Shown here piece after piece: positions 1 to 64,000 of a stretch of DNA of 64,000 nucleotides (within the stretch, counting starts at the first letter, position 1; the number at the start of each line of letters is the position of its first letter). This DNA comes from Acheta domesticus (taxonomy: Eukaryota; Arthropoda; Insecta; Orthoptera; Gryllidae). Position numbers and translations under genes: made by a program. The notes under the pieces were generated by a model. It saw only the letters and a list, made by a program, of their open reading frames with translations. It was not told the DNA's origin and did no database searches. The DNA is taken from positions 33,484,213-33,548,212 of the forward strand of contig JAHLJT010004567.1 of assembly GCA_031308135.1 (NCBI GenBank), given 5' to 3'.

Positions 1-495
1 AATAGAAATCATTTACTTGTTAAATAATGATTTAAAAAGGCACAATAGTTTGCAGGAAGAATACGTTGAAGCCGTGTTTGAAATACGATGCTCTCCAAAG
101 GGAGCATTCGATACGCTGCAGAGAGAGAGGCTGGTGAAAAGGAAAAGGGGGTTGTGGTTTACGGCATAACTGATGAACATCTACAGCTAAAATCTAAAGA
201 TTTTTCTACATTTTATAGAAAAAATTGTCGTATATCCAACGATTTGTTAATTTAGAACGCTTTAGCCACGTAACCAGCATTTAACGATAAAAATTCCAAA
301 TACATGTTACTAGCTCCAACAATGGCTCGCGCCCGATCGGCATTTCAAAGAGCGCGCATGATTTCGGGCTATAATGGGTTAATATAATTCGTAATATCAT
401 TTCTTTCATTTAAATGACGAATTAAAGAAGCACAATAGTTTGCAGGGAGCATAAGTTGAAGTCGCTTTGGAAATTCGATGGTCGCCAGAAGGCTC
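1..495. repeat. Direct repeat pair, 390-bp offset
   Basis: Positions 1-105 and 391-495 are diverged copies of the same AT-rich sequence. Both contain the core GCACAATAGTTTGCAGG (starting at 40 and 430) followed by a similar stretch containing GTTGAAG. The spacer holds no recognisable gene. This could be the edge of a satellite with a period near 390 bp or a dispersed repeat duplicated locally; only two units are visible. Confidence 0.65.
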
Positions 496-564
496 CTCGA
501 GGGCGCGGGGCTCGAACCGCAGGGCTTGGCGCGCGGCCAAGGGGGCGTGGCGGTGCGGGCGCCC

Positions 565-631
<67 letters not shown>

Positions 632-632
632 A
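565..632. repeat. (GGC)n trinucleotide microsatellite
   Basis: About 22 uninterrupted GGC units. It reads as poly-Gly, poly-Ala or poly-Arg depending on frame, which explains the open frames on both strands. Nothing beyond the repeat supports a coding exon. Confidence 0.95.
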
Positions 633-639
633 GTCGATA

Positions 640-1122
640 GCGCCGGAGACGCACGCAGGCAGTCGGGCTGATAGAGGAGACGGATGTAACGGCGCGCTGG
701 GGGAGGGGAAACAGAAGTGGAGCGGGATGGAATTCGCTGAAGGAGTGTGGGAAGATAGAGAAGGTGGAGGAAGACGGACGTCGTAGAGGCCGAGGGTTCG
801 GGAATGTTGAAATGATGTATTTCGATGAAGATGGAGACACGACATCGGAAGGTGTTACGAAGAGAACAGGGGAAAACGAAAGAACAATGTTGAGAGGGAA
901 AGAAAAGACACAGTATGCAAAATGAACGAGAGAGAATGACAGGGAAGAAATGTAAATAACTAGCGGAAAAGGCGACGTTTTGGAGAAGTTGAGTGTGTAG
1001 CAGCGGATGTCGAGAAGAATGCAGAAGTTGGGAAACGCTGCTAATGTGAAGAAGATTGAGACATAGAGGAAAGAAGAATGTTAAGAGTGGGGAGGCTGAG
1101 GCCTCAGTTTGTATGTGTGTGT

Positions 1123-1156
<34 letters not shown>

Positions 1157-1525
1157 AAGAGAGCCAGGGAGAAGGGGAGGTAGAGTGGGAAGGAGCCAGA
1201 GTGAAGAGGGGCGGGAGAGGGGAAGGTGGGGGAGAGGGAATGAAAGGGAGCACACAATTAGAAAACAGACGAAACATGAAACAGATGAACAAAGCAGTCA
1301 AAAAAGTAAGAGCGGGAAATAACCCTAGAATGAAAGAAGGTAACAGACGGACAGGAAAGAAGAATCGAGGGGAAGACGACTATAATTGGCATGGTAGCAA
1401 CACCAGTGACAGTGGAGGTAAAGAAGACAGAACAAATATGAAGCAGACAGAGCCTGCTCGTGGAACGAACGACAAGCAAAGGAGAGCAGTGGGGAGAAGA
1501 ATATCTGAGACAGAGCTGGCTTGCA
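640..1525. other. Purine-rich non-coding stretch with a GA microsatellite
   Basis: The plus strand is strongly purine-rich (many GGAAGA/GAGAGG words) with a pure GA run at 1126-1155. No splice-bounded exon or known motif was seen. Confidence 0.6.
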
Positions 1526-1526
1526 C

Positions 1527-1706
1527 CCGCCGCCGCCGTTGCCGCCGCCGCCGCTGCCGCCCCCGCCGGCCCTACCACCCCCGCCGCCCCCGCCGCCCCC
1601 CGCCGCCCCCGCCGCCCCCGCCGCCCCCGCCGCCCCCGCCGCCCTCCGCTCCCCGTCCCCACGCCGCCACCGCCGCCCCCCGCCACTGCGCCCCCGCCAC
1701 CGCTGC
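1527..1706. repeat. CCG / CCGCCCC simple repeat
   Basis: Runs of CCG followed by a six-base CCGCCC-type repeat (about 1590-1645), then degenerate C-rich sequence. The poly-Pro, poly-Arg and poly-Ala readings of this block come from the repeat. Confidence 0.9.
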
Positions 1707-1789
1707 CTTCCGCGGCAGCCCCAGAAACGAATATTCACGGTCTCTCATAGACACTGCCGCCGCGCCGCGCCGCGCGCTCCGCTAGTCTT

Positions 1790-4130
1790 CTATTCGTGCC
1801 TCGAGCCGTATTTCGTACGAGCGTTTAATTTCCTGCTCCTCAAAAAGCGAAGATTTACTGAAAGGAGTGGAGCGCGTGAGCATCGTTGCTATAATTTTGC
1901 GTCCGCGGGAGGGTTTTTGGCAAAAGATGAGATCTGGCGCGAGTAAACGGACGCCGAGAAAAAGAGTTGAAGACTTCATTAGAACGTCACGGTCTCGCGC
2001 TAGAAATGACGCGAGATGAGGCAATAAATCGAACTGCTTGGGAGAGGAAAAAAGTGCTACGCCAAAAGCTAATTTTTTTCTCATTTTAGTTTATAATGAT
2101 GTTTCTTTATGATGGAGTTTTGAATGCAATCAAAGATGTGAAGATTGCAAAAGAAATGCACATATTGGAACACTTTCTACTATAGAAACTAGTCCTTCCC
2201 AGCACTTCAACTATTCCTGTCAATGATTATGGTTTTATTGTTTTAGAAGCCTGTGGAATGTGACTTATATTTAGAGATGTATATACGAGTATGTGGAGGG
2301 TTGTAATGACAGGCACTATCATGGGCACCTTTACAAATGACGTTCAACGAAAATTATTGGAAATACTCGGCTGAGAGATGACACATTCTTCTCGACACAG
2401 GTCCCCATTTTATCTGCATTAAATTTAAAATCACGATGTGTGACCAGACGACCATTTTTCTTCTCAAACGCGCATTAGATATTTCATTGCTTCTGAAAAA
2501 CAGACGACTTTATCGAATCTTCTGTAACGTGAGGATGATTTTAAGAAAAGAATTTGAGATCTATAAAGTATATCAGATATCTTATTTCGTTAACATTTCA
2601 TTCTCCTTTTCTCACTGAAATATACTCTGTAAATTTCTTTAATTTCATAATCTCAGTTTAATAACATAATAGCGTTTTATGGAAACTTATTCAATAGAGA
2701 ATAACCAAATATGAAGAACTTAGGGATTAACTAACATAATGAACCTGGAGAGACGGTTTCAACATTTGAAAATGCAAGAGAATCGAGGCTACTCTACTCA
2801 ATAAGAAAAATAGTCTAAACCATTATTTCCAGGCTTATCAGTTTTCCAGACATATTTTTATCTTTAAAATTTAATCTCGATAAAAACTGTCTTTAAGAAA
2901 TAATTTACAAAATTTGTTATTCGAAACAGTCTCTTCCACCTTTAATCAATAAAGAACGTATTGGAAAAATGTGAATTGATAACAATGAGGTTCAGGAACT
3001 AAAATATGCGAAACTGACCATATAAACGTCACTTGCAGTGAGGTCAATTATTTCATTTTCCGAACAATGTAAAAATCAAACAGCACTAAAATACCCATTT
3101 GTGTGAATATGTGTGAATATTAAACGGTGACAATCTTCAAAACTGCTCGGTTTCTTGCACACGTAAACAGATCCTCAGAAAATAATGGTCAAGGAGACAA
3201 ATCATGACTGATCGTGGATGTTTGGCGTCTATTGCTATTTCCAATTTTTCTTTCTCATCGGTCCATCGTCTTCTCGGTTTCCTATTACAAGTTCATGCAA
3301 AAGAAAACCGATTCGGAGAAGCATGATTTACAGGCAAACCCAAAGCAACACCAACTCGTTCGCAGCGCACACTTTCCCAACTTTCGGAAGTTGGGCGGAT
3401 CAATTGACCGTTGCAGCACTCGATAACGGGAAGGCATCTATAAGCAGAGATTGTTGTGGAAAGGCTCGCTTTCGAGGAGTGAGCGTTTCCGGAGTTTTGT
3501 GAGAGGAAGAATGGGAGTGTGAGAGGGCGAGGCGGAACAAAAAGAAGGCGAAGATATTTGGAAAATGTTATTTTAGAAAAGAATATTTTCTAGAAAGTGG
3601 AGTGCGGATGAGAGAAAATGTTACAAAAGAAACAGAGAAAGAAAAATATCTGATATTCAGTTGAATTTATTTAATCAATTGAATCAATAAAAGGAAAAAC
3701 ACAAAGTGAATATTTCCTAACGAGTAATGAAGATAAAAAAAATTCTGTGGTGGTAGACAAAGGTGCATGATGCATGGAGCTAACTGTTTTTTTAGATATT
3801 GAAAGAACATTCCAAATAAAGGGGAACATGAATTTCATTGGATAGTTAGAGATAGTATCCAACAAAGTACTTGGTTGGCTGAGGAAAGTGTTAAATATTG
3901 GTTTGTTGAGAAATAAGTGACATTATTTGGGACAAGAATAATAAAGTTTAGTAGGTAAGATTTTACGAAGTACGATTAATTTGGAGCTTAGAGGGAGTAA
4001 CATTACTTGTTAGGGACAGTGAAGGCTGTGCAAAAGGCATAAAGTGAGAACAGGACAGGGTATATGGGCTCTGGGCGGTTTTGGGAGCGTCTTAGATATG
4101 TATCGTAGAGCGGGGCCGATCTAAGGGTGA
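1790..4130. other. AT-rich sequence, nothing recognised
   Basis: Mostly AT-rich unique-looking sequence. The longest open frames are under 100 codons and show no family resemblance. No tRNA, transposon terminus or coding exon could be supported. Confidence 0.6.
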
Positions 4131-4239
4131 GGAGTACACACCGCCTTAAGGAAGGTTGGCTGCGAAACGGTCAGAGGGTGGGGAGGGGCCTTGAGGCGAA
4201 GGGTGGGGGTTGGGGTGACTGTGGAGGGCAATGCGTGGC

Positions 4240-4639
4240 TTAGCGCGGCGGCGACGGAGGCGGCGAAGGTGGTGGAATCAGCAGCGGAGGTAGTGGCGGA
4301 AGCGGCGGAAAAGGTGGTGGTAGTGGGGGAGGCGGCGGCGGCGGACGCGGGGGCGGAGGCGACGGCGGAAGCGGTGGCGGAGGCGGTGGTGGAGGTGGCG
4401 GCGGTGGCGGCGGCGGCGGCGGAGGCGGTGGCGGAAGAGGTGGCGGCGGAGGTGGCGGCGGAGGCGGCGGCGGAACAGGTGGCGGCGGAGGTGGCGATGG
4501 AGGCGGCGGAGGCTGCGGAAGTGGTGGTGGCGGAGGCGGTGACAAGAGGCGGCGGCGGAAGCGGCGGCGGAGGCGGCGGCGGAGACGGCGGCGGAGGAGA
4601 TGGCAGCGGAGGCGGCGGTGGAGGAGGTGGCAGCGGCGG

Positions 4640-4671
<32 letters not shown>

Positions 4672-4690
4672 GCGGAGTCGTTGGCGGAGG
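4240..4690. repeat. Degenerate GGCGGN simple repeat
   Basis: A 450-bp block built from GGC, GGA and GGT triplets on the plus strand. It is open in several frames on both strands (Gly/Ala-rich or Pro/Ser-rich), as expected for sequence lacking TA dinucleotides. It is read as a simple repeat and not a gene. Confidence 0.9.
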
Positions 4691-4829
4691 CGAAAGCAGG
4701 CGAGTGGCAGCGGGGCGCGAGCGAGCCGCGGAGAACAGAGCCCACAAAAGGCCCCGCGCACCTTTGTACGCTCCGATTGCGTGTGCGTCGGGGCGCGGAG
4801 GCGCCGCTCATTCTGCCGCCTGCTCGAGG

Positions 4830-5510
4830 AGCCCTCCCCCGCCACGCCACGCCACGCCACCCAGCGCCTCCGCTTCGCCCCCCATCGCCGCCACGCTTCT
4901 TCCAGTCCCGGCCCTCCCGGAACCCCCGTCTCCACCTCCGCTCTCGCTCAGTCTACGCACCGACCACGCTTCTACCACGCCCCGCCCTCTTCCTTTCCCA
5001 CCACACCAGGACCCCTTCCCCCCCTTGCACCGAATCGCTCCCAAATCGCTGCGCCCTCCCCCGGGCCTGCGCCGCCCCTTCCCCGATGCTTCCACCACCA
5101 CGATACCGAACCCACTCAGAACGCGCTCTATCTCCACTGCAATCTCCCCCATCCCCACTCGTCCTGCTCGTCTCCGCTCGCCCAGACCGTCTCCTATCGT
5201 CCCCGCTCGTCTCCGCTCGTCCCCGATCGTTACCGCTCGGCCCGCTCGTCTCCGTTCGTCCCCACTCGTTACCGCTCGTCTCCGCTGTCTCCGCTCGTTC
5301 CCTCTCGTTCCCGCTCGTCCACGCTCGTCACCGCTCACCCTGCTCGTCTCCGCTCACCCCGCTCGTCTCCGCTCGTCTCCGCTCGTCCCCACTCGTCCCC
5401 ACTCGTCTCCGCTCATCACCGTAGGTATCCGCTCTTCCCCGCTTGTCTCTGCCCATCTCCGTTCGTCTCCGCTCGTTCCCGCCGGGCCTTGTCAAACCCC
5501 AACCATCCCT
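4830..5510. repeat. C/T-rich block with a decamer minisatellite
   Basis: C-rich sequence that becomes a tandem array at about 5150-5480 with the ten-base unit CTCGTCTCCG or CTCGTCCCCG, in roughly 30 variable units. The Ser-Ser-Pro-Leu-Val and Arg-Ser-type readings are translations of the unit. Confidence 0.85.
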
Positions 5511-6383
5511 GCCCCCTCTCTGTTCTAACTGCTCTCCGGTCTCTGTCATCATCGCGCCTAGCCTTATGAAGTGCACACGCGTTCTGCAGCCACAGTTCTC
5601 GTTCGATCGTCTTCCTCTATTTGCCTGTTCCGATTCATGCTTCTAACACCGTTCCTAATTCATTCCTATTTTCTGATAGCTTGACCAAACCTTAATAAGT
5701 TTAACATTCGTAGATAAATTAGAATGACCAATGTCGGGGTTTCTCTTTAATAATTTTACGCATTCAAACTGTCTAGGAATAATTTTCCTGGAATGTCATT
5801 GTAGCTAACTGATACTCGTGTAAGGTCATGATCTGATCAATTTGGAGACCGATTTAAGGTACAAACGAGCATAACGAGTCGAAACTACATTTATAACCAA
5901 CAATTAGCAATTTACCGCTATAAAATTCCCGATTAACAGATTGTACTGTGGGAGTCTCTTCGATAAAAGGGAAGCATTTTCACTCGAGTTTCCGCCTTTC
6001 TCTCTACCTCTTAATAGTCGTCGCTCTCCCTTTCGCTCCCCTCTCTTCTGTGAGGAAGTCAGCGCTACTCCTCGACCTTGAATCCCCGTGAGCGTGGTCT
6101 TCCGCCTTCGCGAAATCCGCAGCCGCGTCTCCCCAGACGCCGCGTCCCGCCCTCGCCGCCACGCCAAGATGGCGCCGGTTGTATACACGGAGCCAGCGCG
6201 GTCTGCGGAAGTAATTTCCAGGCTCCTTATTAAATGGAAGCATTCAGCATGGCTCCCTTTTATGTCGGCCGGGCTCTTATCGGCCGCGGACGGGAACATT
6301 TCATCCGCCTCGCCTCACCTCTCCGCCACACGGCGCCACCGTCGCGGCCCGCCCTCTCTGCGCTTGCGTCGCCTCTGCCCTTA
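5511..6383. other. Unique-looking sequence, no gene seen
   Basis: AT-rich to 6050, then more GC-rich near 6050-6350. No conserved domain, transposon end or RNA gene was recognised. Confidence 0.5.
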
Positions 6384-6815
6384 TCGTGCCCTCCAATTGC
6401 CCTCCGTCCGGTCGTTCCACACCGCTCTCTTCTGGCTCTTGCCCCGCCTGCTGTTCGCTCGCACCGCTTCTACCCTTCTCGTGCCCTCCAATTGCCTTCC
6501 ATCCGGTCGTCCCATAACCTCCTTCTCCTGGCTCTCTCTTCGCTCTCTTACCGCCCCCGCTCTCAGCTCGCACCGCTTCTGCCCGTCTCATGCCCTCCAA
6601 TTGCCCTCCCTCCGGTCGTTCCACACGCTCTCTTCTGGCACTCGTCCCACCCCTTCTTCGCTCGCACCGCTTCTGCCCCTCTCGTGCCCTCCAATTGCCC
6701 TCCCTCCAGTCGTCCCACAACCGCCTTCTCCTGACTCTCTCTCCGCTCTCTTGCCTCGTCCGCTCTCCGCTCGCACCGCTTGTGCCCCTCTCGTGCCCTC
6801 CCTCCTGACATTCCT
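6384..6815. repeat. Minisatellite with alternating 95/109-bp units
   Basis: The marker TCGTGCCCTCCAATTGCC recurs, with small changes, at 6384, 6479, 6588, 6682 and 6791. Spacings alternate 95, 109, 94 and 109 bp, so the array is a two-member higher-order repeat of about 203-204 bp. The unit is pyrimidine-rich, which keeps frames open on both strands. Confidence 0.85.
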
Positions 6816-6829
6816 CGTCGCTGACTACT

Positions 6830-7780
6830 AGAATGCCTGTCGCCATTTCCTTTAACTCCTGTGATCTTTCTTGAATATCTTCATTTCTCTGGAATTTCTC
6901 TCCGTCCTAACTGAAATTCTCTTTTCCGTCTCCAAAATATTTCCCTACTCCTTTGAAATCTGCCTTCTATTTTTTTTCATTCTTTCTCCCGAAATACCCC
7001 TCTGCTTTTGAGAGTCCCTTCTCCCATTGAACTCCTAAAACATCGAGTAACCCTCAAAGTTCTCCAACCTTGTTAAGAATCCTCCTCTCCTTCTACCAAA
7101 GGTCCCTGCAGTATCCAGAGTTCCTGGCAATTCTCTCCGTCCTCAAGTTCTCCATTGACTCTTCCTCTCCCATTCCGCCTCCACCCACCGTTGAAGTCTC
7201 TGTTACCACCAGCGCTCCCACCGCCTGTGGCATCATTCCCGCCTCCTCGCCGAAGCGGCAGCCTCCGGGGCCCGGGGGGCAGCACCTAATGGTTCTCGAA
7301 GTCGGGAATGAGATCGGAGATAAGCGAAAAAGGGTACGTTTGCAGGAGCGAGGGAAAAGGGAGGAAATGAAGAGCTCCATTACTGTCGTCACAATTTGCG
7401 TGCGGGGCAATGGCGCGGGGCGGTGGACGAGCTGGACGGCGCCCAGGCGGTGGGCCGGGCGCGTGGGTGGGTGGGTGAGGGGGGTGTGGGGGGGGGAGGC
7501 GTTGCGGTCGCGCGGAAACGGACGGCCGGGTGTGCGCGACGGTCCCCGCCCGACCGCCGCCGCCGCCGCCGCGGTCGGCTCTTCGCCGCACCACCGCCGC
7601 GCCGCGTCGGGTCCGCGCTTTGCCTTGCCGCCTCTCGTCCGCTCGTCAACCTGCCCAATCCCGCCTTATCTTAGTCATCTTCTGTCCGTGGCTGTTCTGC
7701 ATCACGGAAACATCCCCCGCTCGCTCGCTCTTCGCTTCTGTTTGTTTCCCTTTTCTATCCGTTTCCCACATTTCCGGACC
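6830..7780. other. Non-coding, GC-rich patch at about 7250-7670
   Basis: Pyrimidine-rich sequence, then a CpG-rich patch with G-run and CCG-run tracts. Open frames here are compositional. No exon is supported. Confidence 0.5.
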
Positions 7781-8167
7781 GGGAGAGGTGGCTCAGAGCA
7801 TCGACTAATGTCACTGCAGTGGCTCTGATCGGAAGGTCCTAGATTCAATTCACGACGGTGGTAGAATTTTGGACACTAACCAGATACCTAGGCCGAGTTT
7901 TGTCGCTTTCTGTGGGAGATTCCTAGCACTCGGGCGCTCTGATCGGTAGGTTTCCGTGGTTTCTCCGATGAATACCAGGTAGAGCAGTACACTAATAATC
8001 AGGCCGTGGACCGCATGCGATCTTTCCTTCCCATTCCTTGTCCTTACCTCACCCCTACTCCACCATACATACACACGTACATGCTCTACACTACCACACA
8101 TGCCGGGAGACCGGTCGGAAGCTTAGAGCTTGTCCCTACTGGAGCGGTGCCCGGCTGGTGGGAAACA
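7781..8167 (+). mobile_element. tRNA-derived SINE, head and body
   Basis: The head contains an RNA polymerase III A-box-like sequence (TGGCTCAGAGC, 7789-7799) and a B-box-like sequence (AGATTCAATTC, 7841-7851) at the usual tRNA spacing. The body is shared with other copies in this window: the segment with GATCGGTAGGTTTCCGTGG near 7940 and a CA-rich stretch before 8100. The 3' tail of the family (ATCAATCAAT-type) is missing, so this copy is 3'-truncated or diverged. It has the best-preserved SINE head in the window. What I infer is a tRNA-derived SINE; which tRNA it came from is not clear. Confidence 0.85.
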
Positions 8168-11100
8168 CTGTGACCGTCCAGCCTGAGCCGGCTGGAGCTA
8201 CACATTCCTCGGAATGTTTAAACGCTTTTCGTTCAAAGGGCAAATCACGCCGAGAGTTTGCACCGCGCGACGCAGTGCCGGAGCGTGGCAAGAGAGGAAA
8301 GAGGCACTGATTTTGACGCGAAGGGGCGCGACGATGGGAGTTGTGAGGGGAAATGTAGGGGTATCTTGCAGCTTGCTCCTCGCAACATTCCCGTCGCTCT
8401 TATTTCCTTGTCCAGCGTTACGTGGAACACTTCATGAAAGGAATGCAGTTATACGTTGAAGCAAAGTTGGAATTGGAGCGATACTATAGCTACAGAAACA
8501 TTAGCTATAGAATAGCTATAGAAACATTAAGAAAAGCTCACAGAGGTATTTATTTAATTATTTGTAAAACAGTTTGAGAGGGCAAAAGAGAAAACCTATT
8601 CTTGTAACTTATATAGTACTGATGGCCAATATTACGTTACAGCTTTTGTGTTAAAAGTTTGTATTAAGAAATAATTACTGGTTCGGGTCACAATCCAAGT
8701 ATGCCTCTGAAACAATTTCGGCGTTTCCTATCTACATTGCTGACGAATTTCCTAGGCACATGGTCGGAGGAATGTAACGACAATTCTGAGGCGTTCTGCA
8801 GTATGGAGAATCTACAGCGCGGGATCCCGTTACTCCATGTTCATCAGAGCTGTTTCAAGGAAACAACGATTCTGCCAAAGTAAGACTGTTGCAACAATTT
8901 TATAATCAGTGAAGAAACCAGTAAAGAACAGTTTCGTGAAAGCCATGTTAGTTTCGCAATTAAGGTGTGTTTAAATTCAACAATTCCAGTTATGTAATAA
9001 AACCGTTATAAAACGTAGTCACTTACTACTTATTATAATCTCTCTGATTTCCATTGCGGTGGCATGGAACCTTCAGTAAAATGAAAGGTAGTCTTGAATT
9101 CAAGGAGAATTACAGATCTTGATGAATACACTATACGGGAAAAACTAAATGATTTTAGTGCAAGTGTAACTTTGAAAATATTGAGGACACAAAAAATCTA
9201 CATTTTGGCCAACTATTTATAAACAAATAGAGAAAAAATATTTAAAAATTATTTGATCTCTTAAAGCAAAAATAAATGAAAAGTACAAGGGAAAACAAAA
9301 TTAACAGAAAGTTCTTCAGTTGTTTTAGGTAGACAGCTACCTTAAGGAAAATCTTAAACATACAGAATTAAGCTATTACTTCACTCACATTTCTCATGCA
9401 CTGTTCGGTAAGTCACGTTCTGATGCAAATGGATTATAAAATATATCTGCCGAACACTGGTGCATGAGCAATTGCATAAGAATCAAGGGCGTGCGTCACA
9501 CTCGTATCGTCTTCAAATAAAGTTTCCCACTACATGTTCATTGGCAAAATATGAACATTTTCAAACCCTCTACATGTTTTAGAAGTTTAAATAATTAATT
9601 CTGAGACATCTGCTACGAGGGACCGAAAAGACTTCCGCAGAAAATGAAAAATGTAGGATTCGATGTTGTAAATGTACAATTATTAATGAAATGTCAACTA
9701 AATGTTATGTTAAGGTCTGGATTCTTGACAAATGAATTTGACTTGTTATAAGGCGCCAGGGGTACTACCTGAGTTTCTATTTTTTTTCCGACAAGAATAA
9801 ATTGATATATGACCCCACTACTCTTGCAGTGAACAAACCTGGTTTTTGGATTGTTTTCTCGAGGTTCTCCCTTTCCCCCTCTCTCTAATTTCACCATCTT
9901 CTCCATCTTCATGCAAATTACTCACCTTGTAATAATCATCAATATCAACACGTCTCATCAAAAAACACCTTACTGAGTAAGGGCGACGACGGCAATATAA
10001 AGATTCTGGTTAAGGAACGTTGTCCTTGTGCTATCAATACAGAAATTCATGCCATTGGATGAATAAATATATAACTAGCGTTCTCCATCCATTTCACTAG
10101 TACAAGAACTGTCGTATGTTAAACCCCATCCTCTTCCTTATCCTTCCATATCCATATTAAGGGGGAAGTTTATTTATTTCAGTTGTTAACGAAACATGTT
10201 TATGCATGTATAAAGGTAAATTACAATGAACTTCCAGAATATGAAATATAAACCAAAACATTGCAACTCATATTTTAAAAAATGTCAATCAAGATTTATT
10301 TTGTATTATAGACAGATATTCTTTAAACAATTCACAATACTTCCTTAAAAACAAAAATTGAAAATGTTTTCCGTTTACCTTCGTACAAAAATATCAGGGA
10401 AGTTTACACTTGAGAAAACTATATAAATTTGTCCACGTAAATATACAGAATCTGACGAGTACAACCTCACTCTTTGGAATGTTTGAAATTGTAATTGTAA
10501 CACAATTAAGTATCGAAAATCGCCGAAACAGAAAAAGTGTAATGGAATGCAAAAAAGATCCTATCCTATGGAATACGGTGTGAGTAACGTTTCTTTGAGT
10601 CCTTAGACCTCAAAATTCCAGGTTTTAAGACCCTAGATCCCTTCTTTTCGGCGTTATACAGGTAATTTTGTAGATTTAAACAACGCTACACGAGTGTTAC
10701 GGGTTACATTAGAAATGGATATGTACATGCTTTTTTTTCAAAAAATCCCCCATATTTTTAAAGATAAAGTGCAATTCAACACGTCTTTAAGACATTCTCT
10801 TTCTTTAAATACCTCATTTATAAATAATGGTCGCGTGTGAGAGCAGCAAAAATTTTCAATACATTCAAAAATCATATTACATTCAACAATTTTTATAGAC
10901 TTTGAGAAGCAGTTAACTAATTTTTCTTTGTTTCCATGAATTTAAGACGATTCACAATTTCCTGAGGCGGTGGATGGTTTTGTGTCACGAAATTTGTCGG
11001 ATTCATATAATGAAATTATCTCAGATTTTTGTTGGATTCTACCAAAGATTTCCTATTACACTGATTCTCCCTAAATTTTTCACAGCTAACATTTTAAATT

Positions 11101-12169
11101 GTATGTTAAAATATTAGAGAAAAGAAAATTAAAATCTGATTGATGTATGTATTCACCGTAATTGAAACTAATTATCAATTTCAGGAAATTACTCAGTAAC
11201 GAATACCCAGAATATAAAAATTCTCAAGTGCGGAAAAGTCATCAGACATTTCATGGACTTTCACGTAAGTAAATTGTTTAGTGGATAAACATAACGCACG
11301 AGAGTTGATTTTAGATTGCAAAATAAACAATGTATTCTACTAAGTAAATATATTTTGGTTGTTGGTTAGAAACACAAATGTGAGACGCGTATACACAATT
11401 CAGTCCTTGCAGTGCTAAATAAAATTTAAAATTTTTATTATATTTATTTTATTCGTAGCAGTGGTGAAAATTTCCGGAATTGAAATGCGCATTTTGCTGC
11501 ATAATTATACACTTCTGTATTTTTCATATCTCCGCGGAAGTTCCCCCTCAAATTTCTCTTAGCGCACCCGCTCTACCGCGGTGTCAGGTAAAAGAAACGA
11601 CGAGCAATGAATTCGCGCTTCATGAAGCGAAAAATTGATTGGTCTAGAAAACCTGAGAAGAATGTTTACATCTGAATATACGTTAAAATAACAATTAACT
11701 GTATCAAACGTGTTACCCGAGAAATCAAAATACTTTTATGAAAACAATACGAATATTTAGGAAAATTATAGAAAAGTGCAGCTAGATGCAAAAATTTTAC
11801 TTGCATATTATTTTAATGATATAACAAAATGACACTAAGGAGTTATTTTTGTGTACTAAATATACAGTAAAAGAAAGAGTTAAAGAAAAAGCTGATATCT
11901 CGAAGCAAGTACATATGTATTTACCAAACGTCAACGTTGCATGAATATTACTTATCCGAAATTGAATACTGCCTTAACCTCGGCGGGAATAAATAATTGT
12001 TGTTGTACAGAAAAAGTGTGGTTTAGGCTGTAGTTTTATCACGTTAAAAACAATAAAATATAGTATTTTTAAATAATTGTTGTTCTAAAAACTTACATAC
12101 ATGGTATAAATTGAAGGAAGAACTATTACAGAAAATGTAATTCTGACACATTTCTGGACGTAACTAGTG
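8168..12169. other. Long AT-rich tract, no gene seen
   Basis: Four kilobases of AT-rich sequence. An inverted pair (TCATGCACTGTTCGG at 9394-9408 against 9450-9467) forms a small hairpin; part of the flank around 9520-9590 resembles 32870-32920. Open frames are short. No exon, RNA gene or complete element is supported. Confidence 0.55.
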
Positions 12170-12720
12170 GGGCCAAAACAGCACGTACTTTATCATCCGT
12201 ACTCTCACGCAAAATTACGCGAAAAGTATACAAATGTTCGAAACATTTTACATGACCTTATTTCAAAATCTTTACGGAACAGATTCCATTAAGGGGAAAA
12301 CTCTGTCTTCATAATTACAGTTGTAGGAAGACGCCGAAAATTTTTGAATTTTTGCAAGTATCAAAAATTCAGTTTTCAATGAAAATGAGACCGGCACCAT
12401 TATCTTAAACGTTTTTCACACTATTTAACAAGAAAATTGAATAAAAAACGATGGATCCATTGCTTGTGAAAACTTTTGAAACGTCTCAGAGCCTTCATGT
12501 GTAGTACCCCCAAAATTAAAATATCGGTATCAAATTCAAGAGTTCGCAACATCAGCCAGATCCATAGGGGAATATTAATTTTAGAGCAAATCGGCTGAAC
12601 GGTTTAGCAGCTAGCGTTGCTCGCAGACGGACAGACGGTCGGATGAACGTATGATCAGACATTGTTTCCGTCAATCGATTTTTAGGTATTAAAGCCCCAC
12701 AAAAGATGAATTCTGGCTAC
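12170..12720 (+). mobile_element. LINE 3'-end-like dispersed repeat
   Basis: About 12170-12390 matches 62645-62840 (shared words include ACAGCACGTACTTT and CATGACCTTATTTCA), so it is a dispersed repeat. Further on, the segment near 12595-12650 (ATCGGCTGAACGGTTTAGCA, then CAGACGGACAGACGG) has the form often seen in the 3' untranslated end of RTE-type LINEs of insects. That resemblance is from general knowledge; no reverse-transcriptase coding sequence is present here. Confidence 0.5.
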
Positions 12721-13899
12721 ACCACGAGTTATAGGATTTTTTTAAAAAATTTAGCAACTGGATTTATCCACTTTTACGTTATCACGGCCGAGCAACGAAT
12801 TTTTTCTGCAAAAAATTCGCCATTTTTTTCGGGCAGCATTACTTAACTTTCCCTATATTACGTATATTTCTCCGTAAATACGTTCGTATACGGGAAAGTA
12901 AGAGTGATTGCAGGCGGTTTTTATCCATTCCCGAAATTTCATCATGTTGGAAGAAGAGACCCCGAAGAGTAGGCAATCCCGGAATACAGGCGAGTGTTGC
13001 ATGTGGCATTTAACTCCCGTGTTAACTACTCCCTGTTCGATCCCAGAATGACGTTCAGAAGGCTAACATTGTTTAGGCTCTTGAAATATATGATTTTTGC
13101 GTCTATTCAAATAAATGTTAATTATCTGCGGATACTGAGTTCCAAACACATGACACAAACTGATTGATGATACATGCAACTTATAAGCTCACAGGCAGAA
13201 AACTTCCAGAAATAGATTCACATTATTGGTAACGTCTCACTTAATGATAACAGTTAATAAAAACCTGACACACAATATTCAGTAAAATTGAAATTTGGTT
13301 ATTGGGCCTGGTCTTCTAAAAAAATGTAAACTTTTGCATTACAATGACTTCATTAGAATTTATTTTCTGTTTGGTGTTGCAGTGCTGCCAAATGCAAATT
13401 TGTCCCTTTATTTAATCCCATGCGAAAATGTAAGTTTCTGAAGAGTCATTTGAAATATTTTTGCAAGATGATACACAAGATACACCATTTTAGAAAATAC
13501 TATGACTGGGGAGACGAATCGGAATGGTAAACGAATATACACAGAAACATCTACATACTTGTTTTGTCACTACTTGGTACGAAATAGTCATTTGAATGAG
13601 TTTATGGTCATTATTCGTGAAGTAGAAAGTATCGCACATGTTCCTGATATCAGTTTCCAGGTTGTTGAAACCTGTTTAGATAAGAGTCTTTTAGTCAATC
13701 ATAGTGATCATACGTCACTAGACTTCTACGAAATTCTTCAGTTATATCCCAGTTCTATGAAGTTCCCCCCGCACACACCTTGACAAAACAAGTTCAATAA
13801 CACAAGCCAAATCTCATATCACCTCTTCTCAAAAATATCGGCAAGCGAGGCTGAGCTGAGAGGCTTTCGCTGACAGTTCTCTTTCATACGCATTCCTCC
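12721..13899. other. AT-rich; one unrecognised 93-codon open frame
   Basis: AT-rich sequence. A 93-codon open frame (13502-13783, plus) is fairly long for this composition, but it shows no motif I recognise and no obvious splice context. It is not called as a gene. Confidence 0.4.
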
Positions 13900-15980
13900 C
13901 CGCCTTTGCGCTGCGCCGCGCGCCCGTGTCCATCTCCTCTCCGCGGCGCGTTCCAAGGGACCCCCCCCCCCTCGCGGTCGCGTCTTTGAATGCGGAGCGA
14001 GGCGCGGGCGCCGGCGCGGGCTCCGCTTGAAGAATGGCATGCCCGATACCGCGCCCCCCTCTACGCCGGGCGCGCTCCGGAGGACCGCCAGGCACGAGAA
14101 GCCCTCACGGCCGCGGGGGAGGGGTGAGGAGGGATAGGGTGGGGGTGGGTGGGGATCGGCGTAGCCGCGGATGCGCGCATCGGGACGCAGGGCTGGGTGG
14201 AGTGCTGGGCGATGGCGTGGCGAAGGCGTATCAAGGCGGGAAGGAGGAGGGGAGCAGGCGGGGAGTACGCGAGAGATTGCGGGGAGGAGGCAGAGGGAAG
14301 GCAGGGGGGAGGCGGGGCGGGGCGGGGCGGGAGAAGGCGGGGCGAAGGCGGGAAGGAGGCGGAAGGGGGCGCGTTTCCGGAGAACCGCCAGGCACGAGAA
14401 GCCCTCACGACCGCGGGGTGGCGGGCAGGGGCGAGGAGGGATGGGGTGGGGGTGGGGTGGGGGTGGGGTGGGGGTGGGGTGGGGGTGGGGTGGGGGTGGG
14501 GTGGGGGCGGGCTGTAGGGGCTGGTCTGAGAGCGGTAGGGCGCGGCGGGAATCGGCCGCGGGTGCGCGCATCGGGACGGAAGGGGGGGGTGGAGTGCGAG
14601 ACTGTGCGTGGAGCGCTGGGCGCTGGGCGATGGCGTGGCGGAGGCGGAGAGAAGGCGTGGAGGAGGCGGGGAGCACGGGGGGCGGACGCGGGATTGAGAC
14701 GGGAAGGAGGCGGGATGGAGACGGGAAGGAGGAGGGGTGAAGGCGGGGAGCACGAGAAGCGGATGCGGAGGTGGTGCGGAGGCGAAGCAAATGCAGGGTG
14801 GATACTGGGCGGGGCGGGGTGCAGGAGGGGAGGAGGCGATGCGGGATGGATTTGGGACAGACGCGGTGGAGGTGAGGAGGCGGGGCGGAGGCGGGGCGGA
14901 GGCGGGGCGGAGGCGGGGCGGAGGCGGGGCGGAGGCGGGGCGGAGGCGGGGCGGAGGCGGGGCGGAGGCGGGGCGGAGGCGGGGCGGAGGCGGGGCGGAG
15001 GCGGGGCGGAGGCGGGGCGGAGGCGGGGCGGAGGCGGGGCGGAGGCGGGGCGGAGGCGGGGCGGAGGCGGGGCGGAGGCGGGGAGGAATCGGCATGGAGC
15101 GCGGTGCTGTGCGAGGAGGGGCGCGACGGCGTGTGAGGTGGGGCTCAAAAAGGGTGCGGGGCGTCGCCAGAGGGGTGCAGCAGGTGCCGCGAGGCGGGGA
15201 TTGGGGAAGGACGGATGGTGGGGATCGGGGAAGGCCATGTGGCGGGGCTCGGGGAAGCGGGTCGAAGCGGGATGGGGACCTTCGAGAGTAGAAGAGAGTG
15301 GCCGGGCAGAGAAGAGCAATCGGTGCGAGGGTTCACAAAAGCGGAAAGAGAAGTTTCGAAACGGAGCGACGTGGGACGGGGTGACAGAGAAATGGGCATC
15401 ATGGGTACGGAGTAAAGCTGGCGGGCCATGCTGGAAGAGTCGATGCATGAAGGAGTGACGAGGGACGCACATTGCAGGACTGGGCGACGCCGGACGAGGC
15501 GAAGCGGGACGGGTGAAGGGGGGACGGGTGAAGGCGGGACAGATGAAGGCAGGACGGTGATGGCGGGACGGGTGAAGACGGGACAGATGAAGGCAGGACG
15601 GGGATGGCGGGACGGGTGATGGCGGGACGGGTGAAGGCGCGACGGGTGAAGGTGGGACGGGTAAGGGGCTGACGGGTGATACGGGACGGGTGAAGGCGGG
15701 ATGGGTGAAGAAGGGACAGGTGAATGCGGGACGGGTGGATGCGGGACGAATGAACGCGGGACAGATTGCTACGAAGCAGGTCGACGAGGGAAGGGTCGAG
15801 AGGGAACGGGATGGGGCGAGATCCTGGAAGCTGCAGGGAGAAGAACGGGACTGAATGGGATAACGGGGAAGGGCTGGCAGGGGAAAAGGCGGGGTAGGCC
15901 GCGGTATGTTGGAGCGAGGCCGCCCGTGGCGGGGAGAAAGGACGGGGAAAGAGATTGGTAGCTGCGTGTTATGTTCCATC
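13900..15980. repeat. G-rich minisatellite complex
   Basis: A 2-kb block with several arrays: a direct repeat of about 38 bp at 14081-14118 and 14378-14415 (containing CCGCCAGGCACGAGAAGCCC); a GGGGTGGGGGT array at about 14440-14512; an 11-bp GGCGGGGCGGA array at 14876-15084 with about 19 nearly identical units; and a GACGGGTGAAGGCGG array with variable 15-bp units at about 15500-15775. The plus strand is G-rich throughout, with guanine runs able to form G-quadruplexes. Very long open frames on both strands (up to about 500 codons) cover the block but are periodic translations of the repeats. Confidence 0.9.
14876..15084. repeat. 11-bp GGCGGGGCGGA minisatellite
   Basis: About 19 head-to-tail copies with almost no variation over 209 bp, the most homogeneous array in the window. 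This suggests recent expansion or ongoing homogenisation. Confidence 0.95.
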
Positions 15981-17412
15981 TCAGGGAGCGGGGGGAAGGA
16001 AGGAAGGAATTTTGATTATTCGTCCACCTTCAGAAATATATTGCAGTCTGGTTCACCCTCGTGGACTTATTTTCTGCTATCTTCCTTGATTCATTTCCTG
16101 ATCGCGAGGGGAACGCAGGTTTGATTTCTTTCTCTCGGAGAATTCTGTTGTTCCGTTCTAAATCCAACTCTTGCGGTGGTTTCTTTGTTACGCACGATTG
16201 GGGAATCTTTCAACTGTTAGGGAAGTAACCTTCAGACGATGATTACGGCGATAAGGGTGCGTGAAAATGTTAATTATGATGCCGAAAGGAGGAAGTGAAA
16301 TAGAACGCGCGTGACAAACGAGGTGCGGAGTACTTTAGAATATTCGTTCTCTCAAGGAACGAAGTTCCTCGTAGTTCGGGCACGGCATCTTGCATGACGC
16401 ATTTTCGAGACGAGAAGACGGTGGCACGAGAGCTGGTCATCATCTAATTGCAAAAGAAACATCCGTGGCACAAGAAGCTCCTTCTGAAAGCTCGTCTTCT
16501 CTATGATACTGGAGGTCGAAAACACGAAAAGTTCGTGTTATCTAAAAGGAGGGGGAAATGTCATGAGATAAATATCAGAGAAACAACGCTACTCGCAATT
16601 ATGCATTTCCGATTATTTAAATTAAGTTACAGTGCGAACTAATTTTTCTTAATCCCGTATTGTAAACATCTTTGTAAAAAGGGTAAAAAACAGCAAAAAT
16701 CGAAGAAGCGTCTTCTCTTCCAGTCTCTTCTGTCTTTATTCACTGACGACTCTCATCCTAATTGAGGAAAATATTATTAGCAACTCAGTTGTATCTTAAA
16801 ATCATTCCTATGATTGCCATGTTCAGATCATTTATGTCTAAGTTCAAATTAACAAAAACGGAACACTTCAAGTTATCCTTTTACTTAAGAAACGTTGATA
16901 TTTTTGTTCTTATTTTCATCTCAATTAATTACAATTGGTCTGAAATCCATCCCTATGATAGAGATGTTTAGATCATTTTGCCTATGTTGGAATTAACACT
17001 AACGGAATTCATCAAATTACCCTCTTAAGAAACGTTGTTTTTTTCTGTGCCAACAATGTGTTGCAAATTAAGAAGCTTTTTAATGTTTGAGATTTATAAT
17101 TTTTTTCTATTTGGATGAATTGCAGACAATGTGATGAGATACTTCATGGAGCAGGAGCTAATTATCTTTTTCCATGTAGAAATAGCATGAAATATGTTAA
17201 GAGAAACAATTTAATTAAATCTTCCTGTTTCCAACTAGAGTTGTTTTCCGTTTTAGATGTGAAATGTCTGATATGGTTGGAAAGTGATAAAATGTAAATG
17301 GATTTCAAGGAGTTCTCGAAATAATTCGTTCGTTTCAATGCGTGTCTTGAAACACAATTAAGCACAATTCTTTGAGCTTAGCTTCTAGGCAATGACAACA
17401 CTCGGTCATGAG
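15981..17412. other. AT-rich, with a 143-bp-offset direct repeat
   Basis: Mostly unique-looking. Segments 16798-16905 and 16941-17043 are diverged direct repeats (shared ATGTT(C/T)AGATCATTT and CTTAAGAAACGTTG). No exon or RNA gene was recognised. Confidence 0.5.
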
Positions 17413-17655
17413 CAGTGGGGTCAAGGTCTTCTACTGGTGGCTGTGGCACGCGTCGTGGCACCGTACAACGCCACTGGCTTCTCTGCGCAACTAGCGTCGG
17501 GAAAGGGAACTATTACGAGTAGTAGTAACCCCACCGTTTTACAATAGGGACGGCGTTGTCTCTGGTGGCAGGGCGATGAACTGCGTGGAGGGGCGATTTC
17601 GTCGTGGAACTCGTGCCACGGACTACCACTCGTGGCATCGACCTTGACAACACCG
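17413..17655 (-). mobile_element. hAT-type MITE, copy 1
   Basis: A 243-bp non-autonomous element in reverse orientation relative to the copies at 23811 and 33099. The terminal inverted repeats are CAGTGGGGTCAAGGTC and the complement of GACCTTGACAACACCG. It is flanked by an exact 8-bp target-site duplication, GTCATGAG (17405-17412 and 17656-17663). An 8-bp duplication with a CAGTG-type end is characteristic of the hAT superfamily. No transposase is encoded. Confidence 0.88.
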
Positions 17656-17663
17656 GTCATGAG

Positions 17664-18856
17664 CATCGCCGAGTTCACCTTTGTCCTTCTCTTCTAAACG
17701 CGATGGCACTGGAGCGGTTTCGTATTTCCAACCGGGCGCAATGCAGCAAATCGTGCACTCATTTTGGGCATGTCCGGGGTAAGGGACCTTGAAGACGCGC
17801 GGAGTCGTGGCAAAGTTGCGCGCCACTACCGCCGCGGACGCTGCAATCGAACGTGCTCGCTCCTCACGCGAGCGCCTGCAAGTTGGCGTCACGTGATCGC
17901 CTGTCGAGACAGCTGCCGGACGCGCCGCGCAGACGGAAGCTTCAGTTGAAATGACATTAAACCTATTAAAAAACTCTCCGGATGAGGACTTTGTTCATTT
18001 GCGGAAAATGTAATGGCGCTTTAAGTTTAGTAAAATACAGAAAATGAACATGATTTACGAAATGAATATATTTTTTGCCCCATTTTGCTCCTCAGCAGGT
18101 GATTAAAATGTCTTTGTTGGATTTTAACCTCAAACATTTTGTTATGATCTTTGTTTGTGTTGGAAATGAAGTCAAAGTTATATTATTTTTATTAGTTGCC
18201 TATGGCAGCAAAAATGCTGCTGAACGAAGACCACACAAAATTAATTTTATGAAAAATATCTCTCAGAAGTTCAGGAACAAGAACAAAAAAATACTCTCGT
18301 GTATGACCAGCCGTATGGGTCGGTCGTTGGGAATTCGTGGGAAAGTGGCTCTTTTCTTGAAATTTTGGAAAAATAAACACAAAGCCGTTACCACAGAACA
18401 ACATTTAATTAAATAAGCTTTGATGGCAAAACACAAAAATACAGTATGACAGCAACATTGGCCATAGAATGAAAAAAAACAAGCAAAAACCCTTGATCAT
18501 TACCAAAAAAATGCATTGGAAAGGATAATTAACTGCAAAATATGAATTTCAAATATGCATTAATGAAAATCCTAACAATGTCTTCTGAGACAAAAAAATT
18601 AACTGAAATTCAACAAAGTGAATAAAAAGGTATCTCTAGGGAGATGAGTGCGCACGAAATTACTTTACAGGAAAATATCACCAGTATTTTAGGCGTAAAA
18701 TGCCGTGGTGCTTACAGTTTACAGATATTGCAGTCAATTATCCATCCACATATACTGCATAATCGCTCTGTAGTAGATTCTTTGCAAAGAATTCACTGGA
18801 ATTACCATAGAATATATCACATACAATTGGAATGAATACATATTTTTTTAAAAGAA
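17664..18856. other. No gene seen
   Basis: A short GC-rich patch (17690-17940), then AT-rich sequence. A 113-codon open frame at 18075-18416 has no recognisable motif and is treated as chance. Confidence 0.5.
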
Positions 18857-19326
18857 AACACGAAATGTTATCAAAAGTTGCATGAAACAAACTATACGTG
18901 TTCATTTATCACAATGGAAATGAATAAATAGTTTTAAGAACACGAAATGTTACCACAAATTGCATGAAACAAACTACACGTGTTCATTTATTACAATTGA
19001 AATGAATAAATAGTTTTAAGAACACGAAATGTTACCACAAATTGCATGAAACACACTGCACGTGTTCATTTCTTACAATTGAAATGAATAAATAGTTTTG
19101 AGAACACTAAATTTTACCACAAATTGCATGAAACGCACTACACGTGTTCATTTATTACAATTGAAATGAATAAATAGTTTTAAGAACACTAAATGTTACC
19201 ACAAATTGCATGAAACGCACTACACGTGTTCATTTATTACAATGGAAATGAATGAATAGTTTTAAGAACACGAAATGTTACCACAAATTGCATGAAACAA
19301 ACTCCATGTGTTCAATTATCATAAGT
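18857..19326. repeat. 82-bp tandem satellite, about 6 units
   Basis: Units begin with AACACGAAATGTTACCAC-type sequence at 18857, 18939, 19021, 19103, 19185 and 19267, an exact 82-bp period. Each unit contains CACGTGTTCATTTA and GAAATGAATAAATAG. The last unit runs straight into the palindrome at 19327. Units differ at only a few positions. Confidence 0.95.
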
Positions 19327-19419
19327 AATATCACGAGAAGTACTGTGCTAGCCGGTAAATTCACGACTCGCGTAGCGAGGAGTGAATTTACCGGCTAGCA
19401 CAGCACTTCGAGTGATATT
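19327..19419. repeat. Near-perfect 38-bp-arm palindrome
   Basis: Left arm 19327-19364 and right arm 19382-19419 are inverted copies (about 35 of 38 positions pair), with the perfect inner part CTGTGCTAGCCGGTAAATTC. The 17-base loop contains its own small hairpin, CTCGC-GTA-GCGAG. This would form a stable cruciform. It abuts the 82-bp satellite and may be the terminus of the element that carries the satellite. Confidence 0.92.
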
Positions 19420-20340
19420 TAGTGTGACTATTTCACGAATAAACACATTACATGATTTGAAAGGATAATTTAAATCACAGGAATTACGAAAAAGGGAAAT
19501 ATTACTCAAAATTACAACCGAAAAATGAAAACCTTTCATTCAGTTCCGACTTATCACTGCCTCCTGGAATAACTTAAAATCATGTAACATTTGAATAACA
19601 GTTTAATGCAGAAAATGATTTCAAATATGTTTCAATTTTATGGTAATAAAACTTTCGAAAAACAATAATACCAAGGCTACTGACAAGAACATTTATTAAA
19701 AGCACAATCATTAAAGTTGTAGGAAGTTGGTTTCCAAGTCTTGGTCTTCCATAGAAGTATTTGAAATGGAAGATGTACAAGATGAATTAGCAGCGGAATT
19801 CGTCAATTTCGAATGGATTGAACACACGTGTGTACTCATTAAAATATTTTCCTGAATAATTTTGGTTGTAACGTTCCACATAGTTTTGATGGCGTATTCT
19901 TTGTACTCTTCACAATCTAATCTTCGTATATTAACTGCCTAAAACATGTGTAATTTCTTCATTTGTAGTTTGTGCTGTCCATTTGTATTTTCTGTCTTGA
20001 CAAAATTCTTGAAATTTCTTTTACACACTTTTTCTGTTCCTTTTGCTGTTTTCGGCACTGAATCTTTAATAATAGATTCTATTTCAGAGTTTTAAACATT
20101 ACCAAAACCACACATTTTAATATTATATTGATGCACAAGAGCTATTTTGGAGGTGAAACAATTGCTATCGTTATCTTAAAAAGGTAAACAACGGTTTTAC
20201 AGCGATAAAAAAGGTAAACAAGCTGATGGCGATAAACATCTGGGATTCGTTTAATTTGAATATATCCAGGCTTACCATTGGATACTTACGACGCGGACAG
20301 ACATGAGTGAAATAGTCACAAAAACTGCACTCATGTATTA
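19420..20340. other. Possible element bounded by short inverted repeats
   Basis: TGTGACTATTTCAC at 19423-19436 recurs inverted at 20307-20320, about 900 bp apart. Together with the adjacent palindrome and satellite this may outline one non-autonomous element, but no target-site duplication could be identified. The interior is AT-rich with no coding signal. Confidence 0.3.
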
Positions 20341-22323
20341 TTAATCCAACAAGTTTCTTTCACAAATCAATGCGGTTCTCCTCCAAGAAAAGCACATTAC
20401 TTCTGATGCCTCTTAAAAAAAAAGATAGTTCACAATGACCATAGAAATACCAATGGAATGGGTATGCCGGTCAATATGCAAAAATGTTAATGGTAATAGA
20501 CTTTGAGAGTGAACTACAGGGATAATCCACCAAACTGTATTCTATGGTCAAACAGTTTCCGCTTCTTACTACTTTTTTTTATCACGTCCTATTCAAAATT
20601 ATTATTATCTGGAACACCGACCTGAATCCAGTGGCCGTGGCGTTCGCCACTATCGCAAAACTCCCAAGCGAAGAAATGTGGCGGCGCACGTACTATCGTA
20701 GGCCTCGGCTCGTGCTCACAGCAACCTCTTCCTCCTCGCTTAAGTAAGTTCACGACCAGACTAGTTGCGTAGAACCTGCCGCTCCGAGCTCCGAAAACGT
20801 TGTGAGGCAGATCTAACGGACCTCTTTCCCGTGTAGGGGCGGCGGCTCACCCCACTTGCCTCCCCTCCAGCGACCGCAGAAAAGGCGACAAGGTCGTCGT
20901 CGCGACCGCGTGAGGGCGCAGCGGGTCCCGCCGGCGATGTATTTACTCTTGCCAATTTATAAGCGTTCCTGGGCGGATTCAGGACCGCTACACGTGTAAC
21001 ACTAAAATAAATTATTCATATTAACAAGAACAGTGTCAAAAAAACAACTGGTATACGAATACTTTACAAGAGTTCTTTACATACAATGAAAAAAAACTTT
21101 CATAACGCAGCCCGTCAATAGCAAATATTTAATGATGGACGCCATCTTCCTTGTAGCATTGCTGTCGTATAATGTCAGATGTGTGTCAAACCTATGACGC
21201 ATTGAGAATGAGAAAACACTCGGTACGCCTAGTATGAAAACAAACAGAATAGTGTAATTAAATATTTGTATTTTTCAGACAAAATCTAAACTGTTTCATT
21301 GCTTTTGGATTTTCCCATTTTTGTGATATCTATCGAAAACATGCACTTGTAAATTAGTAACATAGATAATTAACTATACGTATAAAAACAATTTTAACAA
21401 TGATCAGAGATGTGTATTATTATCTTTTGAGGATCTTGAGTTAGAAGCTTATAAAAATTGAATTTTCTTAATTCGATTTTGAAATATCTCATTGTTCTAT
21501 TTTGCGGTTAGTGCAGTTATCTCGATGGTAAAAGTGACAAAAAACAACATAGCACTGCAGCATCTAAAACTAGACATACGGTAGAATTGCCAGAGCTGTT
21601 GATCGCGAGAACGGAAATTGCTAACACGATTTTACAACTCACCGCCAGATTTTATTTTCGGGGAAAATCTGATCAATGGATCTACTTACGTGTTTTACAA
21701 TATTTGCTACACACATCAATCCTCATATCCTACAAATCCCATTTTAGTAATTTTTTTCTCGTGTATTCGTAAATTGAGATTTACTGTTATAAACAAAATT
21801 CCAATAACTGTCATTCTCCACATTGCGCCACAGTCAATAGCAGATAAACAGTTTCACAGAAATTGAATCGCGAGACTTTCACGATAAAATTTACGGCGTG
21901 CATCTCGCTTGTCGCTGTATTCAATAAACGAAGCCTGAGGATGCATCGGATTGCATCACGTCTCGCAGGAGCTTCCCCAGGCTAAACACTTCCTCCCGGA
22001 ACATCAGCGCGGGCCCGCCCCTACGATCCGCCGCGTGTCATATTAGATTTACATCAGGCCGTAATAACCCACCGCACCTGCGACGCTGCGCCGAGCCCCG
22101 CCTCGGCCGCCTGGAATCCTTCCGGCTTTTTCCCCGCTCCCCCTGCAGGGGGCTTTGGTGAGGAGGGGGAGGGGGCGGCGCGTGTGCAGCCTGCCGAGAC
22201 GCGCTAGTGGCCCTCGGCGGACAGGGAGTGCCTCGCGGCAGGGAGATCTCTCCGCGAGGGAGAAAAAAAAGTGAGGAGCGGCCGGCGAGGGAGCGGAGTG
22301 TGTTACAGTGGTTCCTAGCCTCC
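20341..22323. other. No gene; two CpG-rich patches
   Basis: AT-rich sequence with GC/CpG-rich patches at about 20630-20950 and 22010-22320. The first patch has open minus-strand frames and a TATAAAT word on the minus strand near 20957-20963, which could be a promoter-like or exon-like island. No protein family or reliable splice pair could be recognised. Confidence 0.4.
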
Positions 22324-22465
22324 AGGCAGGTCCGAATCAAACTTCCTGCCTTTTGTGATTCTTGTGAGTTTGGGTGGTGTAGTTTCTACATTCAATGGCA
22401 GGTTCAAACATTTTGCCTTTTATTATTCTTGTGAGTTTGTGTGGTGTAGTTTCTATATTCAATGC
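22324..22465. repeat. Two-copy tandem duplication, about 70 bp
   Basis: Two adjacent units, each starting GGCAGGT and ending in TGGTGTAGTTTCTA(C/T)ATTCAAT, sharing ATTCTTGTGAGTTTG. The copies are diverged and differ by about 5 bp in length. Confidence 0.8.
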
Positions 22466-23744
22466 ATGAATGGGTTACACACTCTTTTGCGTCTTCTGTG
22501 GATAAATACAATGTGAATTCAGTAGACATCGTTAATCGTAAAAAATCGCTCACACTGGCAAAATATAGTTTCATTCTTTATTTTAATAACTTTCAATCTT
22601 CTTACATTGCCTCACACCTAGTTTCATGGTACGTATTTTTACGTAAAACAAACGACAGACAGTATTTAGTAAATATCTTAAATAAACTAAAATCGGAAAG
22701 TAGAAAATTGAAGTCTTGTTATAATCTCGTTACCAAAGATAAGCAAAAGAAAACAAGCGTCAGCTTCATTTGTTTGAGATGTTTTCACGAAGTACACAAT
22801 GCAGATTGTTGAAAACAATATCAAAGATGTTGTATACAATAGCATTATAGAAGAAATGATAATGCTTATTAGTAATAGAAGAAGTACCAGAAGAAATGAT
22901 AATGCATTTTAGTTAATAAATGTTACTTTTTAGGAATCGTTGACAATGACGTTAAATTGTTCAAACAGACCCAAATGATATACTAAGAATGTTATACTTT
23001 ATTGTAAGTACTTTTAAACGATAAATATCAATAAATTATTTAATATAAAATACGCTCTAAATTCTACACGCAACCGATCCTACATATTACAATTGGTCTT
23101 GTTTGTATTAGACGGACATATTTGCGCGTTCTTTATTAATAAGCACGAGTTCCACTCATTAACTTCTAGACATCTCTTGGTTCGATGACGCAAATAATTT
23201 CGAGGTAGCCTATACGTATGCTATCACACACTTTAAAATGAATCATTGATTCAAATTATTATAAAAAAGAAGAGTTAAAAGTGCCCATTTTAGTTGTATA
23301 ACTCGCTTTCAAAGCCGTTGGACACTGCATCAATATGTGTAGTGAGAGAGAGATTTGCTTTTTATGCTTTCTCATTGGTTCCCAGTAATACGGTGGAGGC
23401 GAGAGCGCTGTTAGCATATTTATCCGCGGTGAATTGTGCCTTTACTAACCGAACTGTTTGCAGTTGAACGCAGGTAAATAAGTGCAGTGTTTGTTCTTGT
23501 GCACAGTGAGTACGTTATACAACATAATTTGCGCTCGCAAAACAAATGAACAACTAGTTTAGAAAGCGTGACATTTTGCTTACAAAAACCTATCACAATT
23601 CTCGTTTCACACGTCCAACTCGAGAGGGATTGAGACAAAAAGCAGGTACAATGGCTGACGTCACCCAAGAAAGAGAGCAGTAGCGCGCTTGGTTCGGCGG
23701 GTCACGGGTTCGAGCTTTACGCATAGTTGTGAAGCTGTGCGTTG
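22466..23744. other. AT-rich; possible tRNA-like fragment near 23670-23730
   Basis: No exon was recognised. Near the end, the sequence around 23692-23720 (GCGCGCTTGGTTCGGCGGGT, then CACGGGTTCGAG) resembles the D-arm and T-arm signals of a tRNA, but it cannot be folded into a full tRNA because acceptor-stem pairing is absent. It is probably a SINE-head remnant. Confidence 0.35.
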
Positions 23745-24100
23745 TGGCTTATTGATTGAACAGTTTTCAGGCGCGGCAACTGCTAAGGTCTTTAGTGCGT
23801 AAGCTCAGTACAGTGTTGTTAACGTCGATGCCACGAGCGGGAGTCCGTGGCACAAGTGCCACGACGAAATCGTCGCTCCAAGCAGTTCATTACCCCGCCA
23901 CCAGAGACAACGCCATCCCTATTGTAAAATGGCGGAGTTATTACTAGTTTCCTTTCCCTACGTTAGTTACGTAGAGAAGCTCGTGGCATGCTATGGTGCC
24001 ACGACGCATGCCACTGCCACCAGTAGAAGACCTTGACACTACTGGCTTAGTGCATATTTTTATTACAGGAGATGGCGGTAATCTCCCGCTGAATGGCGGC
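23745..24100 (-). mobile_element. SINE 3' portion, split by a hAT MITE
   Basis: Reading the minus strand, the ends match the SINE family tail seen at 40175-40300: TTATTGATTGA at 23751-23761, AAGGTCTTTAGTGC before the MITE, and TTAGTGCATATTTTTATTAC plus GAGATGGCGGTAATCTCCCG after it. The 234-bp MITE at 23811-24044 interrupts it inside the TTAGTGCA motif. The 5' part of the SINE is not clear beyond 24100. Confidence 0.65.
23811..24044 (+). mobile_element. hAT-type MITE, copy 2
   Basis: A 234-bp copy of the same family as 17413 and 33099. The 5' end is CAGTGTTGTTAACGTC and the 3' end GACCTTGACACTACTG. The 8-bp flanks GCTCAGTA and GCTTAGTG match at 6 of 8 positions, as expected for an aged duplication. 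The interior contains ATGCCACGAG and its inverted partner CTCGTGGCAT, giving partial fold-back. It is inserted in a SINE and so is younger than that SINE. Confidence 0.85.
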
Positions 24101-24378
24101 ATGTGTAGTGCCATTCCCAAGAATCTGACCTCCGGCCGATGCCAGTGTGTGTGCGACGGCACCAGGTGGCGTTCCGTATGCCAAAGCGGTGTACAGCGGA
24201 GCGCTGGATAGGCGCGGACATGGTACTCCCAATAGCTAAATACCAGCTAGCGGGGAGGGACTCACGGACTATTTTAGTACGGAGTCACACCTAAAACACG
24301 GGCCCGGTGGCCATTATGGTGTCAGACTGGAGGGGAGCAAGGCAAGTGCCTTGATAGCCGTTTCTAGAATTTAGGCAA
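24101..24378. other. No gene seen
   Basis: Moderate-GC sequence between the split SINE and the 342-bp duplication. No exon was recognised. Confidence 0.4.
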
Positions 24379-24930
24379 TTGTTCCTCTACGGTATAATCT
24401 CCCTGGACATTGTCGAACGGGGCTACGAACTGGTATATCTTCTAGACACGGCGACCGTGCTATCCCCGTTGTACGTCTTCAGGATATATTGTAAAAGTCA
24501 TTGTTATCAGTTCGAGTCTTCACTTTGAAATTGTAAAAATGCACGATAAACATTATTTACTATTTATTTCTGGTTTACTTTTTTGGACATAACAACAATC
24601 TTAGACGGCGGGAGGCAATTGATACAACCACCGGACGCCGGAGTGGACAGGCATGGTTTCGAGAGTGTGCACCTGAGAGTAGTGATTGTGTTCGAGAAAT
24701 TCTGCTTACGTCACCTTTGACCTCTACGTTATAATCTCCCTGGACATTGGCGAACGGCTACGAACTGGTATAACTTCTGCAGACGGCGACCGTGCTTTCC
24801 CCTTCGTACGTCTTTTGAATATATTTTAAAAGTCATTGTTATCGGTTCGAGTTTCAACTTTAGAATTGTATAAGTGCACAACAAACATTATTTACTGTGT
24901 ATTTCTGGTGCACTTTTCAAACATAACAAC
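24379..24930. repeat. Partial tandem duplication, about 342-bp period
   Basis: 24379-24597 and 24721-24929 are diverged direct copies (shared ATAATCTCCCTGGACATTG, ACTGGTATA and AAAGTCATTGTTATC). The second copy stops about 60 bp before the donor site of the cysteine-rich exon. On the minus strand this lies in the intron downstream of that exon. Confidence 0.85.
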
Positions 24931-24996
24931 TACGTGTAGTGATTTGGATCCTGCAGTATGTCAGCCAGACAATAAATATCTACGATTGTTACTCAC

Positions 24997-25158
24997 TGCG
25001 TCCGCAGTGCTGCTCGAGGCCGCACTGGCTGCAGCGGTTGGGCATGGAGCGGCCGCAGTGGCAGCCGCCATCGCGCACGCAGCACGCGCAGTCGTGGCGC
25101 GCGGCGTCGAACGGGCAGCTGCAGCCCTGCGCCTCCTGCGTCCACAGGTCCACTTGGC
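24997..25158 (-). CDS. Internal exon of a cysteine-rich protein (partial gene)
   Basis: This is the only stretch that looks like a conserved host exon. On the minus strand a 162-base segment lies between an acceptor (TGTGTGCGCAG ending at 25159) and a donor (GTGAGTAAC starting at 24996). Both introns would be phase 1, so the exon is symmetric and encodes 54 residues. It has ten cysteines spaced C-x-C-x8-C-x-C-C-x5-C-x-C-x7-C-x2-C-x5-C, including [16 protein letters not shown] and [11 protein letters not shown]. Such spacing suggests a disulfide-rich secreted or extracellular domain; that is an inference. I do not recognise the family and give no symbol. No other exon of the gene was found in the window. 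The donor is preceded by CGCA and not CAG, slightly unusual but acceptable. The 5' intron is unusual because it carries repeated copies of this exon's own acceptor boundary (see the next entry). Alternatively, this is a processed or dead fragment. Confidence 0.55.
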
Positions 25159-26090
25159 CTGCGCACACAGAGCACAACGCTTAGCACAAAGCACACACAG
25201 CACAGAAGAAGAAGGCAGCTGCAGCCCTGCGCCTCCTGCGTCCACAGGTCCACTTGGCCTGCGCACACAGAGCACAACGCTTAGCACAAAGCACACACAG
25301 CACAGAAGAAGAAGGCAGCTGCAGCCCTGCGCCTCCTGCGTCCACAGGTCCACTTGGCCTGCGCACAAGAGCACAACGCCTAGCACAGAGAAAGAAGGCA
25401 GCTGCAGCCCTGCGCCTCCTGCGTCCACAGGTCCACTTGGCCTGCGCACACAGAGCACAACCCCTAGCACATAGCACACACAGCACAGAAGAAGGCAGCT
25501 GCAGCCCTGCGCCTCCTGCGTCCACAGGTCCACTTGGCCTGCGCACAAGAGCACAACGCTTAGCACAGAGAAAGAAGGCAGCTGCAGCCCTGCGCCTCCT
25601 GCGTCCACAGGTCCACTTGGCCTGCGCACACAGAGCACAACCCCTAGCACATAGCACACACAGCACAGAAGAAGGCATCTGCAGCCCTGCGCCTCCTGCG
25701 TCCACAGGTCCATTTGGCCTGCGCACAAGAGCACAACGCTTAGCACAAAGCACACACAGCACAACACTTGGCACAAAGCACAAAGAGAACAATACTTGGG
25801 ACAAAGCACAGAGAAAGAAGACAGCTGCAGCTCTACGCCTCCTGTTTTGACAGGTTCACTTGACCTGATCACAAAGAGCACACAACTAAGCACAAAGCAC
25901 AGAAGGAGACGACAGCTGCAGCTCTGCGCCTCCGTTTTACAGGCTAAGCTCACATAGCACATAGCTTAAGCCACTTCGACAGTCCTATTTTGTATGCAAT
26001 ATATATATATATGTATGCATGTATATAGCAATTCCACAGACCCACTTGGCTTACAAGCACAGAGCACAGGTCATAGCACAAGGGTCTTGC
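25159..26090 (-). repeat. Minisatellite of duplicated acceptor-exon boundaries
   Basis: Units start with GCAGCTGCAGCCCTGCGCC at 25115 (inside the true exon), 25215, 25315, 25398, 25495, 25578 and 25675. Spacings are 100, 100, 83, 97, 83 and 97 bp; the 83+97 pair repeats as a 180-bp dimer. Decayed units follow near 25823, 25912 and 26030. On the minus strand each unit holds a pyrimidine-rich tract, an AG acceptor and the first 45 or so bases of the cysteine-rich exon. Acceptor-equivalent AGs lie at 25159-25160, 25259-25260, 25359-25360, 25442-25443, 25539-25540, 25622-25623 and 25719-25720. Divergence rises with distance from the exon, suggesting growth from the boundary. Minus-strand frames stay open across nearly the whole array. 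Confidence 0.9.
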
Positions 26091-26754
26091 ACTGTTCCAT
26101 TCCGTCTGAACGTATTCAGCACAATTTTAAACACAAAACCCTTTCACACGTGCCCTTCATCTATGTACATATATCAGATTCTAAAATATGATCATTCTAC
26201 GAATTCACTTAGTAATCAAGCACATATCTCATTATTTAGAAGAAAACATTTTGAAACAACCTCGAATTGCTTTCAAGCACTGAGCACAATCTGCACTGAA
26301 TGAAAGGACAGGTAGAGGCTCACTTCAATCCGTAAGATCACTTCCCCAAAGCACTACCTTCTTTGCATAAATAATATTTAAATGTAAACGTGGCTACAGT
26401 CTTCATCTCCATTCTAACATTTATTTCGTTTCCCTTATCACTGTTGTGGAGAACAATTTGCATATTACCGCTTTCTGCATTACTACTTACTACTACAATA
26501 AAAGAATGTCTTGGAAAACTATTTTCAAAACATACATCCGGCATCATTCTTGCAGGACACGATCGTGCATTCCGCAGAAGACACCCAAGCGATGTAAATT
26601 TACGGAGAGCGTCTTCATGCAAGTTTCATTCGCTTCTCTCCGCGCGCGCACTTGCGCTAGCACGCGGCGGTTAAGACGAATATTGAAGCGGGCGAGTTGT
26701 TCGTTTCACGTCAGCGCTTCACCTGAATTCGAGGCGACTGCAAGCGCCCCTGCA
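26091..26754. other. No gene; short GC-rich patch near 26640
   Basis: AT-rich, then a GC-rich patch (26620-26750) leading into the dispersed repeat. Nothing coding was recognised. Confidence 0.45.
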
Positions 26755-26945
26755 ATATTCATGCGACACTCAAGAGATGAAAACGCGCCTAGCGGGCACG
26801 CAGGACACCGCGAGACGACACGCGTGCTGCTCGCGTGATGGAGCAGTATGGAGAGTCCCACTATGGAGAGTAGAACCCCAAACGTCGCATTATTGGGAGA
26901 TAGGAATGCCGGATGTGCGTTGGAAGTAACAGTAATCGCGAAATC
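26755..26945 (+). repeat. Dispersed repeat family, copy A
   Basis: Shares GCGACACTCAAGAGATGAAA and ACGCGCC(T/G)AGCGGG with copies at 27890-28107 and 28620-28855, and ends GATAGGAATGCCGGATGTGC. It supplies the empty site for the LTR insertion in copy B (the sequence GATAGGAATGCCGGA is intact at 26900-26914). Confidence 0.75.
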
Positions 26946-26966
26946 AAGTTACGCAAATCAAGTTTT

Positions 26967-27765
26967 TAACACGCCGTGTGCAAAACACGGTTTCTCGTGC
27001 TAGTTTTCCGTGTGCGAAACAGTTCATTTTTTCACAGTGTGGGAATCATCGCGAAGCGTGTGCGAAACATTTGTAACGAATCGCAATTGTCTTTTGTCTT
27101 GATGACGTCTTTGTTTATTATTGACAAACAATAGTGTTACAACACTGATTGGAATTCATTTACTTTTGTACAAGTAAGGTATTTGTAGTTATTTGATATT
27201 TAATTCGGACGGTGTTATGCATCAACCGGCTAAGCGCCATTTAAAAAAAAATGAGATATGGACTCCATCAGTTGCATTGGATCATGTTCTAAGTGTACGC
27301 AAAATTTTGGTGCCAAATCTGTAAAAATAGCCTTATAAATTAATGAAAAATGTAAACGCCATCCGTCACATCAGGGATTTTATGTTTCACAACAACCGAC
27401 TATAAACCTAGATATTCAAATCTGCTGTTCTTAATTTCACATTATGCAGATAAGCGCCAGATATTCCACTCGTGTTTGTGTGGTTTGGCGCTTCAATGAA
27501 TGAAATAATTAAATTACAGATTTTAGAGCAGAAAACGTAATAAAACCTTTGAACAAGATTATCTCAAAACTTGTATGATGTTGCGTAGCCGGTTCATGCA
27601 TAATACCGTCCATTTGTATTCCTTTACTTTACGCATTACGTTTCGCACACGGCATGTTAAAATAGTATACGTAACATGTGTGCGAGGTGATTCCCGCACT
27701 CGTCGCTTTGTCGTCCTCGCTACGCTCGGGCGATATACTCGATTCGTGCGTGAATCACATGTTTT
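26967..27765. mobile_element. Foldback-type element
   Basis: Inverted arms: TTAACACGCCGTGTGCAAAA (from 26968) against the inverse of GTTTCGCACACGGCATGTTA (ending near 27659), and ACGGTGTTATGCATCAACCG (from 27209) against its inverse near 27586-27606. The arms enclose about 340 bp of AT-rich sequence. Arms are diverged and interrupted, and no target-site duplication is clear. There is no coding capacity. Confidence 0.6.
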
Positions 27766-27889
27766 GCGCCCTTGTTACACAAAAATTACTATGTACATCT
27801 TGTAACAATGCAATTTAACCTATTATTGCCCGACTTATTTTCGCCGTATGTCTCAGGCCCTGAGAAATGTCTCGCCATTCTTTCAGGGG

Positions 27890-28107
27890 CATTATTGGAG
27901 TATCTTGTCGCATCTGGTTGTAACTTTATTGATTGTTTGTTTGATGCTAAATTATTCTACTAGAGCGCAACGAGGGTACATTCTTGAGATGAAAACGCGC
28001 CGAGCGGGGAAGCAGGACACTACAAATCCACCTCTGCCAGACAGAACTCTGCTCAGGCGCGCTCAATGGAGTGGACTCCAAATATCGCATTGATGGAAGA
28101 TAGGAAT
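27890..28107 (+). repeat. Dispersed repeat family, copy B (split by LTR)
   Basis: Matches copy C upstream of the core (words such as ATCTGGTTGTAAC and TGATGCTAAATTA compared with 28630-28700) and shares GAGATGAAAACGCGCCGAGC with all copies. It is broken at GATAGGAAT by the solo LTR; GGAATGCCGGA resumes at 28558. Confidence 0.75.
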
Positions 28108-28557
28108 TGTTGCGGCTATAAACACCCATTTGAAAAGCGCGCCGACCAGGCAGCGCACTGCGGCGGACTAGGCAACGAGGAGAGGCAGCAGACCGGAGAA
28201 AACGCCTGCAAACGGGCAACGAGCGACCACCCAGCAAGCCTACGCCCCAGAAGCGAGTCTGCGGCGCCGAGGACATTATAAGCCGGCGCCGCCACCATCG
28301 AGGCAGTCGAAATACGATTGAAGTGCCCTGCTTAGAGTTTGTGATTACAAGATTAAGTGTACGACCCAGCCCAGGTTTTGTTGTTTTGTCTCACGGTATA
28401 TTGATTAACTGCGCTAGTTTTTTGGTACATCTCACGGTAACTTTGCTTGGTCTATGGTACATTTTTTTGGATTACCGGAACAATACATTTTGTATAAAAC
28501 TATGTGTGAAATAAAAATCTTGTTCACGAAATCTGCCTGCTTTTCCTGAACATATCA
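28108..28557 (+). mobile_element. Solo LTR, 450 bp
   Basis: Begins TGTTGCGG and ends CATATCA (TG...CA ends), flanked by an exact 5-bp duplication GGAAT (28103-28107 and 28558-28562). It has a TATA-like box TATAAG at 28277-28282 and a polyadenylation signal AATAAA at 28510-28515, in the right order for a promoter and R-U5 end. Copy A of the host repeat shows the uninterrupted site, so the boundaries are precise to the base. No internal retrotransposon sequence is adjacent, hence a solo LTR left by LTR-LTR recombination. A 5-bp duplication fits Gypsy or Pao/BEL; the superfamily cannot be decided from the LTR alone. Confidence 0.9.
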
Positions 28558-28619
28558 GGAATGCCGGAAAGAAAACTTTCCATTGTCGCGCGTCCTCATA
28601 GTCATCACGCCGTGCGTGC

Positions 28620-28855
28620 AATGGAATTGTTGGAGCTATCTGGTAGCATCTGTTTGGAACTTCTATCGCTGGTTTTGTCTGGTGCTAAATTACAGTAGTA
28701 CTACAGTGCTGCAAGGCGACACTCAAAAGATGAAAACGCGCCGAGCGGGCACACCGCGACTCCATGCTCCGCGAGCAGAGAAGAGGATCCCAAATGTCAC
28801 ATTAAAAGAAATGTGGGAATGTCGGATGTGCCTTGGGCCTTGAGTGCATCATAAT
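28620..28855 (+). repeat. Dispersed repeat family, copy C
   Basis: Third copy, with GCGACACTCAAAAGATGAAA, ACGCGCCGAGCGGGC and the end GGAATGTCGGATGTGC. It lies about 60 bp after the resumed end of copy B, so copies B and C are nearly tandem. Confidence 0.75.
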
Positions 28856-28859
28856 AAAA

Positions 28860-29445
28860 TCATGAGAGTTACGGATATAATTTTTCCACTTCAAATACGA
28901 AAGGGATTTACTATTCATGGGTAGAAAAATAAAAAGTTATTCGCTTTGTACTCTATTGCACAACAAAAGATTGTTTTTTCATCATTTACAAGAAAGCTGT
29001 AGTATCCTTGACATGACTGTCATCAATGATAGAATTTTGTTTAGAGTATTTGTCTGTGTACATAACGTAATGGTAAATATTGATGATAGGTAATGTTCAA
29101 TTCGGAAGTATTTAACTTGTATTTAAAGTAAAGCAAAAAGAAACCCTCAAATGTATTCATACTTAAACATGTGAATAATGAAAATAATACCCAATAGTGT
29201 ATCAATCAGATTTAAGAGCAGATGTTCCCAGATCATAAAGATTGGAAAAACTAGGCGCTTCAATGCATCCAGTAGCATGTCCTTGACATAACACACTTTA
29301 CTATTGCGTGTAGCTCGGTGCGTTCTGTGACATTAAAAGTAGGTTTTCTTGATCTTGAAGGGAATAAGTTATCTTTCTTACTAATGAGACGTTTTTGGAC
29401 ATTCTATTTCATTTTAGGATGCGATCTCCACTTTTGCCGATCTGG
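28860..29445. other. AT-rich, nothing recognised
   Basis: No exon, RNA gene or transposon terminus was seen. Confidence 0.5.
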
Positions 29446-29447
29446 AC

Positions 29448-29730
29448 GGCGGAGGTGGCTAAGAGCGTATACCGACTCAGCGCTTAGGTCTCAACGGTCG
29501 CGGGGTCAAATTCCGCCTTAGACATGGTTGTTTGTTCCTTGCCTCTCTGTCGCAGAGGCGCGGAGGGCCTCTTGATCTGCTGACTCCAAATCAAAGGAGA
29601 CCACAAGTGTGTCGGTGTCTAGTTTACGGTAGAATGTGCGTCCCATTGGGACGAAAAGGGTAACCGGCTGTTGGCTGGATAAAAAAATCGTAGGGGGGCA
29701 TCGACTTTTCCGCACGGGCTTTCAGAACAA
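29448..29730 (+). mobile_element. Second tRNA-related SINE family
   Basis: The head GGCGGAGGTGGCTAAGAGCG (from 29449; A-box-like) and GCGGGGTCAAATTCCGCC (around 29499-29516; B-box-like) are spaced as in a tRNA gene, followed by about 200 bp of unrelated body. The body does not match the main SINE family. The 3' end is uncertain; no clear target-site duplication was found. A functional tRNA is unlikely because no full cloverleaf is evident. Confidence 0.55.
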
Positions 29731-29734
29731 CCAA

Positions 29735-30285
29735 AATTGGGTAACATCATGAATCTATTTCTTTTTTATAACAATGATTTACAATGTGTAGAATGGTTGC
29801 ACGGCTTCAATGAGTATTCTTTATTTTCCTATACGTATATCTATGATCTCTGATCTGGACAGTAACTAATATTTTTTTATTATATATAATGTAAAGAAGT
29901 ACGACTATGTCTAGGCACTTGACAGACTTGGAATACTTTTGCGGAGTGATATATCTGTGTTTGCGTAGTCGGAAAAATATAAGGATCATTTCAATTGCAC
30001 GATATTGTAAAAAAAATGGACGTGAAACCAGATGAACTACAATGCATCACGTTAATTAAATGAACACAAATTTAATTCAATTCATTCAACCTACTAAATA
30101 GCATCCATTCACCCTCCCCTCACTTACACACACCTCTTGACGGTTGTAGTATCGATTTTGACCTTTCACCACGGAATTCCTTGAGTCCGTGGTTTTAACA
30201 TCAGTTGGTATAACGGACTGCGATGGATATTATATGTCAAGATATTTTCCATAATTATATATCTAGTACATGCTGTATTTTTTTC
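29735..30285. other. AT-rich, nothing recognised
   Basis: Includes a short inverted sequence CCACGGAATTCCTTGAGTCCGTGG near 30169-30192. No gene was seen. Confidence 0.45.
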
Positions 30286-30289
30286 CGTT

Positions 30290-30580
30290 CAGAAGTGATA
30301 GTGTAGTGCATGTAAATGTGTGTATACGAGGAGATGCAAGGTCGAGAAATAGAAAGGAAAGAGAGCACGTGGTTTATTTGTTAGGACAGTGCACCGGCAT
30401 TTGCCTGGTACTGAGGAGAGAAAATCACGGAAAACTACCGATCAGAGCATCGGTTGCTAGAATCCTCCTCCAGATGGCAGCTGAATTTGACCTTGATTTC
30501 TATCTAGGGTCAAAAATCCGCCTTCGTCGGGTCTGAAACCCTAGGACCTCCCAGTCAGAATCGCTCCAAAGACACAGCCA
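30290..30580 (-). mobile_element. SINE (main family), minus strand
   Basis: In reverse orientation it contains the family landmarks GTGTAGTGCATGTAAATGTG, AAACTACCGATCAGAGCA and TAGAATCCTCCTCCAGA. The tRNA-like head near 30530-30580 is diverged, and the 3' tail is absent on the left. Confidence 0.75.
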
Positions 30581-30589
30581 ATGCTGACT

Positions 30590-32315
30590 CTTGAGTTAAA
30601 CTCAGTTGGAGTAGACATGATATACGAGATTTTGAAGGAACATTTATGATGCTTTGTGGAATCTTGGAATTCAGAAACACAAGGACTTTGTACCGGTGTT
30701 TTATTTCGTATAACGTTCTTTCTCCTACGTAATCCTTTTATCACATTCTCTTCTAGACAAGAAATTCTTACGAATATCTGAACCATCACCTAAGAACTCT
30801 TATAGAAATTCGTGGAGAATCGAAAGCTCTGCCAGAAGAAGAGAAAGAAGACGAGCAAAACACAAAAAAAGACACAAGAGAAGTCACGAGGAGACGTAGC
30901 GAGCCTTGAGAAGACTTCTTTCCTAAGTTAACGTCATAAAAACAAGCGAAAGGGAAATATCGCGATGTCGCGGCGACTTTATGCGGCCTCCGGAGGAACA
31001 AAACAGCGGAAAAACAGCGGCGAAGCGGAGGGCGCGGCGGCAGCTGCCTCGCCCGCTCCTTCGCCCCAGCGCCACCAGAGGCGCTGCAAGCGAGAGAAAG
31101 AGAGGGGAGAAACCGATACGAAAGGAGTTTTCTTTAGTGAAGCTGTGAAGATAAGAATGATCTGAAGAGAGATACTATCTGCATGAGGGTCGCTTTCATT
31201 CATTTTAAAATTGAGTGAAACTGTTATGGTCGCTATGGTTTTATTTGCGGTGGTGAATTACAAAACAGCTTATCAAAGCTGATATAGTTATTAGCATTTG
31301 CTGGTCCCCGAAGACGATGTGCTGCTGGCGAAGGTACATTCGAATTACATTATTAGACAACTCTGTGCACACACAACACACTAAAAATAAGAACCATAAC
31401 ACTATAGAAAATTTTGTGAACATTTCACAAACGGTAATGCAACTATATCGATGGCTGAGTACCATACTGTTGTAATACCACGCTTTCAACAAAATGAGAT
31501 TTATGTTTCATTGTGTTCTATGTGCCTGGCTACAAGTGTGCATCAAACCAGATTGTAAATATTCCACACCGTAGGCTTGCAACCAACCCATTTCATACTA
31601 ATCCATTCCTCACTAACACATCACATACAAAAAAATGTAAACGGCTCTCCTGAAAAAAGTAATAAAATGGACCTAAAACTAACTGTCTGGTTCTCAGGCA
31701 TCAATAAGTTGACGTGCTGTGTAAACGGTCACTGTCTCCCGCATTTACCGACATTTCAATCGTTATGGAGACAACACGGTGAATTAATGGTCTTTTGATT
31801 ACAAATGATTGTTCCCAAACTAGGAATGTATTGATGGCTCTCGTACATACGACTGACAATTGAATATTGCCAATTTATTGAACAGGTACTAGAAACGGGA
31901 ATGAATTGCACAGATGATAGAAAGCCGCAAATTAAAATGATCTGGCAGACAGAGATCCTACGGCAAACAACGGCTTCAAATTTGATTACAGGGAAGGAGT
32001 GAAAACTTTCCACTGATATGAGTGGAATTCAAATTATGTTCTTTTTAATCCTGGAAAAATTTTGTTCAGACTATGCTATTCATTTAGCTTATATTAACTG
32101 AGTATTTTTAGTCAATAACCCTATGAAACAATCAATCATGTAACAAGAATATTAATAAATAATTAGATAATTCTTCTCACTTAATAAATTATTGTATTAA
32201 TAACAAAAAACTCTATTTACAATACACAAACATGACAGTTTTGTGACATTTCCATAAGTATGCGATCTCTAGGTAGAGATTTACCTCGTACCAGGGATAC
32301 ACGTACATACATACA

Positions 32316-32320
<5 letters not shown>
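30590..32320. other. No gene seen
   Basis: Mixed-composition sequence. A 66-codon Ala-rich open frame (30965-31165) lies in a small GC patch and has no recognisable domain. Nothing else is supported. Confidence 0.5.
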
Positions 32321-32383
<63 letters not shown>

Positions 32384-32404
32384 CACACACATACAGACAC
32401 ACAC
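32321..32404. repeat. Compound (CT)n(CA)n microsatellite
   Basis: About 21 CT units (32321-32362) followed by CA units with two interruptions. The opposite strand reads TG then AG repeats. Confidence 0.97.
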
Positions 32405-33090
32405 AAGATTTAGAAGAAAATTTTTGAATTTTGCAGAATTCGATACAAGGAGAACATTCGACCCACAACTCATGTTTTGCCGCAACAACAACGGACAATG
32501 TATAACAATGAAACAATTTGTATTCATTCCTTAAATCCAGATCTTCGTGTCACTAGATGCATATGCGGTTATCTACAAAATGAAACTATTTGGGATGATC
32601 AATTACATTTTTGAAGGGTTTTCCCATGTAACAGGACCTGCCAGAAACATTTTAAGTTGGGCTTTAATTTGCATTCAATTTTTTAAAAGAATGATTTAAT
32701 ACGTTCGGTATGTTTCCTCGTATCTAACTGAATACGTACTAGGTCACGTACTGAAGCAGTCACGGGAATTTCATGAACCTACCGAACATTTGTGCATACG
32801 CGGTTACCTAAACATCGAGAGTAAATGCTAGGCGCATAAATGCATATAACTCCTTTATAAGAAATTTCCCGCTAAATGTTCAGAGGCAAAAAAATGAACG
32901 TTTTCGTCGCTTTGAGATGCTTTGAGGGGAAATACATAATAATTACTTAATAAATAATCACATATTCATAAAATAATTGAATTAATTATTTAATGCAATG
33001 CCATGCGATTAATAATTCTTACAATATACCAGAAAAGTAAGTATGGACAGTTAAGAGGAAGAATGCGAAAACAAAATGACTTTGACAACC
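32405..33090. other. AT-rich; weak repeat with 9390-9590
   Basis: Around 32865-32925 (TTTCCCGCTAAATGTTCA and nearby ATGAACGTTTTC) resembles 9518-9570. This suggests an old dispersed repeat. No gene was seen. Confidence 0.4.
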
Positions 33091-33098
33091 ACGTAATG

Positions 33099-33320
33099 CA
33101 GTGTTGCCAAGGTCGATGCCACGAGCGGAAGACCGTGGCGTGAGTGCCACGACGAAATCGCCCCTCCGCACAGTTCGTCACCCCGCCACCAGAGACAAAG
33201 CCATCCCTATTGTAAAACGGTGGGTTCACTAATAGTTTCCTTTACCGACGCTAGTTCCGCAGAGAAGCTCATTGCATGCTACGGTGCCACAGCCATCAGT
33301 AGAAGACCTTGCCACCACTG
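33099..33320 (+). mobile_element. hAT-type MITE, copy 3
   Basis: 222 bp. The 5' end is CAGTGTTGCCAAGGTC and the 3' end is the inverse of CAGTGGTGGCAAGGTC, so the 16-bp terminal repeats match at 14 positions. The 8-bp flanks ACGTAATG and ACGCAATG differ at one position. The sequence is closely similar to the copies at 17413 and 23811 throughout. Confidence 0.9.
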
Positions 33321-33544
33321 ACGCAATGCAAGCAAGGAAGCAGAGGTGGAGGAACGCAGAATCCGCGCCAGCTTCCGTCGTGCGCGTTGGGCCTTCGCGG
33401 AGGCCGCAGGGCAGAACGCAGCAGCTGCGCGCCCAAAGGGAAGCGCGAGCAAGGCCGAGCGCCTGCGGCCACTAAAGATGGTGAAGGGTGGAGGAGGAAG
33501 GGGGGAACGGGTGGCGCGGAGGAAAAAGAGAGGCCGAGAGGTGA
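33321..33544. other. GC-rich lead-in, no gene seen
   Basis: GC-rich, open in several frames; no recognisable protein. Confidence 0.4.
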
Positions 33545-33925
33545 AGCGGTGCAGCGCGGCGCAGGCGGGGCGGGGCAGGGCGGGGCGGGGTGGGGATGGG
33601 CCAGGCGGGGCGCAGGCGTGGCGGGCGCAGGCGGGGCGGGGTGGGGCGCAGGCGAGGCGGGGCGGGGCGCAGGCGGGGCGGGACGGGGCGCAGGCGGGGC
33701 GGGACGGGGCGCAGGCGGGGCGAGGCGCAGGCGGGGCGGACGCAGGCGGGGCGGGGGGGCAGGGCGCAGGCGGGGCGGGGGCGGGGCGGGGGCGGGGCGG
33801 GGCGCAGGCGGGGCGGGACGGGGCGCAGGAGGGGCGGGGCGCAGGCGGGGCGGGGAGCGGGGCGGGATGGGGCGGTAGCGGGGCGGGGCGCAGGCGGGGC
33901 GGGGCGGGGCAGGGCGGGGAGGCCC
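33545..33925. repeat. G-rich minisatellite, GGCGGGGC(GCA)GGC type
   Basis: An irregular array of GGCGGGGC and GGGGCGCAGGCGG units of 10-15 bp. Frames on both strands stay open as Gly/Ala/Arg or Pro/Ala/Cys repeats. It is compositionally similar to 14876-15084 but a different, less regular array. Confidence 0.9.
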
Positions 33926-34478
33926 ATGGCCGGAGATGAGGATAAAACATGTTTGCGGCGATGTCCCGGGAAACCGCCCCTGGGGTAACGAAGGAACGAA
34001 CGGAGCGGAGCGGAGCAGGAGTGTGGGGGGGAGCGAGAGGGTGGGTGGGGTGGGGTGGGGAGGGGCCGATGAAGACGTCGCCCTGCGGGCACCGGTCGAT
34101 GCCTCGCCGGCGGAGGAGGCAGCGTGGGCGGCGGAGGCGGCGAGAGCGTCAATGGATCGGGTTTGGCAGTCACGGACGGGAGACTTGCGACCTGCGAGAG
34201 AACGTGAAAGTAGTGGATCTGGAGTGTGTGGGTGTGCTGCTGTATGTACACGACATGTTGGGTGTTCTGCTGTAAAAATTTATTCTACTGGCAGAAGAGA
34301 GGGCAGGAAAGAGCTTTTAATATCAGGTGAGGTTGTCGAAAAATTGGTCAAAGACTTTTAAGCAGTTTCTTCTGAATAAATTGATAATGGAGTATTTGAT
34401 TAACAAAGTTTATTATCGATACTTTTAAATTGCGGTAGTGCTGAAGAAGAAAAGGTCAAAAGGACTACATTCTACTGA
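33926..34478. other. GC-rich then AT-rich, no gene seen
   Basis: GC-rich to about 34200 with purine-rich words, then AT-rich. No exon was recognised. Confidence 0.45.
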
Positions 34479-34479
34479 A

Positions 34480-34972
34480 CTAAAAACGCAATACTTTTAA
34501 CTGTTTATTCATTTGAGACATTAGGAGTATTATAATACTGCTAATGCGCTAAATGAATAAGTAACCTAAAATAGTGCGTTTTTATTTGAAGGATAAAAAT
34601 AGGCAAATAGGCATAAATCCACAGCTTAGTAATTTAATGGATATAATATCGATGCTTCTGCTCGAAAATCTCAATGTTTTAAAAACATCGATGATGTAAT
34701 ATCTAAAAGTAAATACTAAGCTGCAGATTTCCGCCTATCTGTCTATTTCTGCATATTTTTATCCTTCAACTAAAAACGCAGTATTTTAATTGTTTATTAA
34801 TTTTGAGACATTAGGTGTATTATAATATAATCTTGCTAAAGGCGTTAAATGAATAAGTGCTGCGTTTTTAATTAAAGGATAAAAATAGATAGACAGAAAT
34901 CCACAGCTTAGTAATTACATGGATATAATATCGATGTTTCTGCCCGAAAATTTCGATGTTTTAAAAACCATC
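34480..34972. repeat. Array of alternating palindromes, 292-bp period
   Basis: Two different hairpins alternate: A (about 34480-34588), B (34591-34764), A' (about 34770-34875) and half of B (34877-34972). Hairpin A pairs AAAACGCAATAC-type sequence with its inverse near 34575; hairpin B pairs GGATAAAAATAGGCAAATAG (34591-34610) with the inverse ending at 34764. The last half-B ends where a G-rich patch begins at 34975. The A+B unit is duplicated head to tail. Confidence 0.85.
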
Positions 34973-34974
34973 CC

Positions 34975-35760
34975 GGGGATGGGGGGGGCGGGTTGACGGG
35001 GAAGGGGTGGCCGCGGCCTGCACGTGTGGGTCACGTCCTGTCCCCGGGCGCCACGCGTCCGCAGGGCCACGCTCGTCCCGAGGCGAACGAGCCGCGCCGC
35101 GGCGGCTGGCGTGACTGCCTCGCCGCGCGCCGTTCGACAGCCACCCAGCCACATTACGAATTCAGCGCTCCGCGCGGGGGAAACGAGTTATTACGCGGAG
35201 GGGGGGCTGTTTGGAGACATGAAGACTCTCGCCTGCAAGCAACGTACAGACGCGATCCTTTTTATTCCCCCGACATGCGAACGCTCTCACGTAATGGAAT
35301 TTACCGCGCCCAGCCGCGATACACACTACTCATGACAGAAAGCATTGCCAACGTCGTCCATAAGCTAGGAAACCGCATCGAGCAAAACGTTTAAGTTTCC
35401 TCGCAACAGAAATACGTCTGCGGCAAAAAGCTCGCGAAGCGCTCTGCCAGAATTCCACGTCGTTCGTTCCCGGAGACGATGTTTCGATACAACAGCCAAT
35501 CATGGTCTCCATTATCGGCAAAATCTATCGCGCCCGGGAAAAAGAGGAACGCGGCGCATAAGGACATCGTCAGCGGCGGAGGCGGAGGGGGCGTTGGCGG
35601 GCGAAGGCGCGCGTACAAAAAACAAAAGACGCTCGCTCCGCGACGACGTTCTCGTGGCCTGGAGCTGCGTCCTGGGTCGAGGAGCACGAAAGGAATGGGA
35701 TGGACGAGGAGAGATAGAAGCAGAAGAAGAAACATAAGATGATAAGTGCGGCAACTTAAA
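34975..35760. other. CpG-rich patch, no gene confirmed
   Basis: CpG-rich at 34990-35220 and 35560-35660, with several open frames on both strands. No conserved domain or trustworthy splice pair was found. Confidence 0.4.
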
Positions 35761-36940
35761 GTGACAAGAAAGAAACGAAGATGAAATAGAAATGCTGCTC
35801 TTAAAAAAATTGTGGCAGTTGGGATACACAATTTTGTAGAGACGTATTTTTCCCAGAAGTTATTTGCTTCCAAAGCGCAATATGCATGTTGAAAAACACA
35901 ACTAGTACGCGTATAAGCGCGCACGGACTGTTGACCTTAATAAAACGTTGAGATATGAAAGTGAAGGAATATTATCGATAATTATTTATTGATTTAACAA
36001 TTACTCACAATATATAAATATTTTAATATATTATTGCACTGACAAAGCTTTGTTCTTACGAATTAAAGGGGAAAATTCCAGTCTCATTAATTAAAAAAAA
36101 AATTGTATTCTCTGTGGAAAACAATGTTTTCGGTCAAGCTCCAAAAGAATACGAGAATTTTCGAAACTTTGAAAATCAGTTACAAAAAAACCGCAATATT
36201 TGCAATCCCTATATTTCATAAGATAAAGCGAAATATATTTATTTTTCGTGTAAAATACATGAGGATCATGCGATACATGGACTTTTAAAGAAAGAACAAT
36301 ATTTTAAAGAATTTTGGGATGGTTGAAAATGTGAGTAATAAGACTTCGTAAACAGTATGTAAATTGTATGCTATTATATGCGTTTAGATGTAGTAAGGAA
36401 ACCTCTACTTATTCAAAAGCTATACCAAGACTGCGTAAGAAAAAATCGTCTTATTTTAAAGTCCTTCTGAAACCCGAAATGAAAAGAGATCATGATAATG
36501 ACTCAGCTTCCCTTTCATTGCTTGGTCGTCGGAGATCGTACTGTTTTCTTTTCCCGGCAACTCGAAAAAGGCCAGAGCGAGCAAACAAACCTACACACTA
36601 CAGGAAGAGAACGGTATATTTTTCAATGAATGATCAATTATGGTTTTCTGAATGAATGGTGATGGTGATTTTTACTGAATAATGAATGATTCGATGAAAA
36701 GATTCTTCAAATAAAACAATTATTTAAATTGTACCAATAAACCACTAACGTGAAAATAGATATAAATATGCACAAATATATTTTAATTAAAAAACGCGTA
36801 AGAGATAGTATCTGCCAGACAAGCATCGAAAGTTGTTTCCTTTCTCTTGAAATGGAAGTCAGCTGTCCCACGATGGACCGCTTACGAGTAAACCGGGAAG
36901 TTCATAAGTGACTTGTAGACGGGAAGGGCCAGGAATACTA
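35761..36940. other. AT-rich, nothing recognised
   Basis: A 95-codon open frame at 36368-36655 shows no motif. No RNA gene or transposon end was seen. Confidence 0.5.
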
Positions 36941-36944
36941 AAGA

Positions 36945-37905
36945 CGCGGTGATGGCGGAAGCATCGGCGCACACGGTCTGTGGCGGGTGGGGGGGGAGGG
37001 CAAGGGGCGGGTCCTCCGACATTCCGCAAGGAGCGCTCGGGAGCCCCCGCACCACGAGATGTTATCGACAGTCTTTTTGCCATTCTTCGCGTCTCCTCAG
37101 CGCGGTATTTCCGATATCCGCCTCGTCCCCCTACTCATCCCACCCCCACTTCCACCCCCGCAAGGGTGGGCGTTGGCCTTGTTCCTGGAGGGTGGTGAGT
37201 GACGACGGCGGACGGGGGCGGGGGTTGGCAACGTGGCGGGTGGGGAGGGTGGAATGGGTACGAGGAGTAGGGAGGGCTGCGGGACAATTCTGGAGAAGGG
37301 GAAGCGTGGGTGTTGACCGGGGTGGGAAGAGTAGCGGGGTGAGGGTGGTATGAGTGTGAAGGGCGGCGGGGCTGGGGGCGGTGTGGGCGGAGGGGCGGCA
37401 TACGTGGCGGAGCGGGTGTCGAGTACGGCGGTGGGGGCAGCAAAGGCGACATAGTGGAGATGGAGGTGAAAGTGGTCTGGATATGAACGATGGCAGGGCT
37501 GCGAGTCCGTGCGGGCAGAGGGGCAGCGTGGAAACTGGCTGGGGATGCGAGTATGGCGGCGGTGGCAGCAGGAGCGGCGGGGTGATGGTGGAGGTGAGGA
37601 TGTGAAGAGCGGCGAGGCTGGGGAGCGGTGCGGGTGGAGGGGAGGCGTAGGCGGTGGCGGGGGTGGCTAGTATGGCAACAGGGAAGCAAGGGTGGCGGGG
37701 TGATGGGATGGGCGAGGATGGAGGGAGTACTAGGGACGGCGAAGCTGCGGGATAAGGCCAACGGAGGGGCGGCGTTGGCGGGGGTTGGGGGCGGTGGGAG
37801 CAGCAAGGCGGTTCCACCGGCAGAAGCAACGGGCTGGGGGTGCTCGGCGATAGCAGCGAGGGTGGCCTGGGCGGTGGGGATGGTTCGGGCGGCGGCTGCG
37901 TGATA
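36945..37905. repeat. G-rich degenerate simple-sequence block
   Basis: The plus strand is rich in GGTGG, GGCGG and GGGGTG words with a loose 60-130-bp internal similarity. The 354-codon minus-strand frame over it (about 37131-38195) is Pro/Ser/His-rich and follows the base composition. It is not called as a gene. Confidence 0.75.
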
Positions 37906-40170
37906 AAATGAGTCGCAATTTTCGAGGAATTCGCTTCCGTCGTAATTGAGCGCTCCTTCGGATTATCGAGTTGTCGGCGGTTCTCGAATTCTCCCTCTCG
38001 AGTCGAACGCGCCGCGCCGCGCCCCGCGCGGAACGAGCCGCTCTCGTTTGCGCCGGAAAACAGTCGAGGGCTCGCGGGCGAATACTTGATCGCTCGCGCG
38101 CAATTTGGGCCGGAAATTGCGCTAGGCGGCGCCGGCGGCGGCTCGTAATCTGAGGGGGTGGGGGAGGGGGGAAGGGGCTCTGGCGTTGTCAACACATCGT
38201 TTACGCCCGCGGGAAAACGCTTGACTCCGCAAAGAAAATGTTCTCGAACTACAAATAATACATATTTTTACCGCCTAGCTGGCGAACGTTGATGTCACGG
38301 TAATCGTGAAAGGGAGGGAGATTCCGTAGTATACAAATCCCATGGTTGGGTATGGAAAACGTGATATAAATGTTTTCCTTGGTGTGTGTGTGTGTACTGA
38401 TGTTTCAGTACAATGAAGCTTTGCGAATCAATACTTACTCTACAACAATAATTAATACTTAGTCATATAAACGAATAAAATAGTTACAGATATGCCAGAC
38501 CTCATGGAGGACGTATCATCCTGATCTGAGCAAGTGAAACCCCATAAGTTTGTAACATCAAAGTTACCGTATCTTTATGATACTGATGTTTAATGTTCGA
38601 TCATTAAAAGAATTAATACAACATAGAAGTTCTTGAGTTTTCGTTTTAAGTTAAGACAAAAAAAAGCACTTCAACGTGTAAGTAGCAGTAGTCGTTTGTT
38701 ATTAAGAACTCACTTGTATCTTACTCTTTCGCTAAGACATCATCGTCAGTTTAAAGATATTTGAAAACTGAAAGATGTATTCAATTTTTAACAAACCGCG
38801 CAAATATTTAATTTATAATTTTTGTTATTTGGTGATAAAGGAACGTTGTTAACTCAATTAGACATGTTTTACTATCGGAGCACATTTTAATGTAAATGAG
38901 TTGTTAGGAAGGCATCATATATCCTGATTCCAATGAATTCTTTTCCTCTCGATAAAGTTCACAAAATGCCAGTCGAAATACAATTGACATGTTGAGGAAG
39001 TGCAGTTTCTTCCACACTTCAAATACGATAACTATTGCGGAGCATCAAACTCTTATGTGCATTTTATTTTTACTCCTACTTTATATTCAAATGGGAAATA
39101 TCTAGTCCCTGAAGTTAGTGCGAACACTTCATTGAATTTGCATGCTACCTCGGGGCGACTCATAAACATGTTTACCCAATCCAGCGATTAACTGTTTAGT
39201 CAGGTAGTATCGAGTCATCCACCTGCTTCTGCAAACACGCCCAGGGCTTATCTCCCTTACGTAAACTGTAATGGCTGATGAAATTTGTAAACGTGTTGTT
39301 CCATTTGAGAGCTTAAAGATAAGGTAATTTAGGAAAATGCGTACAGTATACCATCAGTTTACAGGATTAGAAATAGTTACATAAAATAAAAATATTTTTT
39401 TCAAAAGTGTTAAAAATGCTGTGTCCACTCCAAACATTTTTGGTTTACCTCCAAAATATATCGTTGTAGTACAATTAATTTTTCTACCCTTTTTGCATAG
39501 AAACGACGGTGCACGCTCTTAATTAATTTTAGATATTTGCATTGTAATGTAAATAATAACACGTAACTACGGAAAGCATATGAAAACTAAATATTATTTT
39601 ACTAACCTTGTTGATTGTTCACTCGTGTATCATTAATCATACTAATGTTTATTAATTTTTCATTGAAAATGTTAATACTACTGAGCGAGTCATTTCGGCG
39701 GGAAAAATTGCACATGAATACGATCTACACTAGACGGTAAAGTTCATTTAATTTTCCTTCGGAACGCTTTGTTACTGATCTGCATTTTGTCGACAAACAG
39801 TTTCATAACATTCTGAATCTTGTGCTTACGATGAGTCAATCAAGAAAGCATAATGAAAAGTTTCACCAGAGAGAAAAAAAAACTCTATATTAAGATCCCA
39901 AGGATAAAACACGCAATCTGTTAATGGGTGAAATTGGAACGTGAATAAGGATAGCGTCTTCGAATAGGGCTGCGACAAAGTTTTGCGAATGTTTTCTCTC
40001 AAGTTCATGAACTGCAGGACTACCTTCCGGGAACAGAAATGACCACCCGGAGCTAACAACGATGCTTTGTTTTTCGCAAACAAACCTTTTTTTATTACAA
40101 GACGTAATTGTGCTGCATCGAAACTTGAAAATCACGCGAAACATTTCCTGCTGTGCTTTTGATGGTCTAA
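37906..40170. other. GC-rich shoulder then AT-rich, nothing recognised
   Basis: CpG-rich to about 38220, including repeated CGCGCCGCGCC words, then AT-rich. There is a short GT run near 38381-38395. No exon was supported. Confidence 0.5.
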
Positions 40171-40174
40171 CGGT

Positions 40175-40982
40175 AATTGATTGATTGATTAGTGATTCCG
40201 TGTGCGTCGACTTCCAAGGTCATTTGTCTCGAAAATTTAGTGCATGTTTTTATCGGGGGAGGTGGCGGTGATCTTCCCCCGTTGACTGCGAGATCCGGCG
40301 CCGACGAACGTTGGCTTCAGAGGTTTTTCCCTAATCAGGTAGCTCCCACCAGTGTGACACCGCCCTAGCCGGGACAAGCTCTAAGTTCCCGACTTGTCTC
40401 CTGGCGTGTGTGTTAGCGTAGTGCTCGTGAGTGTGTGTGTGTGTGTGTGTGTAAGTAAAGGGGAAGAAATATTTAATACGCCTGTAACAAGTAATGTACT
40501 TCAGCTTCCGGGTCAATGACCCCCATCAAAAATGTTATACAACATTTTTCAAATATCTTTATTTTTCTAAAATAATTATTTCTAAATTCATTTTTTCAGG
40601 TTTTTTTTTTCGTTTTTTTAAAATAAAATTCTGGCCCTCAAGAAAATGTGCGCAGATAAATTTCTTTCCCCACACGTCATATACAGTTTTTACTGTTTTT
40701 TTGACAAATAAATAAATAAGACAAGAAAGTGGAAGGACAGATTGTGCGGGGTCCGTTGTCTGGACTGCTCGGGCATTCGCTCGATGATGATCGGAGAAAC
40801 CAAGGAAAACTACCGATCAGAGCAGCCGGCCGCTAGAATCCTCCTCCAGACATCGACTGAATTCGACCTAGCTCACAAGCTAGTGGCGAAAATTCTGCCA
40901 CTGTCAGGACTGGAACATTAGGACTTCCCGATCACAGGCACTGCAGTGACGTCAATTGATGCCGTGAACCACCTTTGGCCGT
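40175..40982 (-). mobile_element. Full-length SINE, split by a retroposon
   Basis: The minus strand runs from the tRNA-like head (CACTGCAGTGACGTCAATTG region, about 40939-40980) to the tail ATTGATTGATTGATTAGTG at 40176-40194. Near the tail is the paired motif GGGGGAGGTGGCGGTGATC / TTCCCCC. Without the 253-bp insertion at 40470-40722 plus one duplicated 6-mer, the SINE is about 550 bp. This copy defines the complete family structure in the window. Confidence 0.88.
40470..40722 (+). mobile_element. Short retroposon with (AAAT)n tail
   Basis: A 253-bp insertion in the SINE body, flanked by AAGAAA (40464-40469 and 40723-40728). It ends in AAATAAATAAATAAG, an A-rich retroposon tail. Removing it restores GGGGAAGAAAGTGGAAGGAC, which aligns with the same place in other SINE copies. 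The interior contains TTTTTCGTTTTTT tracts and has no open frame of note. The lineage is unknown. Confidence 0.7.
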
Positions 40983-41836
40983 TCATCTACCGGGAAATCA
41001 ATTATTAATTAATAATATTCAGAAGAACAATACTATACTGATTTTTAATACCGGAATAAACTTGCCCGTTTAGCAGTATGCCTAGCTTAGATATAATTTC
41101 TTTTATAATGTTAGCAACGTTTATAGATGTTATTCTCAAATTTTACTTTTAACTATTTACTTTTGAGAGTTACAAAAGGTCTGTAGGTAAATAGTTGTTT
41201 TAGGGGATATAAACAATTGGTGTTCACCATTGCCTTTTTTTAGGAAGATTTTGATTACGCCAGCAGTTGGCTACAAGAAAGGCTAACGAATTTCTGAACG
41301 GGCGTTTGAATACTTTATGGAATGAACGCCTGAATGGATATTTCGTGTTTCCGCGTTTGTCAACTTCATTAATATATCACCTTGGCAGTACTTGCAGTTA
41401 ATTTTAGAATACGTCATTTAAAATTCGTCATCTTATGGAAGTGCGATATCACTGCCAGCATTTTACGTTAAGTCGTAGGAAATAAGCATGCATATGTCAG
41501 CATTTCTGTTGTAATCTAAGCGTGAATATTTAAAAGAAGCAAGGAAAATTAAAGTGGGAGCAGGAAACGTATTTAAAAGATTTATCCCATAAAGTATTCC
41601 TCTTATCTGCTCTAGTCATCAGAATAGTGACATTTCAATATTTATAAAATTAGTTATAACTTATTATTACAAAAAGAATGCTTTTTTACATAAATTATAA
41701 CTTACAGTGTTCACAAACAACAAAAAAAGATAAACTAATTAAGCATTTGATAGGGTCACTACCTCAAAAAATCCTTCAAACAGATATTATTTTAAATCGA
41801 AATTCTTTTATAAGGATCTCACATAGATTTAATCTA
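40983..41836. other. AT-rich, nothing recognised
   Basis: No exon, RNA gene or element end was seen before the inverted repeat at 41837. Confidence 0.5.
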
Positions 41837-42105
41837 AAACTTCAAAAGATCCAACAGGATGATTTCGGACAGTCAAATTTATTACATTAAAAACGTATTG
41901 TGACGTTTCGAAGGCTGATGCACCTTCATCTTCAGGCCAATACACATATATTCGAATAACTAAAATTATAAAAAAGTACACATTAGTACTTAATTAATAG
42001 TAAAATTGGATAACAAAGAGGAAATCAACCTGTGCCACAATAAGTTTTTAATGTAATAAATTTGACTGTCCGAAATCTTTTTGTTGGATCTTTTTGAAGT
42101 TTTAC
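41837..42105. mobile_element. Penelope-like terminal structure (inverted repeats)
   Basis: Arms 41837-41900 and 42040-42105 are inverted copies of about 65 bp (shared TCGGACAGTCAAATTTATTA). Inside, the minus strand carries CTGAAGATGAAGG, a loop, then CCTTCGAAACGTC (41902-41937). This resembles the hammerhead-ribozyme-derived motif found in the terminal repeats of Penelope-like retroelements. Here the core has an extra U and stem I does not pair, so it looks inactive. Inverted partial terminal repeats are known from Penelope-like elements. No reverse transcriptase is present. Confidence 0.5.
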
Positions 42106-42261
42106 ATATTATTTTAATGCAGAATTAAATTTATAGCTTGGAAAGTTGAATTTTTTATGGGCGGAATTGAGCTGATTAACTGCCATGTAACTGCGGATGT
42201 TTGTACGAAGTATCTGGCAACCCTGGCCGCACGTGAGATGCGGCACCGATTTACACGAAGG

Positions 42262-42530
42262 CTTGCAAGGAGTTTCCCTTTCAGGTATTTGTCCCAGTGG
42301 GACACCGCCCCAATCGGGACAAACTAATCTCGCGAATAATCTCTCGACACGAGAAGCTGTGTAGTGCATGTAAGTATAAGTGCGTGTTTGTGAGAGAAAA
42401 GGTGGGAACAAGAATGAGGAAGGAAAGACCGCGCACAATCCGTGGCCCTGTGGTTACGGTTCTGTTCCTACATTTGCGTGGTGTTGATCGAAAAAAAAAA
42501 CACGCAAAACTATCGATAGGAACAGCTAGT
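42262..42530 (-). mobile_element. SINE (main family), partial
   Basis: In reverse orientation: CCCAGTGGGACACCGCCCC, GTGTAGTGCATGTAAGTA, CCGCGCACAATCCGTGGCCC and a diverged CGATAGGAACAG end. The tRNA-like head is missing; the copy stops just before the foldback at 42543. Confidence 0.78.
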
Positions 42531-42542
42531 TATACTTGGGTT

Positions 42543-42752
42543 TTCATTTCTTGACACGTGGGGGCGAGCCTTCACGATGGAATATCTCACGGTATGTTAC
42601 GTCTTTCTCAGTTGTGCCGCTAGGAGTCGCATGATCGCCAGCACTACTCGATATTGTCTCGATCATTCAACTCCTAGCGGCACAAACGAGAACGATGCGA
42701 AAAATCGTGAGATATTTTATCTTGAAGACAAGCCCCCCAGAGCCAAGAAATA
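42543..42752. mobile_element. Foldback MITE, about 100-bp arms
   Basis: Nearly the whole 210 bp is one imperfect hairpin: TCATTTCTTG at the left end pairs with CCAAGAAATA at the right, AATATCTCACG (42581-42591) pairs with CGTGAGATATT, and the inner TGTGCCGCTAGGAGT pairs with ACTCCTAGCGGCACA. The loop is about 40 bp (42618-42663). No target-site duplication could be fixed. It is non-coding. Confidence 0.82.
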
Positions 42753-42754
42753 AA

Positions 42755-43255
42755 AAAAAAAACAAGTATAGAACTCTTCTGTAGAGCTGTAGAGTGGTTG
42801 TACATGACCGAACTGTGTAGCTAGTGTCGCAATGACTCATCTTCAAACTCTAGGGCTACACTCCACGCGGACAACGGTGGCGTAGAGGCAAAAGTATTGC
42901 CACTGACAATAGCAACCGCATCGGTTGTTATCTAGATATTTACATTAGTTATTTCCACTGCGTGCAGAAATTGAAAGAAAACAATGTTGCCATATGAGAA
43001 ATGTCTGTGGTTTTATTAGATACTCAGGAATTTGGAGAAGTCCAAAAGTTACGAGACAGCTTCTATCCTGACTGAAAAATTGAAATATTCCATTGTGTTA
43101 TTCCAACTACTCTCATATTTCGCGTAACTGCTGAATACTACGTGCGTCATCATTTCATACAGCTGAACTTATGTGATAGCAAGGCGTTAAGGAAGAGGCC
43201 GCGCGCTATTAAATATTCGCTACTCACGTTTTGCTTATACGTATTTTTTGAATTT
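42755..43255. other. No gene seen
   Basis: A small imperfect inverted pair (GTAGAGCTGTAGAGTGG near 42782 and CTCTAGGGCTACACTCCAC near 42857) and AT-rich sequence. Nothing coding. Confidence 0.45.
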
Positions 43256-43257
43256 AA

Positions 43258-43443
43258 ATGAAACAGCTTCTACGGTATGGTCATGCCCAAAGGATGGTAG
43301 AAACACGGCTTCCACTGAGACTATTAAATTGGATGCCTATTGGTAGAAGAAACAGAGGTAGACCGAAAACAACATGGATACAAGGAATATTCAAGACAAT
43401 GAAGAATAAAAAATTAATCTCAGAAGATTGTAAAATAAAATGA
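43258..43443 (+). pseudogene. LINE reverse-transcriptase C-terminal fragment
   Basis: The 61-residue frame has the pattern seen at the C terminus of many insect non-LTR retrotransposon ORF2 proteins, after the reverse-transcriptase domain. It contains YGHAQRMVETRLPLRLLNW, then GRRNRGRPKTTWIQGI, then a short MKNKKL-type tail. The RYGH, RMxxxRLP and GRRxxGRPxxxW motifs are the basis of the call. A stop codon (TAA at 43255-43257) lies directly upstream in the same frame and nothing earlier resembles LINE sequence, so this is a 5'-truncated copy left by incomplete reverse transcription. The frame ends at TGA (43441-43443), followed by an AT-rich tail with an AATAAA near 43534. RTE-, L2- or Jockey-type assignment cannot be settled. 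It cannot act on its own. Confidence 0.8.
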
Positions 43444-43635
43444 AAAAATGAATTAAAATAACATAATTTTAGAAAATATAAAATATGTATAATGGTTACA
43501 GAAAAATATATTTAATGCATTGTAAACCTATTGAATAAATAGAATTTTTTGAATTTGTTGGCATGTACAGAACTGCTTTGCAATAAAACTGCAATAATCA
43601 TGAAGATCATTTTTATTTGTTTCTATCTGGGTGTC

Positions 43636-43707
43636 TGTCTCTCTCTCTCCCTCTCTCTCTTCCTCTCTCTGTATCCCACTCTCTCTATCCCTCTTTCTCT
43701 CTCTCTA
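43636..43707. repeat. Imperfect (CT)n microsatellite
   Basis: Interrupted CTCTCTC runs with CC and GTATCC breaks. Confidence 0.95.
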
Positions 43708-43714
43708 GCATTTT

Positions 43715-46000
43715 TACTTCTGCATTATACAACTATTTACTATTTCCTTGTTGAGGTCTGGAGGTTGCTAATATTGCTTTGATGTTGCCCTTGATTTTAA
43801 CAACGTCCTGTACACCCTTCGGCGCGGTCGGCCGTTTCCGCTGGCGGCATCGCCGGCCTCGCTGCGCGCTTTCCGATCGCCAACGGAGGAAGTGGTGAGA
43901 GAAAGGGGGGGGGACCGGATATTCGCGTGTGAGCCCCGCGGCCCCGCCCAGCACACGTTCTGTGCTTCAATTTCCCAGATTTCTATTTCAGACAATGTCA
44001 TGCCGAGATTCAATTACCGGGAGATAGGCTCTCCTGCAGAGCGCTAGATGCAGTCGTCTGCTGGGTTTAACGCTAGAGCCGCGAGCGAAACGGCAAATAT
44101 GTGATGTCTTGGTTGTTCGTGGAATACGAATGCAGTCGTTGTGCCTCGGTCTGTTTTCCTTTTTTTTTTCTTTTTGCGTGCGAGAAATCCGATTTTCCCT
44201 GTTCCAGTACTTTCGAAATCCCAGAGGCGAAAGATGTCTTTTAATTTAGATGCAAGTTGGAAACGTATCCTCCCGTGATTCAATTCCATGTCTTCTTTAA
44301 GATGAAGTTTCGTTTCGCCAACGTAAAACCCGAGTGTACTTGTTTCGTGTAATATTTTTCTAACGTAAAAGGGTTGGAAAAACAGCAGTAGCAGTGCGAG
44401 CAGCAATGTTTCTAGTCCACGATGCTGCGTTATATACATGCAAATATTCTCATCCATCACTCCAACGCGCTGGAGTCCGGAGCTCCGCCGGAGGTATTTC
44501 GTAAGGTGCATGAAATATTCGTTACATTATCTTGACATGCCCACAATTTCGGTAGTTTCTCAAAAGGTCATTTTTCATGGCAGTTTTTTTTATCAGACCT
44601 TCAGAAATAATCGCGCTAGTTGAAATAAACTAATTTTGATTTTGTACTAGGTTTACACTTTTTAAAGTGAAAAGTTTTTCAACTCGTCCCTGTGGCCACG
44701 TCATTTAGTAAAATAGCTTATAACGAAGCAAATTTTACTATTTTCAGTTATATCTTGGCAACCGCACAACATGTGGACACTAGATTGATGTTGTTTTGCA
44801 GATGAAATTGTGATTACGCATTCGTTGTGATTAAGCATGTCACTATCGTTGTGATTAAGCAGATCACTAGAAACTATTTTATTGAACACATTCATTCGAC
44901 TGTAAATAGTACATTGTAACAATTGCTCTCGTTATGTATATATTCTATTGTGTATTTCATAACAACAGTTTGTCTATAAATATTCTTCGCGCGAGTCCTG
45001 TAATTCTAATAAGATCCACGCAAGAGAGATATCGTTGGAAAGGCCTGACTCTTCCATAGTATATACAATTTACACAGTGAGACAAATGTTCATCACGAGT
45101 ATTAATGCTTAAATGTAAGATTTTGGGCTAGCTTAAGGTTACTCGGCTGTGTTAATCCAACGTTTATTACTTAGTGTTCAGAAATGTTTGGAGAAGACAC
45201 GGAGAGCAAGACAAATCGTTGCCACAACTCACCCATCTATTTCCCGCAAAACTTATTTCATTGAAGTGCGAAGGGGATCGATTACGAAATTATATTTATG
45301 TAGAATTTATCAATAATTTAAAATACAAATTACACTTCAGTAATATATAGTTTTTCAAAAAATATTTGATGTTAAAGTAAGAAACTATAATATAAACCAT
45401 TGATTCTTAATACAAAGTGTATTCTTGTTAATTAAGGAAGTTAAAGATATTTCTCGTTTATAAACCTCACAAAAAATATAAAATTCCTAGGACAGTAAGT
45501 GTACTCTTTTTTTCAAAAAAGGAGCAAAAAATAGTTTTGGCCTACATTTTAAAACCCAACCCACTCCCATCGGTAAAATTACTAATATGGAAGGATCGCT
45601 ACTGCACCCTTCCCTTTGTAAGACACTCACTAGCAATAAAGTAGTTTAGCATAAAGGTTTGTGATGCTTGAAAAACTGCAAATTGTTTCTAATTCTGAAC
45701 TCCGTTTTCCATAAGCACTCGAAAGGACATTCCACTTATTCCGGTGTGGCTGCGAGTATGGTAGTCTTCTCAAATTTCTGTTTAAAGTGTTTGAGCATTG
45801 CGTGAGTTCAGTCAGCATTTGTGTCAATTTCACGTCTTTAAAGAAACTTCTTAAAATAAAGGTAAAACTATATTTGATACGTTCTGGTGTAATATTTATG
45901 CAATCGCAATATACAATTAAACCATCTGCCTGTTCTTTTGAACATGGGGTCTCAGTGAAGGAGGCTCTAAGGCAATTTGGAGGAAGTGAGGGAGTTTTCT
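43715..46000. other. No gene confirmed; two unassigned open frames
   Basis: Contains a small GC-rich patch (43805-43960), a 155-codon minus-strand frame (44044-44511) and a roughly 125-codon minus-strand frame (45630-46003) that runs into the MITE. Neither shows a domain I recognise, and lengths like these are expected by chance in a window this size. A short direct repeat TTGTGATTA(A/C)GCA recurs three times at 44806-44860. Confidence 0.45.
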
Positions 46001-46003
46001 GCT

Positions 46004-46359
46004 GCACTGTCAGAAATTTCAGCGTTACTTTAATGAAATGTACATTAAAGTACTTATCATGAACATACATTAAATTTAATATACACATGTACATCAGGAT
46101 GCAAGAGTCATAGCTCTACGGTCATATCTGGTAGGAATGAATGAATTATCTTGATGGACTGGTGATTATGAATATACGATATGAATGATGACAGGCAGGT
46201 AAAACGGGAGAATATCTACATTAAATTTACACTGATTTCAACTTATGAATTAAATTTAATGTGCAAATATATTAAGCTCTTATTAATGTACAAGGTTACA
46301 ATAAGTTTCAAGAACATAACATTGCTCAACATTAAATGTAGTGACATTTCTGACAGTGC
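46004..46359. mobile_element. Small MITE with 14-bp terminal inverted repeats
   Basis: GCACTGTCAGAAAT at 46004-46017 and its exact inverse ATTTCTGACAGTGC at 46346-46359 enclose 328 bp of AT-rich sequence. A target-site duplication is not obvious, so the superfamily is open. There is no coding capacity. It lies 43 bp from the target-site duplication of the hammerhead element. Confidence 0.65.
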
Positions 46360-46416
46360 GCCTTTCCTCACCCTCCCTGGATATGCCGGAAAACTTCTAG
46401 CTTTATGATTAACTCG

Positions 46417-46786
46417 TAGAACATGCTTCACGGCTAGCTGCCGTTGAGTAGTGTTCTTGCACGGGGTAGTCGACGAGGTTCAAGTCGACGTCTGAAGAGT
46501 CGAACACAAGACGAAACTGTCTAGGAAAGTCGGTCTCCTGGCCTATATCCACTCGGTATAAGACCAGTGGATGTAGAAGAGGGTGCTACTTTCAACTGCT
46601 TTCATCTTTTCTCATTCGAGAAAAAGGGTATAGAGGCGTGGTGCCGCATCCACCTACCGCACAAGTGTGCGCGCAGGGTGAACCTAGCACGGAGGCACAA
46701 AGGATGAGCAGTTAGGGTAGTAAAAGCGTTTCGTCCTAGTTCAGGACTCATCAGACAGGCTTCTAGCCTGTGACGTTGTATGAACA
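46417..46786 (-). mobile_element. 370-bp retroelement carrying a hammerhead ribozyme
   Basis: Flanked by an exact 14-bp direct repeat TTATGATTAACTCG (46403-46416 and 46787-46800), a length typical of target-primed or endonuclease-mediated retroposition. In minus-strand orientation the element starts 15 bases upstream of a complete hammerhead ribozyme core (46726-46777) and ends with GAAGCATGTTCTA. The sequence GAACAT (plus strand) occurs at both ends (46419-46424 and 46782-46787), so the copy is slightly more than one unit of about 363 bp, as expected if the template was circular or tandem. There is no open frame of note, no poly-A tail and no tRNA-like box, so it is non-autonomous. Candidate relationships are a retrozyme-like element or a terminal repeat mobilised by a Penelope-like element. 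Confidence 0.8.
46726..46777 (-). ncRNA. Hammerhead ribozyme, type III arrangement
   Basis: All conserved core positions are present on the minus strand. The cleavage triplet is GUC (cut between 46772 and 46771). Stem I is ACAGGC/GCCUGU closed by the loop UAGAA (6 of 6 pairs). Then come CUGAUGA (46754-46748), stem II GUCC/GGAC with loop UGAACUA, and GAAA (46732-46729). Stem III is short: A-U, C-G, G-C, using ACG after the GAA and CGU before the cut, with only three pairs, so a dimer or tandem transcript may be needed for efficient cleavage. Self-cleavage in cis is the established role of this fold. Activity of this copy is predicted and not shown. Confidence 0.88.
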
Positions 46787-46800
46787 TTATGATTAACTCG

Positions 46801-48006
46801 CTTCATAGCACGCATGCCCTCAACACAATCCATACCCTCAGCAGGCTCCCTGTTGCGTCAGCCGCGGAGACTGAGACATTTTGCGGAAGCAACAAATATC
46901 GCTTGTCCCCGACGAGGATCCATCTCGAGCCCTTACGCATTGCAATCGAGCAAAGGAGCCATGAACAACCCAAAGGATTACTTTATTTTTTATTTTTAGC
47001 CATAATTGTCTGTAAAGGGCAGTTGGCTACCTAATACAGTATAATTAACCTCTACGAGGGTTGCCTTGCAGTTGGGTATACCATTCTTATTCTTGTGCAT
47101 GTGTTTCTGTTTTTGTTTTAGAATTGCAATTTCATCAATACAATTTCAAAATTCAATCTTATGTTATGTAGAGTTATTATTTTAAATTAATGTTTCAATT
47201 TCTTATGGATAAGAATTCGTACTTATTTATACAGTTTTAGAGCTGATTATTTCGTATAAATTTGAATCCAAATATAAATTGGGTGATGAGTAAAAGGAAT
47301 ATCAACGGTATATAAACACCGTCTACTCATCTGAAAGGTAAATTCTGAAACGGAAGACACTTATGTCAACTTGTTATTAATACATTTCACTTTCACAGCT
47401 CCTTCATGTCAAAGATGAGAATGAAATAATTATAGGTGTTGTCATTGCCAACAATACCAACACAATTCATCACATAACCAATATAAAGATGCGAATGGAT
47501 TATTTAAAGTACTTAGTAAATAAAACATCGGAGTGCTATCGAGAAGACTCTACATGTAGTACTATAATCGTATAGTTCAGATTACATTTAGTTTGTGTGC
47601 CGTATCGAACTATATTTGTGTACCGTTTGAGTACAATTTGACGTTGCCACACAGTGCACGAATTGCAGTCGCGCGCCAATTGTCTCGACATCGTATGCGG
47701 CGGCGTCGGGAAGCTGCGTTTAAAAGTGCAGGGGGCAGGGCAGAGAAGGGGAAGAAGGGGCGGGTGCGCGACATAAGACGAGCTAATTAAGCCCACAACC
47801 GCTCAAGTATTCCTCCTCCCCCCTCCTCGGGCTCTTCAACGCCCCCTCTATTCACCGCGCGCGGCGCAGCGCAGCGCGCCTGTTGACTCACGTAGCGCGG
47901 GCAATAAGTGAATCGCCAAGTTCCCGCGCGGGGGCTGAAACAAAGAAGGCGCGCCAAGCGAGGGGGGGAGAGGGGTTCAGTGGCTGCGCCTGGGGCGCGA
48001 GGGGCG
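46801..48006. other. AT-rich then CpG-rich, nothing recognised
   Basis: AT-rich to 47640, then increasingly GC-rich with GGGGA and CGCGCG words. No exon was supported. Confidence 0.45.
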
Positions 48007-48371
48007 AACGAGGCGACGGGGGCGGCCGGAGACGGCGGGGGCGGGGGGTGGAGAGGTGATGGGTGATGTGGAGTGTGGAAGAAGGGAAGAGGGCGGACGC
48101 GTCGGGGGTGAACGACCGCACGTCGTCACACGGGGTTTTCCCCAATCAGATCTCTCCCAACACCACGGCAACGCTGCGGGCGAGGAAACGAGGCGACGGG
48201 GGCGGCCGGAGACGACGGTGGTGGGGGTGGGTGGGGTGGAGAGGTGATGGGCAATGTGGAGTGTGGTAGAAGGAAGAGGGTGGACGCGTCAGGGATGAAC
48301 AACCGCCGACCTGCAGGCACTCACACAGGGTTTTCCCCAATCGAGCCTCTCCCAACACCGTGGCAATGCCC
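48007..48371. repeat. 180-bp tandem duplication including a SINE end
   Basis: AACGAGGCGACGGGGGCGGC starts both copies (48007 and 48187). Each continues through GGAGAGGTGATGGG and AGTGTGG to GGGTTTTCCCCAATC, which is part of the minus-strand SINE. The duplication therefore took a G-rich tract together with the end of the SINE. Confidence 0.85.
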
Positions 48372-48699
48372 CAGCCGGGACACGCTCTACACTCCTGACT
48401 GGTCTCCCGACATGTATGGTAGTGTAGTGCATGTGTGTGAGAATAAGGAAAGAAACAGGAAGGAAAGATCGCGCGTGGTCCATGGCCGGGTTGTTAGGGT
48501 TTTGCTCCGACCTGATGTTGATCGGAGAAACCCTGGGAACCTACCGCTCAGAGCAGCCGTCCTCTAGAATTCTCCTATGTACAGCGGCTGAATTCAACCT
48601 ACCCATATAGCTAGTGTGGAAAATCCTGTCCCTAGGACTTCCTGATCAAGGACATTTCACTAATAGCAATTGATGCCCTGAGCCACCTATGCTGGTGGG
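48329..48699 (-). mobile_element. SINE (main family), nearly complete body and head
   Basis: In reverse orientation: GGGTTTTCCCCAATCGAGCC, GTGTAGTGCATGTGTGTG, GATCGCGCGTGGTCCATGG, ACCGCTCAGAGCAGCCG and a head ending TGAGCCACCTATGCTGGTGG, whose inverse is the A-box-like GGTGGCTCA. The ATCA tail lies beyond the duplication junction or is lost. Confidence 0.83.
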
Positions 48700-49089
48700 A
48701 GAGCTCTTGCATGGGCGTGCGTACAGTGGAGGCCAGCTCTCCTTGAAAATATCTAAAAGAGCCTGGTAGCTGTATGAAATAAAACATTTTATCTCCGTAA
48801 ATGCTATCAATTCCGGATTCTTCCTTTTTTACGCAGAAAATGAGAGGGACTGATACAGGACCTCCGAGAAAGAAGCTCTTCAAACGATCTGAGACCCATG
48901 GTAAATGGATGTCAGGAGGTTTGAAGACCTACCCCTAAACATAAAACCACTCTATTTATTAATTTTTTCATTTAAGTTGTACTTTCATTCTCCTTGTAGT
49001 ATCTTCATTTACTACTGTAATGGGACGGTCGCACACGTACTAATTTCGGCGTGTGCGAGATGAATATTTTATATAACAGGGAGTCCGGG
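48700..49089. other. No gene seen
   Basis: AT-rich sequence with a small imperfect inverted pair (CGCACACGTAC and CGTGTGCGAG near 49031-49058). Confidence 0.4.
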
Positions 49090-50105
49090 AAAACTTAGCT
49101 GGCTGAAAATGTGCGTTTCTCCGCTACCTGAGTGCGCGAAGGGTCGCCGCCGGCCGCCGATGGGAGCGCCTCCCTTTGTTCAATACCGTTTGCCACACCT
49201 CTGGTATTTCCGAGCGCTGCGTCAGAGCACACCCCGCGTCTTCTCGGAAATCGTGGTGACGTGAACGCCCACTCGAAATCGGGTTCCAACCGTCGATGGA
49301 CCCATGGCAATTGGACGGCGCGCATCACGCGGTTTAGCTGCGCCAATAGTCGAACACTAGGCGGGGGTGAGACATGTGATCTCGCGAGCAAGGGAGGTTG
49401 CTGCGAACGCGAGACTCGGCCATTCCGAGACGAACGACGACCGCGAGTGTTACCTTCCGATGTAAGCGACGACCGAGGTGTTGGGTCCGATGGTAACGAC
49501 CGCCGCGAGACGCTAGATCGCCGCCGGCAACGCATCGTCGCCACCTCACCGCCCGCTCAGGTGCCGCCGAAGGGAGAGGCGGAACGCCGTGTGAGTGCCG
49601 ACACTCGAATGAACGAAGAAGCGTTCGGACGCGGCCTGAGGGCCGGCCGCCGCTAAAAGACGCTTTGGTGTGGCGATTCCTGGCCGCCGCCGCCGCGTTA
49701 GCACGCCTGCCGCGCGCGCCTGCCCGCGCACAGCCCAAGCCGCCGCCGCCGCAGTCAATGCCTGCCGCGCGCGCCCGCCCGCGCGCAGCCCTGCGCCGCG
49801 CCGCAGCCAGCGCTGCCGCGCGCCGGGCCGCTGCCACGCCGACGTCGCCGCCGCGTTAGCCCGCGTGCCGCGCGCGCCTGCCCGCGCACAGCCCCAAGCC
49901 GCCGCCGCAGTCAACGCCTGCCGCGCGCGCCCGCCCGCGCGCAGCCCTGCGCCTGCCGCGCACGCCTGCTCGCGTGCCGCTACACCGCCGCCGCGGCCAC
50001 CAGCTGCCCGACCGGTCCAGGAAACGGGGGGAAGCGCCGCTGCCCTGCCGCCCGACACCCGGGCCGATGCCGACGCCCGGAGGGGCGGAGCGCCCGTGCG
50101 ATGAC
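49090..50105. other. CpG-dense block with a 158-bp internal duplication
   Basis: One kilobase very rich in CpG. The first half (49090-49660) is less repetitive and open in frames on both strands (up to 174 codons plus, 149 minus). The second half contains a tandem duplication with a 158-bp period (CGTTAGC at 49696 and 49854, with GCGCGCCTGCCCGCGCACAG in both). It could be a promoter-associated CpG island, a 5' region of a retroelement, or an LTR. No protein similarity was recognised, so no gene is called. Confidence 0.5.
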
Positions 50106-50411
50106 CCGGAAGGGTTGGACTGTTAAGTTAAGCTAGTTATAAGTTAGGTTAAGATAGTATTAAGAACTGTAGGGGGCTTCACCCGATTATTTTTTGCTTT
50201 GAATTAAACTCAGAAATCATGAAAGAGCGTTTTACTGTGTAGTGCATGAATATGCCCAGTCACGCATGCGTCCTAAATAGGTTCCAGCCGGACACATGAG
50301 GCAACCTGCAGCAGACGGGAATCCACAGGTGAGTCGGGTCACGCCCTGAGAGAGGTTAACACCGCCGACACCGATGAGTGGTCGTGTGTACGGGGAGGGG
50401 GTGTTACACTA
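50106..50411. other. No gene seen
   Basis: A TTAAG/TTAGG-rich AT stretch, then moderate GC. Nothing was recognised. Confidence 0.4.
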
Positions 50412-50530
50412 CAAACCGCCATCTCCCCGAAAAGTAACGGCCATCTCCCCCACAATAAAGAGCATGCACTACACTTACGGAACCAATGACCTTAATCACT
50501 AATCGGAATCACTAATCAATCAATAACTAC
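50412..50530 (+). mobile_element. SINE 3' end fragment
   Basis: Contains CCGCCATCTCCC, GCATGCACTACACTTACGG, AATGACCTTAATCAC and the tail GGAATCACTAATCAATCAAT. It is the 5'-truncated tail of the main SINE family in plus orientation. Confidence 0.78.
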
Positions 50531-50974
50531 TAAATCATGTCATTTGTAAATAAAGTTTAATGTAAAAGAAGACCCACAAGGGTCCGTAATTGTAGTTCCC
50601 CCCTTTTGTTTTAGGCTGTGCAGGCCTATGTTTGTTGGGGATTATGGAGGCAGTGGTCTATGGTGGAGGTAGTGAGGATGGACGTGACAGGGAGAGGGGG
50701 CAGAGGCGACAACGGGAACGGCGGCGGCGTCGGTCGTACAGGCGGCTGTTGAAGGTGGGGTTGGGTGGGGAATGGAAACGCTTTGACGGTCGGGTCGTGC
50801 AGGAAGTGCGAGGCAGTGGTGAGTTTCGGAAGCTACGGCTCAGGGAGGGAATGTGTGAAAGAGTATAGATTCACAGAGCCTCGAATACTAAGGACATTAG
50901 ATCCGTATGTGTACTGCATGTTATAACCTGGAGTTGGAACTTGAGATGTGGTGTCGTCCTACAAGTCTGTTTCC
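50531..50974. other. No gene seen
   Basis: G-rich 50630-50850 with a 78-codon Arg/Gly-rich open frame that has no recognisable motif. Confidence 0.4.
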
Positions 50975-51483
50975 GGGATTTACCTCCAGATATCTCCCCT
51001 AGCGGGATATCGCCCCAGCGGGAACAAGTTCACAGCTTCCAACTGGTCTCCAGTCATGTGTTGTAGTGTAGTGCACGTAAATGTAAATGTGTGTTTGAGT
51101 ATATGTGCAAATGTAAGAGAGGAACAAAAATGAATAAGGAAGCAATGAATAAGACCATGCAAGGGTGCAAGGGATGCAAGGGATGCAAGGGCTTAGGAAT
51201 ACGCGAGGTAGTAATGCTATATTGCGATTGAAATGAAATAGAAAATATTTATTTTGAAAATTTTTAATACCAAGTTTGAATACATTACTTCTTGGTATGC
51301 GTTATATTGTGCAGCATTTGAAAAAAAATTCTGTTTCTGTATTTGTGCTTTAATTCCCGAAGGAACTTTGGACAAGGAAGAGGAAGGAAATATCGCGTGC
51401 GGTCCGTGGCCGTGACCGTGGAACCTAGGACCTCCCGGTCAGACTGCAGTAACATCAGTTGATACACTGAGCCATCTCCCCCG
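50975..51483 (-). mobile_element. SINE in two pieces
   Basis: The 3'-side body at 50975-51140 (GGGATATCGCCCCAGCGGG, TGTAGTGCACGTAAATG) and the 5' head at 51363-51483 (CGCGTGCGGTCCGTGGCC, CCTAGGACCTCCCGGTCAGA, TGAGCCATCTCCCCCGG) are in consistent orientation. They are separated by about 220 bp of AT-rich sequence with a GGGATGCAA short repeat at the junction. This is either an insertion into one SINE or two overlapping fragments. Confidence 0.7.
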
Positions 51484-51547
51484 GTGGAAGGTGTTGAATT
51501 TAGGTGGGGGAGCGAGGGCGTAAAGGTCGGGCGTTTGTGGGAGGAAT

Positions 51548-52035
51548 AGGCGAATGCGACTGACCCGAAGGGCACAAGGGTATACACAGACGTGGGGGGC
51601 TGGCGGGTGGAGAACCCACATGGAGACCGCCGGTGGACAGGCGGACGAAAAGGGCGTGCGGAAATGGAGGGGGGAAGCGGTGAGGTGAAGAACGAAGGGC
51701 AGGGTGGGTGGCCAAGATACGTCTGGCCTGAATCGAGGGCAAGGGCATACCTAGAGGTTGGCGGCTGGTGGGTGGAGAACCCACGTGGAGGCCGCCGGCG
51801 GACGGGCGGACGAAAAGGGCGTGCGGAGGGGGCGTGAGGAAGGAGGCAGGGTGAAGGGCGGAGGGCAGAGCGGGTGGCCAAGATGCGTCTGGCCTGAACG
51901 ACACGAGCGCACGGGCATACGCAGAGGTTGGGGCTGGCGGGTGGAGAACCCACGTGGAGGCCGCCGGCGGACGGGCGGACAAAAAGGGCGCGCGGTGAGG
52001 GCGTGTGGGAAGAGGCAGAGTGGAGGGTGGCGGGT
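51548..52035. repeat. 165-169-bp tandem array, 3 units
   Basis: GTGGAGAACCCAC(A/G)TGGAG occurs at 51607, 51772 and 51941, followed each time by CGGACGAAAAGGGCG-like sequence. The sites contain the short palindrome GTGG...CCAC. Frames on the minus strand remain open across the units, giving repeated Pro-rich translations. Confidence 0.88.
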
Positions 52036-52885
52036 GGAGGGATGGGCGAAGCGGCGGGGTGAAGGGTGGGTGGCCTTGGGCGGGGCGGGGCGTGCGAGAG
52101 GTGCGCGCCGCAATTAACCCGCCAAGGACGCGCTTTCATCGCGTATGCTCCGCTCTTTGCTCGGCGCGGAGCATCGCGAAACAGCCGGCGTCGCGCAGAG
52201 CTTCTAACGAAGGGCTCGAGTGCAGCCTGCAGCCCGCCCTCCGCCCGAGGGCAGAGGGCGCGCGCCGCGGCGGGAGGACAGGGCTGAAGGTAGAGGGACG
52301 CGGAGGCGGTGGGAGTACGGGCACTCGTGCAGAAATGACGAACGCTGCGCTGGTGGCTGGCTACTGCAACCGTTGATGGAGTTATTTTGTTGTTTTCTGT
52401 GAATTATCTAGCTCTTTAACTCTGAAAGGTTGTTTACATCTCTCTTTCATTTTAGGAAACATTTATTTTTGTGAATGGTATTCCGCGTCTGTAATCAAAG
52501 TCATCTCAGTAAGGTTATGTTTTTAGAAATGAATGGCGATTGTACGCCACGTTACAGAGGAAGCTTTGCAGTTATTGCGATATACATTTCTTCACAGAAA
52601 GTTTTAATTACAAAGAAGAACCAAAAATCGTAGAGAATATTTTAATGAATAGGCAGATAAAGAGAAAATGTATGTTTGTTATTTTTATGTTAATTTGTGA
52701 ATAATATTAATGAAAATTACAATGTTAATTTAACTTTAATTGTTAATGTTACTTTGCATTGGAATATTTGTTACCTAAAACGTGCTTCGTATTGAAAGAT
52801 AATTTGCCTTTAATCACATTTATGAGTTCAAATTTATTTTTATTATTTACTATTAATCTCTTAACAGTTATTCATCCGGAAAAGA
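52036..52885. other. GC-rich shoulder then AT-rich, nothing recognised
   Basis: CpG-rich to about 52330 with open frames on both strands and no recognisable protein, then AT-rich. Confidence 0.45.
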
Positions 52886-52889
52886 AAAA

Positions 52890-53115
52890 AAATTGCGCGC
52901 GGTCGTTGCCCTTTGTTAAGATAATGTTCTGGCTTTCGATCGAAGAAACTAAGAGAAACTACCAACCAGAGCGACCTATTACTATTTTTCCCGTCCAGTG
53001 AGTGTCTGAATTCAATATATGGAAAACCCACACTATCCGAACTCGAATCATAGGATCTCCTCCTCAACGTTTTCGTAGACCACACTACGTGGACACTGAG
53101 CTACAGCAGCCGATA
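52890..53115 (-). mobile_element. SINE, 5' half, diverged
   Basis: In reverse orientation: TTGCGCGCGGTCGTTGCC, GATCGAAGAAACTAAG, AACTACCAACCAGAGCG, the B-box region CGAACTCGAATCATAGGATC and a head at ACACTGAGCTACAGCAGCC. No 3' tail. Confidence 0.72.
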
Positions 53116-53149
53116 CGAGAGCGGCAGGACGATGTGATAGGCTTTGTGT

Positions 53150-53216
53150 GGAGGCGGGGACGGGCGCGGGGGCGGGCGCGGGGGCGGGCGCGGGGGCGGG
53201 CGCGGGGGCGGGGGCG
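53150..53216. repeat. 12-bp GGGCGCGGGGGC minisatellite
   Basis: About five near-identical units on the plus strand. Confidence 0.92.
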
Positions 53217-54950
53217 TGTGCAAGGCACAAAGCAAAGAACACACGTCGTGGCGGGGAGGGGTCGCGAGTTCCTTCAAGTTGGCTGCTGTGCCGACGACTA
53301 GTCCGCGCAACTCCTTCCCTCGCAGACAAGTCAAATAAGCGGCGGAGCAGTCCCCTCCATTGATGATGCGCCAGGGAGAGAAACGGCTGTTCCTTAGAGC
53401 TCGTGTTTCGTGTTTCTGTGTCTCCCTGTTACATATATTTTCTTGAATTCTTAATACTGCTACTTATAACGTATAAATGAGCAAATTTTGTTGCTGCAGA
53501 ATGAATAATTAACTTGTGATTAATTAAGTAACGGAAAACTTCTCAAAACAAGTAAAAATAATAAAAGCAATTATTATTGGAATAATGTTAAATGTTTTAT
53601 GAGCTATAAAAAATTTATTGAGTTAAATTTTCAAATATTAAATACTGTCATTCCTCACGCAAAATTTATAAGAACTGTTGTTTTACATTCGTGGTAAAAT
53701 TTATTGGAGATTACCATCTTTTACTTTAAAAAAATACTTAACTTTGAATTGCTGCGCTTAATTGAATTTCAGATTTGCTATACCCTTTAAATAATTATAA
53801 TAACTGAAAGGTAATAGGTATTATTTTGGGTAAGTCTTTCTTTTAACAGTATTTTTAGGTTACGTTATGACCTTGCGTTATTATACAACTATCCTCTCAA
53901 AAAATAATTTATATAAAACTGATTTTAACGAAAAATAAAAAAAATATATAACTGATTTCTTTATTTTAAAAGGACTATTTGACGGAATACTTTCTAAGTG
54001 CCTAACTGCAAGATAGGGAATTACTTCTTTTGTTTGCAACAAGTAGTTTTAAGACTCAAAATGGCAGTACGCAATTTATAGTAAAGGGGAAAACTGATAC
54101 CATTGCAAACTTTGCATCTTAAATTCCGACCAGCTTTTCAATCGTTTATAAAAAAGGCGAAAAAAAGCAAACTAAGGTCCATAAACAGCATTTTTATGGC
54201 AAAATAAGACCTTTTAAAACCTATTACATTTTTGGAGTCACATCTGTTTTTACCTACCACCTCTCCATAGCATGGGAAATAAGTAAAAGCTCGGAATGTT
54301 TATAAAAATAATTAATGAAACCGATCCAGAAATATTTTTCCACGACAAAATGAAAGTAACTATTTTTTTTTGGATAACTGAATCTCAACACTTAGTAATA
54401 TGAAAAAGTTTACCCACTTACAATAAGAGATGATGTAAAGGTTCAGGGTCGTTTGATGTAGATTCCAAAAAAAACTATTTTCTCATTTAAATATATGATT
54501 TACCAAGTACGGAATGTTTGCACGGGCCCCGCTAGTAATTATTCATAATGAAATATTAAGGTTGTCAACGCAAACTAAGTATTGCAACGCTATGTAATAT
54601 ACGATATTACAGAAAAAAATCATAATCAAACAAAAAGAACCAACCTAAATATGAAAGAAAAATGTATCGAGCGGTTATTCCTGTACTTCGAAAAAATTCC
54701 CAGCTGTCTTGAACAGAGTATTGGTTCGCGTACTCTTTGCCTTGCGTACACCAGAGCAATTTTTGCTTTGTGGAGACGGAGGGCTGCAATCGCACCAGCC
54801 CGAGGCAGCGTTAATTAAGCCGCGCCAGGCACTGCGAAGGGGGTGGGGCAGGGGGAGAACGACGTCTGGCGCACCTGGCTTATTGCTCGGCCGGCGCCGT
54901 TGGACGGCGTCCATGCGGAGAGCAATACCCAAGCGCCGGCGGCGGGGGTG
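53217..54950. other. AT-rich; LINE-tail-like words near 54480-54535
   Basis: AT-rich. The end of the segment near 54505-54535 (GTACGGAATGTTTGCACGGG, then CCCCGCTAGTAAT) is of the kind seen at LINE 3' ends, but no second copy here confirms it. No gene was seen. Confidence 0.4.
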
Positions 54951-54954
54951 GCGT

Positions 54955-55278
54955 TGTGAGTGAGGCAGCTGTGATGGAGGAAGTGGCGACGATTGCGGTG
55001 GAAGGGACGACGGTGGCGATGGTGGTAGTGGCGGTGGCGGTGGGGTTTTCGGTGGCAGTGGCGGTGTGGGAGGTGGCGCTGGCGGAGAGGATGGGGGTGG
55101 GGCAGGGATGGAGGTGAGAGAGGCGGTGGCGGTTGAGATGGGGGAGGTAGTGACGGTGGCGGTTATGGTGGTGGTGATGGTGGTGGTGGTGGCGGTGAGG
55201 GAGGTGGCGGTGGCGATGTGGGTGGGGAGGGAGAGGCGGTGGCGGTGGAGATGGGGAGGTAGTGGCAGTGGCGGTGGC

Positions 55279-55322
<44 letters not shown>

Positions 55323-55610
55323 AGGCGGTGGCGGTGGCGGTGGCGCTGGCGGCGGCGGCGGCGGTGTGCGGCGGCGGAGGCGGTGGCGGTGGCGGCTGCG
55401 GTAGCGGCGGCGCTGGCGGTGGCGGTGGCGGCGGCGGCGGTGACGGCGGTGGCGGTTGCAGCTGTGGCAGCGGTGGCGCCGGCGATGGCGGTGGTTGTGG
55501 CGGTAGCGGCGGCGGTGGGGAGTGTTGCGGCAATATCGATACTAGTGGTGGCAGTAACGGTGGTGGTTTTTGCGGCGGCAGTGGTGGCGGCAGTGAGGGC
55601 GTCGGGGCAG
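54955..55610. repeat. GGT/GGC triplet repeat block
   Basis: G-rich degenerate (GGTGGC)n with a denser (GGC)n core at about 55276-55325. Long open frames on both strands (poly-Gly/Val/Ala, poly-Pro/Ala/Thr) are compositional. Confidence 0.9.
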
Positions 55611-55639
55611 GGCATGGCTCCTGTTCGGGGAAACCGCCC

Positions 55640-56404
55640 CGTGTGGTCGCAGGGGGCAATCCAAAGTTCCCGGAATGTGTTGGAGCTATAGAGAGGTGCG
55701 GAGGCGTGGAGTTGTAAGCAATTGAGGCGACTAAGGTTGTGACGGTAGCCCTGGCCTTCTGAATTCGGGGAGGGGGGTATTGAATGGATGTGCGGGTTGC
55801 ATTTTCTACACCAGACGCAGACGTCGGAAACTGTGACTTTGGGAGTTAGGAAATTGAAGTATTGGCAGTGACGGGTGTGGAAAGGGCAAGTGAAATGAGA
55901 TGGAAAATTGAAAACATGAACCAAGACTATTTTAAGGGGAGACGGTATAGGAAATGAAGTTTGAAATGAGTGACCTAAGTTCCCTTTTACGATCAGTAAC
56001 CTTAGAGAAAGCAGTTGCAAACTACTCTGACCAGAGTAATTTATCCACCTCCATGTGAACAATGAACAGATACACATTCTGTGGCAAGCTTGAGGTGAGC
56101 GATTAAGGTTTTTGCGATGGAAACCACTGTTTGTTTCTAGTTGAGAAAATTGGATACTGCATATTGCATTGGACACTCCGACAGTGTATTCTACGTCAGA
56201 GATCAAAAAGGAGGGAAATCGCAACGACGGTATAAGAATTACAAAAACTGAAAGCCATTGGAAAGAGCTCGTACTGCACAAATGTGAACAGAGACTGTAG
56301 TGGGAACGAACCTTGCAATGGAATGGGTTAACTAAGGACGGAACTAATGAACGATGGGATGTATAACGACGGAGGCGCGGGCACGGGAGGAACGGCGGAG
56401 GCAT
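55640..56404 (-). other. Unassigned 250-codon open frame, low support
   Basis: A minus-strand frame starting at an ATG at 56404 stays open through about 255 codons of ordinary-composition sequence before running into the triplet repeat at 55610. That is the longest open stretch in the window outside simple repeats. I recognise no domain; it has scattered cysteines and a high Ser/Phe/His content, and a pyrimidine-biased strand lowers stop frequency. It could be chance, an old element, or an exon of an unrecognised gene. It is recorded so it can be checked and is not asserted as a gene. Confidence 0.2.
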
Positions 56405-57165
56405 CAGCCATGTTAGTATTTAGAGGGTATTAGTGTGTAAATAGAGATCGAAATTGAGGAACGCGAATGTCACGATTACAGGAGATGACTGGATGGTGAG
56501 TTATTTCTTTGTAGACACTGGAAGTAATAAACATGCCCTGCAAGTTGTCATGCTGGCGTAAGATGTTCTTTGGAGAAGTTGATTGCGTGCAATAATTAGA
56601 AGGGAAGGGACATTGTATCGGTCCTTCAGAGAGGGTAAAACGCTTAAAGTGTTAAGAGTTGGAGACGTTTCTGTATCAGAGGCCACGCTGCGGTCGTTGA
56701 AACATGGAGGTTCAGGGTGACATCACAAGTGATGATGTTGGCACAAAACGAAGGACTGGTGACTGTAATGATAATTCCTGTATTCGTATCATCTTGGCTC
56801 TTTTGATGCTTCAAGAAACTTCTTCTTAGGCGGTTATTTCATTTAGTCTCTACATCCTTCGTTGCCTTTGGTCTCTTCCTCTCGCTGGATGGAACTGGTT
56901 TTCTCCCCAGACGCGGCCAAGACGGCAGTTGTCATGGTTCTCCCACTGGAACACCGAAGAGGCCACGGGTCCGTATTTTTGGTATGAAGGTACAATGCGA
57001 CTATTTTATTAGTGTGACGCGATCGTGGAATATTCTGCTCGGCCGACGGGCCCTCCCTCGCGGCCGATGCACTAAACTCCACTGGGAACGCTGCGTTTCT
57101 AGATCTCGCCCTGCAAAAGGAATGCTTTCCAGCCTTCGTGAAAAGTCTGTTTGTAATAGCTCGCT
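56405..57165. other. No gene seen
   Basis: Mixed composition; a 110-codon minus-strand frame (56843-57175) has no recognised motif. Confidence 0.4.
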
Positions 57166-57167
57166 CA

Positions 57168-57571
57168 AAGTTCACTCACAAACAGCAAGTGTTTGTGTAT
57201 GAGATACTTAAAATGTATCAAACCGTTATGTGCATCGTATCTTGGAGCCTTTCTTCCCAATGTTGACAAGTGAGCGTATTAATGGTAATTTTTAATAGGA
57301 TTCTCCAACCGCACACACAGTTTCTTTAAGGGTTTACATGCCGTTTATGGGTACAGAATTATCACACGTAGTTTGTGGCCTGCACGCTCTCCTGACCTGA
57401 CTCCTATTTATTCCTTTGGGTATTCCTGAAAGGTCGCATGGATGGGAAAATCTCCCCACGGAAGAAGATTTAAGGCACAATATACAGGAACAGATCTCTG
57501 CAATACCACAGGACATCCTTTACCAAGTGAACCAGACTTATTTACATGTAAAGAATGTACCAGAGACATAG
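57168..57571 (+). pseudogene. Mariner-like transposase relic
   Basis: Fragments of a mariner/Tc1-type transposase occur in order but in shifting frames. At 57168-57212 a frame reads KFTHKQQVFVYEILK, like the start of the N-terminal DNA-binding region. At 57288 on comes DSPTAHT, matching the second catalytic-Asp region (QDGAxxHT). Then follow YRIITRSLWPARSPDLTP (57351-57404) and, after a frameshift, LWVFLKGRMDG. Last is EEDLRHNIQEQISAIPQDIL with a stop at 57569-57571. The Asp expected after SPDLTPI is replaced by Tyr, and there are at least two frameshifts and in-frame stops, so it is dead. About 200 residues between the N-terminal piece and the second Asp are missing, as in an internally deleted copy. 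An intact family member would be a cut-and-paste DDD transposase of about 340-350 residues. Terminal inverted repeats were not found. Confidence 0.75.
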
Positions 57572-57574
57572 TGG

Positions 57575-58040
57575 GCTGTGCCAGCATCTACTATAACGTG
57601 AGTACAATTTAAACTTTCCGGTAGCGAAAAGCCACCTACCTTCTTCGGCGATTCTATTGACCGCCCTATATCGATTTCCCGAGCTTCAGAGGCCTCGTTC
57701 GCCGAGGCAAAATCCACGCGCGACAGGCACTTTGTATAAAATGGTTGCACGTACTAATCCGTACTAGTGCAGACCTTGTGCTCCTAAATGCCAGCCGGTA
57801 ATTGGCTGCTATGAGGGACCACGACCGCGTCTGTGTTCCACGCAGTGCTTGGCTTTGCTGTACTACCGCTCGGAATGGTATCTACGGTCTCCAGAAGCAC
57901 ACTGCTAGTGTGAGTACAGGTACTGAGATGTAACCCACCTATATGTAACCTGTAACTGGTCTAGGCTTCTACGCTACCTAGGTAGCCCACGAATAACGAA
58001 AAATATTGAATATGTGGCACACCCCGGAGAGTGGCAAATA
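57575..58040. other. No gene seen
   Basis: Moderate-GC sequence after the transposase relic. Nothing was recognised. Confidence 0.4.
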
Positions 58041-58042
58041 TT

Positions 58043-58297
58043 GCCGGATCCAGGGCGGAGGGGGGAGCATGGGGGCCATGACCTACTCAAAAGACATGGA
58101 GTTTTCGTTCACCTTCCATTATATGGTGAAATTGATTTAAATATTTATGTTCGAATTATGTAATTATTTAAATAATATTATATAGTATCATATCTACAGT
58201 ACATAAATAATATAAAATATAATAAAATATATGTTTATTATTTAACTAAAACAATTCAATGACCCCTCCCATAATGATCGGCTGGATCCTCCCCTGG
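58043..58297. mobile_element. Possible MITE
   Basis: GGATCCAG (58046-58053) with GGAGGGG nearby is mirrored by CCCCTCCC (58263-58270) and CTGGATCC (58282-58289), around an AT-rich core. Ends of this style occur in some hAT elements, but the target-site duplication is unclear. Confidence 0.3.
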
Positions 58298-58394
58298 TGG
58301 CAAGCTCATGAAACCACAACATGTAGGCGAAAAACTACACTCAGGTGAGATCCGAATTCACAGCCCTCGCCGAAACCTGAGTTTCCGCCGGTAG

Positions 58395-58905
58395 TGCCAG
58401 GATTTTCGACACTGGCTTGTCATCTACGTCGAAGTCAGTTGCTATCTTTTATGGACAGCGCTAGTGTGACGCTCTGCCAATCCCGACGGATGGGGTTATT
58501 GAAAGTTGCATACCCCTTCCCCCTTTTAAACCGCCTCTCGCCACCGGAGCGGCAGAGGACAATTCCCATCCGCCATGTTTTCGCGTGCTACTGCCAGCAA
58601 CCATGATCGCCACCGGTCACTTTTTACATTCGTTTCGCCTACGTGATGCCACACATCGTCCACCCCTTTACATTCGTTTCGCCTGCGTGCTGCCACACGT
58701 CGTCCACCCATCACTCGGCCCAGGCACCGCTGCTAAACGCTCTTGCGGCCACCGTCTGCAGTCCGGTCGTCACCATGCCGCCGCCATGATAACTTGGCCG
58801 CCAACATCGCCCCTCTGCCTGCGAAGGTTGCAGTTCCGTCTGCTTTATCGGTAGTTTTCGGTGGTTCCTCCGATAAATACCTGGCAAATGCCCGAATTGG
58901 CATGT
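58395..58905 (+). mobile_element. Scattered SINE fragments
   Basis: 58397-58420 (AGTGCCAGGATTTTCGACAC) and 58852-58900 (ATCGGTAGTTTTCGGTGGTT, CTCCGATAAATACC) match successive parts of the main SINE body, but about 430 bp of other sequence separates them. They may be one SINE broken by an insertion, or separate fragments. Confidence 0.5.
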
Positions 58906-59511
58906 ATTGAAAACCGGAAAATCGCAATGAAAGTCACGTATTGAAGGTTGCAGTCTCCGCCCAACTGAGCAGTGCCATCGACAGTGCTCGCTTCTCCACG
59001 AAGGAGAACGATCTTTACACACCACCACCTCGATATCCACGGCCAAGCAGTCGAAGGGTTTTACCACCGGAAGTGCATGTACGTAATTGTTTAATTAATA
59101 TGCGTGACAAAGTGTCGTGAAAGCCATTAAACTGCCACTTACGACCCAAACTCCTGCCTCCAGCGGATACAACACCCCCTGATCATGACGCCGTCGTCAC
59201 CAACATTCTCGCCACCTCCACCAGAAGTCTTCTTTCGCCGGTAATGACTCCCGCGTTCCCACAACCATCGGCGGCGAGATCGGCTCCCAATGCCCAGTTG
59301 CCAGCTTCACCAGCGTCATTGTTCCCCCACGCCGCCGCCCCTCCCTTCAGCTGTTCCGCGGAGCTTCCGTCTCTGACGCGATCTCTGCCGCAAACGAGCG
59401 CGCGGTTGCACCTCGAGGACACACGCGCGGCTTCGCAGGGCTGACCTACTTGCGATGCGTCCCGCGACACGTGGCGCCACCTCTGCACAGCTTCCGATCG
59501 ATACCCATTTT
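58906..59511. other. No gene seen
   Basis: Moderate-GC, C-rich in places (59180-59480), open frames without recognisable domains. Confidence 0.4.
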
Positions 59512-59646
59512 CTTTTCTGTGACGTGCGCAATTAGTGCCTTTTGAAGCCCTTGGTAATTCACCTCCAATTTAAAGAACCTTAACCGGGGTGGACAGTTTT
59601 CATTTATTAAAATTCACTGACCTTTACCTCTGTGTCATTTTTACCA

Positions 59647-60460
59647 GTGTAGGTGGCACAGGACATCAACTCTGTGGTCACGGGGTAAAGGTTCTTAAGT
59701 CAATTTTTGGGGAAATTGGGTTAAGTACAGAAATATCTATATTTTATTTTAGTAACACTACCGAATTCAAATGTTGCCACCTTAACGAGAAAAAAGCGTT
59801 GAGCATAGAAAGAAGCGTTGGCTCGATAATCTAGCCCTTCTTTCCTCCATCCTACGACTTTTGACTTAAGAACTTTTACTCCGTGACCACAGAACTGACG
59901 TCAACGCAGTGTCTCCGATCGGGAGGTCCTCGGTTCGAGTCCCGACTGTGGTAGGATTTTCAACACTAGCTACATTAGTTAGGTGATTTCATCCGCTGTC
60001 TGAAGAAAAATTTTAGCGCCCGGCTGTTCTGATTGGTAGTTTTCCATGGTTTCAGTACCAATTCAATGCTGGAGTGCATTGATGCATGGGACTAACAAAA
60101 GGGCCACGGACCACACGAGATCTTTCCTTCTCTATCGCTTACCACGCGCGATCACTTTTTTTTGCCCTATCTTCATCCTTACTTGCGCACACACACACTT
60201 ACATGCACTACACTATCACACACGCCGGGAAACTGATCGGGAGCTTAGAGCTTGTTTGGGCTGTGGCGGTGCCCGCTGGTGGGAGATTCCTGGTTGGGGA
60301 AAACCTCCTAGCCGACGGTAGGACGGCGCTAAATCTCGCGTGATAAGATCACCGCCACCTCCCGGGGAGAAAACGTGCACTACATTTACGAAACTTGATG
60401 ACCTTATGACATGACGCTCCCGGAATCACTAGTCAATGAATAAATGAATCAATCAAAAAA
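59647..60460 (+). mobile_element. SINE, full length, head split by a MITE
   Basis: The head begins AGGTGGCACAGGACATCAACT, is interrupted by 59672-59892, and resumes AACTGACGTCAACGCAGTG with a perfect B box GGTTCGAGTCC (59932-59942). The body runs through GATCTTTCCTTC, CACACACACACTTACATGCA, GATCACCGCCACCTCCCGG and the tail AATGAATCAATC to 60460. With 40175-40982 it is one of the two complete copies. Confidence 0.88.
59672..59892. mobile_element. MITE in SINE head, 31-bp terminal inverted repeats
   Basis: 221 bp. The ends are CTGTGGTCACGG followed by (G/A)GTAAA(G/A)GTTCTTAAGTC and the inverse, with two mismatches in 31 positions. It is flanked by an exact 4-bp duplication AACT (59668-59671 and 59893-59896). 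Removing the element and one AACT restores CATCAACTGACGTCA, matching CATCGACTAATGTCA in the SINE at 7781. The superfamily is undetermined; 4-bp duplications occur for example in Chapaev- and Sola2-type elements. The high arm identity suggests a fairly young insertion. Confidence 0.88.
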
Positions 60461-60608
60461 CCTCTTTTCTGTGTTATGCACAATTTATTGCTTTTTGAAG
60501 CCTGTGATTATTGAACTATAATTTAAAGAATCTTAATCAGGATACAAAGCTTTCATTTATTAAAATTCACTGATCTTTAGGTTTATTTTGTTGTCATTTT
60601 TACCGGCT

Positions 60609-60795
60609 TAGGTGTTACGTTACACTTTAGTGGCATAAACTGATGTCACTGCAGTGTCCCTGACCGGGGGATCCTAGGGTTTGAATCTCGACTGTGACAG
60701 GTTTATCGACACTAGATACATAGCTAGGTCGAATCCATCCACTAGTTTGAAGGAGAATTCTAGCGACCGGCTGATCTGATCGGCTGGCTGTTCTG
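60609..60795 (+). mobile_element. SINE head, 3'-truncated
   Basis: A-box-like AGTGGCATAAACTG near 60629, B-box-like GGTTTGAATCT (60678-60688), and body to GGCTGTTCTGATTCA. It has about 11 extra bases in the head relative to other copies, at roughly the place where the first unit carries the MITE. Confidence 0.78.
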
Positions 60796-61705
60796 ATTCA
60801 TTTCTTATTTTTAAATTGAAAATGTATATTTCTTAATAATTTGTACGTTCTTGTTTAAAATTCCACCATTTTTATCTTGTTTTCACGAATTCCCTTTTTT
60901 AGATCTTCTGGCAAGCTTCACTAATCTACACGTATTCTTCATTTAGTTCCATCAACGGGGCACTTATTGAATTCATTAAACTCAATCAAAATTTAAAGCA
61001 AATGTAATGGAAATATTATAATAAATCTCTTTACAAGGAATGTGTTCCTCTTAAAAACTGCAAATGGGCCTTGCGTTTGAAATTATATTACCGTCCAGCC
61101 TATACCTATTATTCTAACAGCATCCTTATTGTCTGTAATGGAGCTACGGGTTACATAACAGGTAGTTTTATGTAAGTTACATAGTGACTTTTTTCTCAAT
61201 CTTTTTAATCAAGTGTTTGCGACTGTTTTTCGAATGTCGAGGTACTGACAGTAAAAAATAATGAAACATGAAATGAAGTATTTTAACATGTTCTCCCATA
61301 TTAACATAAGTCTGAATGTTAATCACAATCTATGATGAGCAGATGCCACCTTTATTCCTCTAATTACACAATCAGCATTAATTCCAGATTTCTATTTAGG
61401 TCAGAATGTGCAGAAGCAATTATCAGGTGGATCAATGATTATCTGGAAATAGCTCAGCGTAACGCATCCTTTGGCAGAACCGCGTTACGGCAGGATTGAA
61501 TATGCTGCCTAACATCGAGTAATGTATCAAGTTCTGTAATTGATGGACAAAGCGAGCAACATTATCCCTAAACAGATTGTCCGGTTTCCAGTGTTCACGT
61601 TTGTTTTGGTTTGTTCCATTAAACAATGCTAAAAAAATAAATTTCCAATTTAGGATTCAGCAGCTTTTCACTGCATGACTGAATCGTTTAAATGGATGTG
61701 CGAGA
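60796..61705. other. AT-rich, nothing recognised
   Basis: No exon, RNA gene or element end was seen. Confidence 0.5.
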
Positions 61706-61708
61706 GGG

Positions 61709-61710
<2 letters not shown>

Positions 61711-61741
<31 letters not shown>
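61711..61741. repeat. (GT)n microsatellite
   Basis: Fifteen uninterrupted GT units. Confidence 0.97.
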
Positions 61742-61742
<1 letters not shown>

Positions 61743-61796
61743 AGTGTAAGCGCTTCAACTACTGAGGTAATTAGTCCTGTAAGGGCATGTTATCTA

Positions 61797-62130
61797 CAGG
61801 GAGGTGGCGAAATGCCTACTGCGTTTGAACGTGGAATTCGGTGCCAATCTACACGTCGAGTGGCGGATATTAGACACCACAAGTTATCTTCTCCAGCGGA
61901 CGTGTTTCCACCGCGGCAGCCGGAACAAGCACTGATCTCCCGTCTTGTCTCCGGACGTGTGTGACGGTGTAATGCACATCGTAGGTGTGTATGTATGGAA
62001 GGGGGGAAGGATGAGAAAGAGAAGATCGTGTGGTTCGTGGCCCATTCTTTTTAGTTCGGCACATCCCGGTTCCAATCGGAGAAACCATCAAAAATCTACC
62101 AATCATAGCACACGGCCGCTAGAAATCTCC
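61797..62130 (-). mobile_element. SINE (main family), 3' and central part
   Basis: In reverse orientation: AGGGAGGTGGCGAAAT near the tail, GATCTCCCGTCTTGTCTCCG, GTAATGCACATCGTAGGTG, GATCGTGTGGTTCGTGGCCC, AATCGGAGAAACCATC and CGGCCGCTAGAAATCTCC. The tRNA-like head is missing. Confidence 0.78.
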
Positions 62131-62134
62131 TCTA

Positions 62135-62640
62135 GAGATTGTCGAAAGGAACGTAGTCTGCGCCGTCGCGCGAATTGGATTTAATTCTTCTCGCCCAATC
62201 CCAGCAATTCAAAAGGTAGCGAAGTAGACGGATTCTGACTCGACGCCAACCCGCTCCATTTCCCGGAACCTTCGGAAACCCGTCGTCGCCCAGCACGCCA
62301 TCTATCAGTCCACGCGGTAATCGAGGTTCGATTCGGGCTCCATTGTGATGACGGAAGCTAACGAATTACTTTTTGAAGCCTTAATGAAATTATCATTAAA
62401 TTTAATTCCTCCCGGAATGACTTCCTGGGAGGCGGCGCGGCCGGGCATTGTCTTCTCGGGGCAGGATTGATCGACTGCGCGGAAGGGATGGACGCGAGGG
62501 GGAGCAATTACTGCGGCGAATGGACCGGAAGGACGACGCGCGGCGCCGCGCAGGGCGCAGCGGTGGCGCAGAAAGAGTTGCAGGCGAAATAATTATCGGC
62601 CCCTCCAGGACGCGGAAGGCGCATCACAGAAGGGAACTAG
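62135..62640. other. No gene; GC patch at 62420-62600
   Basis: Contains a GGTTCGATTCG word near 62327 that superficially resembles a tRNA B box but cannot form a T-arm. Open frames in the GC patch have no recognised motif. Confidence 0.4.
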
Positions 62641-62644
62641 AGGT

Positions 62645-62860
62645 GCTTAAACAGCACGTACTTTCTCGCCCGTATTTTCCCACAAAATGACTCGAAAAAT
62701 ACTCAAATGTTCCAAACATTGTGCATGACCTTATTTCACATTCTATCTTTAAGGAACAGGTTTCGTTAAGGGAAAAAATATCTATCTAATATTTTAGTTG
62801 TAGGAAGCCTGAAAAAATTTTGAACTTTTGCAATTTTCCAAAAATTAGAAATGTATGTTT
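62645..62860 (+). mobile_element. LINE 3'-end-like repeat, second copy
   Basis: Matches 12170-12390 over about 190 bp (ACAGCACGTACTTT, CATGACCTTATTTCA, GTTGTAGGAAG), diverging after about 62840. Confidence 0.55.
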
Positions 62861-63300
62861 TTGAAAGGGTGTATAAAATTAAATTACACGAATTGTAGGA
62901 CGACAAAAAGTTATGAAATTTGAAATATAATCAGAAGCATAGTGTTGCGGTTGTTCTGAGAGTGTAAACAATAATTTTTAATTAAGTTTCCAAAAATGAG
63001 AGATATTCAAATCAAATGAAAAGTCATATAAAATTGGAAAATATATAAGTTATGATGATGACATGAAGCCAACAAGCATGATACCTCAAAGCAAACACGA
63101 AATGATGTTTTGAATGTTGTTCATTTTCTCACTTTCTTATACTCAAGAGACATCGACAATGATGAAACAAACACTGAATTGAGTGAAAACGTGAGAGAAG
63201 TGGATGAAAGAAATTAGTTCTAGGATAAAATTAAATAATATATGAAAGGAAAAGAGATCCAAAATTATAGAAACGAACATGGATCAAAATTTGTTAGAAG
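62861..63300. other. AT-rich, nothing recognised
   Basis: No exon or element end was seen. Confidence 0.4.
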
Positions 63301-63303
63301 CAA

Positions 63304-63354
63304 AAAGAAAAGGCAGTTGGAAGACCACAAAAAGACAGGTGAAAGATTGTTTAT
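63304..63354 (+). pseudogene. Possible LINE C-terminal remnant
   Basis: One frame reads KEKAVGRPQKRQVKDCL and stops at 63352-63354, which resembles the VGRPRKRW... motif at the C terminus of non-LTR retrotransposon ORF2 proteins. The match is short and the upstream frame is not convincing. Chance resemblance is possible. It belongs to a different, AT-rich context than the fragment at 43258. Confidence 0.3.
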
Positions 63355-63654
63355 GAATTATAAATGCAGAGTGGTACACTCAAATTAAACATAAATATGA
63401 TTTCAAAATAAAACTATCTTCAAAACGATGTCAGTTATAGCATTATTAACATACGGGAAGTGGATGAGTGATTTTAGTACAATAGTGATAATGCTATCGT
63501 GATATCAAAGAAAGAATGAGAGGCAAGGTAAACGGGAGAAAACCTACTGCAAACCCGGTTTGTTCACCCCGAGTACCACATGGTTCGTGGAAGATGTGAA
63601 TGGTTAGCAGCTTTACAGCTGTATTATAAAGACTTCACCAAAGATTACCTCGTT
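63355..63654. other. No gene seen
   Basis: AT-rich lead-in to the terminal satellite. Confidence 0.4.
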
Positions 63655-64000
63655 TCAAAATAAATAATTGACCATGGAGATTGCAAGAGTGAATTGGGAA
63701 TATCAGTGCCGGGTCGTGTAGATCTTGAGATAGTGAACCAAGGGTCACTTCCTTAACTATCAAATAATTTATCATGGATACTGCAGGAGTGTATTCAGCA
63801 GGTCAGTGAGAGGCGCATAGATCTTGAGGTCTGGAAGCAGGGGTCACTGCCTTTCAAACCAAATAATTGAGGGTGGATATTGAGCAGATCAGCGATGGGC
63901 CGTCTTGACCTTGAAGTGAGGAACTAAGGCTTCTTCCTTTCAAACTAAATCATTGACCACGTATATTCAAATAGTGAACACGTCAGATCAGTGACAGGCC
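63655..64000. repeat. 100-bp tandem satellite running off the window
   Basis: The marker AATAATTG (or a close variant) followed by ACCATGGA-like sequence occurs at 63663, 63763, 63862 and 63948, spacings 100, 99 and 86 bp. Units share TAGATCTTGAG and GGGTCACT. Units are diverged by roughly a fifth. The array probably continues to the right. Confidence 0.85.

Follow-up and report, generated by a model that had tools for sequence, protein, structure and literature searches.

The window, the whole 64,000-nucleotide stretch of Acheta domesticus DNA that was analyzed, contains a 370-bp insert (46417 to 46786) bounded by a perfect 14-bp target-site duplication (TSD), TTATGATTAACTCG, with its left copy at 46403 to 46416, its right copy at 46787 to 46800, and 384 bp from start to start. 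The insert differs from its surroundings in GC content (0.49 to 0.50, versus 0.34 to 0.40 in the flanks), has copies elsewhere in the genome, and is a rearranged partial copy of a repeat family with a unit of approximately 515 nt. BLAST against a reference unit, U (locus L013, positions 848 to 1363; positions within it are prefixed U, and its two polarities are U+ and U-), assigned 46416 to 46471 on the plus strand to U4 to U59, in reversed orientation with respect to the remainder of the insert, and 46473 to 46791 on the minus strand to U475 to U154. The outer end of the first segment is the recurrent terminus U4; that of the second is the recurrent terminus near U158, and the duplication places the true end at 46786. 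None of 10 window open reading frames gave a Pfam match above the curated cutoff.

Other repeats occur in the window. Adjoining the hammerhead element is a 356-bp AT-rich, MITE-like insertion (46004 to 46359) with 18-nt terminal inverted repeats that are 94% complementary, GCACTGTCAGAAATTTCA. A 59-nt inverted repeat (93%; arms 133 nt apart) at 41844 to 42094 is a probable MITE, and a repeat with an 82-bp period at 18772 to 19413 has weak MIR4376 matches on both strands at its end (33.6 and 27 bits, versus a gathering score of 60).

Hammerhead motifs in the window copy

Hammerhead A, a type III motif with an intact core, occupies 46723 to 46779 of the minus strand. Read from 46779 to 46723, it is ACAAC GUC^ACAGGC UAGAA GCCUGU CUGAUGA GUCC UGAACUA GGAC GAAA CGCUU, in which GUC spans 46774 to 46772 and cleavage is predicted between 46772 and 46771. 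A strict type III finder recovered every element that an earlier note on this DNA had described: the GUC, CUGAUGA, and GAAA elements, perfectly paired stems I (6 bp, 5-nt loop) and II (4 bp, 7-nt loop), and a stem III of 3 bp (I6/L5, II4/L7, III3). The cut that the earlier note had predicted agrees with the position of GUC, and its placement of a type III core within an insect mobile element also held. With cmscan, the motif matched Rfam model RF00008 at 38.0 bits (E values of 2.1e-6 for 1.1 kb and 1.2e-4 for the window), and gave no match at the gathering score of 48.5. The earlier note had proposed Rfam hammerhead models as a check and had named, beforehand, a score below threshold as refuting the motif; the match to the model stands, but the score is indeed below threshold. 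On sequence grounds, the hammerhead at 46779 to 46723 is confirmed as real.

In isolation, the window motif retained stems I and II at its minimum free energy (MFE) but paired CGUC with GAUG and formed no stem III, and 2 of 200 shuffles folded equally well. The window copy of hammerhead A may therefore be weak. The weak stem III is confined to few copies: most of 43 aligned A motifs read ACAGCGUC, and hammerhead A of L013 folds with 5 bp.

The plus strand carries a second, broken hammerhead, B, at 46490 to 46527. Its core, CTGAAGA/GAAA, and stem II are intact (core pattern at 46492 to 46517), but stems I and III were lost at the inversion junction, where U4 to U59 meets the inverted U475 to U154. 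It matched RF00163 at 24.3 bits (cmscan), under the gathering score of 34. This copy was rejected as a functional ribozyme, as the sequences in place of stems I and III come from across the junction and 154 of 200 shuffles folded equally well. The B core has exact matches in the same genome, with intact relatives, e.g., L013 1272 to 1329 on the minus strand.

Integration of a single viroid, with the 14-nt repeat representing the overlap of a 384-nt circle, was considered and rejected, given hundreds of genome copies, many with TSDs of other sequence. The gain in folding from the 14-nt repeat is weak and confined to a single strand (equally good shuffles: 9 of 300 for the plus strand, 288 of 300 for the minus strand).

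A dispersed family with hammerheads on both strands

The insert, used as a query against its own genome (2.33-Gb assembly), returned 611 first-look candidates, and 40 of these were scored. At up to two mismatches, the 27-base core A occurred 394 times and core B 194 times, with no occurrence of either reversed control. The main sample of 81 loci comprised the window copy, 20 loci from insert-query matches, and 60 of the 100 exact A cores listed; 60 loci were therefore picked for an exact A core and 21 were not. A B-selected set contained 40 further loci, all with exact B cores among those listed (the count of 194 being at two mismatches or fewer). One COX1 sequence of this assembly (L090), translated with the invertebrate mitochondrial code, shares 98% identity with a Gryllidae cluster, which places the host among the true crickets. 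The same assembly contains 97 COX1 matches, many near full length and with mitochondrial TGA codons, inside contigs of 100 to 300 Mb, indicating a large load of mitochondrial insertions. A COX1-family gene with a stop-free 650-amino-acid open frame (L089, G000:C2070:686466-687809) probably lies on a bacterial contig from a symbiont or contaminant.

Unit U is 516 nt and the unit of L021 is 514 nt, with GC contents of about 0.50 to 0.53. Both are noncoding, with at least three stops in every frame, and endless frames of the zetavirus type were sought and were absent. ARAGORN found no tRNA-related head in five loci, a result that is compatible with a decayed or non-tRNA promoter. Searches of viral contigs with exact cores A and B, of prokaryote genome contigs with exact core A, and of phage records by blastn yielded no relatives, these collections being unlikely to contain cricket RNA.

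Hammerhead A lies on U+ and hammerhead B on U-, with cleavage predicted from the position of GUC after U173 and after U476, respectively. Hammerhead B of L013 reads GUC^ACGCGG UUCAAGU CCGCGU CUGAAGA GUC GAACACAA GAC GAAA CUGAC; its stem I (perfect) and stem III are each 6 bp long. Variation at position 7 of the hammerhead core is described as permissible (PMC2837043). Both L013 motifs have hammerhead-shaped MFE structures, with 3 (A) and 6 (B) of 200 shuffles as good, and the strict finder identified all core positions and both 6-bp stems, I and III, in hammerhead B of L013, L017, L032, and L074. Over the 81 loci, it found A intact in 37, B in 10, and both in 5 (7, 5, and 2, respectively, among the 21 loci chosen on grounds other than core A). 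It gave no match in 5.1 Mb of shuffled loci.

In Rfam scans of 20 sources, made up of 19 copies and the window locus, RF00008 was found on the A strand of 16 sources and on the B strand of 5 (L012, L013, L017, L019, and L027; E values up to 1), with RF00163 on the B strand of 2 more (L001 and L026; E values up to 1). Both strands were matched in 7 of 20 scanned B-selected loci (L096, L104, L105, L106, L112, L114, and L116). The type III model RF00008 was the best model in 24 of 26 matches from the first 20 sources and in 21 of 25 from the B-selected 20, the remainder being RF00163. The type I hammerhead of metazoan non-long-terminal-repeat (non-LTR) retrozymes is thus not the form found here. 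Across the window locus and the 39 copies scanned, no hammerhead match reached an Rfam gathering threshold, the best score being 45.3 bits. Judged from sequence, relatives of the insert carry putative type III ribozymes on both strands, with B broken in the window copy. The animal hosts of hammerheads listed in the earlier note (Penelope-like elements, SINEs, and satellites) therefore gave an incomplete context, as the presence of another type III hammerhead, on the strand opposite A, points instead to the build of a viroid-like RNA.

Chance occurrence of a hammerhead-like sequence in an unrelated repeat would be compatible with scores under the Rfam gathering threshold and with the MFE structure of the isolated window motif, which is not a hammerhead. 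Against this stand 394 and 194 near-exact cores versus none in reversed controls (counts that alone indicate a repeat family), the lack of strict matches in shuffled sequence, and the presence of two independent complete motifs, and we consider a chance origin the least credible of the explanations weighed here.

The predicted folds place the two cores opposite each other. The insert folds better than 100 of 100 shuffles on both strands (z scores of -5.8 and -5.0), as does the L013 unit (-4.2 and -4.3). Core opposition was assessed in natural stretches, of which 12 were tried, 6 were dropped for changed motifs, and 6 were folded (323 to 336 nt, both cores unchanged). The A core (25 nt) paired with the B core in all six, forming 22 pairs when folded as U+ and 19 when folded as U-. 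The MFE structure of the whole L013 unit also has 22 A-B core pairs in U+; in U-, the MFE structure has none, versus 19 in the centroid and an ensemble expectation of 18.3. The rod-like structure is limited to the center of the unit, and the remainder is branched. Opposed hammerhead domains have been called a typical feature of several viroids and viroid-like RNAs (PMC7461866). Covariation was no greater than in shuffles (12 double changes in 112 rows, versus a mean of 12.4 in shuffles; paired cells, 0.908 versus 0.907), and the genomic copies therefore provide no evidence of selection on the fold. The evidence for function of the two predicted ribozymes is their intact design across copies, not covariation.

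Ends of the copies and mode of insertion

Flanking direct repeats of at least 9 bp were found at 25 of the 81 loci, versus 3 of 400 mismatched-locus pairs, and exact repeats of at least 11 bp were found at 22 loci, versus none of 400 pairs. The TSDs range from 9 to 15 bp, with modes of 13 and 14 bp, other loci having no clear repeat at this stringency; repeats of at least 9 bp flank 7 of 40 loci in the B-selected set. The TSDs are therefore longer than 4 bp, as in metazoan non-LTR retrozymes, and their clustering at 13 to 14 bp differs from the 4-bp TSDs of plant LTR retrozymes, which also have type III hammerheads (PMC7229834).

End positions were analyzed in 77 loci, after removal of 4 near-identical duplicates from the 81. 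In terms of U-, 94 of 107 3'-type ends fall at U4 (44 ends) or near U158 (50 ends), where approximately 5% are expected. None of the 45 5'-type ends does so, these being scattered over U38 to U515. The 21 loci chosen on grounds other than core A gave the same pattern (29 of 33 3'-type and 0 of 9 5'-type ends at U4/U158), and 36 of 49 3'-type ends lay in the U4/U158 zones in the B-selected set, in which selection favors certain ends. Only U- appears as a template in this pattern, which gives no sign of U+. The two recurrent 3' ends were compared for a common recognition module, and their likeness was not significant (760 of 2,000 shuffles as good).

Inverted composites, such as the window copy, were found at 30 of 77 loci; in 20 of these, each kind of terminus is present once. 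The copies at L013 and L021 overrun one full unit by about 35 to 42 nt, and the template was therefore circular or multimeric, the overrun being compatible with either. Seven of the 45 5' ends cluster at U463 to U468 (all at U463 to U467), as do 6 of 31 in the B-selected set, which favors ends beyond U456. A gap of 7 to 12 nt separates this cluster from the cleavage site predicted for B (U476/475), and a stub of the other terminus is present on 3 of the 21 segment ends that lie at U457 to U470. The cluster is at most suggestive of the 5' end of a self-cleaved U- RNA.

A fixed 3' end, a variable 5' end, a TSD, and inversions are the features of a LINE-mobilized retrocopy, and all were found. 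The TSDs, the two recurrent 3' ends on one polarity, the variable 5' ends, and the inversions mark the copies as apparent products of target-primed reverse transcription. Over U174 to U470, 58 rows differ by a mean of 10.0%, and by 5.5% from the column majority, in a nearly star-like pattern with nine sites at which a second base reaches at least 20%. We take this to reflect, in all probability, a burst of copying from a narrow source and the subsequent neutral decay of the copies.

Within 700 nt, the 81 loci contain two direct and seven inverted A-A pairs, and the DNA copies seen could therefore rarely release unit RNA unaided. The earlier note had taken the weak stem III as a sign of tandem or dimeric transcripts; the copies do not support this, as stem III has 5 bp in many relatives and same-orientation neighbors are rare. 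One locus, L016, is a direct tandem of two A hammerheads, 330 nt apart and with part of the unit missing, possibly representing a shorter variant of an RNA circle. No tandem arrays occurred in the fetched stretches of 1 to 10 kb. Tandem satellite DNA with cut transcripts would have a precedent in the same insect order, the hammerhead-bearing pDo500 satellite described from Dolichopoda cave crickets (PMC2837043). The cricket copies are instead dispersed, often TSD flanked, truncated, and inverted, with no array in these stretches, and a satellite origin is very improbable. As an orthopteran repeat with a hammerhead, pDo500 resembles the present family but differs in being satellite DNA, a comparison made by description alone (PMC2837043).

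Origin of the copies and relation to known systems

The best reading of the family is an endogenous viroid-like element of an animal, with putative ribozymes on two strands and a likeness to carnation-type retroviroids or two-strand retrozymes. The window would then hold an old, rearranged retrocopy of a noncoding RNA of approximately 515 nt with a type III hammerhead in each polarity, the cores of which would face each other within a self-complementary rod, as in viroid-like RNAs with symmetric rolling-circle replication. On paper, the family would work like such an RNA. We infer that multimers of each polarity would be present in vivo and would cut themselves by ribozyme A (U+) or ribozyme B (U-), with the monomers closing into circles, and that U- RNA would occasionally be taken by a LINE-type reverse transcriptase of the host. 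Target-primed synthesis would begin at either of two set positions on U- (U4 and approximately U158) and would stop at variable points, producing 5' truncation, or would be primed from both target strands, generating inverted composites such as the window copy. Insertion by either route would leave TSDs of approximately 13 to 14 bp. That the copies derive from a viroid-like RNA using both ribozymes is probable. Points that count against it are the lack of covariation above the shuffle level, the absence of A-B core pairs from the U- MFE structure of the whole L013 unit, the lack of any sign of U+ as a template, hammerhead scores under the Rfam gathering thresholds, the small share of loci in which B or both ribozymes are strictly intact, the lack of exact core matches in viral contigs, and a unit larger than viroids.

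The main competing explanation is a non-LTR retrozyme or SINE-like element born in the genome, with a master DNA locus, a single ribozyme, and mobilization by LINEs, in which the second hammerhead would be a by-product of the self-complementary fold and would have had no role at any time. Such an origin fits the hundreds of copies with SINE-like insertion, the near star-like divergence from a narrow source, the restriction of templates seen to U-, and the lack of covariation; animal non-LTR retrozymes with TSDs of more than 4 bp are known (PMC7229834), and retrozymes are reported to span 300 to 1,116 nt (PMC8781251). It accounts less well for the complete hammerhead B in L013, L017, L032, and L074, whose persistence in the source without use would be unlikely. 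Furthermore, same-orientation dimers, which are needed for release of monomers from DNA, make up only two of nine close A-A pairs in the 81 loci, and known animal retrozymes are described as type I ribozymes in tandem repeats (PMC7229834). We regard a genome-born element as unlikely, albeit far less so than a satellite or chance origin.

Derivation from a viroid-like RNA using both ribozymes may be extended to an animal viroid-like replicon, i.e., a protein-free circular RNA of approximately 515 nt that would be copied from RNA to RNA by a symmetric rolling circle in the cricket germ line, by means of its two hammerheads, and endogenized by LINEs hundreds of times, the DNA copies being dead ends rather than the source. 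This extension is tentative and, on balance, somewhat less likely than not.

The family suggests that a viroid-like circular RNA has been repeatedly copied into animal DNA. It is debated whether viroids are retrozymes that escaped or, conversely, retrozymes are viroids that became integrated, and an animal nuclear family with opposed ribozymes and hundreds of insertions would be a fossil record of such an RNA. It also provides a defined sequence to seek in living crickets. The literature search, with subscription papers and preprints outside its scope, found no animal genomic family with hammerheads on both strands, and no example in the literature examined, as far as its sources were accessible, combined viroid-like architecture with LINE-type dispersal.

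Several known systems share part of this design. Type III hammerheads are described as occurring mostly in plants and in the circular RNAs that infect them, and insect elements with type III hammerheads have been mentioned as "in preparation" (PMC7761336). Epsilonviruses and motifs in termite and dipteran genomes resemble the cricket family in having insect type III hammerheads, in both polarities in the RNA agent (PMC7936874). The HDV-like hammerheads have longer helices I and II in HDV-like genomes, and the termite genomic motifs are described as isolated (PMC7936874), whereas the cricket family has a compact 6-bp stem I, no gene, and the whole unit in many copies. The delta-antigen gene and extended helix I/II of epsilonviruses are not found in it, the unit being approximately 515 nt, with stops in every frame and compact stems. 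Zetaviruses are predicted circular RNAs of 324 to 789 nt with hammerheads in both orientations and a rod-like structure, as in the cricket family, but up to 90% have lengths in multiples of three, with a sense and an antisense frame (PMC11721086), in contrast to the cricket units with at least three stops per frame. Fig hammerhead viroid-like RNA and similar viroid-like satellite RNAs share a hammerhead in each polarity, a rod, and opposed domains (PMC7461866); the fig agent is an RNA of 357 to 360 nt in plants, whereas the cricket family consists of DNA copies only, in an animal, with a larger unit.

The unit of approximately 515 nt exceeds the 246 to 450 nt given for viroids and falls inside the range of retrozymes, whose RNAs have also been reported in both polarities (PMC8781251). 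Metazoan non-LTR retrozymes, like the cricket family, are noncoding hammerhead elements with many copies and TSDs of more than 4 bp, but are described as having type I hammerheads in tandem repeats of 150 to 450 bp, with GC contents below 50% (PMC7229834). The cricket family, in contrast, has type III hammerheads on both strands in mostly single, dispersed copies of approximately 515 nt, with GC contents of about 0.50 to 0.53.

Hammerheads occur in both strands of carnation small viroid-like RNA (CarSV), a retroviroid-like plant element, and the CarSV-1 study reportedly describes complete hammerhead sequences. Like the RNA proposed for the cricket family, CarSV is small and noncoding, contains hammerheads, and has counterparts in the DNA of its host genome (PMC7761336, PMC9608096), and the carnation element has been singled out as an exceptional case of viroid-like RNA integration (PMC7761336). 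The two differ in that CarSV has a plant host and a DNA form also integrated in a pararetrovirus (PMC9608096), whereas the cricket family, known here as DNA alone, has an insect host, a unit of approximately 515 nt, and hundreds of TSD-flanked copies.
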